Origin: Rhodobacteraceae bacterium DSL-40
GTDB lineage: Bacteria > Pseudomonadota > Alphaproteobacteria > Rhodobacterales > Rhodobacteraceae
Direction: 5' to 3'
Length of the DNA stretch: 64,000 bases
Assembly: GCA_003258405.1 (NCBI GenBank)
Contig: QKPN01000005.1
Coordinates: 186,001 to 250,000 of the forward strand
Translations under genes and position numbers: made by a program
Shown: one piece after another, positions 1 through 64,000 of the stretch
Position numbering within the stretch: the stretch's first letter is position 1
Layout: every line of letters starts with the position of its first letter
Notes under the pieces: generated by a model
Databases searched by the model: none
The model's input: only the letters and a program-made list of their open reading frames with translations
What the model was told of the DNA's origin: nothing

Positions 1-569
1 CAAGCCGCCATCTGGCGATCTATCGCCCCAATGTCGTGATCGTTGATCTCGGCCTGCCGGACGGCGATGGCATGGCGCTCATCAGCCATCTCGCCTCGGC
101 CTCGACCCCGATCCACGGCATCGTTGCCATGAGCGGGCATGACCGCTCCGCCTGGCAGGAGGCGGCGCTCGCCGGGGGCGCATCGGCCTGCCTCGAGAAG
201 CCGATCCCGAGCCTTGCCGCCTTCCAGGAATGCATCCTGAGCGTGCTGCCCGATGCCACCACCCGCCGCGGGCCGGATGCGCAGCGCCAGCTCGACCTGA
301 CCGACCGGGCCTCCGTCCGGGCGGCCTTCGCCGAGGATCTCCAGCGTGCGAAATGCCTGCTGGAAGAGGGTATCCGGATCGAGGATGCCGATACCGTCGC
401 CTACTGCGCCCAGTTCGTCCATTCGATCGGCGAGATGCTGGGCGATGCGCCGCTCGAGACGGCGGCCCATGCGGCATCGGAATCCGCCGCGGCGGCCCAG
501 GCGCTACTCGATCTGCTGACCCGACGCGTCTCGGGCAGCCGCAATTCCGCAATCCGCGGCGTCGCCTGA
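1..569 (+). CDS. Response regulator, 5'-truncated by window edge
   Basis: The reading frame is open from base 3 and ends at TGA 567-569, so the true start lies outside the window. The visible part begins inside a CheY-like receiver domain: the hydrophobic strand and phosphoacceptor Asp are in VIVDLGLPDG, and the conserved Lys is in LEKPI about 55 residues later. After the receiver comes a helical, Ala-rich tail of about 100 residues with a His in FVHSIGEMLGDA, which loosely resembles an Hpt helix. No DNA-binding or enzymatic output domain follows. It is probably a phosphorelay component; its partner cannot be seen. The receiver call is secure, the tail function is not. Confidence 0.8.
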   Translation, partial: SRHLAIYRPNVVIVDLGLPDGDGMALISHLASASTPIHGIVAMSGHDRSAWQEAALAGGASACLEKPIPSLAAFQECILSVLPDATTRRGPDAQRQLDLTDRASVRAAFAEDLQRAKCLLEEGIRIEDADTVAYCAQFVHSIGEMLGDAPLETAAHAASESAAAAQALLDLLTRRVSGSRNSAIRGVA

Positions 570-628
570 GCACACGCGCCTTCACGATGGCTTGACCACG
601 GCTGTTTCCACCGGTCCGGCGCGATAGA

Positions 629-647
629 CTTCCCGTAAAACGGGAGG
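629..647 (+). promoter_or_regulatory. Hairpin covering the Shine-Dalgarno of the PQQ dehydrogenase gene
   Basis: CTTCCCGT (629-636) can pair with ACGGGAGG (640-647) across an AAA loop, giving 8 pairs with one G-U. The second arm contains the whole ribosome-binding site GGGAGG (642-647), 7 bases before the ATG at 655. If it folds in the mRNA it would hide the ribosome-binding site. The pairing is visible; the regulatory role is inference. Confidence 0.45.
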
Positions 648-654
648 CAAGACC

Positions 655-1773
655 ATGAAGACACACGCCATTCTCATGCTCGGCGCACTGCTCTCTCTCG
701 GGAGCGTTTCGGCGCGGGCTGAAATCTTCGAGACATCCGCAGGTTCGATCGAGGTCGCCCGGAAGATCGAGGGGCTCGATACGCCCTGGGCACTCGGCTT
801 CCTTCCCGATGGCAGCGTGCTGGTGACCGAACGCGGCGGGCGGCTCCTCCTCGTGCGGGGTGGGCAGGCGCAGGCCATCACGGGCGTGCCCGGGGTCTGG
901 GCCGAAGGGCAGGGCGGGCTGCTCGATGTGGTGGTTGCCCGCGACTTCGCGACAAGCGGCGAGATCTTCCTTACCTATGCCGAGCCCGCAGGCCGGGGCG
1001 CGGCGACGGCCCTCGCGCGCGCGCATCTCGAGCCCGATGCCGCGCGCCTCACCGGGCTCCGCGTGATCTTCCGCCAGGGCGACCCGACCACGAGCGGGCG
1101 GCATTTCGGCAGCCGGGTTGTCGAGGCCCCGGACGGCACGCTCTATCTCACACTCGGCGAGCGCGGCGAACGCGACAGCGCGCAGGACCCGTCGAGCTTT
1201 CGGGGCAAGGTGGTGCGCCTCAATCGGGATGGCAGCGCCGCTTCCGGCAATCCGTTCGCGGGCGGCACGGGCGATGGCGCGCCGGAGGTCTGGTCCTATG
1301 GCCATCGCAACCCGCAGGGCGCTGCGCTCGCCCCCGATGGCGCGCTTCTCACCGTCGAGCATGGCGCGCGGGGCGGCGACGAGATCAATCGCCCCGCCGC
1401 CGGCGGCAACTACGGCTGGCCCGAGATCAGCTATGGCCGCGAATATTCCGGCGGCCGCATCGGAGAGGGCACCTCCGCGCCGGGCATGGAGCAGCCACTC
1501 TTCTACTGGGATCCCTCGATTGCGCCGTCCGGCATGGCGGTCTACTCCGGCCGCCTCTGGCCGGAATGGCGCGGCGATGTCTTCACCGGCTCGCTGAAGT
1601 TCGACTTCCTCTCGCGCCTTGAGGGCGGGCCCGAGGGCTACGCCGAGCGCGAGCGTCTGTTCGAAGGGGCCTTCCCACGCATCCGCGATGTGCGCGAGGC
1701 CCCGGACGGGTCGATCTGGTTCCTGTCCGAAGCGGACGGCGCGGCGTTCCGGATGGTGCCCGCGCCGGACTGA
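655..1773 (+). CDS. PQQ-dependent aldose/sorbosone dehydrogenase family protein (secreted)
   Basis: This is a 372-residue protein with a signal peptide (about residues 1-22, ending SARA), so it acts in the periplasm. The family is a six-bladed beta-propeller of the soluble glucose/sorbosone dehydrogenase type (YliI/Asd-like) that oxidises aldoses using PQQ. Family landmarks are EHGARGGDE (residues 235 onward, with a His at 236) and NYGWPEISYG just after it. Its length fits the Asd branch. The ATG is preceded by GGGAGG at 7 bases, inside a predicted hairpin. It stands alone and is convergent with the AraC-type regulator, ending 10 bases from that gene's 3' end. No PQQ biosynthesis genes are in the window, and the substrate is unknown. 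Confidence 0.9.
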   Translation: MKTHAILMLGALLSLGSVSARAEIFETSAGSIEVARKIEGLDTPWALGFLPDGSVLVTERGGRLLLVRGGQAQAITGVPGVWAEGQGGLLDVVVARDFATSGEIFLTYAEPAGRGAATALARAHLEPDAARLTGLRVIFRQGDPTTSGRHFGSRVVEAPDGTLYLTLGERGERDSAQDPSSFRGKVVRLNRDGSAASGNPFAGGTGDGAPEVWSYGHRNPQGAALAPDGALLTVEHGARGGDEINRPAAGGNYGWPEISYGREYSGGRIGEGTSAPGMEQPLFYWDPSIAPSGMAVYSGRLWPEWRGDVFTGSLKFDFLSRLEGGPEGYAERERLFEGAFPRIRDVREAPDGSIWFLSEADGAAFRMVPAPD

Positions 1774-1783
1774 GGCGCCGGGC

Positions 1784-2758
1784 TCACTCCACCGTGTCGG
1801 TCGAGCCGCGCTCGCGGTAGGGCGTGGTGTTGTAGAGCGCCCGGTAGCATTTGGAGAAATGCGAGGGCGATGCGAAGCCGCAGGCCAGCGCCACGTTGAT
1901 GACGCTCATGTCGGTCTGGAGGAGAAGGTTCCGCGCCTTCTGGAGCCGCAGCTCCATGTAGTAGCGCTTCGGGCTGCGGTTGAGATAGCGCCGGAACAGC
2001 CGCTCGAGTTGCCGGGTCGAGAGATCGGCATCCTGCGCCAGGACCGAGGGCGAGACCGGCTCCTCGATGTTGTCCTCCATGCGCTGGATGATCGCGGCAA
2101 GCTTCGGATGCCGCACCCCGATCCGTGTCGGGATCGAGAGCCGCTGTTCCTCTTTCCCGGAGCGGACCGACGTGTGGATGAGCTGATCGGCCACCATGTT
2201 GGCAAGCTCGGTGCCGTGCCGCCGGGCGATCAGCGTGAGCATGAGATCGATCGAGGCGGTGCCGCCCGAGGCGGTATAGCGGTTCTGGTCGATCACGAAG
2301 ATGGTCTCCGTGAGATCGACATCCGGGTATTCCTCCTCGAAGCTCGCGCGGTTTTCCCAGTGGATCGTGCAGCGCCGGCCCTCGAGCAATCCGGCCTCGG
2401 CGAGCACCTGCGCGCCGGTGCAGAGCCCGCCCATGGCAATGCCCTTGCGGCTCTCGCGGCGGAGCCAGGTCAGCACCGGCCGCGTGGTCGCCTGCCGGAC
2501 ATTCACGCCGCCCACCACGATCACCGTGGCCTCACGGCCGATCTCGTCGAGCGGGCCGTCCGTGCCGACCGGAATACCCGAGGAGGAAACGACGGGCGCA
2601 CCCGTCTCGCTGATGACGCGCCAGTCGTAGAGCTTCTGTCCCGACATCCGGTTGGCAAGCCGGAGCGGCTCCACCCCGCCCGAAAACGCGCTGAGCGTGA
2701 AATTCGGGAGAAGCAGAAAGACGAAGCGATCGGGTCTTTGCTCGGGTTCCGCGGCCAT
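1784..2758 (-). CDS. GlxA-type transcriptional regulator (DJ-1/PfpI domain plus AraC HTH)
   Basis: This 324-residue protein has an N-terminal class I glutamine-amidotransferase-like (DJ-1/PfpI) domain (about residues 10-180, with GGLCTGAQVLAEAGLL at the nucleophile elbow) and a C-terminal AraC double helix-turn-helix (about 220-315, including ALACGFASPSHFSKCYR). Regulators of this class often control choline/betaine, arginine or other amine catabolism, but nothing nearby identifies a target. I chose the ATG at 2758 because the family core begins there; the frame stays open far upstream only because it runs antisense to the DAHP synthase gene. It is divergent from that gene, and the 153-base gap must hold both promoters. 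Confidence 0.9.
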   Translation of the reverse strand: MAAEPEQRPDRFVFLLLPNFTLSAFSGGVEPLRLANRMSGQKLYDWRVISETGAPVVSSSGIPVGTDGPLDEIGREATVIVVGGVNVRQATTRPVLTWLRRESRKGIAMGGLCTGAQVLAEAGLLEGRRCTIHWENRASFEEEYPDVDLTETIFVIDQNRYTASGGTASIDLMLTLIARRHGTELANMVADQLIHTSVRSGKEEQRLSIPTRIGVRHPKLAAIIQRMEDNIEEPVSPSVLAQDADLSTRQLERLFRRYLNRSPKRYYMELRLQKARNLLLQTDMSVINVALACGFASPSHFSKCYRALYNTTPYRERGSTDTVE

Positions 2759-2844
2759 CCGGCTTGGGTCCTGACTGGTTGCCGAGGCCGAGCTTGATCC
2801 GCCGCGATTTGCCCGGTCAAGTCGAAAACACGAGAGGGACGGGT

Positions 2845-2931
2845 ATGGAAAAAATCCTGGGCCTCGCATATAGGGGGAGCCCCGAATCAAGAAACCGCAG
2901 GGAGCGAAGCGATGTGCGCCGATTGGACTAA
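2845..2931 (+). other. Possible 28-codon leader ORF before DAHP synthase
   Basis: ATG at 2845 is preceded by GAGAGGGA at 5 bases, a good ribosome-binding site, and the frame runs to TAA at 2929-2931. It overlaps the DAHP synthase start (2912) by 20 bases in another frame. The peptide begins [11 protein letters not shown] and is not rich in Trp, Phe or Tyr, so classical attenuation is not indicated; translational coupling is possible. It may be chance. Confidence 0.25.
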
Positions 2932-4282
2932 ATCCGCGTGGCGGTCGAAACCGCGGGTCCAGATGCCGGACTATCCGGATGCACAGGGCCTCGAGGAAGT
3001 CGAGGGCAAGCTCGCGAGCTATCCGCCGCTCGTCTTTGCCGGAGAGGCCCGCAGGCTTCGCCAGGAGCTCGCCGAGGCCTCCGAGGGCCGGGCCTTCCTG
3101 CTCCAGGGCGGTGACTGCGCCGAGAGCTTTGCCGAGTTCCGCGCCGACAATATCCGCGACACCTTCAAGGTGATGCTGCAGATGGCCGTGGTGCTCACCT
3201 TCGGCGCCAGATGCCCCGTGGTGAAGATCGGCCGCATGGCCGGCCAGTTCGCCAAGCCGCGCTCTGCCGGGACCGAGACCATCGGTGGCGTCGAGCTGCC
3301 CTCCTATCGCGGCGACATCATCAACGGGTTCGACTTCACCGCCGAGGCGCGCGTGCCGGATCCGAACCGCATGCTTCAGGCCTATACCCAGGCGGCGGCG
3401 ACGCTGAACCTGCTCCGGGCCTTCAGCCAGGGCGGCTTTGCGGACATCAACCGGGTGCATTCCTGGACGCTCGACTTCACCGCCGGTGAGGAAGGCTATG
3501 CCGAATATCGCGAGCTTGCCGACCGCATCTCGGAATCGCTCGAGTTCATGACCGCGGCCGGGGTGAACGGGAGCAATTCCGACGCCCTGCACCGGGTGAA
3601 TTACTACACCTCCCACGAGGCGCTGCTGCTCGAATACGAGGAGGCGCTTTGCCGCGTCGATTCGACGACCGGAATTCCGATTGCGGGCTCGGGCCACATG
3701 CTCTGGATCGGCGACCGCACACGGCAGGTCGATGGCGCGCATGTGGAATTCTGCCGCGGGGTGCAGAACCCGATCGGGCTCAAGTGCGGGCCCTCGATCA
3801 CCGAGAGCGATCTGCTGCGGCTGATCGACAAGCTCAACCCGAAGAACGAGGCGGGCCGGCTCACGCTCATCGCCCGCTTCGGCGCGGGGCAGGTGGGCGA
3901 GCATCTGCCGCGGCTCATCCGGGCGGTGGAGCGCGAGGGGCGCAAGGTGCTCTGGTCCTGCGATCCGATGCACGGCAACACGATCAAGTCGGAAACCGGC
4001 TACAAGACCCGGCCGTTCGAGCGGGTGCTCCGCGAGGTGCGCGAGTTCTTCGCGATCCATGCCGCCGAGGGCACGATCCCGGGCGGGGTGCATTTCGAGA
4101 TGACCGGCCGGGACGTGACGGAATGCACCGGCGGGGTGCGGGCGGTGACCGACGAGACGCTCTCGGACCGTTATCACACCGCGTGCGACCCGCGGCTCAA
4201 TGCCTCGCAGTCGCTCGAGCTTGCCTTCCTCGTGGCGGACATGCTCCACAACCGGCTGCGTGCGCAGCGGGCGGCGGTATGA
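2912..4282 (+). CDS. aroG: Class II 3-deoxy-7-phosphoheptulonate (DAHP) synthase
   Basis: The enzyme joins phosphoenolpyruvate and erythrose 4-phosphate to make DAHP, the first step of the shikimate pathway. At 456 residues it is the plant-like class II form, recognised by [11 protein letters not shown] near residue 65, [12 protein letters not shown] near 108, the metal and substrate region KCGPSIT, and CDPMHGNT near 350. The start ATG has AGGGAG 7 bases upstream. It ends at TGA 4280-4282, 38 bases before serB on the same strand, so the two probably share a transcript linking aromatic and serine metabolism. A short leader ORF may overlap the start. Confidence 0.95.
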
Positions 4283-4319
4283 GGGCACTTCGGCGCGGCG
4301 GCCGGGCGGAGAGCGCGGC

Positions 4320-5204
4320 GTGAACGGCTACAGATCCCTCGTTCTGACCGCCGCGGCGGGGGTCAGCGACGAAACCGTCGGGGCCGCGCTCGAGGCGCTG
4401 CGGATGGCGGGGCTCCCTGCCGGTGCGCCGCGCAGGCTCGGGCGGACGGCGGTCCGGGTGGCCTTTGCGGGCTATCTTCCGACCGGGCTCAGCGCCACGG
4501 CGCTGGTGGCCGGGCGGCCGGTCGATGCCAATATCGCGCCCGGTGCCACCGATTGCGGCCTTTTCATCGCCGACATGGATTCGACGATGATTGCGGTCGA
4601 ATGCATCGACGAGCTGGCGGATTTCGCCGGGGTGAAGGACCGGGTTTCGGCGATCACCGAGCGGGCGATGCGGGGGGAGCTCGATTTCGAGGGCGCGCTC
4701 ATCGAGCGCGTCGCGCTGCTCCGCGGGCTGCCGGAGGCCGATCTCGCCGCCTGCCATGCGCAGCGGGTGAAGCTCAATCCCGGCGCGCGGCGGCTCGTGC
4801 AGACCATGAACCGCCGCGGCGCGGTCACGGCGCTGGTGTCGGGCGGGTTCACCTATTTCTCGGGCCGGGTCGCCAAGGAGGCCGGGTTCCAGATCCATCA
4901 GGCCAACGAGCTGCTGTTCGAGAACGGCAAGCTCACCGGGGATGTGGCGCGGCCGATCCTTGGCCGGGCGGCGAAGCACGAGGCGCTGAACCGGATCTGC
5001 AGCGCGCATGGGCTGCTTCCGGCGGAGGCGATCGCGGCCGGGGACGGGGCGAACGACCTCTCGATGATCGAGGCGGCGGGGATCGGGGTGGCCTACCACG
5101 CGAAACCGGCGCTGGCGGAGGCCGCGGACGTGCGGCTCGAGCATTCGGACCTGACCGCGATCCTCGCGCTGCAGGGCATTCCGGAAACGGAGTGGGTGGC
5201 CTGA
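4320..5204 (+). CDS. serB: Phosphoserine phosphatase
   Basis: The 294-residue HAD-family enzyme hydrolyses phosphoserine to serine, the last step of serine synthesis. The nucleophile motif is DMDST (Asp85 and Asp87), followed by the Ser/Gly motif SGGFTYF and the acidic motif GDGANDLSMI. About 80 N-terminal residues form the ACT-like domain seen in longer SerB proteins. The start is GTG at 4320, supported by GGAGAG about 6 bases before it; upstream in-frame codons lie inside the DAHP synthase gene. It is likely co-transcribed with that gene. The region beyond its stop carries a strong inverted repeat that could end transcription. Confidence 0.95.
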   Translation: MNGYRSLVLTAAAGVSDETVGAALEALRMAGLPAGAPRRLGRTAVRVAFAGYLPTGLSATALVAGRPVDANIAPGATDCGLFIADMDSTMIAVECIDELADFAGVKDRVSAITERAMRGELDFEGALIERVALLRGLPEADLAACHAQRVKLNPGARRLVQTMNRRGAVTALVSGGFTYFSGRVAKEAGFQIHQANELLFENGKLTGDVARPILGRAAKHEALNRICSAHGLLPAEAIAAGDGANDLSMIEAAGIGVAYHAKPALAEAADVRLEHSDLTAILALQGIPETEWVA

Positions 5205-5252
5205 TCGAGGGCCGCCCGACCCCGGGCGGAGGGCGATTTCCGGGGCGTGATA

Positions 5253-5282
5253 TCACGGTGAAAACAGGGCGTTTCACCGTGA
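5253..5282. repeat. Perfect 11-bp inverted repeat built of two TCACSGTGA palindromes
   Basis: TCACGGTGAAA (5253-5263) and TTTCACCGTGA (5272-5282) are exact inverted copies separated by 8 bases. Each arm also contains a near-palindrome TCACSGTGA, and their centres are about 21 bp apart, two helical turns. It lies in the 298-base convergent gap between serB and the PAS gene. It could be a terminator for serB, although no T-run follows, or a paired protein-binding site. The rest of 5205-5502 has an AT-rich patch near 5290-5335 and nothing else I can name. Confidence 0.5.
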
Positions 5283-5502
5283 AAATCTCAAAACGCCATT
5301 GGAATCATTGAATTTTCGTAGTTAACATATCATGAATGGCGCGGGGGCGAGCCTTTGCGGCGCAAGCCGGGCGTGGCCGTGATGTGCGGGAGCGGTCGCC
5401 CTGATGCGGTGGTGAGCCGATGCGGGCGCCGGGATCGGGGCGCCGGGATCGGGGGACATCGCCGTGGGGCCTGCGCCTAGGGAGCGCCGAAGCCCCGGGC
5501 GG

Positions 5503-6153
5503 TCACTTGCCGTCGATGATGCGGAGCTTGGGGCCGCCGTTGCGGGGGCGGTTCGGCGCGTCGGGGTTGCCCTCGATCGAGCGGAGCTGCGGGGACTTGA
5601 CGGGCGCGTGGGCAAAACCCGCCTGCTCCTCGGCGAAGCCCGGCAGCGGCTGCTTCGGCTCGACGCCCTGGCTGGGCTCGATCGGCGTGACGCAGACGTC
5701 GCGGATCATGAAGGAGAGCGGCGGGGCGAAGAGATCACCGCGGCCGGAGACACCGCCGAGCACGCGGTTGATGTCGCCGAAATCGCTCCGGAGCGGCATG
5801 AGCAGCATCGCGGCGTCATAGGTGCCGGAGCGGTTCGGCGCCTCGAGCTTGAGCTCGACCACGGCGGGCTCGTTCATCACCACCTGGAGCAGGCGCTCGA
5901 AGCGCTGGCGGTCGACCTCGTCGATGAGGTAGCCCGGCTGCATGCCACGCACCTCCATGCCCATCATCTCGCAGATCTTCATGCCGGCGAGGCGGATGCG
6001 CATGTTGTTCTCGCCGATCTTCTCGATGATGAACATGTTTTCGAGCGCGGACTCGAACTGGCGCGGGTCGATCTCGGCCCGATAGGGTGCGATCCGCCCG
6101 GCGCGGAGGCGTTCCCAGTAGGACTTGAGCGATGACAGCATGAGATCGTTCAT
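5503..6153 (-). CDS. PAS-domain protein (PAS_5 family)
   Basis: This 216-residue cytosolic protein has a single PAS domain of the alphaproteobacterial PAS_5 type over about residues 15-150; it begins with a conserved YWERLRAGR segment and includes a DPRQFESALENMFIIE stretch. The last 60 residues are low-complexity and Pro-rich. No kinase, GGDEF or DNA-binding domain is attached, so any signalling must pass through a partner. The Caulobacter motility protein MopJ is also a stand-alone PAS protein; whether this one is related in function is not known. It is divergent from yicC across 188 bases that include an AT-rich, promoter-like stretch. Confidence 0.75.
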   Translation of the reverse strand: MNDLMLSSLKSYWERLRAGRIAPYRAEIDPRQFESALENMFIIEKIGENNMRIRLAGMKICEMMGMEVRGMQPGYLIDEVDRQRFERLLQVVMNEPAVVELKLEAPNRSGTYDAAMLLMPLRSDFGDINRVLGGVSGRGDLFAPPLSFMIRDVCVTPIEPSQGVEPKQPLPGFAEEQAGFAHAPVKSPQLRSIEGNPDAPNRPRNGGPKLRIIDGK

Positions 6154-6341
6154 CTGTTTTCCGACCGATGTTGCGCCGCCGGGAGGGTCATACCCATGAC
6201 CACGGGCGGTTGGTAAACGATTTCTTTATACGATATACGACGAACCTCGCAATGTCGCGCCCTTTGCTTAGGCTTCCTTAATTTGCGTAAAAATTTGGCT
6301 AAGATTCGCGGCGGCAGGCGGCTTTTCGGCACGGGGGGAAA

Positions 6342-7238
6342 ATGACGTTTCAGTCGATGACGGGCTTCGCATCGCTCGCGGGCGCGGCGGGGGAGTTCCA
6401 GTGGGTCTGGGAGGTGCGGAGCGTGAACGGCCGCGGGCTCGACCTGCGCCTCAGGCTGCCCGACGGGTTCGAGGCGCTCGAGGCGCCGGTCCGCGCGGAG
6501 TTCGGCCGCCTGTTCAGCCGCGGCTCGATCACCGTCGGGCTGAAGCTTGCCGGCATCGGCGCCCAGGCGGTGCCGCGGGTCAACCGGGCGCAGCTCGAGG
6601 CGACGCTGGCGGCCGCGCAGGAGGTCGCCGATCTCGCCGCCGCGCGGGAGATGCCGCTCGCGCCCTTTTCGGCGCTGGACCTGCTCGGGTTCCGCAACGT
6701 GCTCGAGATCGAGGCCGCGCCCCTGGCGGAGAACACCGAGGTGCTGGCCGCGGTGACGGCTGAGATCGGGCCGCTGGCGGCGGCGCTGGCCGAGGCCCGC
6801 GCGCAGGAAGGCGCCGGGCTCCGAACGCTGCTCGCCGAGCGGGTGGACCGGATCGCGGAGCTTGCAGCGGCGGCGCGGGAGACGGCGGAGGTGCGTGCCG
6901 CCCGGCGCGGCACGGTGCTGCGCGAGCGGGTGCAGGCGCTGCTCGAGTCGACGGCGATCGCCGATGAGGCGCGGCTTTCCCAGGAACTTGCGCTCATCGC
7001 GGTAAAGGCGGACGTTTCCGAGGAGATCGACCGGCTCGAGACCCATGTCGTGGCGGCGCGCGATCTGCTTGGCGGCGAGGGCCCGCGCGGCCGGCGGCTC
7101 GATTTCCTGACCCAGGAATTCAACCGCGAGGCCAACACGCTCTGCTCGAAGGCCGGTGCGACCGATTTGACGGCGATCGGTTTGGAGATGAAAGTGGTGA
7201 TCGATCAGATGCGGGAGCAGGTACAGAATGTGGAGTAG
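6342..7238 (+). CDS. yicC: YicC/YloC family endoribonuclease
   Basis: This 298-residue protein of the YicC family begins with the diagnostic MTFQSMTGFASL, and its C-terminal part carries ETHVVAARDLL and GRRLDFLTQEFNREANTL, both family hallmarks. Characterised YicC proteins are ribonucleases involved in small-RNA turnover. The gene directly precedes gmk with only 3 bases between them, the same pairing found in many proteobacteria, so co-transcription is expected. The upstream 188 bases, shared with the PAS gene, are AT-rich, include a GATTC (GANTC methylation) site, and probably hold promoters for both directions. Confidence 0.93.
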   Translation: MTFQSMTGFASLAGAAGEFQWVWEVRSVNGRGLDLRLRLPDGFEALEAPVRAEFGRLFSRGSITVGLKLAGIGAQAVPRVNRAQLEATLAAAQEVADLAAAREMPLAPFSALDLLGFRNVLEIEAAPLAENTEVLAAVTAEIGPLAAALAEARAQEGAGLRTLLAERVDRIAELAAAARETAEVRAARRGTVLRERVQALLESTAIADEARLSQELALIAVKADVSEEIDRLETHVVAARDLLGGEGPRGRRLDFLTQEFNREANTLCSKAGATDLTAIGLEMKVVIDQMREQVQNVE

Positions 7239-7241
7239 CGC

Positions 7242-7910
7242 ATGAAAGCGGAGGCCGGGATGCAGAAGCCGAAGCGCCGGGGCCTTCTCATCATTCTGTC
7301 CTCGCCGTCGGGGGCGGGGAAATCGACGCTCTCGCGGCGGCTGCTGGAGGTCGATCCCGAGATGCGGTTCTCGGTTTCGGCCACGACCCGGCCGCCGCGG
7401 CCGGGCGAGCAGGACGGGCGGGACTATTTCTTCAAGAGCCGCCGCGAGTTCGAGACGATGGTCGAGGCGGGCGAGATGCTCGAATACGCCGAGGTCTTCG
7501 GCAACTTCTACGGCACGCCGCGCGCGCCGGTGGAGGCGGCGACCCGGGAGGGGCAGGACGTGCTCTTCGACGTGGACTGGCAGGGCGGGCAGCAGATCCG
7601 CAACTCGCCGCTCGCCGACAGCGTCGTCTCGATCTTCATCCTGCCGCCCTCGATCGCCGAGCTGGAGAGCCGGCTGCGGGCGCGCGGCCAGGACAGCGGC
7701 GAGGTGGTGGCAAGCCGGATGGCGAAATCGCGGGACGAGATCAGCCACTGGGCCGAATACGACTATGTGCTCGTCAACGAGACGCTCTCGACCTGCGAGG
7801 CGGAGCTGCGCGCGATCATCGAGGCCGAGCGGCTGCGCCGGGAGCGCAGGCCGGACCTCATGGTGCTGGTGAACCAGATGAACCGTGAATTCGAGGAGAG
7901 ATTGACATGA
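7242..7910 (+). CDS. gmk: Guanylate kinase
   Basis: It phosphorylates GMP to GDP using ATP. The P-loop [10 protein letters not shown] lies near residues 21-30, followed by the GMP-binding region [17 protein letters not shown] and a lid/core typical of the family. Length is 222 residues from ATG 7242, or 216 from ATG 7260. The second start has GGAGG at 5 bases and is at least as well supported as the first (GGAG at 6 bases), so either may be used. It follows yicC by 3 bases and overlaps the next gene by 4 bases (ATGA). Confidence 0.96.
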
Positions 7911-8455
7911 GCCTCTATGCTCTCGACGGCATTGCGCCGAAGCTGCCGGAGGACGGCGATGCCTGGGTGGCGCCGGGTGCGCGGCTCATGGGCCGTGTCG
8001 AGCTCCGCAAGGGCGCCTCGGTCTGGTTCAACGCGGTGCTGCGCGGCGACAACGAGCCGATCATCGTCGGCGCGGATTCGAACGTGCAGGACGGCAGCGT
8101 GCTGCACACGGACATGGGCTTTCCGCTCACCATCGGGCGCTGCTGCACCATCGGGCACATGGCGATCCTGCATGGCTGCACCATCGGGGATTTCAGCCTG
8201 ATCGGCATGGGGGCGACGGTGCTCAATGGCGCAGTGATCGGGAGGAACGCGCTGGTGGGCGCGGGCGCGCTGGTGACCGAGGGCAAGGAGATCCCCGAGG
8301 GCACGCTCGCGGTCGGCCGCCCGGCGAAGGTGGTGCGCGAGCTGAGCGCGGAGGAGATCGAGGGGCTTGCGAAGTCGGCGGAGCGCTACCGTGCGAACAT
8401 GCAGCGCTTCCGCATCGGGCTCAAGCCGGCTGGGGTGCTCGCGCCTGCAGGCTGA
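7907..8455 (+). CDS. Gamma-carbonic anhydrase family protein (YrdA/PaaY type)
   Basis: A 182-residue left-handed beta-helix protein built of hexapeptide repeats. The three zinc-ligand histidines of gamma-carbonic anhydrases appear in VLHTD and in IGHMAILHG. Family members are cytosolic trimers; some hydrate CO2, others have no proven activity. Translation is coupled to gmk through ATGA (7907-7910). The last 35 bases overlap the 3' end of chpT on the opposite strand, so the two transcripts are antisense to each other at their ends. Confidence 0.9.
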
Positions 8456-9041
8456 CGGCGGCCTCGGCCTCGCCGAACCGGGCCTCGATCCCGAGGCCCG
8501 TCTGTTCGAGCGCCTCGCGCAGCATCGGGAACTGGATGCTTTCGGAGCGGGGCGCGGCGAGCGGGGTGCCGTCGGTGACATGGGCCCAGAGCTCGGCCGG
8601 GGCGGCGGTGCGCCGGCCTTCGACATTGAGCGAAATGGTATCCTCTGCCATCGAGACCCGCACGAGCCCGCCCATGGGCAGGCTCTTCTCGAGGCAGAGG
8701 ATGGCGAGGAAGATGACCCGGCCGACCGGGCGGGGCAGGCTGCCGGAGCCGGCCTCCCAGGCCACGGTGAAGCGGCCGCTGTACATCGCCCGGGTGATCT
8801 CGGCCGCCTCGTCGCAGGAGAGCTCGGTGTCGGGATCGGCGGGGCCGAAGGCGATGCGGAAGAAGCGGATGCGGGCGAGCGCGTTCGCAAGGCTGTCGGT
8901 GATGAGGTCGAGTTCGGGGCTCGCGGCGCCGCCGTTGGTCATCTGCAGAAGCTCGAGGCCGTTGCCGATGGCCCCGAGCGGGCTTATCAGATCGTGGCAG
9001 AACCGTGCGCTTACCAGCGCACTGAGGTCGGTCGCGCTCAT
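8421..9041 (-). CDS. chpT: Histidine phosphotransferase ChpT of the CtrA phosphorelay
   Basis: ChpT passes phosphate from the hybrid kinase CckA to CtrA and CpdR in alphaproteobacteria. The 206-residue protein has the phospho-His motif [19 protein letters not shown] (His16), followed by a degenerate HATPase-like C-terminal fold with no ATP-binding motif, as expected. I chose ATG 9041 because GGAGGG sits 6 bases upstream; the ATG at 9056 would place that site inside the coding region. The gene is divergent from the DUF3553 gene, 30 bases away, and overlaps the carbonic-anhydrase-like gene at its 3' end. CckA and CtrA themselves are not in the window. Confidence 0.9.
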
Positions 9042-9071
9042 CGGCTGCCCTCCCATTCAACGAGGCATGAC

Positions 9072-9254
9072 TTGAACGAATTTCTCGAGCCCGGCAATCT
9101 CGTGCGCCATCCGGACATGCCGGACTGGGGGCTCGGGCAGGTGCAATCGGTCATCGGCAACAAGATCACTGTCAATTTCGAGCACGCAGGCAAGGTCGTC
9201 ATAGATGGGTCCCGGATTGACCTCGTGCCGGAATTCGGCGGGCCTGAGGCCTGA
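9072..9254 (+). CDS. DUF3553 small protein (TTG start)
   Basis: A 60-residue protein matching the DUF3553 family: LEPGNLVRHPDMPDWGLGQV near the N-terminus, then a beta-strand pattern VTVNFEHAGK-like (here ITVNFEHAGKVVI). The fold recalls the short CarD/Tudor-like domains, but the function is unknown. The start is TTG at 9072, preceded by GAGG at 6 bases; there is no ATG in a position to make the conserved N-terminus. It lies head-to-head with chpT, with 30 bases between the two starts, so the promoters must overlap the coding ends. Confidence 0.85.
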   Translation: MNEFLEPGNLVRHPDMPDWGLGQVQSVIGNKITVNFEHAGKVVIDGSRIDLVPEFGGPEA

Positions 9255-9389
9255 GAAAAGAGACGTCACACACATTTCTTAATCGGTCGTAAATCGCCAT
9301 GGGCGACTGGTCCAGCCCGCTGATGCGCTGCTATAGGGAGAGGGCCGCTCCTGAACTCCCGGCGGGCGGCAGAGTGATCGAAGGTGTGA

Positions 9390-10178
9390 ATGTCGTCGAA
9401 GCCGAACAACTACCACGTCAAGATTGCCGAGACGGAAGAGGAGCTTCTGGGCGCGCGCCGGCTGCGCTACCGGGTTTTCGTCGAGGAGATGGGGGCGAGC
9501 GCGCGGCCCGAGGAACACGCGCTGCGACAGGAGTGGGATGAGTTCGATCCGTATTTCGATCACCTGATCCTGCTCTCGCGCGAGGACGGCATCGAGGACC
9601 CGCTCGACCGGGTGGTCGGGGTCTACCGGCTCATGCGCGACGATGCGGCACGGGAGGGCATCGGCTTCTATGGCGCCGGCGAATACGATCTCTCGCCGAT
9701 CCTGACCTCCGGGCGCAAGGCGCTGGAGCTCGGACGCTCCTGCGTGGCGCTGGCCCACCGGGGCGGGCTCGGGATGCATCTGCTCTGGAACGGGCTCGCG
9801 GGCTATGTGCTCGACCGCAACATCGAGATCCTCTTCGGGGTGGCGAGCTTTCACGGCACCGACCCCGCGCCGATCGCCGAGGCGCTGGCCTATCTCCACC
9901 ACACCCGCCTCGCGCCGCCGGAGCTGAGGGTGCGGGCGCTCGAGGGGCATTATCTTGACATGAACCTGCTGCCGGCGGCGGAGGTGGACGCCACCCGCGC
10001 GAGCCAGCAGATCCCGCCGCTCATCCGCTCCTATCTCCGGCTCGGCGGCTTCGTCGGCGACGGGGCCTTCGTCGATCATGATTTCAACACCATCGATGTC
10101 TGCGTCGTCATGGATACCGTCCGCATGACCGAGAGCCACCGCCGCTTCTACGAGCGCAACCGGAGTGTGGCCCGGTGA
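9390..10178 (+). CDS. olsB: Ornithine N-acyltransferase (OlsB type)
   Basis: OlsB transfers a 3-hydroxyacyl group from acyl-carrier protein to the alpha-amino group of ornithine, giving lyso-ornithine lipid, the first step of a phosphorus-free membrane lipid. The 262-residue protein has the GNAT-like core of this family: ARRLRYRVFVEEMG near the N-terminus, ELGRSCVA in the middle, and LFGVASFHGTDP. It overlaps olsA by 4 bases (GTGA), the classic olsBA arrangement, which supports the assignment strongly. The ATG is preceded by AAGG at 5 bases. Ornithine lipids are usually raised under phosphate limitation; I see no Pho box that I can support in the 135-base upstream gap. Confidence 0.9.
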   Translation: MSSKPNNYHVKIAETEEELLGARRLRYRVFVEEMGASARPEEHALRQEWDEFDPYFDHLILLSREDGIEDPLDRVVGVYRLMRDDAAREGIGFYGAGEYDLSPILTSGRKALELGRSCVALAHRGGLGMHLLWNGLAGYVLDRNIEILFGVASFHGTDPAPIAEALAYLHHTRLAPPELRVRALEGHYLDMNLLPAAEVDATRASQQIPPLIRSYLRLGGFVGDGAFVDHDFNTIDVCVVMDTVRMTESHRRFYERNRSVAR

Positions 10179-11065
10179 CGATCGGCTGGAACGATGCGGA
10201 CCCGGCTGCGCTGCCGCCCCTGCGGGCCGGGCAGAAGCTGCGTCTGGCGCTGCGCGCGTCCTGGGCTCTGCTCACGCTCGCGGTGCTCTTTGCGATCTTT
10301 CTCGTCATTCGCGGCGGCGAGCTGCTCGTCGGGCGCCTCACCGGCCGCTCGCACCGGCGGCTGGGGGCGCACATCGTGCAGGTCTGGGCCATGCTCGCGC
10401 TGCCGACGCTCGGCCTGCGCTACGTGCAGCGCGGCACGCCGATCCGGGGCGCGGGCGCCTTCGTCGCCAATCATTCAAGCTGGATCGACATCGTGGCGCT
10501 CCAGCGGGCCGCGGCGCCGTTTCTGGTCTCGAAATCCGAGGTCCGCTCCTGGCCGGGCATCGGTTTCATCGGGCGGGCGATCGGGACGCTCTTCATCGAC
10601 CGCAAGGCGGGGGCGGCGAAGAAGCAGGAGGCCGAGCTGCTCGACCGGCTGCGCCGGGGCGATCACATGGCGCTGTTTCCCGAGGGCACCAGCACCGACG
10701 GGCAGCGGGTCCTGCCCTTCAAGTCCTCGCTCTTCGGGGTGTTCTTCGCCCCGGATCTCGAGGGCCGGGTCGCGGCCCAGCCGGTGGCGATCGTCTACCG
10801 CCCCGGCCCGGGCCTGCCGGCGAATTTCTGCGGCTGGTGGGGCGACATGGATTTCGCCGCCCATATCATCGACATGTTCGCGCGCTCGGTCGGGAGCGAG
10901 GTGGAGCTCACCTTCCTCGAGCCGGTGAGCGTGGCCGAAGCGCCCGGCCGCAAGGCGATGGCCGCCCTTTGCGGCGCGCGGGTGGCCGAGACCTTTGCCG
11001 CGCGCCATCTGCCGGCGCCGGATGCGGCGGGGGACGCGGGGCAGGGCGCGGCGACCTCCGGGTGA
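10175..11065 (+). CDS. olsA: Lyso-ornithine lipid O-acyltransferase (OlsA type)
   Basis: OlsA adds the second fatty acid to lyso-ornithine lipid; family members can also act as 1-acylglycerol-3-phosphate acyltransferases. The 296-residue membrane protein has an N-terminal hydrophobic segment (about residues 25-50) and the acyltransferase motifs NHSSWID (NHX4D) and FPEGTSTDGQRV. It starts at GTG 10175, overlapping the olsB stop by 4 bases. The C-terminal 40 residues are Ala/Gly-rich and probably disordered. Because a second OlsB-like gene lies 1.2 kb downstream, this enzyme could serve two aminolipids. Confidence 0.9.
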   Translation: MTIGWNDADPAALPPLRAGQKLRLALRASWALLTLAVLFAIFLVIRGGELLVGRLTGRSHRRLGAHIVQVWAMLALPTLGLRYVQRGTPIRGAGAFVANHSSWIDIVALQRAAAPFLVSKSEVRSWPGIGFIGRAIGTLFIDRKAGAAKKQEAELLDRLRRGDHMALFPEGTSTDGQRVLPFKSSLFGVFFAPDLEGRVAAQPVAIVYRPGPGLPANFCGWWGDMDFAAHIIDMFARSVGSEVELTFLEPVSVAEAPGRKAMAALCGARVAETFAARHLPAPDAAGDAGQGAATSG

Positions 11066-11178
11066 TCCCGGCACGGCGGGGTTCGGTGTAAAACGGTGTT
11101 TCGCGAAAACAGGGTTTTCTGGACGCGTTTGCGGTGCAATATGGGCCCCGAGGCGAGTCCAGAGCGAGACATATTCCA

Positions 11179-11667
11179 ATGACAAAGACAATTTTCGCGG
11201 CCCTGGCCGCTACCGCGCTCGGCGCGGCAGTGCCTGCCGCCGTCAGCGCGGCCGATCTCGAGGTCGGCGTGCTGACCTGCAAGCTCGACGGCGGCAAGAA
11301 CCTTGTCGTCTACAGCACCGAGAGCTTCGACTGCGTCTACAATCCGACCAAGGGGGAAAACGAGACCTACGAGGGCAAGATCAAGGAGGTCGGGGTCGAT
11401 CTCGAGATCAAGGAAGGCCAGAAGCTCATCTGGTCGGTGATCGCGCCGAGCTTCGAGCAGGAGCCGGGCGCTCTGGCCGGGACCTATGTCGGGGCGTCCG
11501 CCTCCGCGGCGGTGTCCGCCGGCGTGGGCGGCAAGATCCTTGTCGGCGGCAGCAAGAAGTCCTTCACCCTGCAGCCGCTCAGCGTCGCGGGCACCGAAGG
11601 CTTTGGCGCCAATGTCGGCATCCAGAGCTTCGAGCTGACGGCCAAGGCGCCAGAAACCACGCAGTAA
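11179..11667 (+). CDS. Secreted DUF992 protein
   Basis: A 162-residue protein with a clear signal peptide (about residues 1-23, ending VSAA) followed by a DUF992 domain. The family start is seen in LEVGVLTCKLDGG, with the Cys-containing strand FDCVYNPTKGENETYEG next; the two cysteines could form a disulfide. The C-terminal half is rich in Gly/Ala strands, and the fold is probably a beta-barrel or sandwich in the periplasm. Function is unknown. It lies between olsA and msrB, and a hairpin after the stop separates it from msrB, which is convergent. Confidence 0.8.
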   Translation: MTKTIFAALAATALGAAVPAAVSAADLEVGVLTCKLDGGKNLVVYSTESFDCVYNPTKGENETYEGKIKEVGVDLEIKEGQKLIWSVIAPSFEQEPGALAGTYVGASASAAVSAGVGGKILVGGSKKSFTLQPLSVAGTEGFGANVGIQSFELTAKAPETTQ

Positions 11668-11675
11668 TCTCCGCC

Positions 11676-11707
11676 CCGGCCTTGCCGCGGGGCGGCGGGA
11701 AGGCCGG
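11676..11707. terminator. Hairpin between convergent DUF992 and msrB genes
   Basis: CCGGCCTT (11676-11683) and AAGGCCGG (11700-11707) are perfect inverted copies with a 16-base GC-rich loop. It begins 9 bases after the DUF992 stop and lies before the end of msrB on the other strand. No T-run follows, so it may act as a bidirectional or Rho-assisted terminator. Confidence 0.5.
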
Positions 11708-11784
11708 AGCGTACGGGACCCGGGCGATCGGTTGCGATGGCCCGGGCCGCCCTTGCCGGATCTGTCATCCGGCCCGGCGGGGCG

Positions 11785-12189
11785 TCACTCGCCCTCCGTC
11801 TCCGGCTTGAAGTCGAGCGCCACGCCGTTCATGCAGTAGCGCAGGCCGGTCGAGGTCGGGCCGTCGGGAAAGACGTGCCCGAGATGGGCGTCGCAGTGCG
11901 AACAGGTGATCTCGGTTCGCCGCATGAAGTGGCTCAGATCCTCGTGCTCCTCCACCGCGCCCTGTTCGAGCGGGGCATCGAAGCTCGGCCAGCCGCAGCC
12001 GCTGTCGAACTTCGATGTGGCATCGAAGAGCGGCGCGCCGCAGCAGGTACAGGTGAAGGTGCCGGGCGCCTTCGGGAAATCGTCGTGGCTGAACGGGCGC
12101 TCGGTGCCCTTCTGCCGCGTGACCTTGTAGGCGAGCGGCGACAGTTCGGCCTGCCACTCCGCCTCGGTCTTGCGGATCTTGCTGGTCAT
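11785..12189 (-). CDS. msrB: Peptide-methionine (R)-S-oxide reductase
   Basis: MsrB reduces the R-isomer of methionine sulfoxide in proteins using thioredoxin. The 134-residue cytosolic protein has the zinc-binding pairs TCTCCGAP and [10 protein letters not shown], the substrate-site motif SGCGWPSF and the catalytic Cys in [10 protein letters not shown] chose ATG 12189, with GGAGGAG about 6 bases upstream, over ATG 12234, which would add a 15-residue acidic extension outside the family core. It is divergent from the second OlsB-like gene. Confidence 0.95.
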
Positions 12190-12271
12190 CGGGGTCTCCT
12201 CCGCGTCGGGGGTCTCGGGATCAGAGATCGTCATTGTCTTGGAACCGTCAAGGATCGGTCACGCAGATATT

Positions 12272-12283
12272 GCACGGCCGTGC
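12272..12283. promoter_or_regulatory. 12-bp perfect palindrome in the msrB / OlsB-like divergent region
   Basis: GCACGGCCGTGC is an exact palindrome in the 125-base gap between the msrB start and the OlsB-like gene. It directly follows a short AT-rich GATATT that could be a -10 element for the rightward gene. Its position suits an operator, but nothing else supports that. Confidence 0.3.
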
Positions 12284-12314
12284 GACGATCCCCGCCACGG
12301 GGAGCGTCTGCCGG

Positions 12315-13082
12315 ATGAGGCCGATGACTGGTATGACACAGGTGAAATTCCGGGCGCGCTTTGCCGAGACGGCGGAGGATCTGGCGCGCGCGCAGGCCCT
12401 GCGCTACCGCCGGTTCCGCGCAGGCCGGGCGCCGGGCGCGGATCACGGGGCGGCGGCGCGCGACTGCGACGCCTTCGATGCGCTGGCGCGGCATGTGCTG
12501 GTCGAGGACCTTCGCTCGGGAGAGCTCGTCTGCTGCTTCCGGGCGTTGCTGCTCGCGGACGGTTCGGCGATCTCGCGTTCCTATTCGGCGCAGTTCTACG
12601 ATCTTTCGCGGCTCGCGGGCTTCAAGGCGCCGATGCTGGAGCTCGGGCGGTTCTGCATCGCCGAGGCGGCGCGCGACCCGGACGTGCTGCGGGTGGCCTG
12701 GGGCTTCATCGGCGGCATGGTGGAGGCGCATGGGGTCGAGCTGCTGTTCGGCTGTTCGAGCTTCCACGGCACCGAGACGGCGGCGCATGAGGATGCCTTC
12801 GCGCTGCTCAAGGAAAACCACCTCGCGCCGCGGCGCTGGCTGCCGCGGGTGAAGGCGCCCTCGGTCTTCCGCTATGCCCGGAAGCTCCGGCTGAAGAAGC
12901 CTGACCTCGCTGCGGCGATGCGGGGGATGCCGCCGCTGCTCCGGACCTATCTGCTGATGGGCGGCTGGGTCTCGGACCATGCGGTGGTGGACCGCGAGCT
13001 CGACACGCTCCATGTCTTCACCGGGGTGGAAACCCGGCGCGTGCCGGCCGCGCGTCTCCGGATGCTCCGCCCCGCGGTCTGA
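12315..13082 (+). CDS. Second OlsB-like amino-acid N-acyltransferase (GlsB candidate)
   Basis: A 255-residue relative of OlsB sharing its layout: ALRYRRFRAG near the N-terminus, MLELGRFCIAE in the middle, LLFGCSSFHGTE, and a C-terminal LRTYLLMGGWVSDHAVVD segment matching the OlsB LRLGGFVGD region. In marine Rhodobacteraceae a second OlsB-like enzyme, GlsB, makes glutamine lipid together with OlsA; this gene is a good candidate for that or another aminolipid, which is inference from family and setting. The start is uncertain: ATGs at 12315, 12324 and 12333 are all possible, none with a perfect ribosome-binding site. It is followed by a directly repeated GAGCCCGAG. Confidence 0.72.
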   Translation: MRPMTGMTQVKFRARFAETAEDLARAQALRYRRFRAGRAPGADHGAAARDCDAFDALARHVLVEDLRSGELVCCFRALLLADGSAISRSYSAQFYDLSRLAGFKAPMLELGRFCIAEAARDPDVLRVAWGFIGGMVEAHGVELLFGCSSFHGTETAAHEDAFALLKENHLAPRRWLPRVKAPSVFRYARKLRLKKPDLAAAMRGMPPLLRTYLLMGGWVSDHAVVDRELDTLHVFTGVETRRVPAARLRMLRPAV

Positions 13083-13176
13083 GCCCGAGATCCGAGCCCG
13101 AGTCTGAGGACGCACACGCGCATCGCGCAGGGGGGCTTGCCGGGCCTCTGTCTCCGGGCTACCTCGGGGGAACGGT

Positions 13177-14859
13177 GTGACGTGGAGGTCCGGCCCTGTG
13201 GGCGAACGCATTCTGAAAATCCTCGCGTGGATTGCGGCGCTTGTCTGCATGGCGCCGATCGTGGCGGCGGGGCTTGCGGCGTTCACCGGGAATTTCGCCA
13301 CCTGGACCGGGCTCGTGCAGACGGTGTTGCCGGGCTACATCCTCAACACGCTGATGCTGGTGGGGCTTGTGGCGTCTGGCACCGCGGCGGTGGGCGCGGG
13401 GGCGGCCTGGCTCGTCACGATGTTCCGCTTCCCGGGCTCGCGGCTCTTCGAGGTGCTGCTGGTGCTGCCGCTCGCCTTCCCGGCCTATGTGCTCGCCTAT
13501 GCCTATACCGATCTTCTGCAGCATTCGGGGCCGGTGCAGACGCTTCTGCGCGAGGTGACGGGCTGGGGGCCGCGGGATTACTGGTTTCCGAATGTCCGCT
13601 CGCTGCCCGGCGCGGCGCTGATGCTCGTCTGCGTCCTCTATCCTTACGTCTATCTGCTGGCCCGCACCGCCTTCGCCAAGCAGTCGATCTCGGCCTATCT
13701 CGCGGCGCGGACGCTCGGGCGCGGGCCCTGGCGGGCGTTCTGGCAGGTGAGCCTGCCGATGGCGCGGCCGGCGATCGTCGGCGGGGTGCTGCTGACGGTG
13801 ATGGAGACGATCGCCGATTACGGCACGGTGGCGCATTTCTCCGTCCGCACCTTCTCGACGGGCATCTATCAGGCCTGGTTCTCGATGGGGGACCGGGGTG
13901 CGGCGGCGCAGCTGGCACTCTGTCTGCTTTCCTTCGCGCTGCTGCTGGCCGCCCTCGAGCGCATCCAGCGCGGGCAGGCCCGCGCCCATACCCGGGGCGC
14001 GCGCGCCGAGATGTTCGACCCGCAGCCGCTCGAGGGGCTGGCGGGCTGGATCGCGGCGTTCTTCTGTTTCGTGCCGGTCTTCGTGGGCTTCCTGCTGCCG
14101 GTCGTTGTGCTGACGCAGATGGCGGTGGACAGCGGCCAGAGCCTGTTCGATCCGCGCTACATGCGGTTCGTCACCAATTCGCTGACGCTGGCGGCCGCCG
14201 CGGCGCTGGTGACGGTGACGGGCGCCGTGCTCATCAGCTTCCGGGCCCGGCTGCTGCCGGGGCGGGCGTCGCGGGTGATGGTGCTGGGCGCGGGGCTCGG
14301 CTATGCGGTGCCGGGGGGCGTGATCGCCGTGGGCATTCTCGTGCCGCTCGCCGCACTCGACAACACGATCTCGGACTGGGCCCGCGCGACCTTCGGGGTC
14401 TCGACGGGGCTGATCTTCACCGGATCGATCTGGATTCTGGTGCTGGCCTACATGGCGCGGTTCATGGCCGCGGGGCTCAACACGCTGGAGGCGGGCTATG
14501 CCTCGCTGAGCCCCAACATCGACGCGGTGAGCCGCACGCTGGGGCTGGCGCCGCCGCGGATGCTCGGGCGGGTGCATCTGCCGATCATGCGGGGCAGCAT
14601 CCTCGCCGCGGCGCTGATCGTCTTCGTCGACACGATGAAGGAGCTGCCGGCGACGATGATCATGCGGCCCTTCAACTTCGACACGCTGGCGGTGCAGGCG
14701 CACCGGCTCGCCGCGGACGAGCGGCTGGAGCAGGCCGCGGTGCCGAGCCTTGTGATTGTCGCGATCGGGCTGTTGCCGGTGCTGCTTGTGTGCCGCCAGC
14801 TCGCGCGCCACGGTGACCGGCCGATGCCGGGCCCGGAGGCGCTCGCGACGGCGAATTGA
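13177..14859 (+). CDS. Fused Fbp-type ABC transporter permease (iron family)
   Basis: A 560-residue membrane protein made of two permease halves in tandem, about 12 transmembrane segments in all. Each half carries an EAA-type loop contacting the ATPase: AARTLGRGPWRAFWQVSLP in the first and SRTLGLAPPRMLGRVHLP in the second. This is the FbpB/SfuB layout of ferric-iron importers. The usual partners, a periplasmic binding protein and an ATPase, are not adjacent, so it must be served by genes elsewhere. GTG 13177 is used here; GTG 13198, with GGAGG 9 bases before it, is an alternative. A small hairpin (14909-14924) follows the gene. Confidence 0.85.
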   Translation: MTWRSGPVGERILKILAWIAALVCMAPIVAAGLAAFTGNFATWTGLVQTVLPGYILNTLMLVGLVASGTAAVGAGAAWLVTMFRFPGSRLFEVLLVLPLAFPAYVLAYAYTDLLQHSGPVQTLLREVTGWGPRDYWFPNVRSLPGAALMLVCVLYPYVYLLARTAFAKQSISAYLAARTLGRGPWRAFWQVSLPMARPAIVGGVLLTVMETIADYGTVAHFSVRTFSTGIYQAWFSMGDRGAAAQLALCLLSFALLLAALERIQRGQARAHTRGARAEMFDPQPLEGLAGWIAAFFCFVPVFVGFLLPVVVLTQMAVDSGQSLFDPRYMRFVTNSLTLAAAAALVTVTGAVLISFRARLLPGRASRVMVLGAGLGYAVPGGVIAVGILVPLAALDNTISDWARATFGVSTGLIFTGSIWILVLAYMARFMAAGLNTLEAGYASLSPNIDAVSRTLGLAPPRMLGRVHLPIMRGSILAAALIVFVDTMKELPATMIMRPFNFDTLAVQAHRLAADERLEQAAVPSLVIVAIGLLPVLLVCRQLARHGDRPMPGPEALATAN

Positions 14860-14908
14860 TGTGCCCGGACGGCGCTTTCACGCGCCTTCCGAGCACCTGC
14901 GGATCGCT

Positions 14909-14924
14909 CCGGAAACGCTTCCGG
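14909..14924 (+). terminator. Small hairpin after the permease gene
   Basis: CCGGAA (14909-14914) and TTCCGG (14919-14924) pair around ACGC. The stem is short and no T-run follows directly, so termination is only possible. The surrounding gap (14860-15018) otherwise holds the promoter region of the Mic60-like gene. Confidence 0.3.
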
Positions 14925-15018
14925 CGGGGTGCGGTCCGTGGCGGGGGCTTTTCCTTGTTCACGGAAAATCCATCGCCTAGTATCCGACCGGAAGTTCATG
15001 GTGCGTGGGGAAGGTTCG

Positions 15019-16548
15019 ATGGCAGCACGAGAGAATGATGCGACCGGAGACGACACGGTGGCATCCGGGACCGGCGCAGAAGGCCCCGAAGGGACCCGGC
15101 CGATTCCGGAGACGGATCCGATCCGGCCAGGTGGCGAGGCGGAGCCGCCGCGCGACATTCTCGCAGACGAGTCCTTTGTGGATCCGGTCGTGAAGGCCGA
15201 GGACACGCCGGAGGACGAGACCGTCTGGAACGTCGAGCCGGACGAGCCGCTGGAGACGGACCGCGAGGCGGCGGCCTCGGAGACGCCGGTGCAGGACGTC
15301 GAGCCCGAGCCGGTGGTCGAGCCTGAGCCGGTTGTCGAGGCCGAGCCGGCCGAGACGGCGGCTGCGGCGCGTGCGGCTGAGGCGCATGACCGTCATCACG
15401 CCGAGGAAGAGCATCAGGAGGAGGAGGCCGAAGGGTCTTCCTTCGCGGCCAAGCTGCTCACGCTGCTCGTGGTGCTGATCGCCGGGGCGGCTCTGGGGAT
15501 CTGGGCCGCGCCGAAGGTCGCGCCGATGCTGCCTTCGGGCATGGCGCCGGTCGCGGCCTGGCTCACGCCGGGTGCTGCCGGGACCGAAGACGAGATTGCA
15601 GCGCTTTCCGGGCGGATCGACGATCTTTCCGCCAAGCTCGACGGCGTGAGCGGCGATGTCGCGACGCAGGCGGATGTCTCTTCCGCGGTTGCCGCCGCGA
15701 AGACCGAGACCGACGCGGCGCTCGCGGATCTGCGCAAGACGGTCGAGGCGGCCGACAGCGCGGATGTCGCGCAGCGGATCGCGCGCCTCGAGGGCACGGT
15801 CGAGGGCCAGGCCGGCGAGGTCTCCTCGCTGCGCGACCAGCTCAGCGGCGCAAGCGCGTCGGGCTCGGCCGAGATCGACGTCTATCGCGCCGAGCTCGAG
15901 GGGCTCCGCGGCGAGATGCGCGACCTGACCGACCGGGTCGCCTCGCTCAGCCATCAGATCGAGGAGGTGGGCGCGACCGCCGACCGCTCGATCAGCGCGG
16001 CGGAGGAAAAGGTCGCGGAGATCCAGCAGGAGGCCGAGACGCAGCTCAATGCCGCCGAGATCGACGCCGATGTCGCGCTCATCCGGGCGGCGCTTGCGAG
16101 CGGCCAGCCATTTACCGATGCGGCCGACCGGCTGACCGCGGCGGAGAACGTGACGCTGCCCGAGGGGCTGGCCGCGGCCGCGCCCAGCGGCGCGCCGACG
16201 CTCCAGATGCTCGAGGAGCGGTATCCCGATGCGGCCCATGCCGCGATCCGCGCCAGCATCGAGGCCGAGGCGGGTGACGGGTTCCTCGCGCGCTCGCGCG
16301 CCTTCGTCACCGCACAGCTCGCCACCCGCTCGCTCACGCCCCAGGATGGCACGGGCACGGATGCGGTGCTGTCGCGGATGGAGGCGAAGCTCAAGCAGAA
16401 CGATCTGCCGGGCGTGCTTGCCGAAGCCGACGCGCTGCCCTCCGAGGCGGCGGCGGCCATGGGCCCGTGGCTGACGGATGTGCGTCTGCGCCAGGGCGCG
16501 GAGGCGGGCCTCGGCGAACTGCAGGCCAGCCTGCCGGCCACGAACTGA
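15019..16548 (+). CDS. Alphaproteobacterial Mic60/mitofilin-like inner-membrane protein
   Basis: A 509-residue protein with an acidic, Pro/Glu-rich N-terminal region (about 1-140, with repeats of EPEPVVEPEPVV), one transmembrane helix near residues 145-165, a long coiled coil (about 190-350) and a conserved C-terminal helical mitofilin-like domain. The N-terminus is expected in the cytosol, the rest in the periplasm. In alphaproteobacteria Mic60 homologues are encoded beside hemY and shape intracytoplasmic membranes; that gene order is kept here, with hemY 16 bases downstream. The start ATG 15019 has GGGGAAGG 4 bases upstream. The heme genes usually found upstream are absent; a permease takes their place. 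Confidence 0.8.
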   Translation: MAARENDATGDDTVASGTGAEGPEGTRPIPETDPIRPGGEAEPPRDILADESFVDPVVKAEDTPEDETVWNVEPDEPLETDREAAASETPVQDVEPEPVVEPEPVVEAEPAETAAAARAAEAHDRHHAEEEHQEEEAEGSSFAAKLLTLLVVLIAGAALGIWAAPKVAPMLPSGMAPVAAWLTPGAAGTEDEIAALSGRIDDLSAKLDGVSGDVATQADVSSAVAAAKTETDAALADLRKTVEAADSADVAQRIARLEGTVEGQAGEVSSLRDQLSGASASGSAEIDVYRAELEGLRGEMRDLTDRVASLSHQIEEVGATADRSISAAEEKVAEIQQEAETQLNAAEIDADVALIRAALASGQPFTDAADRLTAAENVTLPEGLAAAAPSGAPTLQMLEERYPDAAHAAIRASIEAEAGDGFLARSRAFVTAQLATRSLTPQDGTGTDAVLSRMEAKLKQNDLPGVLAEADALPSEAAAAMGPWLTDVRLRQGAEAGLGELQASLPATN

Positions 16549-16564
16549 GGGAAGGCTTCCGAAC

Positions 16565-18013
16565 ATGCTCTGGTCTCTGATCAAGATCTTCATCTTCATC
16601 GCCATTGCCGCGGGCCTTGCCTTCGGGGTGGCCTGGATTCTCGAGACGCCGGGCGAGGTGGTGATTGCCTTCGCGGGGCGCGAGTGGTCGCTGACCCCGA
16701 TCGGCTCGCTCATCGCGCTCGTCGTGCTGCTGGTGGCGGCGGTCGTCATCCTCAAGGTGCTCGGCTTCATCATCGCGCTGATGCGCTTCCTGCTCGGTGA
16801 CGAGACGGCGATCAGCCGGTATTTCAACCGTTCGCGCGAGCGGCGCGGGTTCAACGCGCTGTCGGACGGCATGATCGCGCTGGCCTCGGGCGATTCGAAG
16901 CGGGCGATGAAGAAGGCGGCGAAGGCCGAGAAGCTTCTCGGCCGCAAGGATGTCACCGGCCTCGTGAGCGCGCAGGCCGCCGAGCTCAACGGCGACAAGA
17001 CGCGGGCCATCGGCTATTACAAGACGATGCTCGACGACAGCCGCACGCGCTTCGTCGGCGTGAGCGGCCTCATGCGCCAGAAGCTCGAGGAGGGCGACAC
17101 GACGACGGCGCTGGCGCTGGCCAAGAAGGCCTTCGCGCTCCGGCCGGACAACCCCGCGCTGCTGCGCACGCTCTTCGATCTGCAGTCGCGCGAAGCCGAC
17201 TGGTCGGGGGCGCGCGACACGCTCAATGCCTCGATGCACGCCCGGCTGCTGCCGCGGGACATCGGCCACCGGCGCGAAGCGGTGCTCTCGCTCGCCGATG
17301 CGCAGGCGGCCGCGGCCGAGGGCAACGAGGCGCGCCGGAACGATGCGGCGCTGCAGGCCAACAAGTATGCGCCGACGCTGGTGCCCGCCGCGGTGCTCGC
17401 CGCGCAGGTGCTGGTCGAGAAGGGCATGGCGCGGAAGGCGTCGAAGGTGCTGGTGCGGGCCTGGGCCGCGAACCCGCATCCCGATCTCGCCGCCGCCTTT
17501 GCCGCGATCGTGCCCGAGGAGACGCCGCAGGCGCGGATGAAGCGCTTCGATAGCCTGATCACGGCGGCGCCGAACAACCCGGAAAGCCGGCTTCTGAGCG
17601 CGGAGCTTGCGCTGGCGGCGGAGGATTTCCCCGCGGCGCGCAAGGCGCTCGGCACGCTGCCCGAGACCGATCCGACCACGCGGAGCCTTGCGCTCATGGC
17701 CGCGGTCGAGCGCGGGCAGGGCGCGCCGGAAGCGGTGGTGCGGGCCTGGCTTGCCAAGGCGCTCGATGCCTCGCGCGGGCCGCAGTGGGTCTGCGAGAAG
17801 TGCGGGCACGTGCATGACGCCTGGCGGCCGGTCTGCGAGAGCTGCGGCGCGTTCGACACGCTCGAGTGGAAAACCCCGGCCCATCGCCAGGAGACGACCT
17901 ACGGTCAGGCGACGATGCTGCCGCTTCTGGTCGATCCGGCCCCGGCGGCCGAGGAGGCCGATCCCGGCGTGACGGATGCGGACGAGGTGCGGGCGGAAGC
18001 CGCCGCGCGCTGA
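16565..18013 (+). CDS. hemY: HemY-like membrane TPR protein
   Basis: A 482-residue protein named for its linkage to heme-synthesis genes; its biochemical role is not settled. Two N-terminal transmembrane helices (about 3-22 and 43-68) are followed by a HemY_N segment and TPR-like helices up to about residue 400. Near the C-terminus is a four-cysteine zinc-ribbon, CEKCGHVHDAWRPVCESC (Cys 410, 413, 424, 427), resembling the rubredoxin-like knuckle of LapB. The acidic tail after it looks disordered. It is probably co-transcribed with the Mic60-like gene; a strong terminator hairpin lies just after the stop. Confidence 0.88.
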   Translation: MLWSLIKIFIFIAIAAGLAFGVAWILETPGEVVIAFAGREWSLTPIGSLIALVVLLVAAVVILKVLGFIIALMRFLLGDETAISRYFNRSRERRGFNALSDGMIALASGDSKRAMKKAAKAEKLLGRKDVTGLVSAQAAELNGDKTRAIGYYKTMLDDSRTRFVGVSGLMRQKLEEGDTTTALALAKKAFALRPDNPALLRTLFDLQSREADWSGARDTLNASMHARLLPRDIGHRREAVLSLADAQAAAAEGNEARRNDAALQANKYAPTLVPAAVLAAQVLVEKGMARKASKVLVRAWAANPHPDLAAAFAAIVPEETPQARMKRFDSLITAAPNNPESRLLSAELALAAEDFPAARKALGTLPETDPTTRSLALMAAVERGQGAPEAVVRAWLAKALDASRGPQWVCEKCGHVHDAWRPVCESCGAFDTLEWKTPAHRQETTYGQATMLPLLVDPAPAAEEADPGVTDADEVRAEAAAR

Positions 18014-18030
18014 GGCCCGAAGGCTCGAGG

Positions 18031-18062
18031 GGGCCGGTCCCGCCTGGCGGCGGGGCCGGCCC
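18031..18062 (+). terminator. Terminator after hemY
   Basis: GGGCCGGTCCCGCC (18031-18044) pairs with 18049-18062 over 14 positions with one G-U, closing a TGGC loop, followed by TTTGCGTT. It sits 17 bases after the hemY stop and 10 bases before the end of the convergent hydratase gene. Confidence 0.75.
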
Positions 18063-18071
18063 TTTGCGTTG

Positions 18072-18881
18072 CTACTGGTTCCACTCGGGCTTGCGCTTGT
18101 CGAGGAAGGCCTCGATCCCGGCGGCCGTGTCCTCGCGGATCATGTTCTGGGCCATCACCCGGCCGGTATGGGCATACGCCGCCTCGAGGCCCATCTCGGC
18201 CTGTTCGTAGAAGGCGCGCTTGCCGATGCGGACCGCGGGCCCGAGCTTGGCGGCGATCCTTTCGGCGAGCGCCCGGCTCGTGCCGGCCAGTTCGGCCTCG
18301 GGCACCACGCGGTTGACGAGGCCGAGGCTGCGGGCCTCGCCGGCGTCGATGAACTCGCCGGCGGTGAGCATCTCGAAGGCCTGCTTGCGCGGGATGTTGC
18401 GGGTGAGCGCGACCATCGGTGTCGAGCAGAAGAGGCCGATGTTGACCCCGTTCACCCCGAAGCGGGTGCCCTCGGCGGCGACGGCGAGATCGCAGCTCGC
18501 GACGAGCTGGCAGCCCGCCGCGGTGGCGATGCCGTGCACCTCGGCGATGACCGGCTGGGGCAGCTTCACGATCGAGGTCATCATCCGGCCGCAGGTGGCA
18601 AAGAGGGTTTCGAAATAGGCGAGCCCGCCGTCGGGCGCCTGGCGGGCCGCGGTCATCTCGCGCAGATCGTGCCCGGCGCAGAACGCCTTGCCCGCGGCGC
18701 GCAGGATCACCACGCGCACGCTCCGGCTTGCCGCGATGTCGTCGAGGGCCGCCTGGAGCGTGGCGAGCATCGCCTCGGAGAGCGCATTGAGCTTGCCCGG
18801 GTTGTTGAGGGTGAGGGTCGCGATCGCGCCCTCGTCCTCCCGCAGGAGAATGTCTTCGCGCACGAGCGTGTCTTCGGTCAA
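18072..18881 (-). CDS. Enoyl-CoA hydratase/isomerase family protein (ECHDC3-like)
   Basis: A 269-residue crotonase-fold protein. Oxyanion-hole segments are visible (CAGHDLREM and GIATAAGCQL). The two catalytic glutamates of true enoyl-CoA hydratases are missing: the first position is Gln in AAGCQLVASCD and the second is Gly in GVNGVNIGLF. This pattern and the GLFCSTPMVAL stretch match the ECHDC3 subgroup, whose reaction is not established, so hydratase activity should not be assumed. The start is TTG 18881, preceded by GGGAGG at 5 bases. It is divergent from the thioesterase gene 72 bases away. Confidence 0.85.
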   Translation of the reverse strand: MTEDTLVREDILLREDEGAIATLTLNNPGKLNALSEAMLATLQAALDDIAASRSVRVVILRAAGKAFCAGHDLREMTAARQAPDGGLAYFETLFATCGRMMTSIVKLPQPVIAEVHGIATAAGCQLVASCDLAVAAEGTRFGVNGVNIGLFCSTPMVALTRNIPRKQAFEMLTAGEFIDAGEARSLGLVNRVVPEAELAGTSRALAERIAAKLGPAVRIGKRAFYEQAEMGLEAAYAHTGRVMAQNMIREDTAAGIEAFLDKRKPEWNQ

Positions 18882-18953
18882 TCTTGCCTCCCTTGCCTCC
18901 GGTGCGTTGGCTTGCCACTCTGCGACAGTTTCCGCAGACGCGAAAGACCACCG

Positions 18954-19376
18954 ATGCAGACTGTGCTTTCAATTCCCGAGCTTTCCGCCTTCGTTGACGA
19001 GGTGTTTCCGCAGCAGGCCGGGCGTTTCGAGATCCTCGACCTGGCGCCCGGGCGGGTGCGGGTGCGGATGGAGACGCGCGAGGAGGACCTGCGGCCGGGC
19101 GGCACGGTGTCCGGTCCGACGCTCTTCCTTCTGGCCGATTGCGCCTATTACATCGTGACGCTGGCCCATGTCGGGCGCGAGGCGCTGGCGGTGACGACGA
19201 ACTGCGGCATCGACTTCATGCGCAAGCCCGAGCCTGGCCCGCTGCTGGCGGAGGCGCGCATCCTGAAGCTCGGGCGGCGGCTCTCGGTGGGAGACGTGCT
19301 GCTCTATTCGGAGGGGGTCGCGGCACCGGTGGCGCGGGCGAGCCTCACCTATTCGGTGCCGCCCGCCCGCGCCTGA
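18954..19376 (+). CDS. PaaI-type hotdog thioesterase
   Basis: A 140-residue hotdog-fold protein of the PaaI/YdiI group, which hydrolyses acyl-CoA thioesters in the cytosol. The signature region is GGTVSGPTLFLLADCAYY, with the helix-borne Asp of the active site and a following TTNCGIDFMRKP strand. It is divergent from the ECHDC3-like gene and the pair may share CoA-thioester substrates, but that is only context. The start ATG has a weak ribosome-binding site (GAAAGA). The 25 bases after it separate it from the convergent efflux gene. Confidence 0.85.
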   Translation: MQTVLSIPELSAFVDEVFPQQAGRFEILDLAPGRVRVRMETREEDLRPGGTVSGPTLFLLADCAYYIVTLAHVGREALAVTTNCGIDFMRKPEPGPLLAEARILKLGRRLSVGDVLLYSEGVAAPVARASLTYSVPPARA

Positions 19377-19401
19377 TCCCCCGCCTGATCCCGCGCCGGC
19401 C

Positions 19402-20679
19402 TCAGGCCCGCGCCTGGGGCGGCGCCGCGGAGAGCGTGCGGTGTTGCGGCCGGGCATAGGCATCCCGGACCGTGCGGCGGTAGAGCCGGTAGGAGAGGAT
19501 CGCGGCGATGCCCATCGCCGGAATGAGCACGGCCATGGCGAGGAGCGGATCGCCGAAGCTCGCGCCGAGGGTGCCGACGGCGAGCCCCGAGCCCATCTGC
19601 AGGAAGCCCATCATCGCCGCGGCCGCGCCCGCCCGGTCGGGGAAGGGCACAAGGGCGGCGGTCGACATTGCCGGCATGATGAAGGCGATGCCGATCGAGG
19701 CGCAGGAGATCGGCAGCATGACGTGGAGAAAGCTCGGATCGCCGAGGAGCAGCGAGAAGGTTCCGAGCCCGCCCAGGGCCACGAAGCAGAGGCCGGGCGC
19801 GACCATGCTGGCCGCGCTGACCCGGTTGAGCAGGACGCGGAGCGCGAGCGAGCCGCCGAGGAAGAAGCCCGACTGCATGAGCATGCCGAGCCCGAACTGG
19901 GTGGGGGTGAGCCCGACACGGTCCATCAGGATGAAGGGCAGGAACGTCGCCTGGGCGTAGATCGCGCCGATGGTGCCCGCCACGACCCCGGAGGCGCCGA
20001 GGAACTGGGCGTTGCCGAGGATGACGACATAGGAGGAGGCGAGGCCACGGAAGCTGAAGCGGCTGCGGTCGGGGACGACGGTTTCCTTGAGCGCGAAGAC
20101 GGTCGCCAGCACCACGGCGATGCCGAAGAGCGCCATGATGACGAAGATCGCGCGCCAGCCGGCGAGCTCGAGGGTGAGGCCGCCGATCGTCGGTGCGGTG
20201 GCGGGGCCGACCGCGAGGATGATGCCGATGAGGTTCATGATCCGCGACGAGCGGTCGCCGGAAAATAGGTCGCGCACGATGGCGCGCGAGATCGCCACCC
20301 CGGCCGAGGCGCCGACGCCCTGGAGGAAGCGCGCGGCCATCAGGACCTCGATGCCGGGCGCCATGAGCGCGATCAGGCTGCCGAGGAAGTAGATGCCCAT
20401 GAAGGCGAAGGTGACGGGGCGGCGGCCGAGCGCATCGGAGAGCGGCCCGGCGATGAGCTGGGCGAAGGCGAAGCCGCCGAAATAGAGCGTGAGGGTGAGC
20501 TTCACGAAGCTCTCGGTGGTGCCGAAGGCATGGACGATCTCGGTCATCGCCGGCGTGTAGAGCGCCATCGAAATCGGGCCGATGGCGACGAAGAGGCCGC
20601 CGATCAGGGCGACCCGGCGCTCGCTCATCACCGGGGCGGGCGCGGCGTCGGCCTCGGGCAGGGTCTCGGGTGTGGTCAT
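19402..20679 (-). CDS. Bcr/CflA-family drug efflux MFS transporter
   Basis: A 425-residue major facilitator protein with 12 predicted transmembrane helices. The motif A loop is AGPLSDALGRRPV, and the N-terminal half carries ARFLQGVGASAGVAISRAIVRD, typical of the Bcr/CflA drug:H+ antiporters. The start ATG 20679 overlaps the marR stop by 4 bases (ATGA), so the two are translationally coupled. The pairing suggests a regulator that responds to a compound the pump exports. The substrate cannot be read from the sequence. Confidence 0.9.
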   Translation of the reverse strand: MTTPETLPEADAAPAPVMSERRVALIGGLFVAIGPISMALYTPAMTEIVHAFGTTESFVKLTLTLYFGGFAFAQLIAGPLSDALGRRPVTFAFMGIYFLGSLIALMAPGIEVLMAARFLQGVGASAGVAISRAIVRDLFSGDRSSRIMNLIGIILAVGPATAPTIGGLTLELAGWRAIFVIMALFGIAVVLATVFALKETVVPDRSRFSFRGLASSYVVILGNAQFLGASGVVAGTIGAIYAQATFLPFILMDRVGLTPTQFGLGMLMQSGFFLGGSLALRVLLNRVSAASMVAPGLCFVALGGLGTFSLLLGDPSFLHVMLPISCASIGIAFIMPAMSTAALVPFPDRAGAAAAMMGFLQMGSGLAVGTLGASFGDPLLAMAVLIPAMGIAAILSYRLYRRTVRDAYARPQHRTLSAAPPQARA

Positions 20680-21140
20680 GATGCGCCTCCGGAGCAGCGG
20701 GCCTCGCGGGCACGGGTGAGATTGTCGCGGACCAGCCGCGCGGCGGCGGCGAAGGTCTCCCATTCGGTGTCGGACATGCCGGCGCGGGCGAGCGTGCGCA
20801 TCTCCGCCCCGATCGCCGCGATCTGGTCGAGCACGGGGCCCGCGGCGTCGGTCAGGTGCACGCGCTTGGCGCGCCGGTCGTCGGGGTCGGGCGCGCGCTG
20901 CACCAGCCCCGCCTGTTCCAGCCGGTCGAGAAAGCCGCAGAGGCTCATCTGGGCGACGCAGAGCCGATCGGCGAGCAGGTGCTGCCGGATCGGGCCGGTG
21001 CGGCGGAGGTGGGCGAGCACGCGGGCCTCGGCCGGGGTGACGCCGAGGCCCGCCTCGGCCACGCGGTGCTCGAAGCCCGAACGGAACAGGCGGGCCATGT
21101 CGGCCACCACGAAGTTCAGGCTTTCCGGTGCGGGGTGCAT
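20676..21140 (-). CDS. MarR-family transcriptional regulator
   Basis: A 154-residue winged-helix protein. The HTH and wing are seen in LADRLCVAQMSLCGFLDRLEQAGLVQRAPDPDDRRAKRVHLT (about residues 57-98), with the DxRxK/R wing motif intact. It is the first gene of an operon with the MFS pump. An imperfect 25-bp palindrome lies 31-55 bases upstream of its start and is the likely binding site, which would make it an autorepressor released by the pump's substrate. Two cysteines flank the recognition helix (LCVAQMSLC), so redox sensing is possible. Confidence 0.92.
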   Translation of the reverse strand: MHPAPESLNFVVADMARLFRSGFEHRVAEAGLGVTPAEARVLAHLRRTGPIRQHLLADRLCVAQMSLCGFLDRLEQAGLVQRAPDPDDRRAKRVHLTDAAGPVLDQIAAIGAEMRTLARAGMSDTEWETFAAAARLVRDNLTRAREARCSGGAS

Positions 21141-21170
21141 GACGGTCGGGTCCGATTCTGTAAAGTAGAC

Positions 21171-21195
21171 ATATAATCAGGTAAGCTTATTATAT
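21171..21195. promoter_or_regulatory. Probable MarR operator
   Basis: A 25-bp imperfect palindrome centred on 21183. The outer arms ATATAAT (21171-21177) and ATTATAT (21189-21195) are perfect; overall 10 of 12 positions per half match, and a TAAGCTTA palindrome is nested inside. It is AT-rich in GC-rich surroundings and overlaps the expected promoter of the marR-MFS operon. Confidence 0.65.
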
Positions 21196-21259
21196 GGTCG
21201 CGTCAAGCCGGGGCCGGAATGCGGCTTGCGCGGTGCGCCGGGCGGGGCATAGTGCGGAC

Positions 21260-21430
21260 ATGATCCGCATCCTGTTCCTCTTTGCCGCCCTGTTCGCCGT
21301 CATAGCGCTCATCACCCGCACCCCGGGGATGCGGCGGGCGTTCTATGCCTTTCTGGCGTTTCTCGTCGTCTATGCGATTCTCAAGGCAACGGGCGTGATT
21401 GACGCCTGGGCGCCGGACAGAATGCAGTAG
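21260..21430 (+). CDS. Small membrane protein, unknown
   Basis: A 56-residue protein, MIRILFLFAALFAVIALI at the start, with two hydrophobic segments (about 2-18 and 27-45) separated by a short basic turn RTPGMRR, ending in a polar tail. It reads like a small inner-membrane hairpin protein. The ATG 21260 begins the hydrophobic part directly; the upstream in-frame extension is Arg-rich and overlaps the marR control region, so I reject it. It lies between the MarR operator and the rplM promoter. No function is recognised. Confidence 0.55.
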   Translation: MIRILFLFAALFAVIALITRTPGMRRAFYAFLAFLVVYAILKATGVIDAWAPDRMQ

Positions 21431-21438
21431 ATAATTGG

Positions 21439-21457
21439 GGTATTATGATACCATAAT
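21439..21457. repeat. Nested AT-rich inverted repeats before rplM
   Basis: GGTAT-TATG-ATACC (21439-21452) overlaps a second repeat ATTATG-ATAC-CATAAT (21442-21457). They lie in a 50-base AT-rich stretch after the small membrane-protein gene and about 45 bases before the candidate rplM promoter. They could be an upstream activating element or a binding site. Confidence 0.35.
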
Positions 21458-21500
21458 TTCAAGGGCATGAAATATAAGGGGTAATTTTGATCCCGGCCGA

Positions 21501-21528
21501 TTGACCTGCGCGGAAAATCCTGTAGAAG
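21501..21528 (+). promoter_or_regulatory. Candidate promoter of rplM-rpsI
   Basis: TTGACC (21501-21506) and TAGAAG (21523-21528) are spaced by 16 bases, a fair match to a housekeeping promoter, about 85 bases before the rplM ATG. The leader between them and rplM contains a GC-rich stem region (GGGGGACCGCCCCC) that may be regulatory. Confidence 0.45.
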
Positions 21529-21616
21529 GACCGCTCGTTCGGAGCGGGCCGCTGGCCCTTGGGGGACCGCCCCCGAGGCGCGCCCGGCCCTGACCTGAAG
21601 ACAGGACGGACAAGAG

Positions 21617-22081
21617 ATGAAAACCTATTCCGCCAGACCGGCAGACATAAACAAGAAGTGGGTCGTGATCGATGCCGAAGGCATCGTGCTCGGCCGCCTC
21701 GCCTCGCTGGTCGCCATGCGGCTGCGCGGCAAGCACAAGGCGACGTTCACCCCGCACATGGACATGGGCGACAACGTGATCGTCATCAACGCCGAGAAGG
21801 TGCAGATGACCGGCCGCAAGCGCGCCGACAAGAAGTACTTCTGGCACACCGGCTTTCCGGGCGGCATCAAGCACCGCACGGCGGCGCAGATCCTCGAGGG
21901 CCGTCATCCCGAGCGGGTGATCCTCAAGGCGGTCGAGCGCATGCTGCCGGGCGGGCCGCTCAGCCGCAAGCAGATGTCGAACCTGCGCGTCTATGCGGGT
22001 GCGGTGCATCCCCATGAGGGCCAGAGCCCCGAGGTGGTCGATCTCGCCTCGATGAACCCCAAGAACACCCGGAGCGCGTGA
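21617..22081 (+). CDS. rplM: 50S ribosomal protein L13
   Basis: L13, 154 residues, is an early-assembling protein of the large ribosomal subunit. It is identified by [18 protein letters not shown] near residue 12, the [11 protein letters not shown] segment, and the C-terminal [12 protein letters not shown] common in alphaproteobacteria. It is paired with rpsI, whose start lies 2 bases after the rplM stop, the near-universal L13-S9 operon. The ATG at 21617 has an AG-rich ribosome-binding region (AGGACGGACAAGAG). A likely promoter lies near 21501. Confidence 0.98.
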
Positions 22082-22083
22082 CC

Positions 22084-22569
22084 ATGGCCGATTTTTCCTC
22101 GCTCGAAGAGCTCAAGGATGCCGTTGCCGCCGATGCGGTGGTTGCCGATGCCGCCCCCGTGCGCGAACCCGTTCGTGACGAGCTTGGCCGTTCCTATGCG
22201 ACCGGCCGCCGCAAGGACGCCACCGCGCGCGTCTGGATCAAGCCGGGTTCCGGCAAGGTCACCGTCAACGGCAAGCCGATGAACGACTACTTTGCCCGTC
22301 CGGTGCTGCAGATGGTGATCGGCCAGGCGTTCTCCGTCGCCGGTGTCGCCGGAGAGTTTGACGTGATGGCGACCGTGAAGGGCGGTGGCCTCTCCGGTCA
22401 GGCCGGCGCCGTGAAGCACGGCATCAGCCAGGCGCTCTCGCTCTACGAGCCGAGCCTGCGCCCCGCGCTGAAGGCCGCCGGGTTCCTCACCCGCGACAGC
22501 CGCGTCGTCGAACGCAAGAAATACGGCAAGCGGAAGGCGCGCCGGAGCTTCCAGTTCTCCAAGCGCTGA
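22084..22569 (+). CDS. rpsI: 30S ribosomal protein S9
   Basis: S9, 161 residues, sits near the P site of the small subunit, its basic C-terminal tail ([10 protein letters not shown]) reaching tRNA. The core begins at [15 protein letters not shown] (about residue 38) and includes [21 protein letters not shown]. About 35 acidic N-terminal residues precede the core, an extension common in alphaproteobacteria. The ATG 22084 follows the rplM stop by 2 bases. Two strong hairpins follow the stop and end the operon. Confidence 0.98.
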
Positions 22570-22576
22570 TGTTTGC

Positions 22577-22603
22577 GCTCCGGCGGCTTCGCGCCGCTGG
22601 AGC
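22577..22603 (+). terminator. First hairpin after rpsI
   Basis: GCTCCGGCGGC (22577-22587) pairs with GCCGCTGGAGC (22593-22603), with one G-U and a TTCGC loop, followed by the pyrimidine-rich CTTCCTTC. It begins 8 bases after the rpsI stop. Confidence 0.7.
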
Positions 22604-22613
22604 CTTCCTTCGG

Positions 22614-22648
22614 ACAGGCCCTGCCGGGAGATCCCCGGCGGGGCCTGT
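22614..22648. terminator. Second hairpin, between rpsI and lactonase gene
   Basis: A 15-bp stem (22614-22628 with 22634-22648, one G-U) closes a 5-base AGATC loop and is followed by TGCCGTTT. It lies in the convergent gap and may stop both the rpsI transcript and the long leftward sugar operon, which ends at 22670. Confidence 0.7.
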
Positions 22649-22669
22649 TGCCGTTTCAGGCGGGTGGTT

Positions 22670-23542
22670 TCAGAGCCGGACCTGCGGCTCGGGGAGCCCG
22701 CAGACGCCCGGCGCCTCGATCAGATAGGTGCGGCCATCGGCCTCGCCGGGCGCCGCGAGCGCCTCGCGGGCGGTGGTGACGAGGATCTGCGCGAGATCGG
22801 GGCCGCCGAAGGCCGGGCAGGAGGTGTTCCGGCCGGGCACGGCGATCGCGCGATCGAAGCTGCCATCCGGGCGGTAGCGGGCGACGCGGCCCGCCCCCCA
22901 TTGCGCATTCCAGAGGCCGCCTTCGGCGTCGATCACGGCGCCGTCCGGGTTGAGCGGCTCCTCGGTGAGGTCGATGAAGGCTTCGGCCGGCGCGGACGGC
23001 CAGCCCTCGGCATCGAGCTCCTGGCGCAGGATGCGGTGCGTCCGGGTGTCGCTGAAATAGGCGGTCCGGCCGTCGGGGGCGAAGCAGATCGCGTTGGAGA
23101 CCGTGATGTCCCTGTGCAGACATTCGAGCGCGCCGTCATGGAAGCGGTAGATCGCGCCCGCGCCCGGCTCGGCGTTCTTGCCCATGGTGCCGATCCAGAA
23201 GCCGCCCTGCCGGTCGGCGCGGCCGTCGTTCGAGCGGGTGACCGGGTTCCCGGCCTCGAGCGGCAGGACCTCCTCATGCGCGCCGGAGGTGATGTCGAAG
23301 CGGCGCAGGCCGGTCTCGGTGGCGATGAGCAGGGTGTCTGCATCGACCCAGCCCGCGGCGGAGGCGTGTTCGTCGAACTGCCAGACATGGGGCCGGTCGT
23401 TTTCCCGGCTGAGCAGGCGCTTGCCGATGATGTCGAACCAGAAGAACTGCCGGCGGAGCGGGTGCCAGAGCGGCCCCTCGCCGAGGGTGCAGGCGCGGGC
23501 GTCGAAGAGGCGGGCCTCGGGGGCGCGGCGGCTGTCGGTCAT
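22670..23542 (-). CDS. SMP-30/gluconolactonase family sugar lactonase
   Basis: A 290-residue beta-propeller lactonase that opens aldonolactones, here most likely the galactonolactone or arabinonolactone made by the sugar dehydrogenase of this cluster. Metal-site motifs are LGEGPLWHP (Glu), [18 protein letters not shown] (Asn) and the late [19 protein letters not shown] (Asp). It is the last gene of the leftward operon and overlaps dgoA by 4 bases (ATGA). Two hairpins lie beyond its end. Family and context are firm; the exact sugar is inferred. Confidence 0.88.
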
Positions 23543-24147
23543 GGGTGAAACACCTCGTCATAGGCGGCGGTGATGCGGGCGGCGCGGGCGGCGACCTCGG
23601 CCGCGCTGTCACCGGGGCGATAGAGCGCGGTGCCGATGCCGAAGCCGTCGGCGCCGGCCTGTTTCCAGGCGGCGAAATTCTCGGGGCCGGCACCGCCGAC
23701 CGCAAGCACTTCGGTGCCTTTCGGCAGGACCGCGCGCATGGCGGCGAGACCTGCGGGCCCGAGCAGGGTCGCGGGAAAGAGCTTGAGGACATCCGCACCG
23801 GCCCGGAGGGCGGCGAAGCATTCGGTGGGGGTCATGACGCCGGGGCAGGAGAGGAGACCCGCGGCCTTCGTCGCCGCGATCACCTCCGGATTGCAGTCGG
23901 GCGAGACCACAAGGCGGCCGCCCGCCACGGCGACGCGGCGGGCATCGTGCGGGCTGAGCACGGTGCCCGCGCCGATCAGCGCATCGCGCTCGAAGCGGGT
24001 GGCCATCCCGGCAATGCTCTCGAAGGGCGACGGCGAGTTGAGCGGCACCTCGATGGTTGTGATCCCGGCCGCGATCAGTGCCTCGGTGACGGCGAGCGCC
24101 TCCCCCGGGGTGATGCCGCGGAGGATCGCGGTGATCTTGCGTCTCAT
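23539..24147 (-). CDS. dgoA: 2-dehydro-3-deoxy-6-phosphogalactonate aldolase
   Basis: DgoA cleaves 2-keto-3-deoxy-6-phosphogalactonate to pyruvate and glyceraldehyde 3-phosphate. The 202-residue TIM barrel of the KDPG/KDPGal aldolase family shows [10 protein letters not shown], the GAGTVL strand, the Schiff-base Lys in DVLKLFPA and the late [11 protein letters not shown] segment. It overlaps dgoK upstream and the lactonase downstream by 4 bases each. Together with dgoK this defines the De Ley-Doudoroff end of galactose catabolism. Confidence 0.93.
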
Positions 24148-25055
24148 GCCTCGGCTCCGCTGAGGGTTTCGTATGCCGCCGTGAGCCCCGCGCGCGTGAG
24201 GGCGCCGACATCCTCGCGGCGGACCGCGGCCTCCTGCTGCGCGAGCGCCGCGGCATAGAGGCCGGCAAGCGGCTCCGCGCCGATCACCGCCACGGGCTGC
24301 CCGCGCCAGATGTCGGCGGCTGCGGCGAGATCCGCGCCGATCAGCAGGCCGGAGAGCCGCGCCCGCGCCGCGGCGGGATCGAGCCCGGCCAGCAGGCTCT
24401 CGGCCCGGAGCGCGAAGAGCGCGCCCGGCACGCGCTCGGGGGCGGCAAGCGCCGTGGCGAGGGCCGCGGCATGGGCAGCGCCATCCCAGCCCGGCCCGAT
24501 GGAGTGGCGCAGCACGGACTGGCTGGCGAGCAGGCCGAAGAGCTCGCCGGTCAGGATGGTGCGGAAGCCTTCCACACGGCCGGCGCGGAGCCGTGCCCAT
24601 TTCGTATGGGTGCCCGGCAGGCAGGCGACGCCGTCGAAGCCGGGGGTGCGGGCGAGGAGGCCCGCGATCTGGGTCTCCTCGCCGCGCATCACGTCGGCGG
24701 CCGGAGCGGCCTGGCAGAGGCCCGGCAGGATGCGCACGTCGAGCCGGGGGTCGGCGGCGAGCACGCTGACCGGCGGCAGGCCGCAGGGCGGGCCGGGCAC
24801 GGGGGCATAGGGCGCCTCGCGCCAGCCCTGGCGCGCTCCGGCCATGCCGCAGACGAGAACGGGTGTCCGCCGCCTGGCGGGCAGGAGATCCGCGGCCGCG
24901 TCGAGCAGCGCCGGTTCGTAGCCCCTGGGGTGGAGCGCGGCCATGCCCGTCCCGGTCTGCCGCTCGGCCAGCACCGTGCCTGCGGCATCGATGGCCCAGA
25001 GCCGCATGTTGGTCGTGCCCCAGTCGACCCCGATCCAGGCCGTCGCGATGGTCAT
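24144..25055 (-). CDS. dgoK: 2-dehydro-3-deoxygalactonokinase
   Basis: DgoK phosphorylates 2-keto-3-deoxygalactonate with ATP to give the substrate of the neighbouring aldolase. The 303-residue protein has the ASKHA-type phosphate loop [14 protein letters not shown] at the N-terminus, [11 protein letters not shown], and the family segment [11 protein letters not shown] in the middle. The start ATG 25055 overlaps the yjfF stop (ATGA), so kinase translation is coupled to the transporter. The C-terminal [13 protein letters not shown] is also typical. Confidence 0.94.
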
Positions 25056-26032
25056 GCGGCGGCCCCGAGCGGGGCGAGGCGGGCCTGGGTGAGGCGGAGC
25101 AGGAGCTTCTGGAGCACGATGAAGACGAGGAGCAGGATGCCGATCACGATCTTGGTCCACCAGCTGGAGAGGCTGCCGTCGAAGACGATGTAGGTCTGGA
25201 CGAGGCCCATGGTGAGGACGCCCACGAGGGTGCCGAACACGTAGCCGGAGCCGCCGGTCAGGAGCGTGCCGCCGATCACCACCGCGGCGATCGCGGTGAG
25301 CTCGGTGCCGACGGTGGCCAGCGGGTAGCCGGAGCCGGTGTAGATCGAGAAGACGATGCCCGAGAGCCCGGCCATGAAGCCCGAGAAGGCATAGATGAGC
25401 ACGGTGGTGCGCCCGACCTCGACCCCCATGAGCCGGGCCGTCGCCTCGCCGCCGCCGAGCGCGAAGACGCTGGCGCCGAACCGGGTGCGGTGGGCGAGAA
25501 GCATCCCGGCCGCGACGCTCAGCAGCATCAGGACGCCGATGAGGGTGAGGCGGCCCTTGCCGGGCATGAGATAGTAGCTGCTCTGGATCGCGTCGTAGAA
25601 GGCGTGCCGGATCGGCACGGAATCGATCGTGAGCATGTAGGCCGCCCCGCGGGCGAGGAACATGCCCGCGAGCGTGACGATAAAAGGCGGCATGCCGAGA
25701 AGGTGGATGAAGCCGCCCATCAGCGCGCCGAAGGTGGTCGTCACCGCGAGGAGGAGCGCGAAGACGACAATGGGGTGCAGGCCGGTGTCGCGAAGCAGGA
25801 CCGCGATGAAGACCCCGGAGAAGGCGATGACCGATCCGACCGAGAGGTCGATGCCGCCGGAGAGGATGACGATCGTCATGCCGACGGCGACGATGCCGAG
25901 ATAGGCATTGTCGGTCAGGAGGTTGCCGATCACCCGCGTGGAGAGCATCGCGGGAAACTGCGCGTAGCAGATGGCGTAGGCGACAAGGAAGATCGCGATG
26001 GTGACGTAGAGCGGCAGCGCGCGGGAGATCAT
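25052..26032 (-). CDS. yjfF: Sugar ABC transporter permease, YjfF type
   Basis: A 326-residue permease of the ribose/galactofuranose family with about 8-10 transmembrane helices and the family motif [11 protein letters not shown] near residue 60. It pairs with YtfT, the other permease of the complex; the order ytfQ-ytfR-ytfT-yjfF matches the galactofuranose importer of E. coli. It overlaps ytfT and dgoK by 4 bases on either side. In this setting the substrate is probably galactose, arabinose or a furanose form of them. Confidence 0.92.
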
Positions 26033-27069
26033 CGGAGGCTCTCCTTCGGCTTGGGCGTGGCGGCGGCATGGCTGCCGGAGAGGCCGGAGCGGCTGCGGCG
26101 CCAGAGCTGCCAGTCCGCCGCGAGGCGGGGCGATTGCAGGATGAGGATGATGATCACGAGCGCGGCCTTGAGCACGAGATTGTATTCGGACGGGAAGCCC
26201 GCCAGCAGGATTCCGGTGTCGATGGTCTGGATGATGAGCGCCCCGAGCACGGAGGCCGCGATGGAGAAGCGCCCGCCCATCAGGGAGTTGCCGCCGATCA
26301 CCACCGCGAGGATCGCGTCGAGCTCGAGCCAGAGGCCGGCGTTGTTGGCATCCGCCCCGCGGATGTCGGCGGTGGCGATGAGGCCCGCGACGGCGGCGCA
26401 GAGGCCCGAGGCCATGTAGACGGCGATGAGCAGCACGCGGGCGTTGACCCCGGCGAGTGCGCTGGCGCGGCGGTTGACGCCGATCGCCTCGATGAGGAGG
26501 CCGAGCGCGGTGCGGCGCATGAGAAGCGTGACGGCGATGGCCGCGGCAAGCCAGAGCAGCGCCGGAACCGGGATGCCGAAGAGGCTGCCCGAGCCCAGGA
26601 AGGCAAGGCCCGGATGACTGAAGGTGAGGATCCGGCCCTCGGTGATGAGCTGGGCGATGCCGCGCCCGGCGGTCATCAGGATCAGCGTCGCCACGATGGG
26701 CTGAATGCCGATCACCGCGACGAGAAAGCCGTTCCAGAGCCCTGCGGCGAGGCCGGCGGCCAGAGCGAGCAGGAGGGCGGGCCCGAGCCCCCAGCCGTTC
26801 ACGATCGCCGTGGCGGCCACGGCGCCGCAGATCGCCATCACGGTGCCGACCGAAAGGTCGATGCCGCGCGAGGCGATGACGAGCGTCATGCCGATGGCGA
26901 GCAGCCCGATCGGCGCGCCGCGCTTGAGGATGTCGATCACCGGGCCGACGAGGCGGCCGTCGGAGACCGAGATCGAGAGGAAGGTCGGGAAGACGAGGGT
27001 GACGAGCATCACCACGGCGGCGAGCGTCAGGATCTGCGGCAGGACGCGGCGGAGGGCTTGCGGCATCAT
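26029..27069 (-). CDS. ytfT: Sugar ABC transporter permease, YtfT type
   Basis: A 346-residue permease with the motif SRGIDLSVGTVMA near residue 70 and about 8-10 membrane helices. It forms a heterodimer with YjfF through which sugar passes. The gene starts with two adjacent ATGs; the first (27069) overlaps the ytfR stop in the ATGA manner. The last 30 residues are a polar cytosolic tail. Confidence 0.92.
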   Translation of the reverse strand: MMPQALRRVLPQILTLAAVVMLVTLVFPTFLSISVSDGRLVGPVIDILKRGAPIGLLAIGMTLVIASRGIDLSVGTVMAICGAVAATAIVNGWGLGPALLLALAAGLAAGLWNGFLVAVIGIQPIVATLILMTAGRGIAQLITEGRILTFSHPGLAFLGSGSLFGIPVPALLWLAAAIAVTLLMRRTALGLLIEAIGVNRRASALAGVNARVLLIAVYMASGLCAAVAGLIATADIRGADANNAGLWLELDAILAVVIGGNSLMGGRFSIAASVLGALIIQTIDTGILLAGFPSEYNLVLKAALVIIILILQSPRLAADWQLWRRSRSGLSGSHAAATPKPKESLR

Positions 27070-28568
27070 GCGGCGTCCTCCTCGGCGATGGCGCGGACGA
27101 TGGTCTCGGTGGAGATCTCCGCCCCGGTGAGTTCGGCGACGTGGCGGCGGTCGCGCACCACGATCACCCGGTCGGAGACGGCGATGAGCTCGTCGAGCTC
27201 GGAGGAGACGATGAGGATCGACATGCCGCCCGAGGTGAGTTCTCGGATGAGGTGGAGGATTTCGGCATGCGCGCCGACATCGATGCCGCGGGTGGGTTCG
27301 TCGAGGATGAGAAAGCGCGGGTTCATCGCGAGCCAGCGGGCAAGGATCACCTTCTGCTGGTTGCCGCCCGAGAGCTGTCCCACGGGTTTCTCGGCGTCCG
27401 AGGTGCGGATGTCGAGCCGTGCGATGTAGTCCTTCGCGAGCCGGACCTGTTCGGCGCGGGACATCGGGCGGGTCCAGCCGCGGCGGGCCTGGAGGGCGAG
27501 CGCGATGTTCTCGCGCACCGAGAGGTCGCCGACTATGCCGTCGGTCTTGCGGTCCTCCGGGGCGAAGCCGAAGCCTGCGGCGATGGCGGTCCGCGGCGAG
27601 GAGAGGTCGATCTCGCCATCCGCATCGCGCGCGGTGCCGGTTTGGGCGGCGCGGACGCCGAAGAGCAGCTCGGCGCTTTCGGTGCGGCCGGAGCCGAGGA
27701 GGCCCGCAAGGCCGATGACCTCGCCCACGCCGACGCGCAGGTCGAAGGGTTCGATCATGCCGCGCCGGCCTAGGCCCTCGGCGCGCAGGAGTTCGGGGCG
27801 GATCGGCGCGCCCGCGCCGTGGCCCGCCGCCTGCGCCACCACCTCGTCCTCGAGGACGCGGCCGAGCATGTGCTCGATGAGCCGCACGCGGTCGAGATCG
27901 CGCGTGGCTTCGGTCACGACCTTCTGGCCGTTGCGGAGCACGGTGACGCGATCGCTGAGCGCGAAGACCTGATCGAGGAAATGCGAGACGAAGACGATGC
28001 CGAGGCCCCGGTCGCGGAGGCCGCGGACGACATCGAACAGCATCTCGACCTCGCGGGCGTCGAGGCTCGCGGTGGGTTCGTCGAGGATCAGCACCTTGCC
28101 CGAGAGCGCGACGGCGCGGGCGATGGCGATGATCTGCTGGATGGCGACGGAATAGCAGCCGAGGTCGCGGCCGACGTCGATGTCGAGCCCGTACCCCATG
28201 AGCGTCTCACGGGCCATTGCCCGCATCGCGCGGCCATCGACGAGGCCGAAGCGGCGCGGTTCGCGGCCGAAGGCGAGGTTCTGGGCGACGGTGAGATTGG
28301 GCAGGAGGTTCACCTCCTGATAGACCGTGCCGATGCCGAGCTCCTGGGCTTCGGAGGTGGAGCGCGGCGAGATGCGCGCGCCCTCGAGCCGGATCTCGCC
28401 CGCATCGCGGCGGTAGGCGCCGGTCAGGCACTTGATGAGCGTGGACTTGCCCGCGCCGTTTTCGCCGAGGAGCGCGTGGACCTCGCCGGCGGCCAGCTCG
28501 AAATCGACGCCATCGAGCGCCCGGGTGCCGGGGAAGGTCTTGGTGAGGGATTGAACCGAAAGCAGCAT
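27066..28568 (-). CDS. ytfR: Sugar ABC transporter ATP-binding protein, YtfR type
   Basis: A 500-residue protein with two ATPase domains in tandem, as in RbsA/MglA. The first has Walker [11 protein letters not shown] near residue 38 and the LDEPTASLD Walker B; the second has a degenerate Walker A (GLLGSGRTESAELLFG) but a full signature [16 protein letters not shown] and [11 protein letters not shown]. The start ATG 28568 has GGAG 5 bases upstream; an upstream extension of the frame lies in the ytfQ coding region and is not real. A hairpin separates it from ytfQ. Confidence 0.94.
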   Translation of the reverse strand: MLLSVQSLTKTFPGTRALDGVDFELAAGEVHALLGENGAGKSTLIKCLTGAYRRDAGEIRLEGARISPRSTSEAQELGIGTVYQEVNLLPNLTVAQNLAFGREPRRFGLVDGRAMRAMARETLMGYGLDIDVGRDLGCYSVAIQQIIAIARAVALSGKVLILDEPTASLDAREVEMLFDVVRGLRDRGLGIVFVSHFLDQVFALSDRVTVLRNGQKVVTEATRDLDRVRLIEHMLGRVLEDEVVAQAAGHGAGAPIRPELLRAEGLGRRGMIEPFDLRVGVGEVIGLAGLLGSGRTESAELLFGVRAAQTGTARDADGEIDLSSPRTAIAAGFGFAPEDRKTDGIVGDLSVRENIALALQARRGWTRPMSRAEQVRLAKDYIARLDIRTSDAEKPVGQLSGGNQQKVILARWLAMNPRFLILDEPTRGIDVGAHAEILHLIRELTSGGMSILIVSSELDELIAVSDRVIVVRDRRHVAELTGAEISTETIVRAIAEEDAA

Positions 28569-28593
28569 TCTCGCTCCAGCGGCAGGCAGGGGT

Positions 28594-28621
28594 GCGGCGG
28601 ACCGGAGGGCCGGCCCGCCGC
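28594..28621 (-). terminator. Intercistronic hairpin between ytfQ and ytfR
   Basis: GCGGCGG (28594-28600) pairs with CCGCCGC (28615-28621), extended inward by CCGG/CCGG around an AGGG loop; in the leftward transcript this is 12 pairs with one G-U. It lies 12 bases after the ytfQ stop. Such hairpins commonly protect the upstream binding-protein message or reduce read-through. Confidence 0.65.
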
Positions 28622-28632
28622 CTTGGGGCCTC

Positions 28633-29586
28633 TCAGTAGCCGAGACCCTTCTTGGCTTCATACTGGCCCATCGGATCGTCGGCCTGGGTGTAGAGCTTCG
28701 ATTCCGTCTGGATGAACTTCGGCGGCATGGTGCCGTCCGCCCAGTAGGCTGCGAGCGCATCGAAGGCAGGGCCCGCCATGTTGGGCGTGAGCTCGACGGT
28801 CGCGTTCGCATCGCCGTCGGCCATCGCCTGGAAGATGTCAGGCACCGCGTCGATCGAGACGATGAGGATGTCCTCGCCCGGATTGAGCCCGGCTTCCTTG
28901 ATGGCCTGGATCGCACCCACCGCCATGTCGTCGTTGTGGGCGTAGAGCGCACAGATGTCCTTGCCGCCGTTCTCGGCCTGCAGGAAGCTCTCCATCACTT
29001 CCTTGCCCTGGGCGCGGGTGAAGTCGCCGGTCTGGCTGCGGACGATCTCGATGTTGTCGTGGCCTTCAATGGCCTGGCGGAAGCCATTGGCGCGGTCGAT
29101 GGCGGGAGAGGAGCCGGTGGTGCCCTGGAGCTCGACCACGCGGCATTCCTTGTCGCCCACGGTTTCGACCAGCCACTGGCCGGCGACATTGCCCTCGTGC
29201 ACGAGATCCGAGCCGACCGCGGTCAGGTAGAGATCGTCGGAGCTGTCGACCTGGCGGTCGAGCAGCACGACCGGGATCTCGGCTTCCTGGGCCTCTTCGA
29301 GCACGCTGTCCCAGCCGGTGGCGACCACGGGGGCGAGCAGGATCGCGTCCACGCCCTGCGCCACGAAGGAGCGGATCGCGGCGATCTGGTTCTCCTGCTT
29401 CTGCTGGGCGTCGGAGAACTTGAGATCGATGCCGCGCTCTTCCGCCTGCTGCTTGGTGAGCGTGGTTTCAGCCGCGCGCCAGCCCGATTCCGAGCCGATC
29501 TGCGAGAAGCCCACAGTCTGGGCCGAGGCGGCGCCGGCGGTCAGGGCGAGCGCGGCGGCTGTTGCGAGCAATCCGTTGAGTTTCAT
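28633..29586 (-). CDS. ytfQ: Sugar-binding periplasmic protein, YtfQ type
   Basis: A 317-residue periplasmic binding protein of the LacI/ribose-binding fold. The signal peptide is residues 1-22 (cut after SAASA-like GAASA), and the mature protein starts QTVGFSQIGSESGWR, typical of YtfQ, which binds galactofuranose in E. coli. Middle and C-terminal landmarks are LYAHNDDMAVGAIQAIKEAG and ILIVSIDAVPDIFQAM. The start ATG 29586 has GGGAGG 8 bases upstream. Hairpins flank the gene on both sides. Confidence 0.93.
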   Translation of the reverse strand: MKLNGLLATAAALALTAGAASAQTVGFSQIGSESGWRAAETTLTKQQAEERGIDLKFSDAQQKQENQIAAIRSFVAQGVDAILLAPVVATGWDSVLEEAQEAEIPVVLLDRQVDSSDDLYLTAVGSDLVHEGNVAGQWLVETVGDKECRVVELQGTTGSSPAIDRANGFRQAIEGHDNIEIVRSQTGDFTRAQGKEVMESFLQAENGGKDICALYAHNDDMAVGAIQAIKEAGLNPGEDILIVSIDAVPDIFQAMADGDANATVELTPNMAGPAFDALAAYWADGTMPPKFIQTESKLYTQADDPMGQYEAKKGLGY

Positions 29587-29628
29587 GAAGTGTTCCTCCC
29601 TTTGAGTTTTCAATTGTCTGGTGTTTCC

Positions 29629-29648
29629 GGCGCGTTCTTCTGCGCGCC
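29629..29648 (-). repeat. Hairpin in the ytfQ leader
   Basis: GGCGCG (29629-29634) and CGCGCC (29643-29648) are perfect inverted copies with an 8-base loop, about 45 bases upstream of the ytfQ start. With the next hairpin it fills most of the 102-base gap between the oxidoreductase gene and ytfQ. Confidence 0.45.
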
Positions 29649-29656
29649 TTGTCCTC

Positions 29657-29683
29657 ATCGCGGGGCCTCGTGGGCCCCACGAT
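29657..29683 (-). terminator. Hairpin after the galactose-dehydrogenase-type gene
   Basis: ATCGCGGGGCC (29657-29667) pairs with GGCCCCACGAT (29673-29683) around a 5-base loop, 11 positions with one G-U in the leftward transcript. It starts 5 bases after the oxidoreductase stop, so it may terminate or attenuate that transcript ahead of ytfQ. Confidence 0.6.
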
Positions 29684-29688
29684 CAGGG

Positions 29689-30630
29689 TCAGTCCTCGAA
29701 GGGCTCGACCGCGATGCGGCGGCCGAGCAGAAAGGCGTCGGCGACATGGACGAGGGGCGTGTCGTCCACATCCGATGCATTCCGGGCGAGCAGCCCGGCG
29801 AAATGCGCGTAGAGCGAAGGGTATTCGCCCGGATGGTCCAGCGGCTGCGGCGCGCCGTCGATCGCAAGCTTGCCGCCGCCTTCCGAAAGCGCGAGCGTGC
29901 CGTCCTCCGTCTCGACCCGGATGTCCCAGGTCGGCGCCCCCTGCTGGCGCCAGTCGAACACGGCTTCGACCGGCACGCCGCCCGGCGCGGCGAACGTGAG
30001 CGTCGCGGCGATGGGTGTGTCGCGGTTCGAGGGGAAGGCGAGTTCGGCGCGCGCGAGATGCACCGGGACGGGCAGGATCGCGGTCAGGATCGAGAGCGCG
30101 TTGATGCCGGGATCAAAGACCCCGAGCCCGCCGGGCTCCCAGATCCAGCCCTGGCCCGGATGCCATTCGCGCACGTCTTCCTGCCAGTCGATCGTGACCT
30201 TTCGCAGACTGCGCCCGGCCAGCCAGGCGCGCGCGGGCGCGACACCGGCGGCATGGCGCGAATGCCAGGTCGCGAAGAGCGACACCCCTTGGGCGCGGGC
30301 AAGTTCTGCAAGGGCGCGGACCTCGGCGACTGTCGCGCCGGGGGGTTTCTCGAGCATGACATGGCGGCCTGCGCGCAGGGCTGCGGCCGCGGCCTCGTAA
30401 CGGACCTGCGGCGGCATGCAGAGCGAGACGGCGCCGATCTCGGGACGGGCCTCGAGCAGCGCCTCGATGGTCGTGAAATTCTCGGTGCCGGCAATTCCGC
30501 CCGAGCGGCTGACGGTCGCGGCAAGCCGGAACGCGCCGCCGTCCGCGATTGCCGGGATATGCTGATCCCGAGCGATCTTGCCGATGCCGACAATGGCGAT
30601 GTCGCGCAGATCCTGTTCAGTCATCGTCAT
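29689..30630 (-). CDS. Gfo/Idh/MocA oxidoreductase, galactose 1-dehydrogenase type
   Basis: A 313-residue NAD(P)-dependent enzyme. The Rossmann motif is VGIGKIARDQHIPA near residue 13, and the catalytic Lys lies in MLEKPPGATVAE. Related enzymes in Proteobacteria oxidise D-galactose or L-arabinose at C1 to the lactone, which fits the lactonase, dehydratase, kinase and aldolase encoded in the same direction. Two start ATGs, 30630 and 30624, are possible; the longer form is given. Hairpins lie on both sides, so the gene could have its own transcript. Confidence 0.85.
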   Translation of the reverse strand: MTMTEQDLRDIAIVGIGKIARDQHIPAIADGGAFRLAATVSRSGGIAGTENFTTIEALLEARPEIGAVSLCMPPQVRYEAAAAALRAGRHVMLEKPPGATVAEVRALAELARAQGVSLFATWHSRHAAGVAPARAWLAGRSLRKVTIDWQEDVREWHPGQGWIWEPGGLGVFDPGINALSILTAILPVPVHLARAELAFPSNRDTPIAATLTFAAPGGVPVEAVFDWRQQGAPTWDIRVETEDGTLALSEGGGKLAIDGAPQPLDHPGEYPSLYAHFAGLLARNASDVDDTPLVHVADAFLLGRRIAVEPFED

Positions 30631-30672
30631 GACAGTCGTCCTGCCGGGCACCATGGGCGCAAGGCGCGTGGC

Positions 30673-30710
30673 CCCGGCCCGGGGGTGGTCTGTCCTCGCC
30701 CTGGGCCGGG
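30673..30710 (-). repeat. Hairpin between dehydratase and oxidoreductase genes
   Basis: Positions 30673-30684 pair with 30699-30710 at 11 of 12 sites around a 14-base loop. It lies in the 152-base gap downstream of the dehydratase and upstream of the oxidoreductase. It may be a terminator or a processing site. Confidence 0.45.
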
Positions 30711-30782
30711 CCGAAGGTTGCGCCCGGGTCGCGGGCGGTCAGGAAGCGCCAGACGATCGCATCGAGGGAATCCTGACGGGGT

Positions 30783-32525
30783 TCAATGACTGTCACGACC
30801 GACCTCCCGCCCACGGCAGCCCTTGAGGAAATCGAAATCGGCACCGGTATCGGCCCCCTCGACATGGGCGTGGAACATGCTGGCATAGCCGCTGTCGGGC
30901 GGTGCGGAGAGCGGGCGCCAGGCGGCGAGCCTCGCGGCGAGTTCGTCCTCGGGAATGTCGAGATGGATCCGCCGCGCGGCGACGTCGATCTCGATCATGT
31001 CGCCATCCCGCACCACCGCCAGCGGGCCACCCACCGCCGCCTCGGGCGCGGTGTGGAGCACCGCCGTGCCATAGGCGGTGCCGGACATGCGCGCGTCCGA
31101 GATCCGGATCATGTCGGTGATCCCCTTCTTCAGGACCTTGGGGGGAAGGCCCATGTTGCCCACCTCGGCCATGCCGGGATAGCCCTTGGGCCCGCAGTTC
31201 TTCAGCACCATCACGCAGGTCTCGTCGATGTCGAGATCGTCGCAGTCGATCCTGGCCTTGTAGTCGTCGATCGTCTCGAAGACGACGGCGCGGCCGCGGT
31301 GCTGCATCAGATGCGGGCTTGCGGCGGAGGGTTTCAGGACGGCGCCGTTGGGGGCGAGGTTGCCGCGGAGCACGGCAATTCCGCCCGAGGCGGTGAGCGC
31401 CTTCTCGACCGGCAGGATGACGTCCTCGTTCCAGTTGCGCGCGTCCTTCACCTCGTCCCAGATCGGGCCGCCGGAGACGGTGAGCGCATCGCGGTGGAGG
31501 ACGCCGGCCTCGCCGAGGCGCTTGAGCACCACAGGCAGGCCGCCGGCATAGAAGAACTCCTCCATCAGGTATTCGCCCGAGGGCATGAGGTTGACGATGG
31601 TCGGGATGTCGCGGCCGAGCCTGTCCCAGTCCTCGAGCGTGAGGTCGATGCCGACGCGGCCGGCAAGCGCGAGCAGGTGGATGACCGCGTTGGTCGAGCC
31701 GCCGATGGCGCCATTGCAGCGGATCGCGTTCTCGAAGGCCGCGCGGGTCAGGATGTCGGAGGGTTTCAGGTCGTCCTTCACCATCTGCACGATACGGCGG
31801 CCCGAGAGCTGCGCCATCACGCGCCTGCGCGAGTCGACGGCCGGGATCGCGGCATTGCCGGAGAGCGCCATGCCGAGGGCTTCGGCCATGGAGGCCATGG
31901 TCGAGGCGGTGCCCATGGTGTTGCAGGTGCCCGAGGAGCGGCTCATGGCCTGTTCGGCCTCGAGGAAATCGGCGTGGCTCATGCGGCCGGCCTTGATGTC
32001 CTCGCTCATCTGCCAGAGGGCGGTGCCGGAGCCGACGCGCTCGCCGCGGAACCAGCCGTTTAGCATCGGCCCGCCGGTCACGACGATCGAGGGGATGTCG
32101 GTGGAGGCCGCCCCCATCATCAGCGACGGCGTGGTCTTGTCGCAGCCGACAAGCAGCACGGCGCCGTCGATGGGCTGGCCGCGCATCACCTCCTCGACCG
32201 CGAGGGCGGCGAGGTTGCGATACATCATCGCCGAGGGGCGGAAGGTGTTTTCGGAGGCGGAGAAGACGGGCACCTCGAGGGGAAATCCGCCCGCTTCCCA
32301 GACGCCTGCCTTCACCTTCTCGGCCAGTTCGCGCAGGTGGCCGTTGCAGGGCGTGAGCTCGGACCAGGTGTTGAGGATGCCGATGACGGGGCGGCCATCG
32401 AAGAGGTCGTCCGGGTAGCCCTGGTTCTTGAGCCAGCCGCGATGATAGATGTTGTCCCGCGACGTGCCGCCATACCATTCCTGGCTGCGGAGCCGTCTCG
32501 GCCAGTCTGCCTTCTTGAAGTCCAT
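30783..32525 (-). CDS. IlvD/Edd family sugar-acid dehydratase (L-arabinonate dehydratase type)
   Basis: A 580-residue iron-sulfur dehydratase. Cluster-ligand cysteines are seen in LTPCNGHLRE, LVGCDKTTPSLMMGA and SGTCNTMGTASTM. It is longer in its N-terminal part than IlvD and matches the arabinonate/galactonate dehydratase branch, which turns aldonates into 2-keto-3-deoxy acids. In this cluster it could serve both L-arabinonate and D-galactonate. The start ATG 32525 gives the expected length; 10 bases separate it from gguC. A homologous role in valine synthesis is unlikely given the neighbours. Confidence 0.88.
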   Translation of the reverse strand: MDFKKADWPRRLRSQEWYGGTSRDNIYHRGWLKNQGYPDDLFDGRPVIGILNTWSELTPCNGHLRELAEKVKAGVWEAGGFPLEVPVFSASENTFRPSAMMYRNLAALAVEEVMRGQPIDGAVLLVGCDKTTPSLMMGAASTDIPSIVVTGGPMLNGWFRGERVGSGTALWQMSEDIKAGRMSHADFLEAEQAMSRSSGTCNTMGTASTMASMAEALGMALSGNAAIPAVDSRRRVMAQLSGRRIVQMVKDDLKPSDILTRAAFENAIRCNGAIGGSTNAVIHLLALAGRVGIDLTLEDWDRLGRDIPTIVNLMPSGEYLMEEFFYAGGLPVVLKRLGEAGVLHRDALTVSGGPIWDEVKDARNWNEDVILPVEKALTASGGIAVLRGNLAPNGAVLKPSAASPHLMQHRGRAVVFETIDDYKARIDCDDLDIDETCVMVLKNCGPKGYPGMAEVGNMGLPPKVLKKGITDMIRISDARMSGTAYGTAVLHTAPEAAVGGPLAVVRDGDMIEIDVAARRIHLDIPEDELAARLAAWRPLSAPPDSGYASMFHAHVEGADTGADFDFLKGCRGREVGRDSH

Positions 32526-32535
32526 GGTCCTGCCC

Positions 32536-33531
32536 TCAGAGCGCCCTGATTTCCGTGCGCTCCTGCGTCTCCTCGCGGCGGGGAAAGCTGAGCGGATTGC
32601 GGAGGGGGAGCCCGAAGGGCGCCGCCTCGATCTCGAATATGTCGCCATCCGCGCAGGCGATGCCCGCGGCGAAGGACAGTGTTGCGGTCCCGAACATGTG
32701 GATGTGCACATCGCCCGGCTGGCGGAAGATCTCGTATTTGAAGTGGTGGTGCTCGAGATTGGCGATCGAGTGCGACATGTTGGCCTCTCCGGACAGGAAC
32801 GGCTTCTCGAAGGGGATGCTGTTGCCGCGCCGGATGCGGGAGGTGCCTTCGATTGTGGCGGGCAGCTCGCCCACCAGAAGCTCGGGGCCGACCGAGGCGG
32901 GGCGGAGCTTGGAGTGGGCGAGATAGAGGTAGTTCTGCCGCTCCATCACGTGGTCCGAGAATTCGTTGGCGAGCGCGAAGCCGAGGCGGAACGGCGTGCC
33001 GTCGGTGCCGATGATGTAGATGCCGGCGATCTCGGGCTCCTCGCCGCCGTCCTCTGCGAAGGCCGGGGCGGCAAGCGGCGCGCCGGGCGCGGCGAGAGCC
33101 GCCCCCGTGCCCTTGTAGAACCACTCGGGCTGCGCGCCGGCATGGCCGTTGGCCGGCTTGCCGCCCTCGAGGCCGATGCGGAACATCTTCATCGAGTCGG
33201 TCTCGTTCTCGGCCTTGGCGCCGGCGTGCATCGCGGCCCGCGTGGAAGCCGAGCCCAGGTGGGTGAGGCCGGTGCCGGTCAGGTGGAGATGCGCCGGGTC
33301 GGGGTGCAGCACGGGCGGGAGCAGACGGCCTTCGGCATAGAGGCGTTCGAGATCGGCCGCGCCGTTGAGGCCGAGATCCGCGATCCGCTCGCGCAGGCGC
33401 GTGCCGGTGGCGGCGCAGTCGATCGCGAGATCATAGAGGCTTGCGTCGGTCCGGACCTCGTAGGCTTCGGTCCCGTCGCGGGCAACGACCTGTATGTGCC
33501 CGTCATCCCTGCGGTATTGCGAGAGCAGCAT
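32536..33531 (-). CDS. gguC: GguC/AraD1 family protein (2-keto-3-deoxy-L-arabonate dehydratase candidate)
   Basis: A 331-residue protein of the GguC family, which has a fumarylacetoacetate-hydrolase-like C-terminal half (metal-ligand region EPEIAGIYIIG, and KPFLSGEANMSHSI). GguC lies beside the ChvE-GguAB importer in rhizobia, and members called AraD1 have been linked to dehydration of 2-keto-3-deoxy-L-arabonate. The gene starts 3 bases after the gguB stop and precedes the arabinonate-type dehydratase by 10 bases, which fits the arabinose route. Confidence 0.88.
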   Translation of the reverse strand: MLLSQYRRDDGHIQVVARDGTEAYEVRTDASLYDLAIDCAATGTRLRERIADLGLNGAADLERLYAEGRLLPPVLHPDPAHLHLTGTGLTHLGSASTRAAMHAGAKAENETDSMKMFRIGLEGGKPANGHAGAQPEWFYKGTGAALAAPGAPLAAPAFAEDGGEEPEIAGIYIIGTDGTPFRLGFALANEFSDHVMERQNYLYLAHSKLRPASVGPELLVGELPATIEGTSRIRRGNSIPFEKPFLSGEANMSHSIANLEHHHFKYEIFRQPGDVHIHMFGTATLSFAAGIACADGDIFEIEAAPFGLPLRNPLSFPRREETQERTEIRAL

Positions 33532-33534
33532 GGT

Positions 33535-34746
33535 TCACCCCTTCTTCTTGCTCATGACGTCGAAGATCACTGCGGCAAGCAGGACAAGGCCCTTGATGAC
33601 CTGCTGCCAGTCGATGCCGATGCCGAGGATCGACATGCCGTTGTTCATCACCCCCATGATGAAGGCACCGACCACCGCGCCGACGATGGTGCCCACGCCG
33701 CCCGACATGGAGGCGCCGCCGATGAAGACCGCCGCGATCACGTCGAGCTCGAAGGCGAGCCCGGCCTTGGGCGTGGCGGTGTTGAGGCGGGCGGCGAAGA
33801 CGAGACCGGCGAGGGCCGCGAGCATGCCCATGTTGGCGAAGGTGAAGAAGGTCAGGCGGGCCGAGTTGATGCCCGAAAGCCGCGCGGCCTTCTCGTTGCC
33901 GCCGATCGCATAGATGCGCCGGCCGACCGTGGTGCGGCTCGCGATGAAGGAATAGACCGCGATCAGCAGCGCCATGACGATGAAGACGTTGGGCAGGCCG
34001 CGGAAATCGGCCATCAGCCAGCTCATGTAGACGAGCGCGGTGAAGATCAGCGCATTCTTGATCGCGAAGAAGGCGAAGGGTTCGTCGGCGACGCCGGAGC
34101 GCGCCTGGTGCCGTCGTGTCCTGACGGCCATCAGCAGCAGGATGGCGGCCACCGCAACGCCGAGCACGAAGGAAAAGAGGTTCATGCCGTCGCCGCCGAG
34201 CGGATCGGGAATGAAGCCCGAGGCGATGAGCTGGAACTTGGCGGGGAAGGGGCCGACCGACTGTCCGGCCAGAAGCCAGAGTGTGAGCCCCTTGAAGACG
34301 AGCATGCCCGCGAGCGTCACGATGAAGGAGGGAATCTTGTAATAGGCGATCCAGAAGCCCTGCAGCATGCCGATGACGGCCCCGACGCCGAGACAGATGA
34401 TCCCGGCGACCCAGTAGTTGACGCCCCAGTGCACGATCATCACCGCGGCCAGCGCACCGACGAAGCCGAGCACCGAGCCGACCGAGAGATCGATGTGGCC
34501 CGCGACGATGACGAGCAGCATGCCGATCGCCATGATGATGATGTAGCTGTTCTGCAGGATCAGGTTGGTGAGGTTCACCGGCTTCAGCAGGATGCCGCCC
34601 GTTGCGATCTGGAAGAAGGCCATGATCGCGATGAGTGCGAAAAGGATGCCGTATTCGCGGATGTGGTGGCGGATGAAGCCCAGGCTGTGACGCAGGACCG
34701 AGCGTTGCGGCTCGACATGCTCCGGGTTCGTGGTTGTCTGGGTCAT
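33535..34746 (-). CDS. gguB: Multiple-monosaccharide ABC transporter permease (GguB/MmsB)
   Basis: A 403-residue permease, longer than YtfT/YjfF, with about 10-12 membrane helices and the family motif [18 protein letters not shown] near residue 85. A basic cytosolic loop ([13 protein letters not shown]) lies near residue 205. It works with ChvE and GguA to import galactose, arabinose, glucose and related sugars. The start overlaps the gguA stop by 4 bases (ATGA). Confidence 0.93.
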
Positions 34747-36275
34747 CGGCGGTCCCCGGTCGATCTGATGATGGTGGACATGATCCGCTCCTGCGAGGCT
34801 TCGGCCGTGGCCATCTCGCCGACGAGACGGCCCTCGTTCATCACGCAGATGCGGTCGGTGATCCCGAGGAGCTCCGGCATTTCGGACGAGATGACGATGA
34901 TCGCCTTGCCCGCCATCGCGAGGTCACGGATCACGGTGTAGATCTCGAATTTCGCGCCGACGTCGATGCCGCGGGTCGGTTCGTCCAGAATGAGGATGTC
35001 CGGATCGGCGAAGAGCCACTTGGCGAGCACGACCTTCTGCTGGTTGCCGCCCGAGAGGTTCACCGTTTCCTGCTCGATGGATGAGCACTTGATCGCGAGG
35101 CGCTTGCGGTAGCGCTCGGCGACCTCGGCCTCCTTGTGCCGGTCGACCACCATCGTGTCGGCGATCGCCTCGAGATTGGCGAGCGGCACGTTGCGCCGGA
35201 TCGTGTCGTCGAGCACGAGCCCGTAGGTCTTGCGGTCTTCGGTGGCGTAGGCGAGGCCGGCGTTCACCGCGCGGCGTACGGTCGAGAGATCAGCCGGGGC
35301 GCCGTCGATCAGCGCCTGGCCGGAGATGTCCCGGCCCCAGGATCGGCCGAAGAGGCTCATGGCGAGCTCGGTCCGGCCGGCCCCCATCAGCCCGGCAAAT
35401 CCCAGCACCTCGCCGCGGCGGACGTTGAAGCTCACCCCGTCGACCACCTTGCGATCGGCATGGATCGGGTGGTGCACGGTCCAGTCGCGAACCTCGAGGA
35501 TCACCCCGCCGATCTCGGGCGCGCGCGGCGGATAGCGGTCTTCGAGCGAGCGGCCGACCATGTCGCGGATGATGTCGCCTTCGCTGATGCCGCTTGAGCA
35601 GTCGAGCCGCGAGACGGCCGAGCCGTCGCGCAGGACGGTGATGGTGTCGGCGACCTTGGAGATCTCGTTGAGCTTGTGGGAGATGAGGATCGAGGTGATG
35701 CCCTTGCGGCGGAACTCCATGAGCAGCTCGAGGAGCTTCTCGCTGTCGGTCTCGTTGAGCGAGGATGTGGGCTCGTCGAGGATGAGGAGCCGGACGTTCT
35801 TTGAGAGCGCCTTGGCGATCTCAACGAGCTGCTGCTTGCCAAGCCCGATGTCGTCGACGCGGGTCTCGGGGCGTTCGGCGAGGCCCACGCGGGCAAGCAG
35901 TTCAGTGGCGCGGCGGTTGGTTTCGCGCCAGTCGATGATGCCGCGCTCCGCACGTTCGTTGCCGAGGAAGATGTTCTCGGCGATGGAGAGGAGCGGAACG
36001 AGGGCGAGCTCCTGGTGAATGATGATGATGCCCTGACGCTCGCTGTCGGCGATGTTGCGGAAGGCCTGCACCTCGCCGTCATAGACGATGTCGCCGCTGT
36101 AGGAGCCGTGCGGATAGACGCCCGAGAGCACCTTCATCAGTGTGGACTTGCCCGCGCCGTTCTCGCCGACAAGCGCGTGGATCTCGCCCTCCTCGACGGA
36201 GAGGTTCACGGTGTCGAGCGCCTTCACGCCGGGAAATTCCTTCGTGATCCCGCGCATTTCGAGGATCGTGGCCAT
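34743..36275 (-). CDS. gguA: Multiple-monosaccharide ABC transporter ATP-binding protein (GguA/MmsA)
   Basis: A 510-residue double ATPase. Domain 1 has Walker [11 protein letters not shown] near residue 38 and Walker [14 protein letters not shown]; domain 2 has [16 protein letters not shown] in place of a full Walker A and the signature [16 protein letters not shown] followed by [11 protein letters not shown]. The gene follows chvE after a 97-base gap that contains two hairpins, and is coupled to gguB by a 4-base overlap. Confidence 0.94.
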
Positions 36276-36301
36276 GCTCAGCCCTTCATTCTGGAAGCGG
36301 T

Positions 36302-36322
36302 CGCCCCTCGCAGAAAGGGGCG
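36302..36322 (-). repeat. Second hairpin between chvE and gguA
   Basis: CGCCCC (36302-36307) and GGGGCG (36317-36322) are perfect inverted copies with a 9-base loop, 27 bases upstream of the gguA start. With the hairpin next to the chvE stop it may lower gguA expression relative to chvE. Confidence 0.5.
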
Positions 36323-36356
36323 GGAAGGCGCGAAGGGGGAGACAGGGGGGAGCCCG

Positions 36357-36373
36357 ACCTCCGCGCCGGAGGT
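36357..36373 (-). terminator. Hairpin at the chvE stop
   Basis: ACCTCC (36357-36362) and GGAGGT (36368-36373) pair around GCGCC; the stem begins at the last base of the chvE stop codon in the leftward transcript. It is well placed to protect the chvE message from 3' decay or attenuate read-through. Confidence 0.55.
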
Positions 36374-37437
36374 TACTGGATCTGGTCGGCGGCGTAGTAG
36401 CCGCTTCCCACCAGGACCTCTTCCCAGTTGGCCGCCGTCACCGGAACCGGCTCCAGCAGATAGGAGGGCACGACCTTCACGCCGTTGTCGTAGGTCGTGG
36501 TGTCGTTGATTTCAGGCTCGCCGCCCTGAAGCAGCGCATCGACCATGCCGACGGTCACGCGGGCAAGCTCGCGGGTATCCTTGAAGATGGTGGAATACTG
36601 GTCGCCGCGCAGGATCGCCTTGACCGAGGGGATCTCCGCATCCTGGCCGGTGACGATCGGCATCGGCATGTCGCCCGAGCCGTAGCCGACGCCCTTGAGC
36701 GAGGAGATGATGCCGATGGAAAGCCCGTCATAGGGCGAGAGCACGCCATTCAGCTGCTGGTCGGTGTAGTTGGCCGAAAGCAGGTTGTCCATGCGGGCCT
36801 GGGCGACGGAGCCGTCCCAGCGCAGGGTGCCGACCGTGTCCATGCCCATCTGGCCGGAGGGAATGATGATATCGCCCGAGTCGATCATCGGCTGGAGCAC
36901 GCTCATCGCGCCATTGTAGAAGAAGTAGGCGTTGTTGTCGTCCGGGCTGCCGCCGAAGAGCTCGATGGTCCACGGCTTCGCATCGGGGAAGCGTTCCTTC
37001 AGGCCGTCGACCAGCGTGGTGGCCTGCTGCACGCCCACCTTGAAGTTGTCGAAGGTAGCGTAATAGTCGACGTTGGCGCTGTCGCGGATCAGGCGGTCGT
37101 AGGCCACGACGCTGATATCGGCGGCATGCGCATTCTCGAGCGCGTTCGAGAGCGTGGTGCCGTCGATGGCCGCGATAACGAGCACGTTGACGCCCTTGGT
37201 GATCATGTTCTCGATCTGGGCGAGCTGGTTCGGGATGTCATCCTCGGCGTATTGCAGGTCGGTGGTGTAGCCGGCCTCCTCGAACTGCTTCACCATGTTG
37301 TCGCCGTCGGAGATCCACCGCGCGGACGATTTCGTCGGCATGGCGATCCCGACATAACCCTTGTCTTCCGCCATCACGGAGGGCGCCGCCAGCGCCACGA
37401 GTATGGTCGTCGCGAGTACGCGCGAGATGAGTTTCAT
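36373..37437 (-). CDS. chvE: ChvE-type periplasmic multiple-sugar-binding protein
   Basis: A 354-residue periplasmic sugar-binding protein. The signal peptide is residues 1-23 (ending SVMA), and the mature start [19 protein letters not shown] is typical of ChvE/MmsE, which binds galactose, glucose and arabinose. Other landmarks are [27 protein letters not shown] and [16 protein letters not shown]. In Agrobacterium ChvE also presents sugars to a virulence sensor; nothing here suggests that. The start has GGGAGGA 4 bases before ATG 37437. It is the first gene of the leftward sugar block and is divergent from a gbpR-type regulator. Confidence 0.94.
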
Positions 37438-37460
37438 GAAGTCCTCCCTTTGGCCCGCCG

Positions 37461-37493
37461 CCCGGCTGCGCATGGGATGCGCGGGATGCCGGG
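37461..37493 (-). promoter_or_regulatory. Nested hairpin in the chvE leader
   Basis: CCCGGC (37461-37466) pairs with GCCGGG (37488-37493), enclosing GCGCAT-GGG-ATGCGC (37468-37482). It lies 24 bases upstream of the chvE start, between the likely promoter and the ribosome-binding site, so it would be in the 5' untranslated region. Confidence 0.45.
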
Positions 37494-37599
37494 CGATCAC
37501 TCTTGGCGGGGCGCGCGCGCACGTCTTCGTGAGGCTGACCCCTGCGGCTGCGAGCGTGACAAGGTTAGACATTGCAATCAAATCAGCATATGGATGTAA

Positions 37600-37607
37600 G
37601 ATATATC
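37600..37607. promoter_or_regulatory. GATATATC palindrome in the chvE-lysR divergent region
   Basis: An 8-bp palindrome inside an AT-rich stretch (about 37570-37615) that is the only obvious promoter-like part of the 192-base gap. LysR-type regulators often bind such dyads next to their own start; the site is 22 bases from the lysR ATG. Assignment is tentative. Confidence 0.3.
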
Positions 37608-37629
37608 ATTTAAAGCATGTTGGCGTTCC

Positions 37630-38595
37630 ATGTCGCAAGACGACTACAAGCGGCGCGACGAACTCGTCCGCAAGGGATTGCGCTTCTCGCAGATCCGCCT
37701 GATGGCGGCGCTGGAGGAAACCGGCCAGATCTCGGCGGCGGCGGCCCAGATGGCGATCACGCAGCCGGCGGCCTCGCGGCTTCTGGCCGAGCTCAACCGG
37801 ACGACCGGCACCGAGCTCTACGAGCGCCATGCGCGCGGCATCATCCTGACCGAGGCAGGGCGGCGCTTCGCGGCCTCCGCGCGCGCGATCCTGCGCCAGC
37901 TTGACGATGCCCGCGACCAGATTGCCGAACTGAGCCAGGGGCTGCGCGGCCTCGTGCGCATCGGCGCGGTGACGGGGCCCGCGCTCGAGATCGTCCTGCC
38001 GGTCATTCGCGAGCTGCGCGTGACCTATCCGGAGATCGAGGTCGCGGTGATCGTGGATACCAGTGACAAGCTCTCCGAGGCCCTGCTCTCGCACGAACTG
38101 GATTTCTATATCGGACGGCTGCTCGCCGATACCGATGCCCGCGCCGTCGAGATGCGCCCGATCGGGCCGGAGCCGGTCGGGCTCATCGTCCGTCTCGAGC
38201 ATCCGCTGACGCGGAAGGAGGGGGTCAGGCTCGAGGATTGTCTCGTTTATGACTGGGTGATGCAGCCGCCGGGGGGGCTGCAGCGTCGGGCGGTCGAGAC
38301 ATACCTGCTCGAGACCGGCTACCGCCTGCCGCAGCGGGTGTTGGGCACGTCCTCGCTGCTGCTGACGCTCGCGATCATCAGCGAGACCAACGCGATTGCT
38401 CCGGTGGCGCGATCGGTCGGCGAGTTCTACACCGCCCGGAGCGGGCTCGGGGGCAATATCCGGCTGCTGGACGTCACGCCCGATCTCGCGGTCTCGACCT
38501 ATTCGCTCATCCAGCGGCACGGGGAGCGGCCGCCGCCGCCGGTCGCCCGCGTGCTCGATCTGATCGGAAAGCAGATTGCGCGGCTCGGCGGCTAG
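37630..38595 (+). CDS. gbpR: LysR-family regulator, GbpR type (sugar-responsive)
   Basis: A 321-residue LysR protein: winged HTH at about residues 15-75 (QISAAAAQMAITQPAASRLLAELNRTTG), then a periplasmic-binding-like co-inducer domain. It sits head-to-head with chvE. GbpR of Agrobacterium is a LysR protein that controls chvE in response to galactose and arabinose, and the position matches, so it probably controls the sugar block. The name follows context and family, not a distinctive motif. Confidence 0.82.
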   Translation: MSQDDYKRRDELVRKGLRFSQIRLMAALEETGQISAAAAQMAITQPAASRLLAELNRTTGTELYERHARGIILTEAGRRFAASARAILRQLDDARDQIAELSQGLRGLVRIGAVTGPALEIVLPVIRELRVTYPEIEVAVIVDTSDKLSEALLSHELDFYIGRLLADTDARAVEMRPIGPEPVGLIVRLEHPLTRKEGVRLEDCLVYDWVMQPPGGLQRRAVETYLLETGYRLPQRVLGTSSLLLTLAIISETNAIAPVARSVGEFYTARSGLGGNIRLLDVTPDLAVSTYSLIQRHGERPPPPVARVLDLIGKQIARLGG

Positions 38596-38620
38596 TGCCG
38601 CGCGGGCGGCCGGCGGCGGA

Positions 38621-40930
38621 TCAGTCCTTGGCGAGCAGGGACTGGATGAAGTCTTCGAGCTTGCCCCCGGTCGCGAGCAGGCGGCGCGCGGCATCGAGGC
38701 TCGGATCCTCGAGCTGGGGAAGGGGTTCCACAAAGGCCTGATCCGGAGCGAGGGCCGAAGGATCCTCCGAGGGCGGGGGCGCGGCTGTTTCGCCCGTGCG
38801 TGTCGCCATGTAGCGGGCCATGGAGGCGCGCTCGGGGTCGGTGACGGCTTCGCCGGCCCGCGGCCAGTCGCCCGAGGGCCAAGCCAGGGAGGCCGCCTCG
38901 GCATCGAGCCCCGCGGCGTCGAGCTCCGCCTGCGCCGCGGTGAAATCACCCTCGATGAAGAACGATCGCGCGCGCAGGTCGGCGGCTTCGGCGCCGTCCA
39001 TGTCCTTGAGCACCCGCCGCACCATCGGCGCATCGCCTTGGGTCAGATAGGCCCGCGCCAGCAGCAGCCGCCCGGCGGCGTCGCGCCCGGCGGCGGGAAT
39101 GACGATGCTCTGGGCGGCCTTGGCGAGGCCGAGTTCGAGCAGCCTGGATGCGATCTCCTCGCGGGCGGCGTCGTTCTCGGGCATCTCGGAGATGAGATCG
39201 CCTGAAGCGAGAATGATCCGGGCATAGGTTGCGGGGCCGACACGCTGGGGGTCGGCGCTCGCGAGGACATGCACCGCGACGCTGTCGAGAAAGGCGTCGG
39301 CGGCGGTATCGGCCTTGGCATCGCGAATTTCCTCCACGGCCTCACCGAGATTGCCGCGTGCGGCCAGCGCGCGGGCCAGCAGGGCGCGGAGCGGTGCCTC
39401 ATCGGGCGTCCGGCGGTTCTCGAGCGCCGCGCTGCGCAGGTCGGTCACGGTGCGGTCGGGAATGGCGAAGTTCTCCACGAGTGCGATCTCGACCATCCGC
39501 TCGAGCGCCTCGATTGCGTTGGGTGCGCTGTGCTCGACGAGGCCGGACATGATCCGGATCGCGGGGACAGGTTCGCCTTCGGCGGCCTTGAGACGCGCGG
39601 TGACGAGAACGAGTTCGGCCGATGGCGGATCGCCCACGCGCGACAGCGTGTCGAAGATGAGCTGCGCCTCGTGCGGCCGGCCGGCATCAAGGAGGTTGCC
39701 GATGAGGTGCGGCCCGATCAGCATGCGCAGATCCGGCGGCAGGTCGGCAAACGCCTCCTGAACCGTTGCAAAGTGATCGGCGTCGCGGAAGGCGGGTGTG
39801 GTGCCTGCGACCGCGAGCCACATGCCGTGGCGCCCGGGGCAGATGGTGTCGCGCGAGAGGGGCCCGAACGGCGTGACCGCACGGCCGTCCACGACGCGGG
39901 CAAGATCGATCAGCAGCCGCTTGTCCGGGGTCTCGACGTCGAAATCCGTGAGCAGGGTTTCGGCCTCGGCCCCGAAGCCGTAGCGAATGTAGAGCTTGGC
40001 AAGCTCGACGACCGCGACCGGATTGACCTGGTCGAATTCGCCGTAGAGCCGCTGGCGCAGTTCGGGCACCTGGTCGAAGAGCGGCTTCGTGGTGCTCCAG
40101 TAGCCGATGTCGAGGCGATAGTCCGGCACGCAATCAGGCGGCAGGACGGGTTGTGTCAGGCGGTCCGTCGCACGCGCGCTGTAGCGGTCGAAGACCGTCG
40201 TCGCCTGGATCTGGTCGGACGCGAACAGGCCCTCGAGGCCATCGCCGGAGCGCGGCTGGGGCGGCATGGCGAGCGGAAGTGCAGGCGGTTCGCTTTCTTC
40301 CGGGGCGTTCGGGAGCGCGGGAGGCGTGGTTTCCGCAAACTCGGGATAGGCTTCGGAGAGGCTTGTCGGCGGGGGGCCTTCGGCGGTTTCCGCCGGGGAG
40401 TCCTTGGCGGGCGGCAGCGTGACGAGGCCCTGTTCGGCGGCACGTTCGATCTGGCGCAGGAGGTTTTCCTCGGCGTTGTAGACGAGGGCCGACTCCCGGG
40501 CCTCGCGGGCGGCCGGATCTTCGGCCTCGGCCTGGGTCGGGGTGACCTCGGCGGGCGCGGCATCGCGGTCGGCGATATCGAGCGCGAGATACTGCGCGCC
40601 GACGAAGGACGTGCTCACCCGGCATTCGCAGTCGAGCTCGACGGTGATGCGCGTGCCCGCCGGGGTGATTTCACTCCTTACGCTGGTGATGCGGGTGCGC
40701 GGAATCTTGTCGAAGACGCCGGCGGTGGTGAAGGTGAGCGGCTTGCCGGGAAAGGTCACGACCGCACGCCCGGGGCCGGTTTCGAGAGACCATTCGGTCT
40801 GCGGCTCGACCTGCATCACCAGCCGTGAGAAACCGTCATGCTCGCCGCTGCGGATCGCGCCGCCCTCGGCGCCGAACGCCGGGGCGGCGCCGATCATCAG
40901 CGCAAGGCCGAGGGGAAGCGCGTGTCGCAT
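38621..40930 (-). CDS. Large secreted repeat protein co-encoded with motA, unknown
   Basis: A 769-residue protein with a signal peptide (about 1-21, ending AFGA). The N-terminal 125 residues form a beta-rich region that resembles an AMIN-type domain (FSRLVMQVEPQTEWSLETG). A Pro/Glu-rich linker (about 130-235) follows, then some 500 residues of TPR/Sel1-like helical repeats (VVELAKLYIRYGFGAEAETL, LLARAYLTQGDAPMVRRVL). Cysteines at DCECR, PDCVP and DTICPG could form disulfides in the periplasm. Its start overlaps the motA stop by one base (TGATG). It may be a periplasmic motility factor analogous to rhizobial MotC, but I see no direct proof. Confidence 0.7.
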   Translation of the reverse strand: MRHALPLGLALMIGAAPAFGAEGGAIRSGEHDGFSRLVMQVEPQTEWSLETGPGRAVVTFPGKPLTFTTAGVFDKIPRTRITSVRSEITPAGTRITVELDCECRVSTSFVGAQYLALDIADRDAAPAEVTPTQAEAEDPAAREARESALVYNAEENLLRQIERAAEQGLVTLPPAKDSPAETAEGPPPTSLSEAYPEFAETTPPALPNAPEESEPPALPLAMPPQPRSGDGLEGLFASDQIQATTVFDRYSARATDRLTQPVLPPDCVPDYRLDIGYWSTTKPLFDQVPELRQRLYGEFDQVNPVAVVELAKLYIRYGFGAEAETLLTDFDVETPDKRLLIDLARVVDGRAVTPFGPLSRDTICPGRHGMWLAVAGTTPAFRDADHFATVQEAFADLPPDLRMLIGPHLIGNLLDAGRPHEAQLIFDTLSRVGDPPSAELVLVTARLKAAEGEPVPAIRIMSGLVEHSAPNAIEALERMVEIALVENFAIPDRTVTDLRSAALENRRTPDEAPLRALLARALAARGNLGEAVEEIRDAKADTAADAFLDSVAVHVLASADPQRVGPATYARIILASGDLISEMPENDAAREEIASRLLELGLAKAAQSIVIPAAGRDAAGRLLLARAYLTQGDAPMVRRVLKDMDGAEAADLRARSFFIEGDFTAAQAELDAAGLDAEAASLAWPSGDWPRAGEAVTDPERASMARYMATRTGETAAPPPSEDPSALAPDQAFVEPLPQLEDPSLDAARRLLATGGKLEDFIQSLLAKD

Positions 40931-41802
40931 CAGGCGGCCATGCTGTGCTTGGAGTCCTTCAGCGCGCCTTCGAGCTCGTCGTAGGAGGGGCGCAGGCCCG
41001 CGGGCGTATTCTGGCGGCCCACCTCGACGCAGATGTTGGGCGCATGCTGGTGCAGATAGGCGACCATCACCTCGCGGATCAGGTTGTAGAAATGCTGGTC
41101 CTCGTCGATCACCGCCTTCACGCGGGCCGCGAACGGACCGACGAAGCCATAGGCCAGGAACACGCCGAGAAAGGTGCCGACGAGGGCGCCGCCGATCATG
41201 CCGCCGAGGATCGCGGGCGGCTGGTCGATCGAAGCCATCGTCTTGATGACGCCGAGAACGGCGGCGACGATCCCGAGCGCGGGCAGGCCGTCGGCGGTCG
41301 ACTGGAGCGTGTGGGCCGAGTGCAGCGCGCTCTGGTAGCTCGCCTCGATGCGCTTGGAGAGCACCTCCTCGACCTGATGCGGATCGTCGTAGTTCATCGA
41401 GGCCGAACGCAGCGTGTCGCAGATGAGCGCCACCCCCTCCTTGTCCTTGAGGATCTTGGGGTAGGCGCCGAAGATCGGCGAGGCCGCCGGGTCCTCGATG
41501 TGATTGTCGAGCAGGACGGGGTTCGTGCGGGCAATATGGATGAGCTGGAACATCAGGCAGAGCAGGTCCTGATAATCCTTGGTCTTCCAGTGCGCGCCCT
41601 TGAAGACCTTGCTGATGTCCTTGGCGGTTTGCTTGATGCCGTGCGTGTCGTTGGAAATGATGAAGGCGCCGAGGGCGGCGCCGGCGATGGTCATGATTTC
41701 GTGGGGTGCCGCGTGCAGGATGATCTCGATCTTGCCCCCGGCGAGCATGTAACCGCCAAAAACCATGGCGAAAACGATGGCGATACCGACCAATCCGATC
41801 AT
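40930..41802 (-). CDS. motA: Flagellar motor stator protein MotA
   Basis: MotA and MotB form the proton-driven stator that turns the flagellum. The 290-residue protein has four membrane helices and a cytosolic domain between helices 2 and 3, and is identified by MIGLVGIAIVFAMVFGGYML at the start, GIVAAVLGVIKTM and PPAILGGMIGGALVGTFLGVFLAYG. MotB is not in the window, so the partner is encoded elsewhere. The upstream 207 bases contain a CtrA-like site (41871-41886). The stop overlaps the following gene by one base. Confidence 0.95.
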   Translation of the reverse strand: MIGLVGIAIVFAMVFGGYMLAGGKIEIILHAAPHEIMTIAGAALGAFIISNDTHGIKQTAKDISKVFKGAHWKTKDYQDLLCLMFQLIHIARTNPVLLDNHIEDPAASPIFGAYPKILKDKEGVALICDTLRSASMNYDDPHQVEEVLSKRIEASYQSALHSAHTLQSTADGLPALGIVAAVLGVIKTMASIDQPPAILGGMIGGALVGTFLGVFLAYGFVGPFAARVKAVIDEDQHFYNLIREVMVAYLHQHAPNICVEVGRQNTPAGLRPSYDELEGALKDSKHSMAA

Positions 41803-41870
41803 GACACTACTCGACTGATAAAGCGCGTTATGCGCGAACTCTTCCTTGGGCGGCTTCTAGCCGATCATCC

Positions 41871-41886
41871 TTTAAGAAACCTTCAA
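41871..41886 (-). promoter_or_regulatory. CtrA-type site upstream of motA
   Basis: Read on the minus strand, TTGA-N7-TTAAA matches the CtrA consensus TTAA-N7-TTAAC with two mismatches and exact spacing. It lies about 70 bases before the motA start, in the 207-base gap after the MotE-like gene. A role is likely only if CtrA or the fusion protein binds it. Confidence 0.4.
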
Positions 41887-42009
41887 GCGCCGGGGGTTAG
41901 AGCGCAGACGGTTCGGATTGAAGCGGCCCGAAGCCGGGATCTCGCTCCGATGCGTTGCAGGGAGCCGTATCCTCTTGCCGGCCGCGATCTGGTCCGGAAT
42001 GGTCCTGGT

Positions 42010-42594
42010 CTACTGGGTCGGCACGGCCGAGTTGCGGCTCGCGATCACGAGTGTCACGGCATAGGCGGCATCGGGCTCCATGCCGGCAAGCACACTCGCG
42101 GTGATCTCGGGGCGCATGCGGGCGAGGAGCCCTGCGGCGAAGCTTACGTCCATGCGCTCGAAGATGCGGGCGGCGTCGCCGGGTTTCATGTTCTCGTAGA
42201 CCGTCGTCATCCGATCGATGTCGCGCTCGGCGGCCTTGTCGGCCTGGGCCAGCGTGCCTTCGAGGTTGCGCTGGGCGGTCTCGAAGGCGGCGAGCTGCTC
42301 CTTGAGTTTCTGCTCGGCGACGCTCAGCGCCTGGGCCCGGTCGGCGAGCTGGGCGGCCTTGTCATCGAGCTGGGTCTCGCGATCGCGGATGGCGAGCAGC
42401 AGCGCATCGGCCTCCGCCGTTCCGAGCGGGCTGCCCGAAGGATTTTGCGCGATCCCGGAATTGCCCGCCATCGTGCCGAGACCTTCGGCGAAGGCGGGTG
42501 CGCTCTCCGCAAGCCGGATGACGGCGGAGCCGACGAAGCAGGCGACAATGAGGCTGAGGCCCCCGATCGCGGGGGCGGAGGTCCGGGCTGCCAT
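42010..42594 (-). CDS. MotE-like flagellar protein with MgtE_N-type domain
   Basis: A 194-residue protein: an N-terminal membrane anchor (about 9-28), a long Gln/Glu/Ala-rich coiled coil (about 65-125), and a C-terminal helical domain resembling the MgtE N-terminal repeat (YENMKPGDAARIFERMD and LLARMRPEITASVLAGMEP). MotE proteins of this layout act as periplasmic chaperones for motility proteins. It lies between the DUF6468-like gene (3 bases away) and motA. Confidence 0.78.
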   Translation of the reverse strand: MAARTSAPAIGGLSLIVACFVGSAVIRLAESAPAFAEGLGTMAGNSGIAQNPSGSPLGTAEADALLLAIRDRETQLDDKAAQLADRAQALSVAEQKLKEQLAAFETAQRNLEGTLAQADKAAERDIDRMTTVYENMKPGDAARIFERMDVSFAAGLLARMRPEITASVLAGMEPDAAYAVTLVIASRNSAVPTQ

Positions 42595-42597
42595 CGC

Positions 42598-43362
42598 TTA
42601 GCGGTTTCCTCCTCCAGCGGCTAGGGAGCTCAGGGCTTCCAGCAGGTCTTCCTCGCTGTTGACGGGCTGCAGTGCCGCGCGGTTGCGGAGCGGGTTGCCG
42701 AGCGGGGGAAGGGGCCGGGGTTTCGGAAGGTCCACCTCCGTGGTCTCGCGCGGCTTCTGGGGCCGGAGCCGCAACAGGGCTGCCCCCCTGCGCGGCTTCG
42801 CCGGCGCTGCGGGGGCCTCCTCGACGGCGGCAACGGTTTCCTGGGGCTGCGGTGCCTCGGGCTCCGGAGCGGCGGCAGGAGTGTCCGCTGTGTCATCGGC
42901 CGGTTGCGGCGCCATTGCCTGCGCTGATCTGGGCTCCGCGGCGGGCGCCGGAGCCTCGGGCGCGGCCGGCTGCACGGCGGGGCGTGCAGCGGCGGGTGCG
43001 GTGGCGGGAGCCTCCGGTTCCGGCGTGGCAGAGTGGCGCATCCGTTCTCCGGCCTGCGCGATCTGGAAGCGGAGATTGCGCTCTGCGTCCCGCGCCGAAT
43101 GGGTCACACGCACCAGGGCATCGGCACTGTCCTGGGCCTTGGTGATCAGGCTTTGGAGCTCCTTGCGGCCGGTTTTTTCCTTGTTGCGCGACTCCTCGAG
43201 CGTCGTGCGGGCGAGCTCGATCTGGCGCGTCAGTGTCACGATCGCGGCCCCGAGCCCCTTGTCTAGCGATTTGAGATCCTTGACGCGGCGCGACAGCACC
43301 CAGCAGTACCCGCCGGCAAAGAGCGTCGCCGCCATCAGGAGGCCGTTCATCAGCAATTCCAT
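42598..43362 (-). CDS. DUF6468-like flagellar-locus membrane protein
   Basis: A 254-residue protein anchored by one N-terminal helix (about 4-24) and followed by a coiled-coil region (about 28-110, DKGLGAAIVTLTRQIELART). The rest is Ala/Pro/Glu-rich low complexity, ending in a short basic/hydrophobic tail LLEALSSLAAG. The coiled-coil start matches DUF6468 proteins of alphaproteobacterial flagellar loci. It lies between fliL (12 bases) and the MotE-like gene (3 bases). Function unknown. Confidence 0.65.
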   Translation of the reverse strand: MELLMNGLLMAATLFAGGYCWVLSRRVKDLKSLDKGLGAAIVTLTRQIELARTTLEESRNKEKTGRKELQSLITKAQDSADALVRVTHSARDAERNLRFQIAQAGERMRHSATPEPEAPATAPAAARPAVQPAAPEAPAPAAEPRSAQAMAPQPADDTADTPAAAPEPEAPQPQETVAAVEEAPAAPAKPRRGAALLRLRPQKPRETTEVDLPKPRPLPPLGNPLRNRAALQPVNSEEDLLEALSSLAAGGGNR

Positions 43363-43374
43363 TGCGCTGCCTCC

Positions 43375-43881
43375 TCAGTTGAGAACGAATTCGGTGATGA
43401 GCAGATCCCGCACCATGCCATCGCCCGCGACGACCTGGATGCGCCGCAGCATCTGGGCGCGGAGGCGCGCGGCCGAGGAAGGGCTCTCGAGGTCCTTCAC
43501 GTCCACGGCGCGGAGGTAGGTGTTGAGCACATCGAGGATGCGCGGCATCAAGGCGGCGACCGCCTCGGCCTGTCCGGGGGCGACCTCGAGCTCGCCGGTG
43601 AAACGCAGGTTCCGTGCCGAAGCTTCGCGCGGGAGCGAGATCACTATTTGTTCAATCGGCACGAAACTCACCTGCTGGAGCACGGCTTCCACCGCCGCGT
43701 GCGGGTCATGCGCCGCTTCCTCCCCGCCACCCTTCGAATCGAGCAGGCCGGAGTAGACCGCGAAAAATCCGCCACCGCCGAGGATCAAGGCGCCAAGAAT
43801 GCCGAAGATCAGCGGCTTCTTTCCAGAGGGTTTCTTGACGGGGGGGGCAGTCTCCCCGGATTCCAAGGCTGCATCGGTCAT
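43375..43881 (-). CDS. fliL: Flagellar basal-body-associated protein FliL
   Basis: FliL surrounds the stator and supports torque. The 168-residue protein has one transmembrane helix (about 24-44, LIFGILGALILGGGGFFAVY) and a periplasmic domain with stomatin-like fold ending in LRAQMLRRIQVVAGDGMVRDLLITEFVLN-type C-terminal segment. It is divergent from fliF, with a CtrA-type site in the gap, and heads a leftward operon fliL-DUF6468-motE-like, with motA further on. Confidence 0.93.
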   Translation of the reverse strand: MTDAALESGETAPPVKKPSGKKPLIFGILGALILGGGGFFAVYSGLLDSKGGGEEAAHDPHAAVEAVLQQVSFVPIEQIVISLPREASARNLRFTGELEVAPGQAEAVAALMPRILDVLNTYLRAVDVKDLESPSSAARLRAQMLRRIQVVAGDGMVRDLLITEFVLN

Positions 43882-43935
43882 GCGGGTTCCGGCGAAAGAA
43901 TTGGCTGTGTGTCCAGCAATCTAACCGGCTCATCA

Positions 43936-43950
43936 CTAACCAAATGTTAA
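43936..43950. promoter_or_regulatory. CtrA-type site in the fliL-fliF divergent region
   Basis: On the minus strand TTAA-N7-TTAG matches the TTAA-N7-TTAA core with one mismatch and correct spacing. A second CTAACC lies at 43921-43926, exactly 15 bases from the CTAACC at 43936-43941. The site is 55 bases from the fliL start and 86 bases from the fliF start, so it could serve both. Confidence 0.5.
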
Positions 43951-44035
43951 GCCTGTTCCTCCGAATATCGGCCCTGGAAATGAGCGCCTTACCCTTGCGC
44001 CATCCATGGGCCATCCAGAGGAATGTTGATCCGCC

Positions 44036-45649
44036 GTGCCGACTAAGTTCCAGACTCTGTGGGAAGGCCTCGAGCCGCGCCAGCGCATCGTCGCGATCCT
44101 GGCGGTTCTGGCCATCTTTGCCACCATGTTCGGGATCAGCCGCGTCGCAACCGCGCCCGACATGGCTCTGCTCTATTCCGGACTGGACGATTCCGCGGCC
44201 GGTGAGGTCGTTGCGGCGCTTGAGGCCGACGGGGTCAAGTTCGACGTGCGCGACAGCTCGATCTATGTCGACCGGGCCGAGCGTGACCGCCTGCGCATGG
44301 ATCTGGCCGCGGACGGTCTGCCGTCGGGCGGGCCCGCGGGCTACGAGATCCTCGACGGGCTGACCGGGTTCGGTACCACGAGCCAGATGTTCGACGCGGC
44401 CTACTGGCGGGCGAAGGAGGGCGAACTTGCCCGCACCATCGTCGCCTCGCCGAATGTGCGTGCGGCGCGCGTCCATATCGCAAATCCGATATCGCAGCCC
44501 TTCTCGCGCGCCCAGACCGCCTCCGCGGCCGTCACCGTGACGATGACGAACGGGGCGCTTGACCAGAAGCAGGCCGAGGCGATCCGCTATCTTGTCTCTT
44601 CCGCCGTGGCCGGGCTGACGCCCGAGGAGGTTGCGGTGATCGACTCGGCGCGCGGCGTCGTGCTCACCGGCGACGAGGATGAGCTTGCCCGCGCCGGTGT
44701 CACCAAGCCGGACGAGCGCGCGGAAAAGCTGCGCAAGAACATCGAGCGCCTGCTTGAGGCGCGCGTCGGCCGCGGCAAGGCGATCGTCGAGGTGAATGTC
44801 GATGCCAACATGGACAGCCAGACCATCACCGAACGCCGCGTCGACCCCGACAGCCGCGTCGCGATCAGCTCCGAGACCGAACAGAGCTCGGAGAATTCCA
44901 CCGGCACCAGCCCCGGCGTCACGGTCGCGAGCAATCTGCCTGACGGGGATGTGCAGGGTGGGGGCGGCGAGAACAACCGGTCCTCGAACCAGCAGCGCGA
45001 ACGGCAGAATTTCGATGTCTCCGAGACCCGCAGCGAGCGGGTGATCCTGCCGGGCCAGGTCCGGCGCATCAATGTGGCCGTCATGGTCGACGGCATCATC
45101 AACACCGCCGCGGACGGCACGCAGCAATGGCAGCCGCGCCCGGCCGACGAGATGGAGACGCTGCGCCAGCTGGTGCAGACCGCCGCCGGTTTCGATGCCG
45201 AGCGCGGTGATACCGTGACGATCGAGTCGCTTCAGTTCACCGCGCCACCGGATCAGGGCACGCTGGTGGAATCGGGGCAGGAGGGTTTCCTCAGGGCCTA
45301 TGGCGCACGGCTGATCCAGGTCGGCGTGCTCGCCGGAATCATCATCGCGCTCATCTTCTTCGTGCTGCGGCCGATGATGAGCCGGCAACCCGCTCCGGTG
45401 ATGGCCGAGCTTTCCGGCGTCGATCCCGACCTGCTCGGGCGTCCGGAAGGACAGGCCGAGCCCGCGCGGATCACCGCCGAGATGACCGACGAGGCAGCCG
45501 ACGACATCCTCGACGAGCTGCCCGCCAACAGCCTCAGCAAGATTGACCGGCTTCGCGACGTGATCTCGAGCCGGAGCGACGATTCCGCGCGTGTCCTGCG
45601 GAGTTGGATCGAAGCCCCAGAAGGTCAGAAGGAGCCAGCAGGGTCATGA
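44036..45649 (+). CDS. fliF: Flagellar MS-ring protein FliF
   Basis: FliF forms the membrane ring on which the flagellum is built. The 537-residue protein has transmembrane helices near residues 20-40 and 424-446, ring-building motifs between them (GLPSGGPAGYEIL, FGTTSQMFDAAYWRAKEGELARTI), a Gly/Asn-rich periplasmic loop (about 290-325), and a cytosolic tail that binds FliG. The start is GTG 44036. It overlaps fliH by 4 bases and begins a rightward operon. Confidence 0.95.
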   Translation: MPTKFQTLWEGLEPRQRIVAILAVLAIFATMFGISRVATAPDMALLYSGLDDSAAGEVVAALEADGVKFDVRDSSIYVDRAERDRLRMDLAADGLPSGGPAGYEILDGLTGFGTTSQMFDAAYWRAKEGELARTIVASPNVRAARVHIANPISQPFSRAQTASAAVTVTMTNGALDQKQAEAIRYLVSSAVAGLTPEEVAVIDSARGVVLTGDEDELARAGVTKPDERAEKLRKNIERLLEARVGRGKAIVEVNVDANMDSQTITERRVDPDSRVAISSETEQSSENSTGTSPGVTVASNLPDGDVQGGGGENNRSSNQQRERQNFDVSETRSERVILPGQVRRINVAVMVDGIINTAADGTQQWQPRPADEMETLRQLVQTAAGFDAERGDTVTIESLQFTAPPDQGTLVESGQEGFLRAYGARLIQVGVLAGIIIALIFFVLRPMMSRQPAPVMAELSGVDPDLLGRPEGQAEPARITAEMTDEAADDILDELPANSLSKIDRLRDVISSRSDDSARVLRSWIEAPEGQKEPAGS

Positions 45650-46269
45650 GTAATTTCCGCTTCCCGACATTTTCCCCCGATCCCGAGCCGAAGCCCGCTG
45701 TCGTGGAAGACAACACGGCCGAAGAACTGGAGAAGCAGCTTCAGGCGGCCCGTGAGGAAGCCTACCAAGCCGGTTTCATCGACGGCCAGGCCGAGGCGAC
45801 CGACTCCCATCTCGCCGATCAGAGCCGGCTCACCAGCGAACTCGTCGAGGCGCTCTGCGACGCGGGGATGACCAACGAGGCGGCCCGCATGCACGTGGCT
45901 GCCAGCATCGCGCCGCTGATCGAGGCGATCGCCCTTGCCATCGCGCCGAGCCTTGCGGATGCAGGCATGCTCGGCGAGGTCAGCCGGATCGTCAGTGATG
46001 CGATCGAGAGCGCGCCGAAGGCCCGCCCGCGCATCCGCTGCGCCCATGAGCTCGCCGTGCCGTTGCAGCGTCTGGTCGAGGAACGCGAGATCTCCGCCGA
46101 AATCGAGGAGGCCCCGGAGCTGCTGCCGCGCGAGGCGCAGATCTTCTGGGATCAGGGCTACGACCAGATCGATCTCGACGCCTGCATCGCCCGCATCCGG
46201 GAGGTGCTGTCTGCCCATTTTAGTCAGGACAACGGGAGCGAGCAGCATGAGCGACGCGGATACGCATGA
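45646..46269 (+). CDS. fliH: Flagellar export regulator FliH-like protein
   Basis: A 207-residue protein between fliF and fliN. It has an acidic N-terminal part, an E/Q-rich helix with a GFIDGQAEATDSHLADQSR stretch, and a conserved C-terminal domain ending in an amphipathic region (FWDQGYDQIDLDACIARIREVLS) like FliH, which holds the FliI ATPase at the export gate. Similarity is weak, so position is an important part of the evidence. It overlaps fliF by 4 bases and fliN by 23. Confidence 0.72.
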   Translation: MSNFRFPTFSPDPEPKPAVVEDNTAEELEKQLQAAREEAYQAGFIDGQAEATDSHLADQSRLTSELVEALCDAGMTNEAARMHVAASIAPLIEAIALAIAPSLADAGMLGEVSRIVSDAIESAPKARPRIRCAHELAVPLQRLVEEREISAEIEEAPELLPREAQIFWDQGYDQIDLDACIARIREVLSAHFSQDNGSEQHERRGYA

Positions 46270-46642
46270 GCCGGAGGGGCCGGACGCGGCGGCCCCCGGA
46301 GACGAGATCGAGGCGCGCGCAGCGGGCACCGGCCCGGCGGCCGCCCAGGCGCCGGCCGAGCCCGAGGGGCGTGAAAAGCCCGGCAAGGGCCGCTCCGGCG
46401 CCTTTCTGGGCGTTCCGATCGAGATCACCATTTCGGTCGGCAAGGCGCGTCCGCTCGTCAGTGAGCTTGTCGAACTGCGCCGCGATTCGGTCCTGTCGCT
46501 CGATTCCTCCATCGACGATCCGGTCGAACTCTATATCGGCGACCGGCTGATCGCGCGCGGCGAACTGCAGGAGATCGGGGACGGCTCCGGCCGGCTCGGG
46601 GTCCGGTTGACCGAGGTGGCCGACTTCTCGAATGACGTCTGA
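46247..46642 (+). CDS. fliN: Flagellar motor switch protein FliN
   Basis: FliN forms the lower part of the rotor's C-ring. The 131-residue protein has an acidic, Ala/Pro-rich N-terminal third and the SpoA domain, VPIEITISVGKARPLVSEL then LDSSIDDPVELYIGDRLIARGEL, which is diagnostic. ATG 46247 has GGGAG 8 bases upstream and overlaps fliH by 23 bases. It overlaps fliP by 11 bases. Confidence 0.92.
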   Translation: MSDADTHEPEGPDAAAPGDEIEARAAGTGPAAAQAPAEPEGREKPGKGRSGAFLGVPIEITISVGKARPLVSELVELRRDSVLSLDSSIDDPVELYIGDRLIARGELQEIGDGSGRLGVRLTEVADFSNDV

Positions 46643-47390
46643 CAGCCTCCCTTTCCGGATCTCACTCCTCGGCGCGTCCGTAGCGTCGGCCGCGATCCTG
46701 CTCTGGGCCGGGCCGGCGCTTGCGCAGCAGATCTCGATCGACCTCGGCGACGGGCAATCCTTCAGCCTGCGCACGGTCCAGCTGATCATCCTGATAACGC
46801 TGCTGAGCCTCGCGCCGGGGCTCGCGATCATGGTCACCTGCTTTCCTTTCATGGTGACGGTGCTCTCGATCCTGCGGCAGGCGATCGGCGTCACCCAGGC
46901 GCCGCCCAACATGATGATCATCAGCCTGGCGCTGTTTCTGAGCTACTTCGTGATGGAGCCGGTCTTCGATGAGGCCTGGACCGCGGGGATCGCGCCGATG
47001 GTCGCCGGGGAGATCACGCCGGAGCAGGCGTTCGCGCCGACTATGGCACCTTTTCGCGCCTTCATGGAGGGCCGCGTCGAGCCCCGCACCCTCGAGATCC
47101 TCACCGAAGCCGCGCCGCGCCGCCAGGAGACGGCCGACGGCTCGGTGCCGCTTGCAACCCTCGTGCCGGCCTTTCTGCTGAGCGAGATCAAGCGCGGCTT
47201 CGAGATCGGCTTCCTTCTCTTCCTGCCCTTCCTGGTGATCGACCTCGTGATCGCCGCCATTCTCATGTCGATGGGGATGATGATGGTGCCGCCCGCCATC
47301 GTCTCGCTGCCCTTCAAGCTCGCCTTCTTCGTCGTCGCGGATGGCTGGAGCCTGCTCGCGGGCGCCCTTGTCAGGAGTTACACCCAATGA
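46632..47390 (+). CDS. fliP: Flagellar type III export gate protein FliP
   Basis: FliP is the main pore protein of the flagellar export gate. The 252-residue protein has a signal-like N-terminal hydrophobic segment (about 10-31) and family motifs VLSILRQAIGVTQAPPNMMI, SLALFLSYFVMEPVF and the C-terminal FLPFLVIDLVIAAILMSMGMM. It overlaps fliN (11 bases) and fliG (4 bases). The other gate genes fliQ and fliR are not in the window. Confidence 0.95.
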   Translation: MTSDSLPFRISLLGASVASAAILLWAGPALAQQISIDLGDGQSFSLRTVQLIILITLLSLAPGLAIMVTCFPFMVTVLSILRQAIGVTQAPPNMMIISLALFLSYFVMEPVFDEAWTAGIAPMVAGEITPEQAFAPTMAPFRAFMEGRVEPRTLEILTEAAPRRQETADGSVPLATLVPAFLLSEIKRGFEIGFLLFLPFLVIDLVIAAILMSMGMMMVPPAIVSLPFKLAFFVVADGWSLLAGALVRSYTQ

Positions 47391-48520
47391 GCGACGCCGC
47401 CACCGTTTCGGAAAACGCCCTTGCCACCGTGCTGTCGCGGGGAGAGCTGGCGCTTGCCCCGCGCGGCGAGGAGCGCAACCGGTTGCCGGCCACGATCGAG
47501 CCCAAGCGGCCCGTCAGCACCGAGAGCCTCTCGCAGATCCAGAAGGCCGCGGTCGTGCTTGCGGCCATCGGTCCGGAGCTCGCCTCCGGCTGCCTTCGCG
47601 AGCTTGCCGAAGAGGACATGGAGCGGATCGCCCGCACCCTCGGGGCGCTCGGCAAGGTCAGCCAGGACCTGCTCGACGCAGTGATCATCGAGTTTCTTGA
47701 AGCGCTGACCACCGGGCTTGAGCTGAGCGGGGGTGAGCGCGTCACCCGAGAGCTGCTCGCCGGCCTCATTCCCGACGACGAGATCGACCGCATCCTCGGC
47801 TCGATTCCGGCGGCGAAGGGGCGTGGCGTGTGGGAGCGACTGAACGCAGCCCCGATCAAGGCGCTCGCGGCCTTCCTCGGGGTAGAGCATCCGCAGACCG
47901 TTGCGGTCATCGTCACCGAGCTGCGGCCGGAGGTCGCTGCGAGCGTGCTCGGCGAACTCGACCGCAATTTCGCCCAGTCTGTCGTGCTGCGGCTTGCACG
48001 CATCCCCTCGATGGACAAGGCGGTTGCCAATGCCATGAAGACGGCCATCGACCGGGATTTCCTCTCGGTGCTGCAGAGCACGCTCAGCAAGCGCCGCCCG
48101 GCCGAACTGATCGCGGCCCTGATGAACAACATCTCGAGCGATGTGCGCGAGGGCTTCCTCGGCTTCCTCGAAAGCAAGAACGAACAGCTCGCGCTCGAGG
48201 TCCAGCGGACCATGTTCACCTTCGACGACATCGCCACGCGGCTCAACTCTCGCGATGTTTCGAGCGTGCTGCGCGAAATGGACGAGGAAGAGGTGCTCAA
48301 GGCGCTCAAGCGCGGCCAGCAGCAGCAAAGCGCGACCGTAGATTTCATCATCTCGAATCTCGCACGCCGTCTCGCGGAGCGCTACACCGAGGATCTTGCC
48401 GCCATGCCGCCGGTGCCCGCCAAGGAGGGCGAGGCCGCCCAGATCGAGCTCACCAAGATCATTCTCGAGATGTCGAACCGCGGCACGATTCAGCTGCTCG
48501 AGCTGGAATCCGGCGCGTGA
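47387..48520 (+). CDS. fliG: Flagellar motor switch protein FliG
   Basis: FliG links the MS-ring to the C-ring and contacts MotA for torque. The 377-residue protein has the three FliG domains: N-terminal (LSQIQKAAVVLAAIGPELAS, about 48-150), middle (AFLGVEHPQTVAVIVTELRPEVAASVL, with the EHPQT motif), and C-terminal (MFTFDDIATRLNSRDVSSVLREMD). About 45 extra N-terminal residues precede the core. It lies at the end of the operon instead of next to fliF, a less usual order. Confidence 0.93.
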   Translation: MSDAATVSENALATVLSRGELALAPRGEERNRLPATIEPKRPVSTESLSQIQKAAVVLAAIGPELASGCLRELAEEDMERIARTLGALGKVSQDLLDAVIIEFLEALTTGLELSGGERVTRELLAGLIPDDEIDRILGSIPAAKGRGVWERLNAAPIKALAAFLGVEHPQTVAVIVTELRPEVAASVLGELDRNFAQSVVLRLARIPSMDKAVANAMKTAIDRDFLSVLQSTLSKRRPAELIAALMNNISSDVREGFLGFLESKNEQLALEVQRTMFTFDDIATRLNSRDVSSVLREMDEEEVLKALKRGQQQQSATVDFIISNLARRLAERYTEDLAAMPPVPAKEGEAAQIELTKIILEMSNRGTIQLLELESGA

Positions 48521-48535
48521 CATGGCCGCGGCGAA

Positions 48536-48573
48536 ACAGGCGGATTATGGCTTGCGTTTCTCAATCCGCCTGT
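48536..48573. terminator. 11-bp inverted repeat between fliG and the SciP-CtrA fusion gene
   Basis: ACAGGCGGATT (48536-48546) and AATCCGCCTGT (48563-48573) are perfect inverted copies with a 16-base loop. It lies 15 bases after the fliG stop. It could end the flagellar operon, so that the fusion gene has its own promoter, or be an operator. No T-run follows. Confidence 0.5.
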
Positions 48574-48655
48574 CAGCGGCCTCCGGGAAGGATATGAGAG
48601 GCGCGATCGCGCGCTGGAAGATGAAAACCGGCGCAATCTGTCAGGGACATGAGGC

Positions 48656-49330
48656 ATGACTTTCGACTACCGGTTCCGCAGAGGCGGAGCGCAGCCAGAT
48701 CGGGTGCCAGCGCCGGGAGATACCGGTCCGCGCCGCCCGATGATCGTCCGCAAGCTCAAGGCGCAGGATGACATGGCCGCGTGCAGGGGCGAGATGCGCC
48801 GGAACGAGGCCAGACATCCTGCACCCGAGCCATTGCCCGAACCGGGGGTGCGCTGGACCCGCCAGCGCAAGCACGCGGTGATCCAGGGCATCGAACGCGG
48901 GCAGATCGCGGCGGACGAGGCCTGCCGCCGCTATGGTCTTTCCACGGATGAGCTGGCCGAGTGGCGCAGTGCGAGCGCGACGGGTGGCCGGCCGCCGGTG
49001 GTCTGGCGCCGGCGGCCGCAGACGGTCACCTCCGGCATCCGGACATTCGGTGCCGTCGAGATCGATCTCGATGCCGGGACGGTCCATATCGATGGCACGG
49101 TCCTGCCACTCTCGCCGTCGGAATGGCGTGTGCTGCAGGTCTTCGCCGAAGCCGATGGTGCGGTGGTGACGAGCGCGATGGTGATGGGCGCACTCTATTC
49201 GGGGCTCGACAAGGTCGCGACTCCGAAGATCGCCGATGTGCTGGTCTGGCGCCTGCGCCGCAAGCTTGGTGACGAGGCCCGAAGGCTCGTCGCAGTCTGG
49301 GGGCGCGGCTTCCAGCTCGTCCCCGACTGA
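48656..49330 (+). CDS. SciP-like (DUF1153) domain fused to a CtrA-type winged-helix DNA-binding domain
   Basis: A 224-residue protein with two recognisable parts. Residues about 64-104 (VRWTRQRKHAVIQGIERG, then DEACRRYGLSTDELAEW) match DUF1153, the helix-turn-helix domain of SciP, which inhibits CtrA in Caulobacter. Residues about 130-222 match the C-terminal OmpR-type domain of CtrA, ending KIADVLVWRLRRKLGDEARR and VWGRGFQLVPD. There is no receiver domain, so it cannot be phosphorylated like CtrA. The first 63 residues are basic and of no known family. Lying just after fliG, it is a likely regulator of this flagellar locus; activator or repressor cannot be told. Confidence 0.82.
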   Translation: MTFDYRFRRGGAQPDRVPAPGDTGPRRPMIVRKLKAQDDMAACRGEMRRNEARHPAPEPLPEPGVRWTRQRKHAVIQGIERGQIAADEACRRYGLSTDELAEWRSASATGGRPPVVWRRRPQTVTSGIRTFGAVEIDLDAGTVHIDGTVLPLSPSEWRVLQVFAEADGAVVTSAMVMGALYSGLDKVATPKIADVLVWRLRRKLGDEARRLVAVWGRGFQLVPD

Positions 49331-49336
49331 AGCGCC

Positions 49337-49927
49337 TCAGCGCACGAGCCGCATCGTATCGCCCGAGATCTCGATCCGGGCGAAGTGGCGCAGATAGCTC
49401 ATCCCGAGCAGCGAGGAATGCAGATCCCCGCCGCTGACTGACGCCCGCACGTTGCGCTCGGTGAAGGGGCCGAGCGAGACAGTGCGGAGCACCACGGGCG
49501 CAATCGCAACCGGCCCGTTCGCCGTGCGCGCCCGGCCGCTATAGTCGAGCGCCTCGGCGCCGATCCCGATCCGGGCCGCATCGGCACGGCTGAGCACGAT
49601 CTGGCTCGCGCCGGTATCCACGACGAGGGTGACGGGCACGCCATCGAGCGCGAGGGTCGCTCGGAAATGGCCGTCGGTATCGCGGCGGAGTTCGACGGTG
49701 TCCCCGCTCACCTGCATCGCCGTTCGCGGCATCAGCTCTCGCCAGATCACGTCGCGGAAACCGTAGGCGATCACCGCCATCGCGAAGATCAGCACCCAGA
49801 CCAGCACGTCACGCAACGTGCGCCCAAGCGAACGGCGCGCGGTGAAGAAATATCCGGCCACGAAGACGAGCAGGAGCGAGAGATAGGCGAGGCGGGCGAT
49901 CGTGTCGGGATCGTCCAGCACGGCCAC
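49337..49927 (-). CDS. Retropepsin-like aspartic protease (TIGR02281 type)
   Basis: A 196-residue membrane protein with two N-terminal hydrophobic helices (about 12-30 and 38-56), then a periplasmic retroviral-type aspartic protease domain with VDTGASQIVLS as the single active-site loop; such enzymes act as dimers. Downstream landmarks are YSGRARTANGPVAIAPV and GMSYLRHFARIEI. Targets are unknown. It ends 7 bases from the fusion gene's stop on the other strand and lies 7 bases downstream of marC. Confidence 0.87.
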   Translation of the reverse strand: MAVLDDPDTIARLAYLSLLLVFVAGYFFTARRSLGRTLRDVLVWVLIFAMAVIAYGFRDVIWRELMPRTAMQVSGDTVELRRDTDGHFRATLALDGVPVTLVVDTGASQIVLSRADAARIGIGAEALDYSGRARTANGPVAIAPVVLRTVSLGPFTERNVRASVSGGDLHSSLLGMSYLRHFARIEISGDTMRLVR

Positions 49928-49934
49928 GCGCGGC

Positions 49935-50558
49935 TCAGCCCGGAAGCAGGCCGAGATCCCCGAGCCCGTTCAGGACGAACTGGACGGAAAGCGCGGCGAG
50001 CAGGATGCCGAGAAGCCGGGTGACGACCACGATACCGGTATGACCGAGGACGCGCTCGATGACCCCACCGAGGCTGAAGAGCACGAAGACCACCGCAAGA
50101 ACGAAGAACAGCACGCCATGGATCGCCGCAATCGCGGCATAATCGCCCTGTACCTGGCTGGTGAGCAGCACCATGGTCGCAAGCGAGGCGGGCCCCGCAA
50201 GCAGCGGCATTGCCAGAGGAAACACCGAAGGATCGGGCGGCGCCTCGTTCGACTGCTTTTCGCGCCGCTCGCTTCGCCGCTCGAAGAGCATTTCGACCGC
50301 GATGAGGAAGAGCAGCAGCCCGCCCGAAATCCGGAATGCCGGCATCCCGATGCCGATGACGCCGAGCACGGAGTCGCCTCCGAGCCCGAAGAGCGTCAGC
50401 AGGCATCCGGCAATCACGATTGCGCGGATGGCGATCTTCCGGCGCTCGGCCTTGCTCATGCCGCTCGTGAGGGTCACGAAGATGGGGGTCGAGCCGATCG
50501 GATCCATCACGACGAAGAGCGTGACGAAGGTCGTGAAGAGCAGATCGGTCGAGATCAT
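49935..50558 (-). CDS. MarC-family integral membrane protein
   Basis: A 207-residue protein with six membrane helices of the MarC/UPF0056 family; landmarks are [20 protein letters not shown] near the N-terminus, and [19 protein letters not shown] in the middle. A polar loop [17 protein letters not shown] divides the two halves. Despite its name, MarC itself does not give multidrug resistance and the family's function is unclear. It overlaps the ABC-F gene by 4 bases. Confidence 0.9.
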
Positions 50559-52417
50559 GCCTCGCTCCCCGCGGCTTCCAGGCGTTCGAGGGCCGCCATC
50601 CAGAGCTCTTCCGCGCGAGAGAGCCCGTCGATCACCTCCGCGCGCTTCTTCTGGAGCTGCGCGATCTTCTCGGTGTCGCCGCGATCATAGGTCATCGGGT
50701 TGGCGAGCCGCGCGTCGATCGTCTCGCGCATCTCCTCGAGCTTGGCGACACGCGCCTCGCATTTCGCGACCTCCGCCCGGAGCGGTTGCAGTTCCGAGCG
50801 CGCGGCGCGCGGCCGGGCCTTCGGCTTCGTCTCGTTTCGCGCGCCGCCGTTGCCGCTGCGCTCACCGAGCAGGAGCCGCCGGTACGCCTCCATGTCGTCG
50901 TCGAAGCTCCTCACCGCGCCGTCCTTCACCAGCCAGAGCCGTTCGGCGACCAGCTCGACGAGATGCGGATCGTGGCTGACGAGGATGACAGCGCCGCCAT
51001 ATTCCGTCAGCGCCTGCACCAGCGCCTCGCGGCTCTCGATATCGAGATGGTTCGTCGGCTCGTCGAGGATGATCATGTGCGGCGCATCGAGCGTCGCGAG
51101 CAGAAGCGAGAGGCGCGCCTTCTGCCCGCCCGAGAGCCGTCCGACCTCGGTCACCGCCACATCCGCTCCGAGACCGCCCGCCGCGAGCCGGCCGCGCAGC
51201 TTGGCCGGGGCTTCGTCAGGGCGCAGCCGCTGGAGGTGCTGGAGCGGTGTCTCGTCGAGATGCAGCTCGTCGACCTGATGCTGGGCGAAATAGCCGACAC
51301 GCAGCTTCGAGGAGGCGATCTTGCGCCCCTTCATTGCCGGAAGCCGGTCCGCGAGCAGCTTCGAGAGCGTGGACTTGCCCTGGCCGTTCGCACCGAGAAG
51401 CGCAATGCGGTCGTCTTGGTCGATGCGGAGGTCGAGCCCCTTCAGCACCGGGCGTCCGTCGTAGCCGATCGAGACGTCCTCCAGCCGGATGATCGGCGGC
51501 GAGAGCTCCTCGGGCGTGGGGAAGTTGAAGGCCGCCACCTCGGTCTCGACCACGCCCGCGATCGGTTTCATCCGCTCGAGCGCCTTGATGCGGCTCTGGG
51601 CCTGACGGGCCTTCGACGCCTTGGCGCGGAACCGGTCGACGAAGGACTGCATGTGCTCCCGCGCGGCGTCCTGTTTCTTCTTTGCCGCCATCTGCTGCTC
51701 GAGGCGTGCGCGCCGCGTGTCGTCGAACGTGTCGTAATTGCCCTGGTAGAGCGTGAGCTTGCGATCGGAGAGATGGAGGATCGCACCGACCGAGCGGTTG
51801 AGCAGGTCACGGTCGTGGCTGATGACGAGCACGGTATGCGGATAGCGCGCAAGGAAGGTCTCGAGCCAGATCGTGCCCTCGAGATCGAGATAGTTGGTCG
51901 GCTCGTCGAGCAGCAGGATATCGGGCCGGGAAAAGAGCACGCCCGCGAGCGCCACCCGCATCCGCCAGCCCCCCGAGAACTCGGAGCAGGCGCGGGCCTG
52001 CGCGGCGCTGTCGAAGCCGAGCCCGTTCAGGATTGCGGCCGCGCGCGCCTCCGCCGAGTGCGCCTCGATATCGGCAAGCCGCATCTGGATCTCTGCGATC
52101 TCGGTGGCATCGCGCGTCACCTCGGCACGCGCCATCAGGCTGGCGCGCTCGGTGTCGGCGGCCAGTACCGTGTCGAGCAGGCTCTCGTTCGTCGCGGGCG
52201 CTTCCTGCGCCACGCCGCCGATCCGGGCGCGGGACGCGACCTCGATCTCTCCGGCGTCGAGCGCAAGCTCACCGCGAATCAGCCGAAAAAGGGTCGTCTT
52301 GCCGGTGCCGTTGCGCCCGACGAAGCCAACCTTGTGCCCGGAAGGGATCATGGCCGAGGCGTCCTCGAAGAGACGCTTGCCTTCCAGTGTGAATCCGATA
52401 TTCCTGAATGCCAGCAT
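50555..52417 (-). CDS. ABC-F family ATPase (YheS/Uup-like)
   Basis: A 620-residue soluble protein with two ATP-binding cassettes: Walker [11 protein letters not shown] and [10 protein letters not shown], signatures [13 protein letters not shown] and [13 protein letters not shown], and [11 protein letters not shown] and [11 protein letters not shown] Walker B motifs. The linker between cassettes (about 230-300, Arg/Lys/Gln-rich) matches the P-site-tRNA interaction motif of ABC-F proteins, which act on the ribosome. A C-terminal coiled coil (about 545-620) resembles that of Uup. ATG 52417 is the first codon of the conserved core. It is divergent from ndk. Confidence 0.92.
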
Positions 52418-52555
52418 GAAGCCGATTTGGCTTGCGCCATGAGGCTTGTCAACAACAGCCCGCCTGTGGCGCGCCGCGCTGCAGCAGATTCTCCCTTCCC
52501 CGGCCTTCGCCCGCGTGCTACCTGCCCGCCCGAACAACAAGGGACGCTACATCTC

Positions 52556-52978
52556 ATGGCGATTCAGAAAACCTTTTCGATCATCAAGCCGGACGCGACC
52601 CGGCGGAACCTGACCGGTGCGATCAACGCGAAGCTCGAGGCTGCCGGCCTGCGCATCATCGCCCAGAAGCGCATCCATCTTTCGCTGGCTCAGGCCGAAG
52701 CCTTCTACGCGGTCCACAAGGAACGCCCCTTCTTCGCCGAACTGACCAAGTTCATGAGCTCCGAGCCGATCGTGGCGCAGGTTCTCGAGGGCGAAGACGC
52801 CATCGCGAAGAACCGCGAAGTCATGGGCGCGACCAACCCGGCTGATGCCGCGGACGGCACCATCCGCAAGGAATTCGCGCTTTCGATCGGCGAGAACTCG
52901 ATCCACGGCTCCGACGGCCCGGACACGGCCGCGACCGAGATCGCCTATTTCTTCTCCGGCCTCGAGCTGGTCGGCTGA
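52556..52978 (+). CDS. ndk: Nucleoside diphosphate kinase
   Basis: Ndk balances nucleoside triphosphate pools by moving phosphate between them. The 140-residue enzyme has the N-terminal [14 protein letters not shown] and the catalytic His in [11 protein letters not shown] (His about 117). Length and motifs match the bacterial family. ATG 52556 follows AGGGA at about 10 bases. It is a single-gene transcript ended by strong hairpins at 52989-53028 and 53059-53085. Confidence 0.97.
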
Positions 52979-52988
52979 GAGCTGCTCC

Positions 52989-53028
52989 GGCGCCCTCTGC
53001 CAGCCGCCAAGGCATGAGGCAGAGCGCC
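52989..53028 (+). repeat. First hairpin after ndk
   Basis: CTCTGCC (52995-53001) pairs with GGCAGAG (53018-53024), with an outer GGCG/CGCC extension (52989-53028), around a 16-base loop. It starts 11 bases after the ndk stop and may assist the stronger terminator downstream. Confidence 0.5.
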
Positions 53029-53058
53029 TGAATACCCCCCGCGCGCCGCGCGAGGAGC

Positions 53059-53085
53059 AACGCCCGCCTCCCGGAGGCGGGCGTT
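53059..53085 (+). terminator. Rho-independent terminator of ndk
   Basis: AACGCCCGCCTC (53059-53070) and GAGGCGGGCGTT (53074-53085) form a perfect 12-bp stem with a CCG loop, followed by TGCGTTT. This is the clearest intrinsic terminator in the window. The remaining 120 bases up to dnaX hold its promoter region. Confidence 0.85.
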
Positions 53086-53205
53086 TGCGTTTGAGGCCCT
53101 TCCGGCATTGAAGCTGCCGTCTTCCGGCCCGGGTTGCGGGTCTGCCCTTGCTCCGGTCTTCGCGCCCGCCTAGGGTGCGGCAAACGAGCAACTCCCGGAT
53201 CCCCC

Positions 53206-54993
53206 TTGAGCGAGCAATCCGAGCCCGCACCGTATCGCGTCCTCGCACGCAAATATCGCCCCGAGACCTTCGCCGACCTGATCGGCCAGGAGGCGATGGT
53301 ACGCACCCTCCGCAATGCCTTCGAGGCGGGCCGCATTGCGCATGCCTTCGTGCTGACCGGCGTGCGCGGGGTGGGCAAGACCACCACGGCCCGCATCCTC
53401 GCCAAGGGCCTCAACTGCACCGGACCGGATGGCACCGGCGGGCCGACCATCGAGCCTTGCGGTGTCTGCGAGAACTGCCGGGCGATCTCCGCGGGCCGAC
53501 ATGTCGATGTGCTCGAGATGGACGCGGCCTCCCGCACCGGCGTGGGCGACATCCGCGAGATCATCGACTCGGTCGCCTTCCGCGCGGCCTCGGCGCTCTA
53601 CAAGGTCTACATCATCGACGAAGTGCACATGCTCAGCACCTCGGCCTTCAACGCGCTCCTGAAGACGCTGGAGGAGCCGCCCGAGCATGTGAAGTTCATC
53701 TTCGCCACCACCGAGATCCGCAAGGTTCCCGTTACGGTGCTCTCCCGCTGCCAGCGTTTCGACCTGCGCCGGATCGAGCCCGAGGTGATGATGACGCATC
53801 TCTCCGGCATCGCGGCCAGGGAAGGCGCCGATGTTGCCGGGGACGCGCTGGCTCTCGTGACCCGTGCGGCCGACGGCTCGGTGCGCGATGCGCTCTCGCT
53901 CCTCGATCAGGCGATCGCCCACGGCGCGGGGGAGACGACTGCCGATCAGGTGCGCGCCATGCTGGGCCTTGCCGACCGTGGCCGGGTGCTCGACCTCTTC
54001 GAGAGCGTGATGACGGGCGATGCTCGCGCCGCGCTCGCCGAGCTTTCGGCGCAATATGCTGCGGGGGCCGATCCGCTCGCCATCCTGCGCGATCTGGCCG
54101 AAGTGACGCACTGGGTCTCCATGGTGCGGATCACGCCCGAGGCGGCGGACGATCCCACCATCGGCCCGGACGAGCGCGCCCGTGGCATCGAGTTCGCGGG
54201 CAAGCTCGGCATGCGCGCGCTCACCCGGATGTGGCAGATGCTGCTCAAGGCGCTCGACGAGGTCGCGACCGCTCCGAATGCAATGATGGCGGCCGAGATG
54301 GCGATCATCCGCCTCACCCATGTCGCGGATCTGCCGAGTCCCGAGGATCTCGTGCGCCGGCTGACCTCTGGCGAGGCGGGGCAGGGCGACGGGGCACAGC
54401 CCGGGCCGGCCGGCGGCGGTGGCCGCGGGACCCAGATGGCGGTCCGCGCCGGGGCCGTTTCCGCCCAGGCCGCGCAGCCGCGGGGGGAGGCGCGGCCCGT
54501 TCCCTCACAGGAGATCACGGCGCTTGCCCGCTACGCCACCTTCGACGATGTCGTGGCACTTATCCGCGCCCGGCGCGACATGAGCCTGCTCATGGAGGTC
54601 GAAACGGGCGTGCGGCTCGTCTCCTACACGCCCGGCCGCATTGAATTCGAGCCCTCTGACGTTGCCGAACCCGAGCTTGCCTCCCATATCGGCCAGAAGC
54701 TGCGGCTCTGGACCGGGGTGCGCTGGGGGCTCTCGGTCGTGAGCTCCGGCGGGGCGCCCACCATAGCCGAGACGCGCGCGGCCCATCGCGAGGATCTCTT
54801 TGCGAAGGCCGGCGAGCATCCGCTGGTGCTGGCGGCACTCGCGGCCTTTCCGGGCGCGAAGATCAAGGATGTCCGTCCGGCCGATGCGCTCGAAACCGGC
54901 GGGCAGCAGGAAGCTGAACGCGCCGCGCTCGATGCGGAGCTCGAAGAGGAAGACGATTGGGATCCCTTCGATCCCTTTGCAGAAGAGGAGTGA
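53206..54993 (+). CDS. dnaX: DNA polymerase III subunits gamma and tau
   Basis: DnaX is the ATPase that loads the sliding clamp. The 595-residue protein has YRVLARKYRPETFADLIGQ at the N-terminus, Walker A GVRGVGKTTT, the zinc-binding cysteines in NCTGPDGTGG...CGVCENC, and IIDEVHMLSTSAFNALLKTL. The C-terminal part (about 390-595) is the tau-specific region. I chose TTG 53206 because it gives the SEQ...YRVLARKYRP start of the family; upstream codons belong to the ndk-dnaX gap. No slippery frameshift heptamer is evident. It is followed by the ybaB-type gene after 3 bases, and recR. Confidence 0.95.
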   Translation: MSEQSEPAPYRVLARKYRPETFADLIGQEAMVRTLRNAFEAGRIAHAFVLTGVRGVGKTTTARILAKGLNCTGPDGTGGPTIEPCGVCENCRAISAGRHVDVLEMDAASRTGVGDIREIIDSVAFRAASALYKVYIIDEVHMLSTSAFNALLKTLEEPPEHVKFIFATTEIRKVPVTVLSRCQRFDLRRIEPEVMMTHLSGIAAREGADVAGDALALVTRAADGSVRDALSLLDQAIAHGAGETTADQVRAMLGLADRGRVLDLFESVMTGDARAALAELSAQYAAGADPLAILRDLAEVTHWVSMVRITPEAADDPTIGPDERARGIEFAGKLGMRALTRMWQMLLKALDEVATAPNAMMAAEMAIIRLTHVADLPSPEDLVRRLTSGEAGQGDGAQPGPAGGGGRGTQMAVRAGAVSAQAAQPRGEARPVPSQEITALARYATFDDVVALIRARRDMSLLMEVETGVRLVSYTPGRIEFEPSDVAEPELASHIGQKLRLWTGVRWGLSVVSSGGAPTIAETRAAHREDLFAKAGEHPLVLAALAAFPGAKIKDVRPADALETGGQQEAERAALDAELEEEDDWDPFDPFAEEE

Positions 54994-54996
54994 ACC

Positions 54997-55341
54997 ATGC
55001 TCAAGGGGCTGGGACAGCTGGGCGACATGGCCAAGCTGATGAAGCAGGCGCAGGAAATGCAGTCGAAGATGGCCGAGGCGCAGAACCGCCTCGACGAGAT
55101 CAAGGTGGTGGGCGAAGCCGGCGCCGGTCTCGTGAAGGTCACCGCCAACGCCAAGGGCGCGATCATGGGTATCGATATCGATCCCTCGCTCTTCAGCGCC
55201 GAGGACAAGGAAGTCGTCGAGGATCTGATCGTTGCCGCGATCCAGGACGCGCAGCTCCATGCCCAGACCGCGGCACAGGAAGAAATGGGCAAGGTCACCG
55301 AGGGGATGAACCTGCCTGCGGGAATGAAGCTCCCGTTCTGA
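54997..55341 (+). CDS. YbaB/EbfC family nucleoid-associated protein
   Basis: A 114-residue DNA-binding protein of the YbaB/EbfC family, [21 protein letters not shown] at the start and [23 protein letters not shown] in the core. It forms dimers that bind DNA loosely. The gene lies between dnaX (3 bases) and recR (19 bases), the standard dnaX-ybaB-recR order. Confidence 0.95.
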
Positions 55342-55360
55342 TCCGAAGGCGCGACAGGCG

Positions 55361-55966
55361 ATGACGGGCGAGGCGGATGGCGCCGCGATCGAGCGGCTGA
55401 TCGGGCTGATGGCGCGTCTGCCCGGCCTTGGGCCGCGCTCGGCGCGCCGGGCCGTGCTCGCGATGGTCCGCCGCCGCGCCGTGCTGCTCGATCCCCTGTC
55501 GGAGGCGCTCGCCGAGGTCGCCGCCACGGTGCGTGAATGTGCGACCTGCGGTAATATCTCGACAGCCGAGACCTGCGCGATCTGCCGCAATCCGGCCCGC
55601 GCCACCGGCGAGATCTGCGTCGTCGAGAACGTCGCCGACCTCTGGGCGATGGAACGTGGCGGGCTCTTCCGCGGCCGCTATCATGTGCTGGGCGGGGTGC
55701 TTTCAGCTCTCGACGGCACGGGACCCGAGGCGCTGCGCATTCCCGATCTGGTCCGGCGGGCGGGCGAGGAGGGCACGCGCGAGGTGATCCTCGCGCTCAA
55801 TGCCACCGTCGATGGCCAGACCACCGCCCATTACATTGCCGACCAGCTGGAACCGCTTGGCATCCGCCTGACCTCTCTGGCGCAGGGGGTGCCGGTCGGC
55901 GGCGAACTCGACTATCTCGACGACGGCACGATTGGCGCAGCCCTTCTCGCCCGCAAGACGCTCTGA
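55361..55966 (+). CDS. recR: Recombination protein RecR
   Basis: RecR works with RecF and RecO to load RecA on gapped DNA. The 201-residue protein has a helix-hairpin-helix segment ([17 protein letters not shown]), a four-cysteine zinc finger ([16 protein letters not shown]), and a Toprim domain ([18 protein letters not shown]). It is the last gene of the dnaX operon and ends 10 bases from the convergent pqiC. Confidence 0.97.
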
Positions 55967-55976
55967 GCCCGCCTGC

Positions 55977-56570
55977 TCAGGAAGCGGGTGCGCTCCGCCC
56001 GGCGATGCGTGCGGCAATCTGATCGGCGAGTGTCTCGATCGCGCGGGCATGGGCGGCGGCAAGCCCGCCATAGCCCGCGCCCTGCGGCGGCACGTTGATC
56101 CGAAAGCGCTCCGAGGCGAAGATGCTCCCCGTGCTCGAACGCACGATGAAATACTGCCCCTCGAAATCGACCCCGCCGCCTTCGGAACCGATGAGGCGAT
56201 CGGCGGCGACATCCACCCGCAGGTCCGGATCCGTGCTGAAACCGGGCCAGGGATCGGGCGTCACCTGGGTGCCAAGCCGCGCGGCAAGCGCTGCGGCGAG
56301 ATGCCGGGTGAGGGCCCGGCGCGGTTCGTCCGCCCAGCTTACGCCACGCTCCAGCTTGAGCGCGCCGTTTTCCTGCAGCGCCGCGATCTCCAGCGCATCG
56401 GCATAGCTCGGCAGGCTGATTTCCGTCACCACGATGCCCGAGACGGGCGCGGGATACTGTACCGGGGGCCGCGCTTGGGCGGGCAGCATGTAATAATCCG
56501 GACCGGAGCCGCAGGCTGACAGAAGCAGCGCGAGCGCGGTCATGGCTGAGCCGAGCCTCATGAGACCCAT
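55977..56570 (-). CDS. pqiC: PqiC-like outer-membrane lipoprotein of a Pqi lipid-transport system
   Basis: A 197-residue lipoprotein: signal peptide with lipobox LLLSAC (Cys20), then an ABC-transport-auxiliary domain with GPDYYMLPAQARPP and VVTEISLPSYADALEIA. PqiC sits in the outer membrane and joins PqiB's tunnel. It follows pqiB by 4 bases in the same transcript. Confidence 0.87.
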   Translation of the reverse strand: MGLMRLGSAMTALALLLSACGSGPDYYMLPAQARPPVQYPAPVSGIVVTEISLPSYADALEIAALQENGALKLERGVSWADEPRRALTRHLAAALAARLGTQVTPDPWPGFSTDPDLRVDVAADRLIGSEGGGVDFEGQYFIVRSSTGSIFASERFRINVPPQGAGYGGLAAAHARAIETLADQIAARIAGRSAPAS

Positions 56571-56574
56571 CCGG

Positions 56575-58647
56575 TCACCTCCCGAAAAGCAGTGAATTGG
56601 GCTGGCGCTCCAGCGCGGTCGCGAGCGACTGAACCGAACGTGCCGCCGCGCGTACCTCGTTCAGAAGCGCCAGCGTATCGCGATTGAGCGAGGAATTCGG
56701 TCCGACGGTGGCAAGCGTCTGATCCGCCCGGAGCGCCACCTGATTGAGCCGATCGACCAGCGCGGGGAGCTCGGCCGCCGCCGCCGCGATCGCATTCGCC
56801 GCATCGCTCGCCGAGGCCAGCGTTGCGTTCACATTCTTCACCGTGCCGCCCTCGCGCAGCTCGGCAAGCGTGAGCTCGAGCTCGCGCAGCGCATCGGCAA
56901 GCCGCGGCGGCAGATCCGCCATGCCGCTGCTGCCCAGAAGCCCGTTGGCGGTGTTCACGAGGCCGTCGGCCGAGCTCACCAGCTCGTCGAGGGGGAGGCT
57001 GTTGGCCTTGTCCGTGAGCGTGCGCACCGATGTGATGAGCGCCGGCAGGCCTTCGCTCGCGGTGTTGACATTGCTCATCGCCAGATCGGCCTCCTGCATC
57101 AGGGTTTCGAGCCTGTCGGCGATCTGCGCCGCCGCGATCTGGTCGGTCACGTTGCGGAGCGAGGCGAGGGCCGCGTTGACGTTGTCGATGGCGCCGCTGT
57201 TGCGCAGATCGGCAATCATTCCGCCGATATTGCCCGGTGCGGCCTTGAATTCCGGATCGGTGACGAGCGCGTTGATATTGCCGATCAGCGTCATCACGCT
57301 TTCCATCACGTCGTCGATTGGCAGCGAGGCGACCTTTTCCATCACGTCCTGGGCAGAGGTGAGCAGATCGGCTTCATCGGTGTGGACGGTCGGCATGACC
57401 GGAACGCCATCGATCTTCTCGCCGAATTCGGCCGGCGGCGCGTCGGGTGCATCGATGAGGTCGACGTAGAGCGAGGGGCTGATGAGACCTGCGCGCGCGA
57501 GCTTTGCGCGCAGCCCGCGCTTCACGCCCGCGGCGACCATGTCGAGCAGTTCCTTCTCGGCGGCGGCATCGGTCGCATTGATGCCGATCCGGTTCGGCAT
57601 GACCTCGAAACTCGTCAGCAGGTCGACGCCCGGGCCGCCATCAGGCCGCTCGACGGTCCTGGCGGTGAGCCCGATCACCTTGCCCACGGGGATCCCGCGG
57701 TACCTCACATCGGCGCCGGCCTCGAGCCCGCTCACCGAGCCGTCGAAGATCGCGACGAACTCCACAGGTGGCGCCGCGCCCTCGTCCTGGGTGACGACCG
57801 ACGAGCGTGCCGCGCTTTCGGATGCGTAGAGCTGGTAGACGTGCTCCTGCTCCACCGGCGTGCCGCCGGAATTCACTGTGTCGAACGAGACGCCACCCTG
57901 GATGAGCGAGGCGAGGCTGTCGACACGCAGCGAAGCGCCCGCAGTGCTGAGATCGATCGAGAAGCCGGAGGCGTTCCAGAACCGGGTCAGATTCGTCAGG
58001 CGCTTGTCGTTGGGCGCACGGATGAAGGCCGAGACCATCACGTCGCCCGCCTGGGTCAGCTCCACCGCCTCGATGGTGCCGACCGGGATCTGCTTGAAGA
58101 GGATCGGTGCGCCGACCGAGAGCGATCCGCCGTTGGGCGCGCGCAGCTTGATATGCAGGCCGGGGGCGTCGAGCGGCGTCTGCGGCGGGCTCTTGAGCGC
58201 GGTGAACTTGGTCTTGCGCTCGCCCTTCTCGGCGTTCCACGAACCCTCGATATAGACCCCGGAAAGCACAGTACTGAGGCCCGAGATGCCCTGCGGCCCG
58301 ACCTGGGCCTTCACCAGCCAGAATTTTGCATCATCGCCGACATATTCGGCGATGTCCTTGTCGAGGCGTACAATGGCCACGACCTTGCTCAGATCGTCGG
58401 TGAAATTCACCGTCTCGACCGTGCCCACGTCGTAATCCTTGAAGCGGAGCTTCGTCTCGCCGGCGACCATGCCACTGGCGGAATCGAACAGGATCTCGAT
58501 GAGCGGCCCGCGCGAGCTGTAGGAGCGCCAGGCGACGCTGAGCGAAATCACGAGGGCCAGAAGCGGCACCAGCCAGGTCGCGGAGAACCGGGGCATCCGC
58601 CGCCGGCCGGCCTCGACCTTCGGCTGGGAAGGAGTTGGCTCAGTCAT
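56575..58647 (-). CDS. pqiB: PqiB-like MCE intermembrane lipid-transport protein
   Basis: A 690-residue protein with one N-terminal transmembrane helix (about 25-45) and three MCE domains in series (GPLIEILFDSASGMVAGETKLRF, GLHIKLRAPNGGSLSVGAPILF, and FVAIFDGSVSGLEAGADVRYRG), followed by about 250 residues of coiled-coil needle. Such proteins bridge inner and outer membranes and carry lipids. ATG 58647 overlaps the end of the pqiA C-half gene by 8 bases, so the operon is tightly coupled. Confidence 0.92.
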   Translation of the reverse strand: MTEPTPSQPKVEAGRRRMPRFSATWLVPLLALVISLSVAWRSYSSRGPLIEILFDSASGMVAGETKLRFKDYDVGTVETVNFTDDLSKVVAIVRLDKDIAEYVGDDAKFWLVKAQVGPQGISGLSTVLSGVYIEGSWNAEKGERKTKFTALKSPPQTPLDAPGLHIKLRAPNGGSLSVGAPILFKQIPVGTIEAVELTQAGDVMVSAFIRAPNDKRLTNLTRFWNASGFSIDLSTAGASLRVDSLASLIQGGVSFDTVNSGGTPVEQEHVYQLYASESAARSSVVTQDEGAAPPVEFVAIFDGSVSGLEAGADVRYRGIPVGKVIGLTARTVERPDGGPGVDLLTSFEVMPNRIGINATDAAAEKELLDMVAAGVKRGLRAKLARAGLISPSLYVDLIDAPDAPPAEFGEKIDGVPVMPTVHTDEADLLTSAQDVMEKVASLPIDDVMESVMTLIGNINALVTDPEFKAAPGNIGGMIADLRNSGAIDNVNAALASLRNVTDQIAAAQIADRLETLMQEADLAMSNVNTASEGLPALITSVRTLTDKANSLPLDELVSSADGLVNTANGLLGSSGMADLPPRLADALRELELTLAELREGGTVKNVNATLASASDAANAIAAAAAELPALVDRLNQVALRADQTLATVGPNSSLNRDTLALLNEVRAAARSVQSLATALERQPNSLLFGR

Positions 58648-59284
58648 GTGGTGCCCCGTCAGGTTCGGCATCGTCCCAAATCAACCTAGGATCGAGCGAT
58701 AGCGCGGATATCATTGTGAAGGCAACAGAAAGGGCGAAGAACACTGCGGCCGTGCCCGGCTTGAAGGCCATGACGAAGCCGAGATTGACAAGCGCCGTGA
58801 GGATCGCGACCACGAAGACGTCCACCATCGACCAGCGGCCGATGAACTCTACGACTTCATAGAGCACGGTGCGCTGGTGAAACGAGAGATGGCTGTGCCG
58901 GCCGATCGAGATCGCGAGATAGGCGACCGCCAGAAACTTGCCCACCGGGATCATCACCGAGGCGAGAAAGACGATGCCGCCGACAAGATAGGCGCCGTGA
59001 TGCACCAGATCGATGACCCCGCCGACAATCGTCGAGTCGGTTGCCCGCCCGAGGAACTGGGTGCGGAGCATGGGGTAGAGATTCGCCGGGATATAGGCGA
59101 TGAGACCGGCAAACCACCAGGCCCAGACGCGCTCGAGACTGCCGGGCCGCCGTCCGTGCAGCGCGTTGCCACAGCGCGGGCACGTCTCGACGCCCGGCGT
59201 GCTCACCGCGCCGCAGGCCCCGCATCCGGCGAGACCGGCTGCGCGGGCGGTCAGGACCGGCTCTTCTGATCGATCATGCGCCAT
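58640..59284 (-). CDS. PqiA-like protein, C-terminal-half homologue
   Basis: A 214-residue protein with one zinc-ribbon (CGACGAVSTPGVETCPRCG) and four membrane helices (AWWFAGLIAYIPANLYPML, then IVFLASVMIPVGKFLAVAYL and others). It corresponds to one half of E. coli PqiA, which has two such units in one chain. It overlaps the other half-gene by 34 bases and pqiB by 8. The two probably form a heterodimer. Confidence 0.87.
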   Translation of the reverse strand: MAHDRSEEPVLTARAAGLAGCGACGAVSTPGVETCPRCGNALHGRRPGSLERVWAWWFAGLIAYIPANLYPMLRTQFLGRATDSTIVGGVIDLVHHGAYLVGGIVFLASVMIPVGKFLAVAYLAISIGRHSHLSFHQRTVLYEVVEFIGRWSMVDVFVVAILTALVNLGFVMAFKPGTAAVFFALSVAFTMISALSLDPRLIWDDAEPDGAPHD

Positions 59285-59904
59285 ATGGTCTTTTCACAAA
59301 AGGTCGAAGCCTCGAGTGCCACGATCATCACGATCAGGGCAAGCTCCCAGAACGCCGGGCCGAGCCCGACACGGGCGAGCCCGCCGATCTTCACCAGCGC
59401 AACCACGCAGCCGACCATGAAGACCTCGGCCATCGACCAGGGACGGAGATGCCCCGCGAGTCGGAAGGCGGCCTTCGTGCCGGGCAGCAGCCGCAGCCCG
59501 AGCCGCAGCGGCAGCAGCGCGTAGGCCAGAGCCACCGCCCGCGTGACCGGCAGCACGATGATGAGCAGGATAAGAACGAAGGCGAGCGGCGCTGTGAAGC
59601 CGCTGTCAAAGGCAAAGGCGGTCTGAAGAAGCGTCGTCGCGCTGCTGAGCCCGGAGGCGGAGATCTGGAGGAACGGGAAGAAGAGCGCCGAGAGTACCAG
59701 GATCACCATGGCGAAGGAGCTCGCGAGGATGCGGTCGAGGGCCTTGCCCGGCGAGCGCAGCAGGGTTGCGCCGCAGCGGGTGCAGCGCAGGCGCCCGCCC
59801 TCGGGAATCTCCTTCACCTCGTGCAGCGCGTCGCAGACAGTACAGGCAATGATTTCCGGGGCTCCCGCGTCGAGCAGACGCGAGGCCGTATCAACAGGTT
59901 GCAT
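59251..59904 (-). CDS. PqiA-like protein, N-terminal-half homologue
   Basis: A 217-residue protein with a zinc-ribbon (CTVCDALHEVKEIPEGGRLRCTRC) and four membrane helices (ILASSFAMVILVLSALFFPF onward). It is the first gene of the pqi operon and the partner of the overlapping half-gene downstream. The C-terminal RPWSMAEVFMVGC segment is shared with the other half, as expected of a duplication. Confidence 0.87.
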   Translation of the reverse strand: MQPVDTASRLLDAGAPEIIACTVCDALHEVKEIPEGGRLRCTRCGATLLRSPGKALDRILASSFAMVILVLSALFFPFLQISASGLSSATTLLQTAFAFDSGFTAPLAFVLILLIIVLPVTRAVALAYALLPLRLGLRLLPGTKAAFRLAGHLRPWSMAEVFMVGCVVALVKIGGLARVGLGPAFWELALIVMIVALEASTFCEKTIWRMIDQKSRS

Positions 59905-59946
59905 GCGAATGCGGGGCTCGGGCGGTGGAATGGGGGAGGGGGCCTG

Positions 59947-60801
59947 TCATCCCGGCGACATACCCCGGAGCTTTTCCGAGCGTCGCCGCAGCAGCTCGAG
60001 CGTGGTGAGCAGCAGAACGGAGATCCCGACCAGGATCGTCGCGACCGCAAGAATGGTCGGCGAGATCTGCTCTCGGAGGCCGATGAACATCTGCCAGGGC
60101 AGGGTCTTCTGCTGTGCCGAGCCCACGAAGAGCACCACGACCACCTCGTCGAAGGAGGTGATGAAGGCAAAGAGCGCTCCCGAGATCACGCCGGGCAGGA
60201 TGAGCGGCATCTGCACCTTGAAGAAGGTCCGGACCGGATTTGCGCCGAGATTGGCGGCGGCGCGCACGAGGCTGCGGTCGAAACCCACCAGCGTCGCCGT
60301 CACCGTGATGATCACGAAGGGAATGCCGAGCGCGGCATGGGCGAGCACCACGCCGAGATAGGTGCCCTGGATGCCGAGGCGCGAGTAGAAGAAATACATC
60401 CCGGCCGCCGAGATGATGAGCGGCACGATCATCGGCGAGATGAGGATCGCCATGATCGCGCCGCGGAACGGCACATGCGGCTGGCTGAGCCCGATCGCGG
60501 CGACGGTGCCGAGCACCACCGCGATCAACGTCGCCACCGGCGCGATGCGCACCGAGTTCCAGAGCGCCTGCTGCCAGTCCGAATTGGTGAAGAAGTCCTG
60601 GTAGTGCTTCAGAGAATAGGCGTCCGGATCGAGCGCCAGCATTCCCTTGGTGAAGGTGAAGAAGTCCTCTGCATTGAAGCTCAGCGGTATGATCACGAGG
60701 ATCGGCACGATGAGGAAGAACAGGATCGCGACGCAGATCGCGCGGAAGCTCCAGTACCAGAGCCGCTGTCCGGTGGAGGCGTAGGGGGGTAGGCCAGCCA
60801 T
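59947..60801 (-). CDS. Polyamine-type ABC transporter permease (PotC type)
   Basis: A 284-residue permease with six membrane helices. The EAA loop is VRAAANLGANPVRTFFKVQMPLILPGVIS, which docks on the ATPase. Related systems import spermidine/putrescine or other small amines and amino-acid derivatives. The gene follows potB by 14 bases and is the last gene of the transporter operon. Confidence 0.86.
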   Translation of the reverse strand: MAGLPPYASTGQRLWYWSFRAICVAILFFLIVPILVIIPLSFNAEDFFTFTKGMLALDPDAYSLKHYQDFFTNSDWQQALWNSVRIAPVATLIAVVLGTVAAIGLSQPHVPFRGAIMAILISPMIVPLIISAAGMYFFYSRLGIQGTYLGVVLAHAALGIPFVIITVTATLVGFDRSLVRAAANLGANPVRTFFKVQMPLILPGVISGALFAFITSFDEVVVVLFVGSAQQKTLPWQMFIGLREQISPTILAVATILVGISVLLLTTLELLRRRSEKLRGMSPG

Positions 60802-60815
60802 GATCGCGTTCCTCC

Positions 60816-62483
60816 TTAACCGAGCTTCACGTTGTCGATGCCGACGATCTTGTCATAGATCCAGTAGAGTGCCAGCACCACCACGAGCAGCATTGTCGCG
60901 AGTGCGGCCGCGAGGCCCCAGTTGAGCGAGGTCGAGATGTGGTAGGCGATGCGGTTCGAGATGAAGATGCCGCTCGTGCCGCCGACCAGTTCCGGGGTGA
61001 TGTAGTAGCCGATCGAGAGGATGAAGACGAGGATCGCGCCCGCGCCCATCCCCGGCACCGTCTGTGGGAAGTAGACGCGCCAGAACGCCGTCCAGTCGGT
61101 TGCGCCGAGCGAGCGGGCGGCGCGCATGTAGGAGGGCGGGATCGTCTTCATCACCGAGTAGAGCGGCAGGATCATGAACGGCAGCAGGATATGCGTCATC
61201 GCGATGATCGTGCCAGTGGCGTTGTTGATCATCACCAGCCGCCCGGAATTCGAGATGATCCCGGCCCAGACCAGCAGATCGTTGATGATCCCCTGTTGCT
61301 GGAGCAGAATCTTCCAGGATGCCGTGCGCACAAGCAACGAGGTCCAGAACGGCAGCAGCACGAGGATCATGATGAGGTTCGAGGTTCGGAGCGGCAGGGT
61401 CGCCAGCAGGAAGGCGATCGGATAGCCGAGCAGGAAGCAGAGGAAGGTGATCGCGAGGCTCAGCGCCATCGTGCGGAGGAAGAGCTTGATGTAGATCCGC
61501 TGCTTCTCCGGCTTGAGCTCCGGCCCCTCTGGCGTCTTCTGCATGTCGATGGCGTTGAGCAGGTAGCCGTTTGTATACTCGCCGGAGTAGAGCTTCAGCG
61601 TCTGCCAGTTGCTCTCCTGGCCCCAGCCCTCGTCGATGTCGATCATGGCCTGACGGTAGTCGATCACCGGAAGCTGGCCCGCCTGAAGCGCAGCAGCCTT
61701 GAGCACCTCGGCGCCCGGCCCGGAATAGGCGGCGATCGCCGAAGGGTCGGCGGCCTCGAGATCGAGCCCGAGTGCGGCATAGACCGATTCCCAAGGCTCC
61801 TCCTCGGCGACGACGTCGTTCTTGTCCTTCACGGTATAGACCGCAAAGGCGGTGTATTCGCGGGTCGTGCGCGGCAGAAGCTCGGCCATTGTGGCCGAGG
61901 GCACGAAGCCGATGTCGCCGCCCGTATCGATGCCCGTAAGCTTGGCGACGCGATTGCGTTCGGCGCCGAGCACGTCGCGCGCTGCGTCGTCATCGCCCTG
62001 AGCCGACATCAGCCGGAACCAGAAGCCCGCATCCTCCCAGGAGGGGTCGAACCCTGCGAAGACGTCCTGATATTGCTCGCCCAGATCATCGAGGCGGCGG
62101 CCGGTGGAGCGGAAGAGAGAGGAAATGCCGGGGCGCTCGTAGTTGAGGCGCGATCCGAGGCGAGAGTGCTGCTTGGCCTCCGCGGCAAGAAAAAGATCGA
62201 AATAGAGCGCCTGGAACGTGGCCTCGTCCGGCAGGTTGCCGCTTTCGGAATCCCACTCTGACAGATCCTTCACGGTGTCTGGCAGGGTATCGGGTACGAT
62301 CTGGTTCTCGACCGAGCGGAACAGCATGTCGCCGATCGGCAAGAGGAAACTCAGAAGGATGAAGAGCAGCAACGGCGCGATGAGCAGGAGCGCGCGGAGC
62401 TTCTGCGCCCTCAGGGCGCGCTGAAGACTCTTCTTGAGCGGCCTGCCATCGGCGGCAAGCATCGGTGCGTTGGCTTCGGACAC
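60816..62483 (-). CDS. Polyamine-type ABC transporter permease with large periplasmic insert (PotB type)
   Basis: A 555-residue permease, almost twice the usual 290. The first membrane helix (about 31-52, LLLIAPLLLFILLSFLLPIG) is separated from the second (about 335-360, LFLRTMALSLAITFLCFLLG) by about 280 residues predicted to face the periplasm. The remaining helices and EAA loop (ARSLGATDWTAFWRVYFPQTVPG) are normal. The start is GTG 62483. The insert may bind substrate or the binding protein; similar long forms exist in other alphaproteobacteria. Confidence 0.86.
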   Translation of the reverse strand: MSEANAPMLAADGRPLKKSLQRALRAQKLRALLLIAPLLLFILLSFLLPIGDMLFRSVENQIVPDTLPDTVKDLSEWDSESGNLPDEATFQALYFDLFLAAEAKQHSRLGSRLNYERPGISSLFRSTGRRLDDLGEQYQDVFAGFDPSWEDAGFWFRLMSAQGDDDAARDVLGAERNRVAKLTGIDTGGDIGFVPSATMAELLPRTTREYTAFAVYTVKDKNDVVAEEEPWESVYAALGLDLEAADPSAIAAYSGPGAEVLKAAALQAGQLPVIDYRQAMIDIDEGWGQESNWQTLKLYSGEYTNGYLLNAIDMQKTPEGPELKPEKQRIYIKLFLRTMALSLAITFLCFLLGYPIAFLLATLPLRTSNLIMILVLLPFWTSLLVRTASWKILLQQQGIINDLLVWAGIISNSGRLVMINNATGTIIAMTHILLPFMILPLYSVMKTIPPSYMRAARSLGATDWTAFWRVYFPQTVPGMGAGAILVFILSIGYYITPELVGGTSGIFISNRIAYHISTSLNWGLAAALATMLLVVVLALYWIYDKIVGIDNVKLG

Positions 62484-62512
62484 GGGCGGCGCGCTCCCTT
62501 CGCTGGGGCAGG

Positions 62513-62538
62513 AGCCGGGTCCAACGGTGGTCCCGGCT
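62513..62538 (-). repeat. Hairpin upstream of the potB-type gene
   Basis: AGCCGGG (62513-62519) and CCCGGCT (62532-62538) are perfect inverted copies with a 12-base loop, in the 115-base gap between the binding-protein gene and the permease gene. Confidence 0.45.
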
Positions 62539-62551
62539 GAACTGGTCGGAT

Positions 62552-62586
62552 GGCCGGCGGCCTGCCGCGCGGGCGGGCCGCTGGCC
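62552..62586 (-). terminator. Hairpin after the potD-type gene
   Basis: Positions 62552-62566 pair with 62572-62586 around a 5-base loop; in the leftward transcript 13 of 15 positions pair. It begins 12 bases beyond the binding-protein stop codon. It probably lowers read-through into the permease genes or protects the binding-protein message. Confidence 0.55.
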
Positions 62587-62598
62587 GGAGTGTCGCCC

Positions 62599-63732
62599 TT
62601 ACTGGGTCAGCCAGACCTGGAAGCGGGCTTCCACGTCATCCTGATGGTCAGCCCACCACTCGATGTTGTTGACGAGGTAGTTGCCCATGTTGTCCGGATT
62701 GGTCGGCATGTGCGGCGCCATCGGGATGCCGAGCTCGGCATGATCCCCAACCAGCGGCTGCGACGAGGCGCGGGCGGGGCCGTAGGAGATGTACTTCGCC
62801 TGGTCCGCAAGACGCTGGGTGTCGGTCGCGAAATAGAGGAAGTTCAGCACCCGGTTCAGGCGCTCCTCGGGCAGATCGGCGGGAATGATCCAGCCGTCGA
62901 AGTCGAAGACCTGCCAGTCCCAGAGCATCTTCACCGGCTGATGCTGCTCCTCGATGACCGAGAAGAGGCGGCCGTTGTAGGTCGAGCCCATCACGACTTC
63001 GCCGTCGGCCAGAAGCTGCGGCGTTTCGGCGCCTGCCGACCACCAGACGACCTGGTCCTTGATCGTGCCGAGCTTGGCGAGCGCGCGATCCACGCCCTCG
63101 GGCGTCGAAAGCACGTCATAGAGCTCGTCCTTGGTCACGCCGTCGCAGAGCAGCGCCCACTCGAGGTTCTTTTTCGGCCGCTTTTCGAGCGCCCGCTTGC
63201 CCGGGAAGTTCTCGAGGTCGAAGACCGCGCAGAGATCCTCCGGCTCCTTGCCGTTCCATGCGGCCACGTCGGTGCGGTAGCCAAATGTGGTGGAGAAGAC
63301 GATCTGCGGGATGAAGCAATCGTTGATCAGGGAATCGCCGAAATCCTCGCTGGCGGGCGTGCCGTCGGGGGCGGGGGCGAGGATCTCGTCGATATCGACC
63401 TCCATCGCCAGCCCCTCGTCGCAGAGGCGCTGGCTGTCCGGGCCTTCCACGTCCACGAGATCCCAGGTCACGTTTCCGGCCTCGAACATGGCGCGCAGCT
63501 TTGCCACCGCCTCGTTCGAGCTTTCGTCCCAGGTGAAGGACGTGCCGGTTTCCGCGGCGTAAGGCTCGGAATAGGCCTTCTGCTGGGAAGTCTGGTAGGC
63601 TCCCCCCCAGGAGATTACCGTCATGCTGTCGGCACAATCCTCGCAGGGCGGAATATCCTGTGCGATCGCCATTCCGGCTGCTGCCGGAACAAGAACGACC
63701 GCAGCCGCGCCCAGCAATAGTCTCATTCTCAT
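62599..63732 (-). CDS. Polyamine-type periplasmic solute-binding protein (PotD type)
   Basis: A 377-residue secreted binding protein. Signal peptide about residues 1-24 (ending GMAIA), then SMTVISWGGAYQTSQQKAY, the first strand of the PotD/PotF fold. C-terminal landmarks are SYGPARASSQPLVGD and NIEWWADHQDDVEARFQVWL. Cys residues in CEDCADS and CDEGL could form disulfides. ATG 63732 has GGGAGA 5 bases upstream. Two hairpins separate it from the permeases. Confidence 0.88.
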   Translation of the reverse strand: MRMRLLLGAAAVVLVPAAAGMAIAQDIPPCEDCADSMTVISWGGAYQTSQQKAYSEPYAAETGTSFTWDESSNEAVAKLRAMFEAGNVTWDLVDVEGPDSQRLCDEGLAMEVDIDEILAPAPDGTPASEDFGDSLINDCFIPQIVFSTTFGYRTDVAAWNGKEPEDLCAVFDLENFPGKRALEKRPKKNLEWALLCDGVTKDELYDVLSTPEGVDRALAKLGTIKDQVVWWSAGAETPQLLADGEVVMGSTYNGRLFSVIEEQHQPVKMLWDWQVFDFDGWIIPADLPEERLNRVLNFLYFATDTQRLADQAKYISYGPARASSQPLVGDHAELGIPMAPHMPTNPDNMGNYLVNNIEWWADHQDDVEARFQVWLTQ

Positions 63733-63804
63733 GATGGTCTCCCTAGATGTCATTTCGGGTCCGTGTCCCCTCGCGCTCCTGGTCCCGCCAGTGCGGGCAC
63801 ATGA

Positions 63805-64000
63805 TCACGCCGCGTCGAGCGCGCGGCAATCCTCGGTAAGCCAGCCGACGTTGGTCTCGACCCCGACACGCAGCGCCGCGTGGGCACTGCTGTTCGGGAT
63901 CTTGACGATGAAATCGTCGCGGCCGGCGACATTCATGCGGCAGCGGATATGGTCGCCGAGGTAGATGAGCTCGTCCACGCGCGCCGCCAGCGCATTCTGC
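63805..64000 (-). CDS. Polyamine-type ABC transporter ATP-binding protein, 3' end (PotA type)
   Basis: The last 64 codons of a gene that continues beyond the window. The translated end contains ARVDELIYLGDHIRCRMN and WLTEDCRALDAA, the TOBE domain found after the ATPase of PotA-like subunits. Its stop lies 72 bases upstream of the PotD-type gene's start, on the same strand. The ATPase domain itself is not visible. Confidence 0.75.
   Translation of the reverse strand, partial: QNALAARVDELIYLGDHIRCRMNVAGRDDFIVKIPNSSAHAALRVGVETNVGWLTEDCRALDAA

Follow-up and report, generated by a model that had tools for sequence, protein, structure and literature searches.

SciP and CtrA are partners in the alphaproteobacterial cell-cycle circuit, and in Caulobacter the C-terminal tail of CtrA serves as a degradation signal. 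Two OmpR-type regulators with a demonstrated flagellar role, Rem (Sinorhizobium) and FtcR (Brucella), function independently of normal phosphorylation. Their N-terminal part is receiver-like, they lack a SciP domain, and they are encoded in the flagellar cluster across relatives. According to the part of PMC4287350 available to us, Caulobacter SciP represses at GCGNC sites, which lie mostly 60–90 bp upstream of starts and are accompanied by a CtrA site in 49 of 61 cases, and it also binds CtrA directly. The available part of PMC8973945 describes a ternary complex of SciP, CtrA, and DNA in which both proteins are shielded from proteolysis. Here we describe a gene that joins a SciP-type domain to a CtrA-like DNA-binding domain. 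It lies in a 64,000-nucleotide stretch of contig QKPN01000005.1 of Rhodobacteraceae bacterium DSL-40, called the window below.

SciP-type and CtrA-like DNA-binding domains share one receiver-less chain

The gene occupies 48656–49330 on the plus strand as an intact reading frame, 224 residues long when taken as the longest ORF. An earlier note on this DNA had proposed that it combines a DUF1153-like segment (residues 64–104) and a CtrA-like winged helix (130–222) in one chain, and had named in advance a significant DUF1153 score over residues 60–110 as the test. A Pfam search placed both families above their cut-offs, PF06627 (DUF1153) at residues 59–112 (48.8 bits, cut-off 23.5) with an E value of 8e-13, significant by that test, and PF00486 (Trans_reg_C) at residues 148–221 (37.8 bits, E 2e-9, cut-off 26.2), and the limits given in the note proved nearly right when set against the Pfam and model limits. 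The note also held that the chain has no phosphorylation domain, and no receiver domain was matched in Pfam at E up to 1; the sole further match at that threshold, HTH_Tnp_1, fell below its own cut-off and overlapped the SciP part. Among 18,950 NCBIfam models, the top two for this ORF were CtrA (residues 119–221, 52.5 bits) and SciP (residues 58–112, 49.5 bits), both far from the equivalog cut-offs of 350 and 100, respectively. These searches confirm that SciP-type and CtrA-like DNA-binding domains are present in a single receiver-less chain.

Two orthologues from the same genus gave the same picture, with DUF1153 and Trans_reg_C both above the Pfam cut-offs. CtrA and SciP were the two leading NCBIfam models for each of the three fusion copies, with scores of 52.5, 50.9, and 49.0 bits for CtrA (NF045991), which was the best OmpR-type model in all three, and 49.5, 62.3, and 47.2 bits for SciP, all below the equivalog thresholds of 350 and 100.

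The N-terminal stretch (residues 1–56, 48656–48823) was poorly conserved and may be partly untranslated. The choice of start codon is uncertain, with further in-frame candidates (ATG) at 48740, 48773, and 48794. Similarity to the orthologues began around residues 46–60, and the region ahead of the SciP helices was eroded in the window's copy relative to theirs. The three-helix SciP/DUF1153 domain (residues 59–112, 48830–48991; helices at 69–80, 86–93, and 97–108) was supported by Pfam, AlphaFold2, and Foldseek. A linker (residues 113–124, 48992–49027) leads from it into the CtrA/OmpR-type winged helix (residues 126–222, 49031–49321), in which the recognition helix lies within residues 190–210 and a VWGRG wing spans residues 214–218.

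An AlphaFold2 model built on a 29-row alignment had a mean pLDDT of 79.7 and a pTM of 0.52. At least 90 pLDDT was reached by 125 of the 224 residues, all within the two domains. Block means were 84–97 over the SciP part and 92–97 over the winged helix (except 75 at residues 121–130 and 72 at residues 181–190), 44–56 over residues 1–50, and residues 113–121 were under 50. Because confidence in the linker was low and pTM was 0.52, the model does not fix the relative placing of the two domains. The winged helix of the model matched solved OmpR-type DNA-binding domains with Z scores up to 16.5. All matches listed in Foldseek and VIA-align searches with the full model were to the winged helix, and the SciP part was therefore modelled separately (mean pLDDT 80.2). 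The top two Foldseek matches of this isolated model were the SciP-type NMR structures 2jrt (TM 0.74 by query, 1.3 Å, E 9.5e-3) and 2oa4 (E 8.2e-2), in agreement with sequence matches to the same two entries at E 1.9e-6 and 1.4e-5.

The fusion occurs in addition to a normal sciP–ctrA pair and in one genus

The window's genome (4.37 Mb in 190 contigs) also encodes a separate sciP (127.9 bits), which precedes ctrA by 105 bp in the same orientation; the host CtrA scored 433 bits against the Rhodobacterales-type NCBIfam CtrA model (cut-off 350), and the fusion is located away from ctrA. The nearest named sciP–ctrA pairs come from genera such as Aliiroseovarius and Rhodosalinus, which belong to the Rhodobacterales. 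Such pairing of the two genes is the usual arrangement. Among 76 loci with a clear CtrA, which had been fetched for other purposes and in which some genomes may recur, 74 had sciP immediately before ctrA in the same orientation, with a median gap of 93 bp as judged by ORF ends; one exception (L021) reflected an overlong ctrA ORF call, and no sciP was found at the other (L073). On the same contig as the fusion, about 31 kb before the window, there is also a divergent OmpR-type regulator (C136:154853–155131) that scored 13.9 bits with a CtrA profile.

We found the fusion in three of 11 genomes of the genus, the window's and two called G204 and G202 here, by a query search that was repeated with a profile; the two further copies matched contigs CALMSR010000081.1 (G204) and JAUIHM010000004.1 (G202), both metagenome-assembled. 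A profile of the three copies was then run on overlapping genome samples from the family (394), the class (385), and relatives (293), with the best 7–10 candidates scored per genome where more were listed. Among the matches listed for the family (159 genomes matching at E up to 1e-18), the window's genome had the sole fusion and all remaining matches spanned the winged helix only. At E up to 1e-22, no fusion beyond the window's was found in the class sample and none beyond the three known copies in the relatives. The window's protein itself, searched against 196 genomes of the order, had a full-length match in its own genome only, among the matches listed. No fusion was found in the viral contigs searched, and the plasmid search returned 11 records, all of the winged helix only. 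A scan of genome contigs gave 22 loci, two of which were the G204 and G202 fusions (L080 and L081); of the other 20, 16 had sciP and ctrA as separate genes, L089 and L098 had sciP only, and L088 and L095 had an OmpR-type regulator only. On present evidence, the fusion is restricted to one genus. Separately, about 20 of the 394 family genomes had two or more DUF1153 matches (six in G439 and five in G421), and SciP paralogues may therefore exist outside this genus.

The constant neighbours are a protease gene and a MarC-like gene

In all three genomes with the fusion, it adjoins a convergent gene for a retropepsin-like aspartyl protease (49337–49927, minus strand, in the window), beside which lies a gene for a membrane protein that we take to be MarC-like (49935–50558, minus strand). 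The same site could be compared in three genomes without the fusion (G205, G197, and G196), where the protease and MarC genes, in convergent orientation, come immediately after lptG-lptF-pepA-holC; holC was absent from the stretches fetched for G199, G200, G198, and G201 (L127, L128, L131, and L132), which have the protease–MarC pair without the fusion, and no MarC match was found in G203. The fusion of G202 sits between holC and the protease gene, and that of G204 adjoins the protease gene and is followed by a contig end. In the window's genome, the fusion is flanked by the protease gene and fliG, and holC and pepA are on another contig.

By contrast with this constant pair, fliG was on a different contig from the fusion in both G202 and G204. 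ftsY lay directly after fliG in G204, G202, and G205 and within 1.4 kb of it in G196 and G197. A 19.9-kb stretch surrounding the window's fusion (L059) contained no match to ftsY. For these comparisons the pepA, ftsY, and eamA queries were front-shortened, and abcF matches show only the place of similar DNA. The constant neighbour is thus the protease–MarC pair. fliG seems to have arrived late, in one genome, and its placing beside the fusion looks accidental. A rearrangement is visible in the window's lineage at 48520–48656 and in L141: fliG closes the flagellar cluster and borders on the fusion–protease–MarC block, and holC-pepA-lptF-lptG is on another contig.

CtrA boxes at the flagellar genes do not track the fusion

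The earlier note had placed the gene just downstream of fliG, which is correct for the window's genome, and had suggested that it could give a flagellar switch independent of CtrA. Two CtrA-box-like sites were present where the note put them, at 41872–41886 upstream of motA and at 43936–43950 between fliL and fliF, each with one mismatch to TTAA-N7-TTAA. Four sites within one mismatch of this consensus occur in the window, compared with 0.29 expected; the other two (5322–5336 and 9279–9293) are outside the flagellar genes. A CtrA-type box was found between fliL and fliF, or before fliF, in all six flagellar loci examined, three of which come from genomes without the fusion (G205, G196, and G197), and a motA-side box was found in four of the five loci where motA was found (L059, L133, L135, and L137; absent from L136). 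Because the boxes also occur in fusion-free genomes, ordinary CtrA is enough to explain them.

fliG was present in 10 of the 11 genus genomes, compared with three for the fusion, and it is beside the fusion in the window's genome only. Since neither adjacency to fliG, nor the CtrA boxes, nor the presence of fliG tracks the fusion, we rejected a flagellar switch as the main reading, and the flagellar role put forward in the note was not supported. The only tie to flagella that we found is the position of the fusion in one genome.

The 41872 box has no GCGAC/GTCGC half-site within 150 bp, and the sole half-site of this form by the 43936 box was at 44090. These results, together with the lack of any CtrA box with up to two mismatches at 48400–48900, count against the explanation of function that we prefer. 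Two ORFs in the flagellar cluster had no Pfam match at E up to 0.001: one at 45604–46269 between fliF and fliN, perhaps FliH-like by position, and one at 42598–43362 beside fliL, which encodes 254 residues and is rich in alanine and proline.

Probable single origin and rapid divergence

The three fusions formed one clade both in a winged-helix tree (support 99/98, with the bootstrap unsettled) and in a SciP tree (97/93). The former contained the CtrAs of the 11 genus genomes and every second family CtrA (44 in all), together with eight OmpR-type domains of the host's own and two foreign ones (L088 and L095); the latter combined all 11 SciPs of the genus with every second one of the family, giving 47 rows with the fusions. 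One match from the window's own genome (L010) was left out of both. The single clade and the common protease–MarC neighbours argue for one origin, most likely in an ancestor of three species of the genus. In the SciP tree, the fusions grouped with the 11 genus SciPs and three of 33 family SciPs (96/82); a grouping of the fusions with the genus SciPs alone differed from the best tree and was not rejected (p-AU 0.146).

A profile of the three fusion winged helices gave 72.4 bits for the host CtrA and at most 48.4 for ten other OmpR-type domains, all ten of which lack the VWGRG wing that CtrA and the fusions share. In the tree, however, fusions, CtrA, and other OmpR-type domains formed three arms with long branches, so that descent from CtrA is not shown by it, and a CtrA profile scored an ordinary paralogue (L004, 59.1 bits) above the fusions (51.6–54.7 bits); both results count against our preferred explanation. 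The domain order of the fusion is the gene order of sciP and ctrA, and its alignment passes from about SciP residue 78 straight to a CtrA segment that starts at about residue 117. From these sequence features we infer an origin by duplication and deletion, in which a copied sciP–ctrA pair would have been shortened by removal of the sciP end, the intervening spacer, and the portion of ctrA that encodes the receiver, and would have come to lie beside the protease–MarC pair. One deletion in the copied pair would suffice.

Amino-acid identity among the three fusions was 42–47%, compared with 97–98% for CtrA and 80–85% for SciP of the same three species. Third codon positions differed at 0.48–0.61 between fusions and positions 1 and 2 at 0.34–0.41, an excess of third-position differences which shows that the reading frame is constrained even as the protein diverges quickly. 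Between copies, the winged helix (49–56% identical) was better kept than the SciP part (38–46%). The recognition helix reads K-x-x-D-V-L-[IV]-[CW]-R-L-R-[RK]-K-L in the fusions and K-I-I-D-V-F-I-C-K-L-R-K-K-L in CtrA, a likeness not found in most paralogues. All three copies have a one-residue insertion in the loop preceding this helix, which paralogue L012 also has, and a turn before the wing that is three residues shorter than in CtrA.

Proposed function and alternatives

Our best explanation, which we judge about as likely as not, is that the chimera is a phosphorylation-independent, two-headed DNA-binding regulator with a repressing or competing action at some promoters of the CtrA/SciP type. 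The SciP three-helix domain, flexible linker, and CtrA-type winged helix would together make a transcription factor independent of the CckA–ChpT–CtrA phosphorelay. Its winged helix would read a CtrA-like half-site, and the SciP domain, in place of the receiver, would provide the second contact, whose partner could be DNA, another copy, or CtrA; the outcome would be repression of, or competition at, a subset of such promoters. We infer both DNA binding by the chimera and the direction of its effect, and competition with CtrA is possible. More tentatively, the protein may act as a natural single-chain SciP–CtrA–DNA repressor complex that keeps CtrA/SciP promoters off, or adjusts them, whatever the state of the phosphorelay. 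If this is true, an inhibitor has been fused in evolution to the DNA-binding half of the protein that it inhibits, and the phosphorylation switch has been lost.

The main rival, which we regard as somewhat unlikely, is a changed target: a neofunctionalised regulator would have left the CtrA circuit for new sites, with the SciP domain serving for dimerisation or as a second DNA-reading head. Very fast divergence beside CtrAs that are 97–98% identical fits this alternative as well, and counts to that extent against the two-headed regulator at CtrA/SciP-type promoters. The loop insertion and the shortened turn before the wing in all three copies, as well as the near absence of SciP half-sites by the two flagellar CtrA boxes, also favour new sites. 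Retention of the CtrA-like recognition-helix pattern, unlike in most paralogues, argues against them.

The better conservation of the winged helix than of the SciP part would also suit a phosphorylation-independent activator, in which the winged helix recruits RNA polymerase to CtrA boxes, bypasses the phosphorelay, and carries the SciP domain as a leftover. The loop before the recognition helix contacts polymerase in OmpR-type activators, and this is where the fusions have their insertion. SciP, moreover, is described as a repressor in Caulobacter in the available part of PMC4287350, and we consider an activator improbable.

Direct binding of SciP to CtrA in Caulobacter, as given in the available parts of PMC4287350 and PMC8973945, would permit a decoy that tunes the normal pair by binding CtrA or SciP when these are free in the cell, with no DNA contact of its own, but each of the three copies has retained the recognition helix and wing, and we consider this very doubtful. 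Occurrence in three of 11 genomes and an assembly of 190 contigs could hint at a decaying pseudogene or an assembly artefact, which we consider scarcely credible given open copies in three separate genomes, their common place, and the third-position excess; the separate copies by themselves make an artefact very unlikely.

A natural receiver-less fusion of two such partners would be a ready-made tool for three questions: through which surface SciP acts on CtrA, whether a single chain can maintain the ternary complex, and how a regulator insensitive to the phosphorelay can be added in a lineage.

Comparison with known systems

DUF1153 and the winged helix are known families, and their combination was not found in the literature searched, which includes the available part of PMC11999139 and excludes most subscription papers. 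Within that scope, DUF1153 was not named, and there was no mention of SciP homologues or paralogues, of SciP-like proteins, or of a SciP domain or family.

The fusion resembles Rem and FtcR in having an OmpR-type DNA-binding domain uncoupled from phosphorylation. Unlike those regulators, it does not share a flagellar-cluster location across relatives, being beside fliG in the window's genome only. With SciP (DUF1153, PF06627; NF051866), the CtrA inhibitor of Alphaproteobacteria, it has the three-helix domain in common, including conserved RW, RK, G, Y, EL, and EW positions. SciP, however, is a separate protein of about 90 residues encoded beside ctrA, whereas in the fusion the end of SciP is replaced by a linker and winged helix, and the SciP scores, at 47–62 bits, reach roughly half to two thirds of the equivalog cut-off. 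CtrA (NF045991) is an OmpR-type response regulator with a receiver; the fusion has no receiver and hence no phosphorylation site, and its copies end in VPD, VL, and IR rather than in the KLAVGA of the host CtrA. What the fusion shares with CtrA is the winged helix, 33–35% identical to the corresponding domain of the host protein, with an LYGG-like stretch, a similar recognition helix, and the VWGRG wing.
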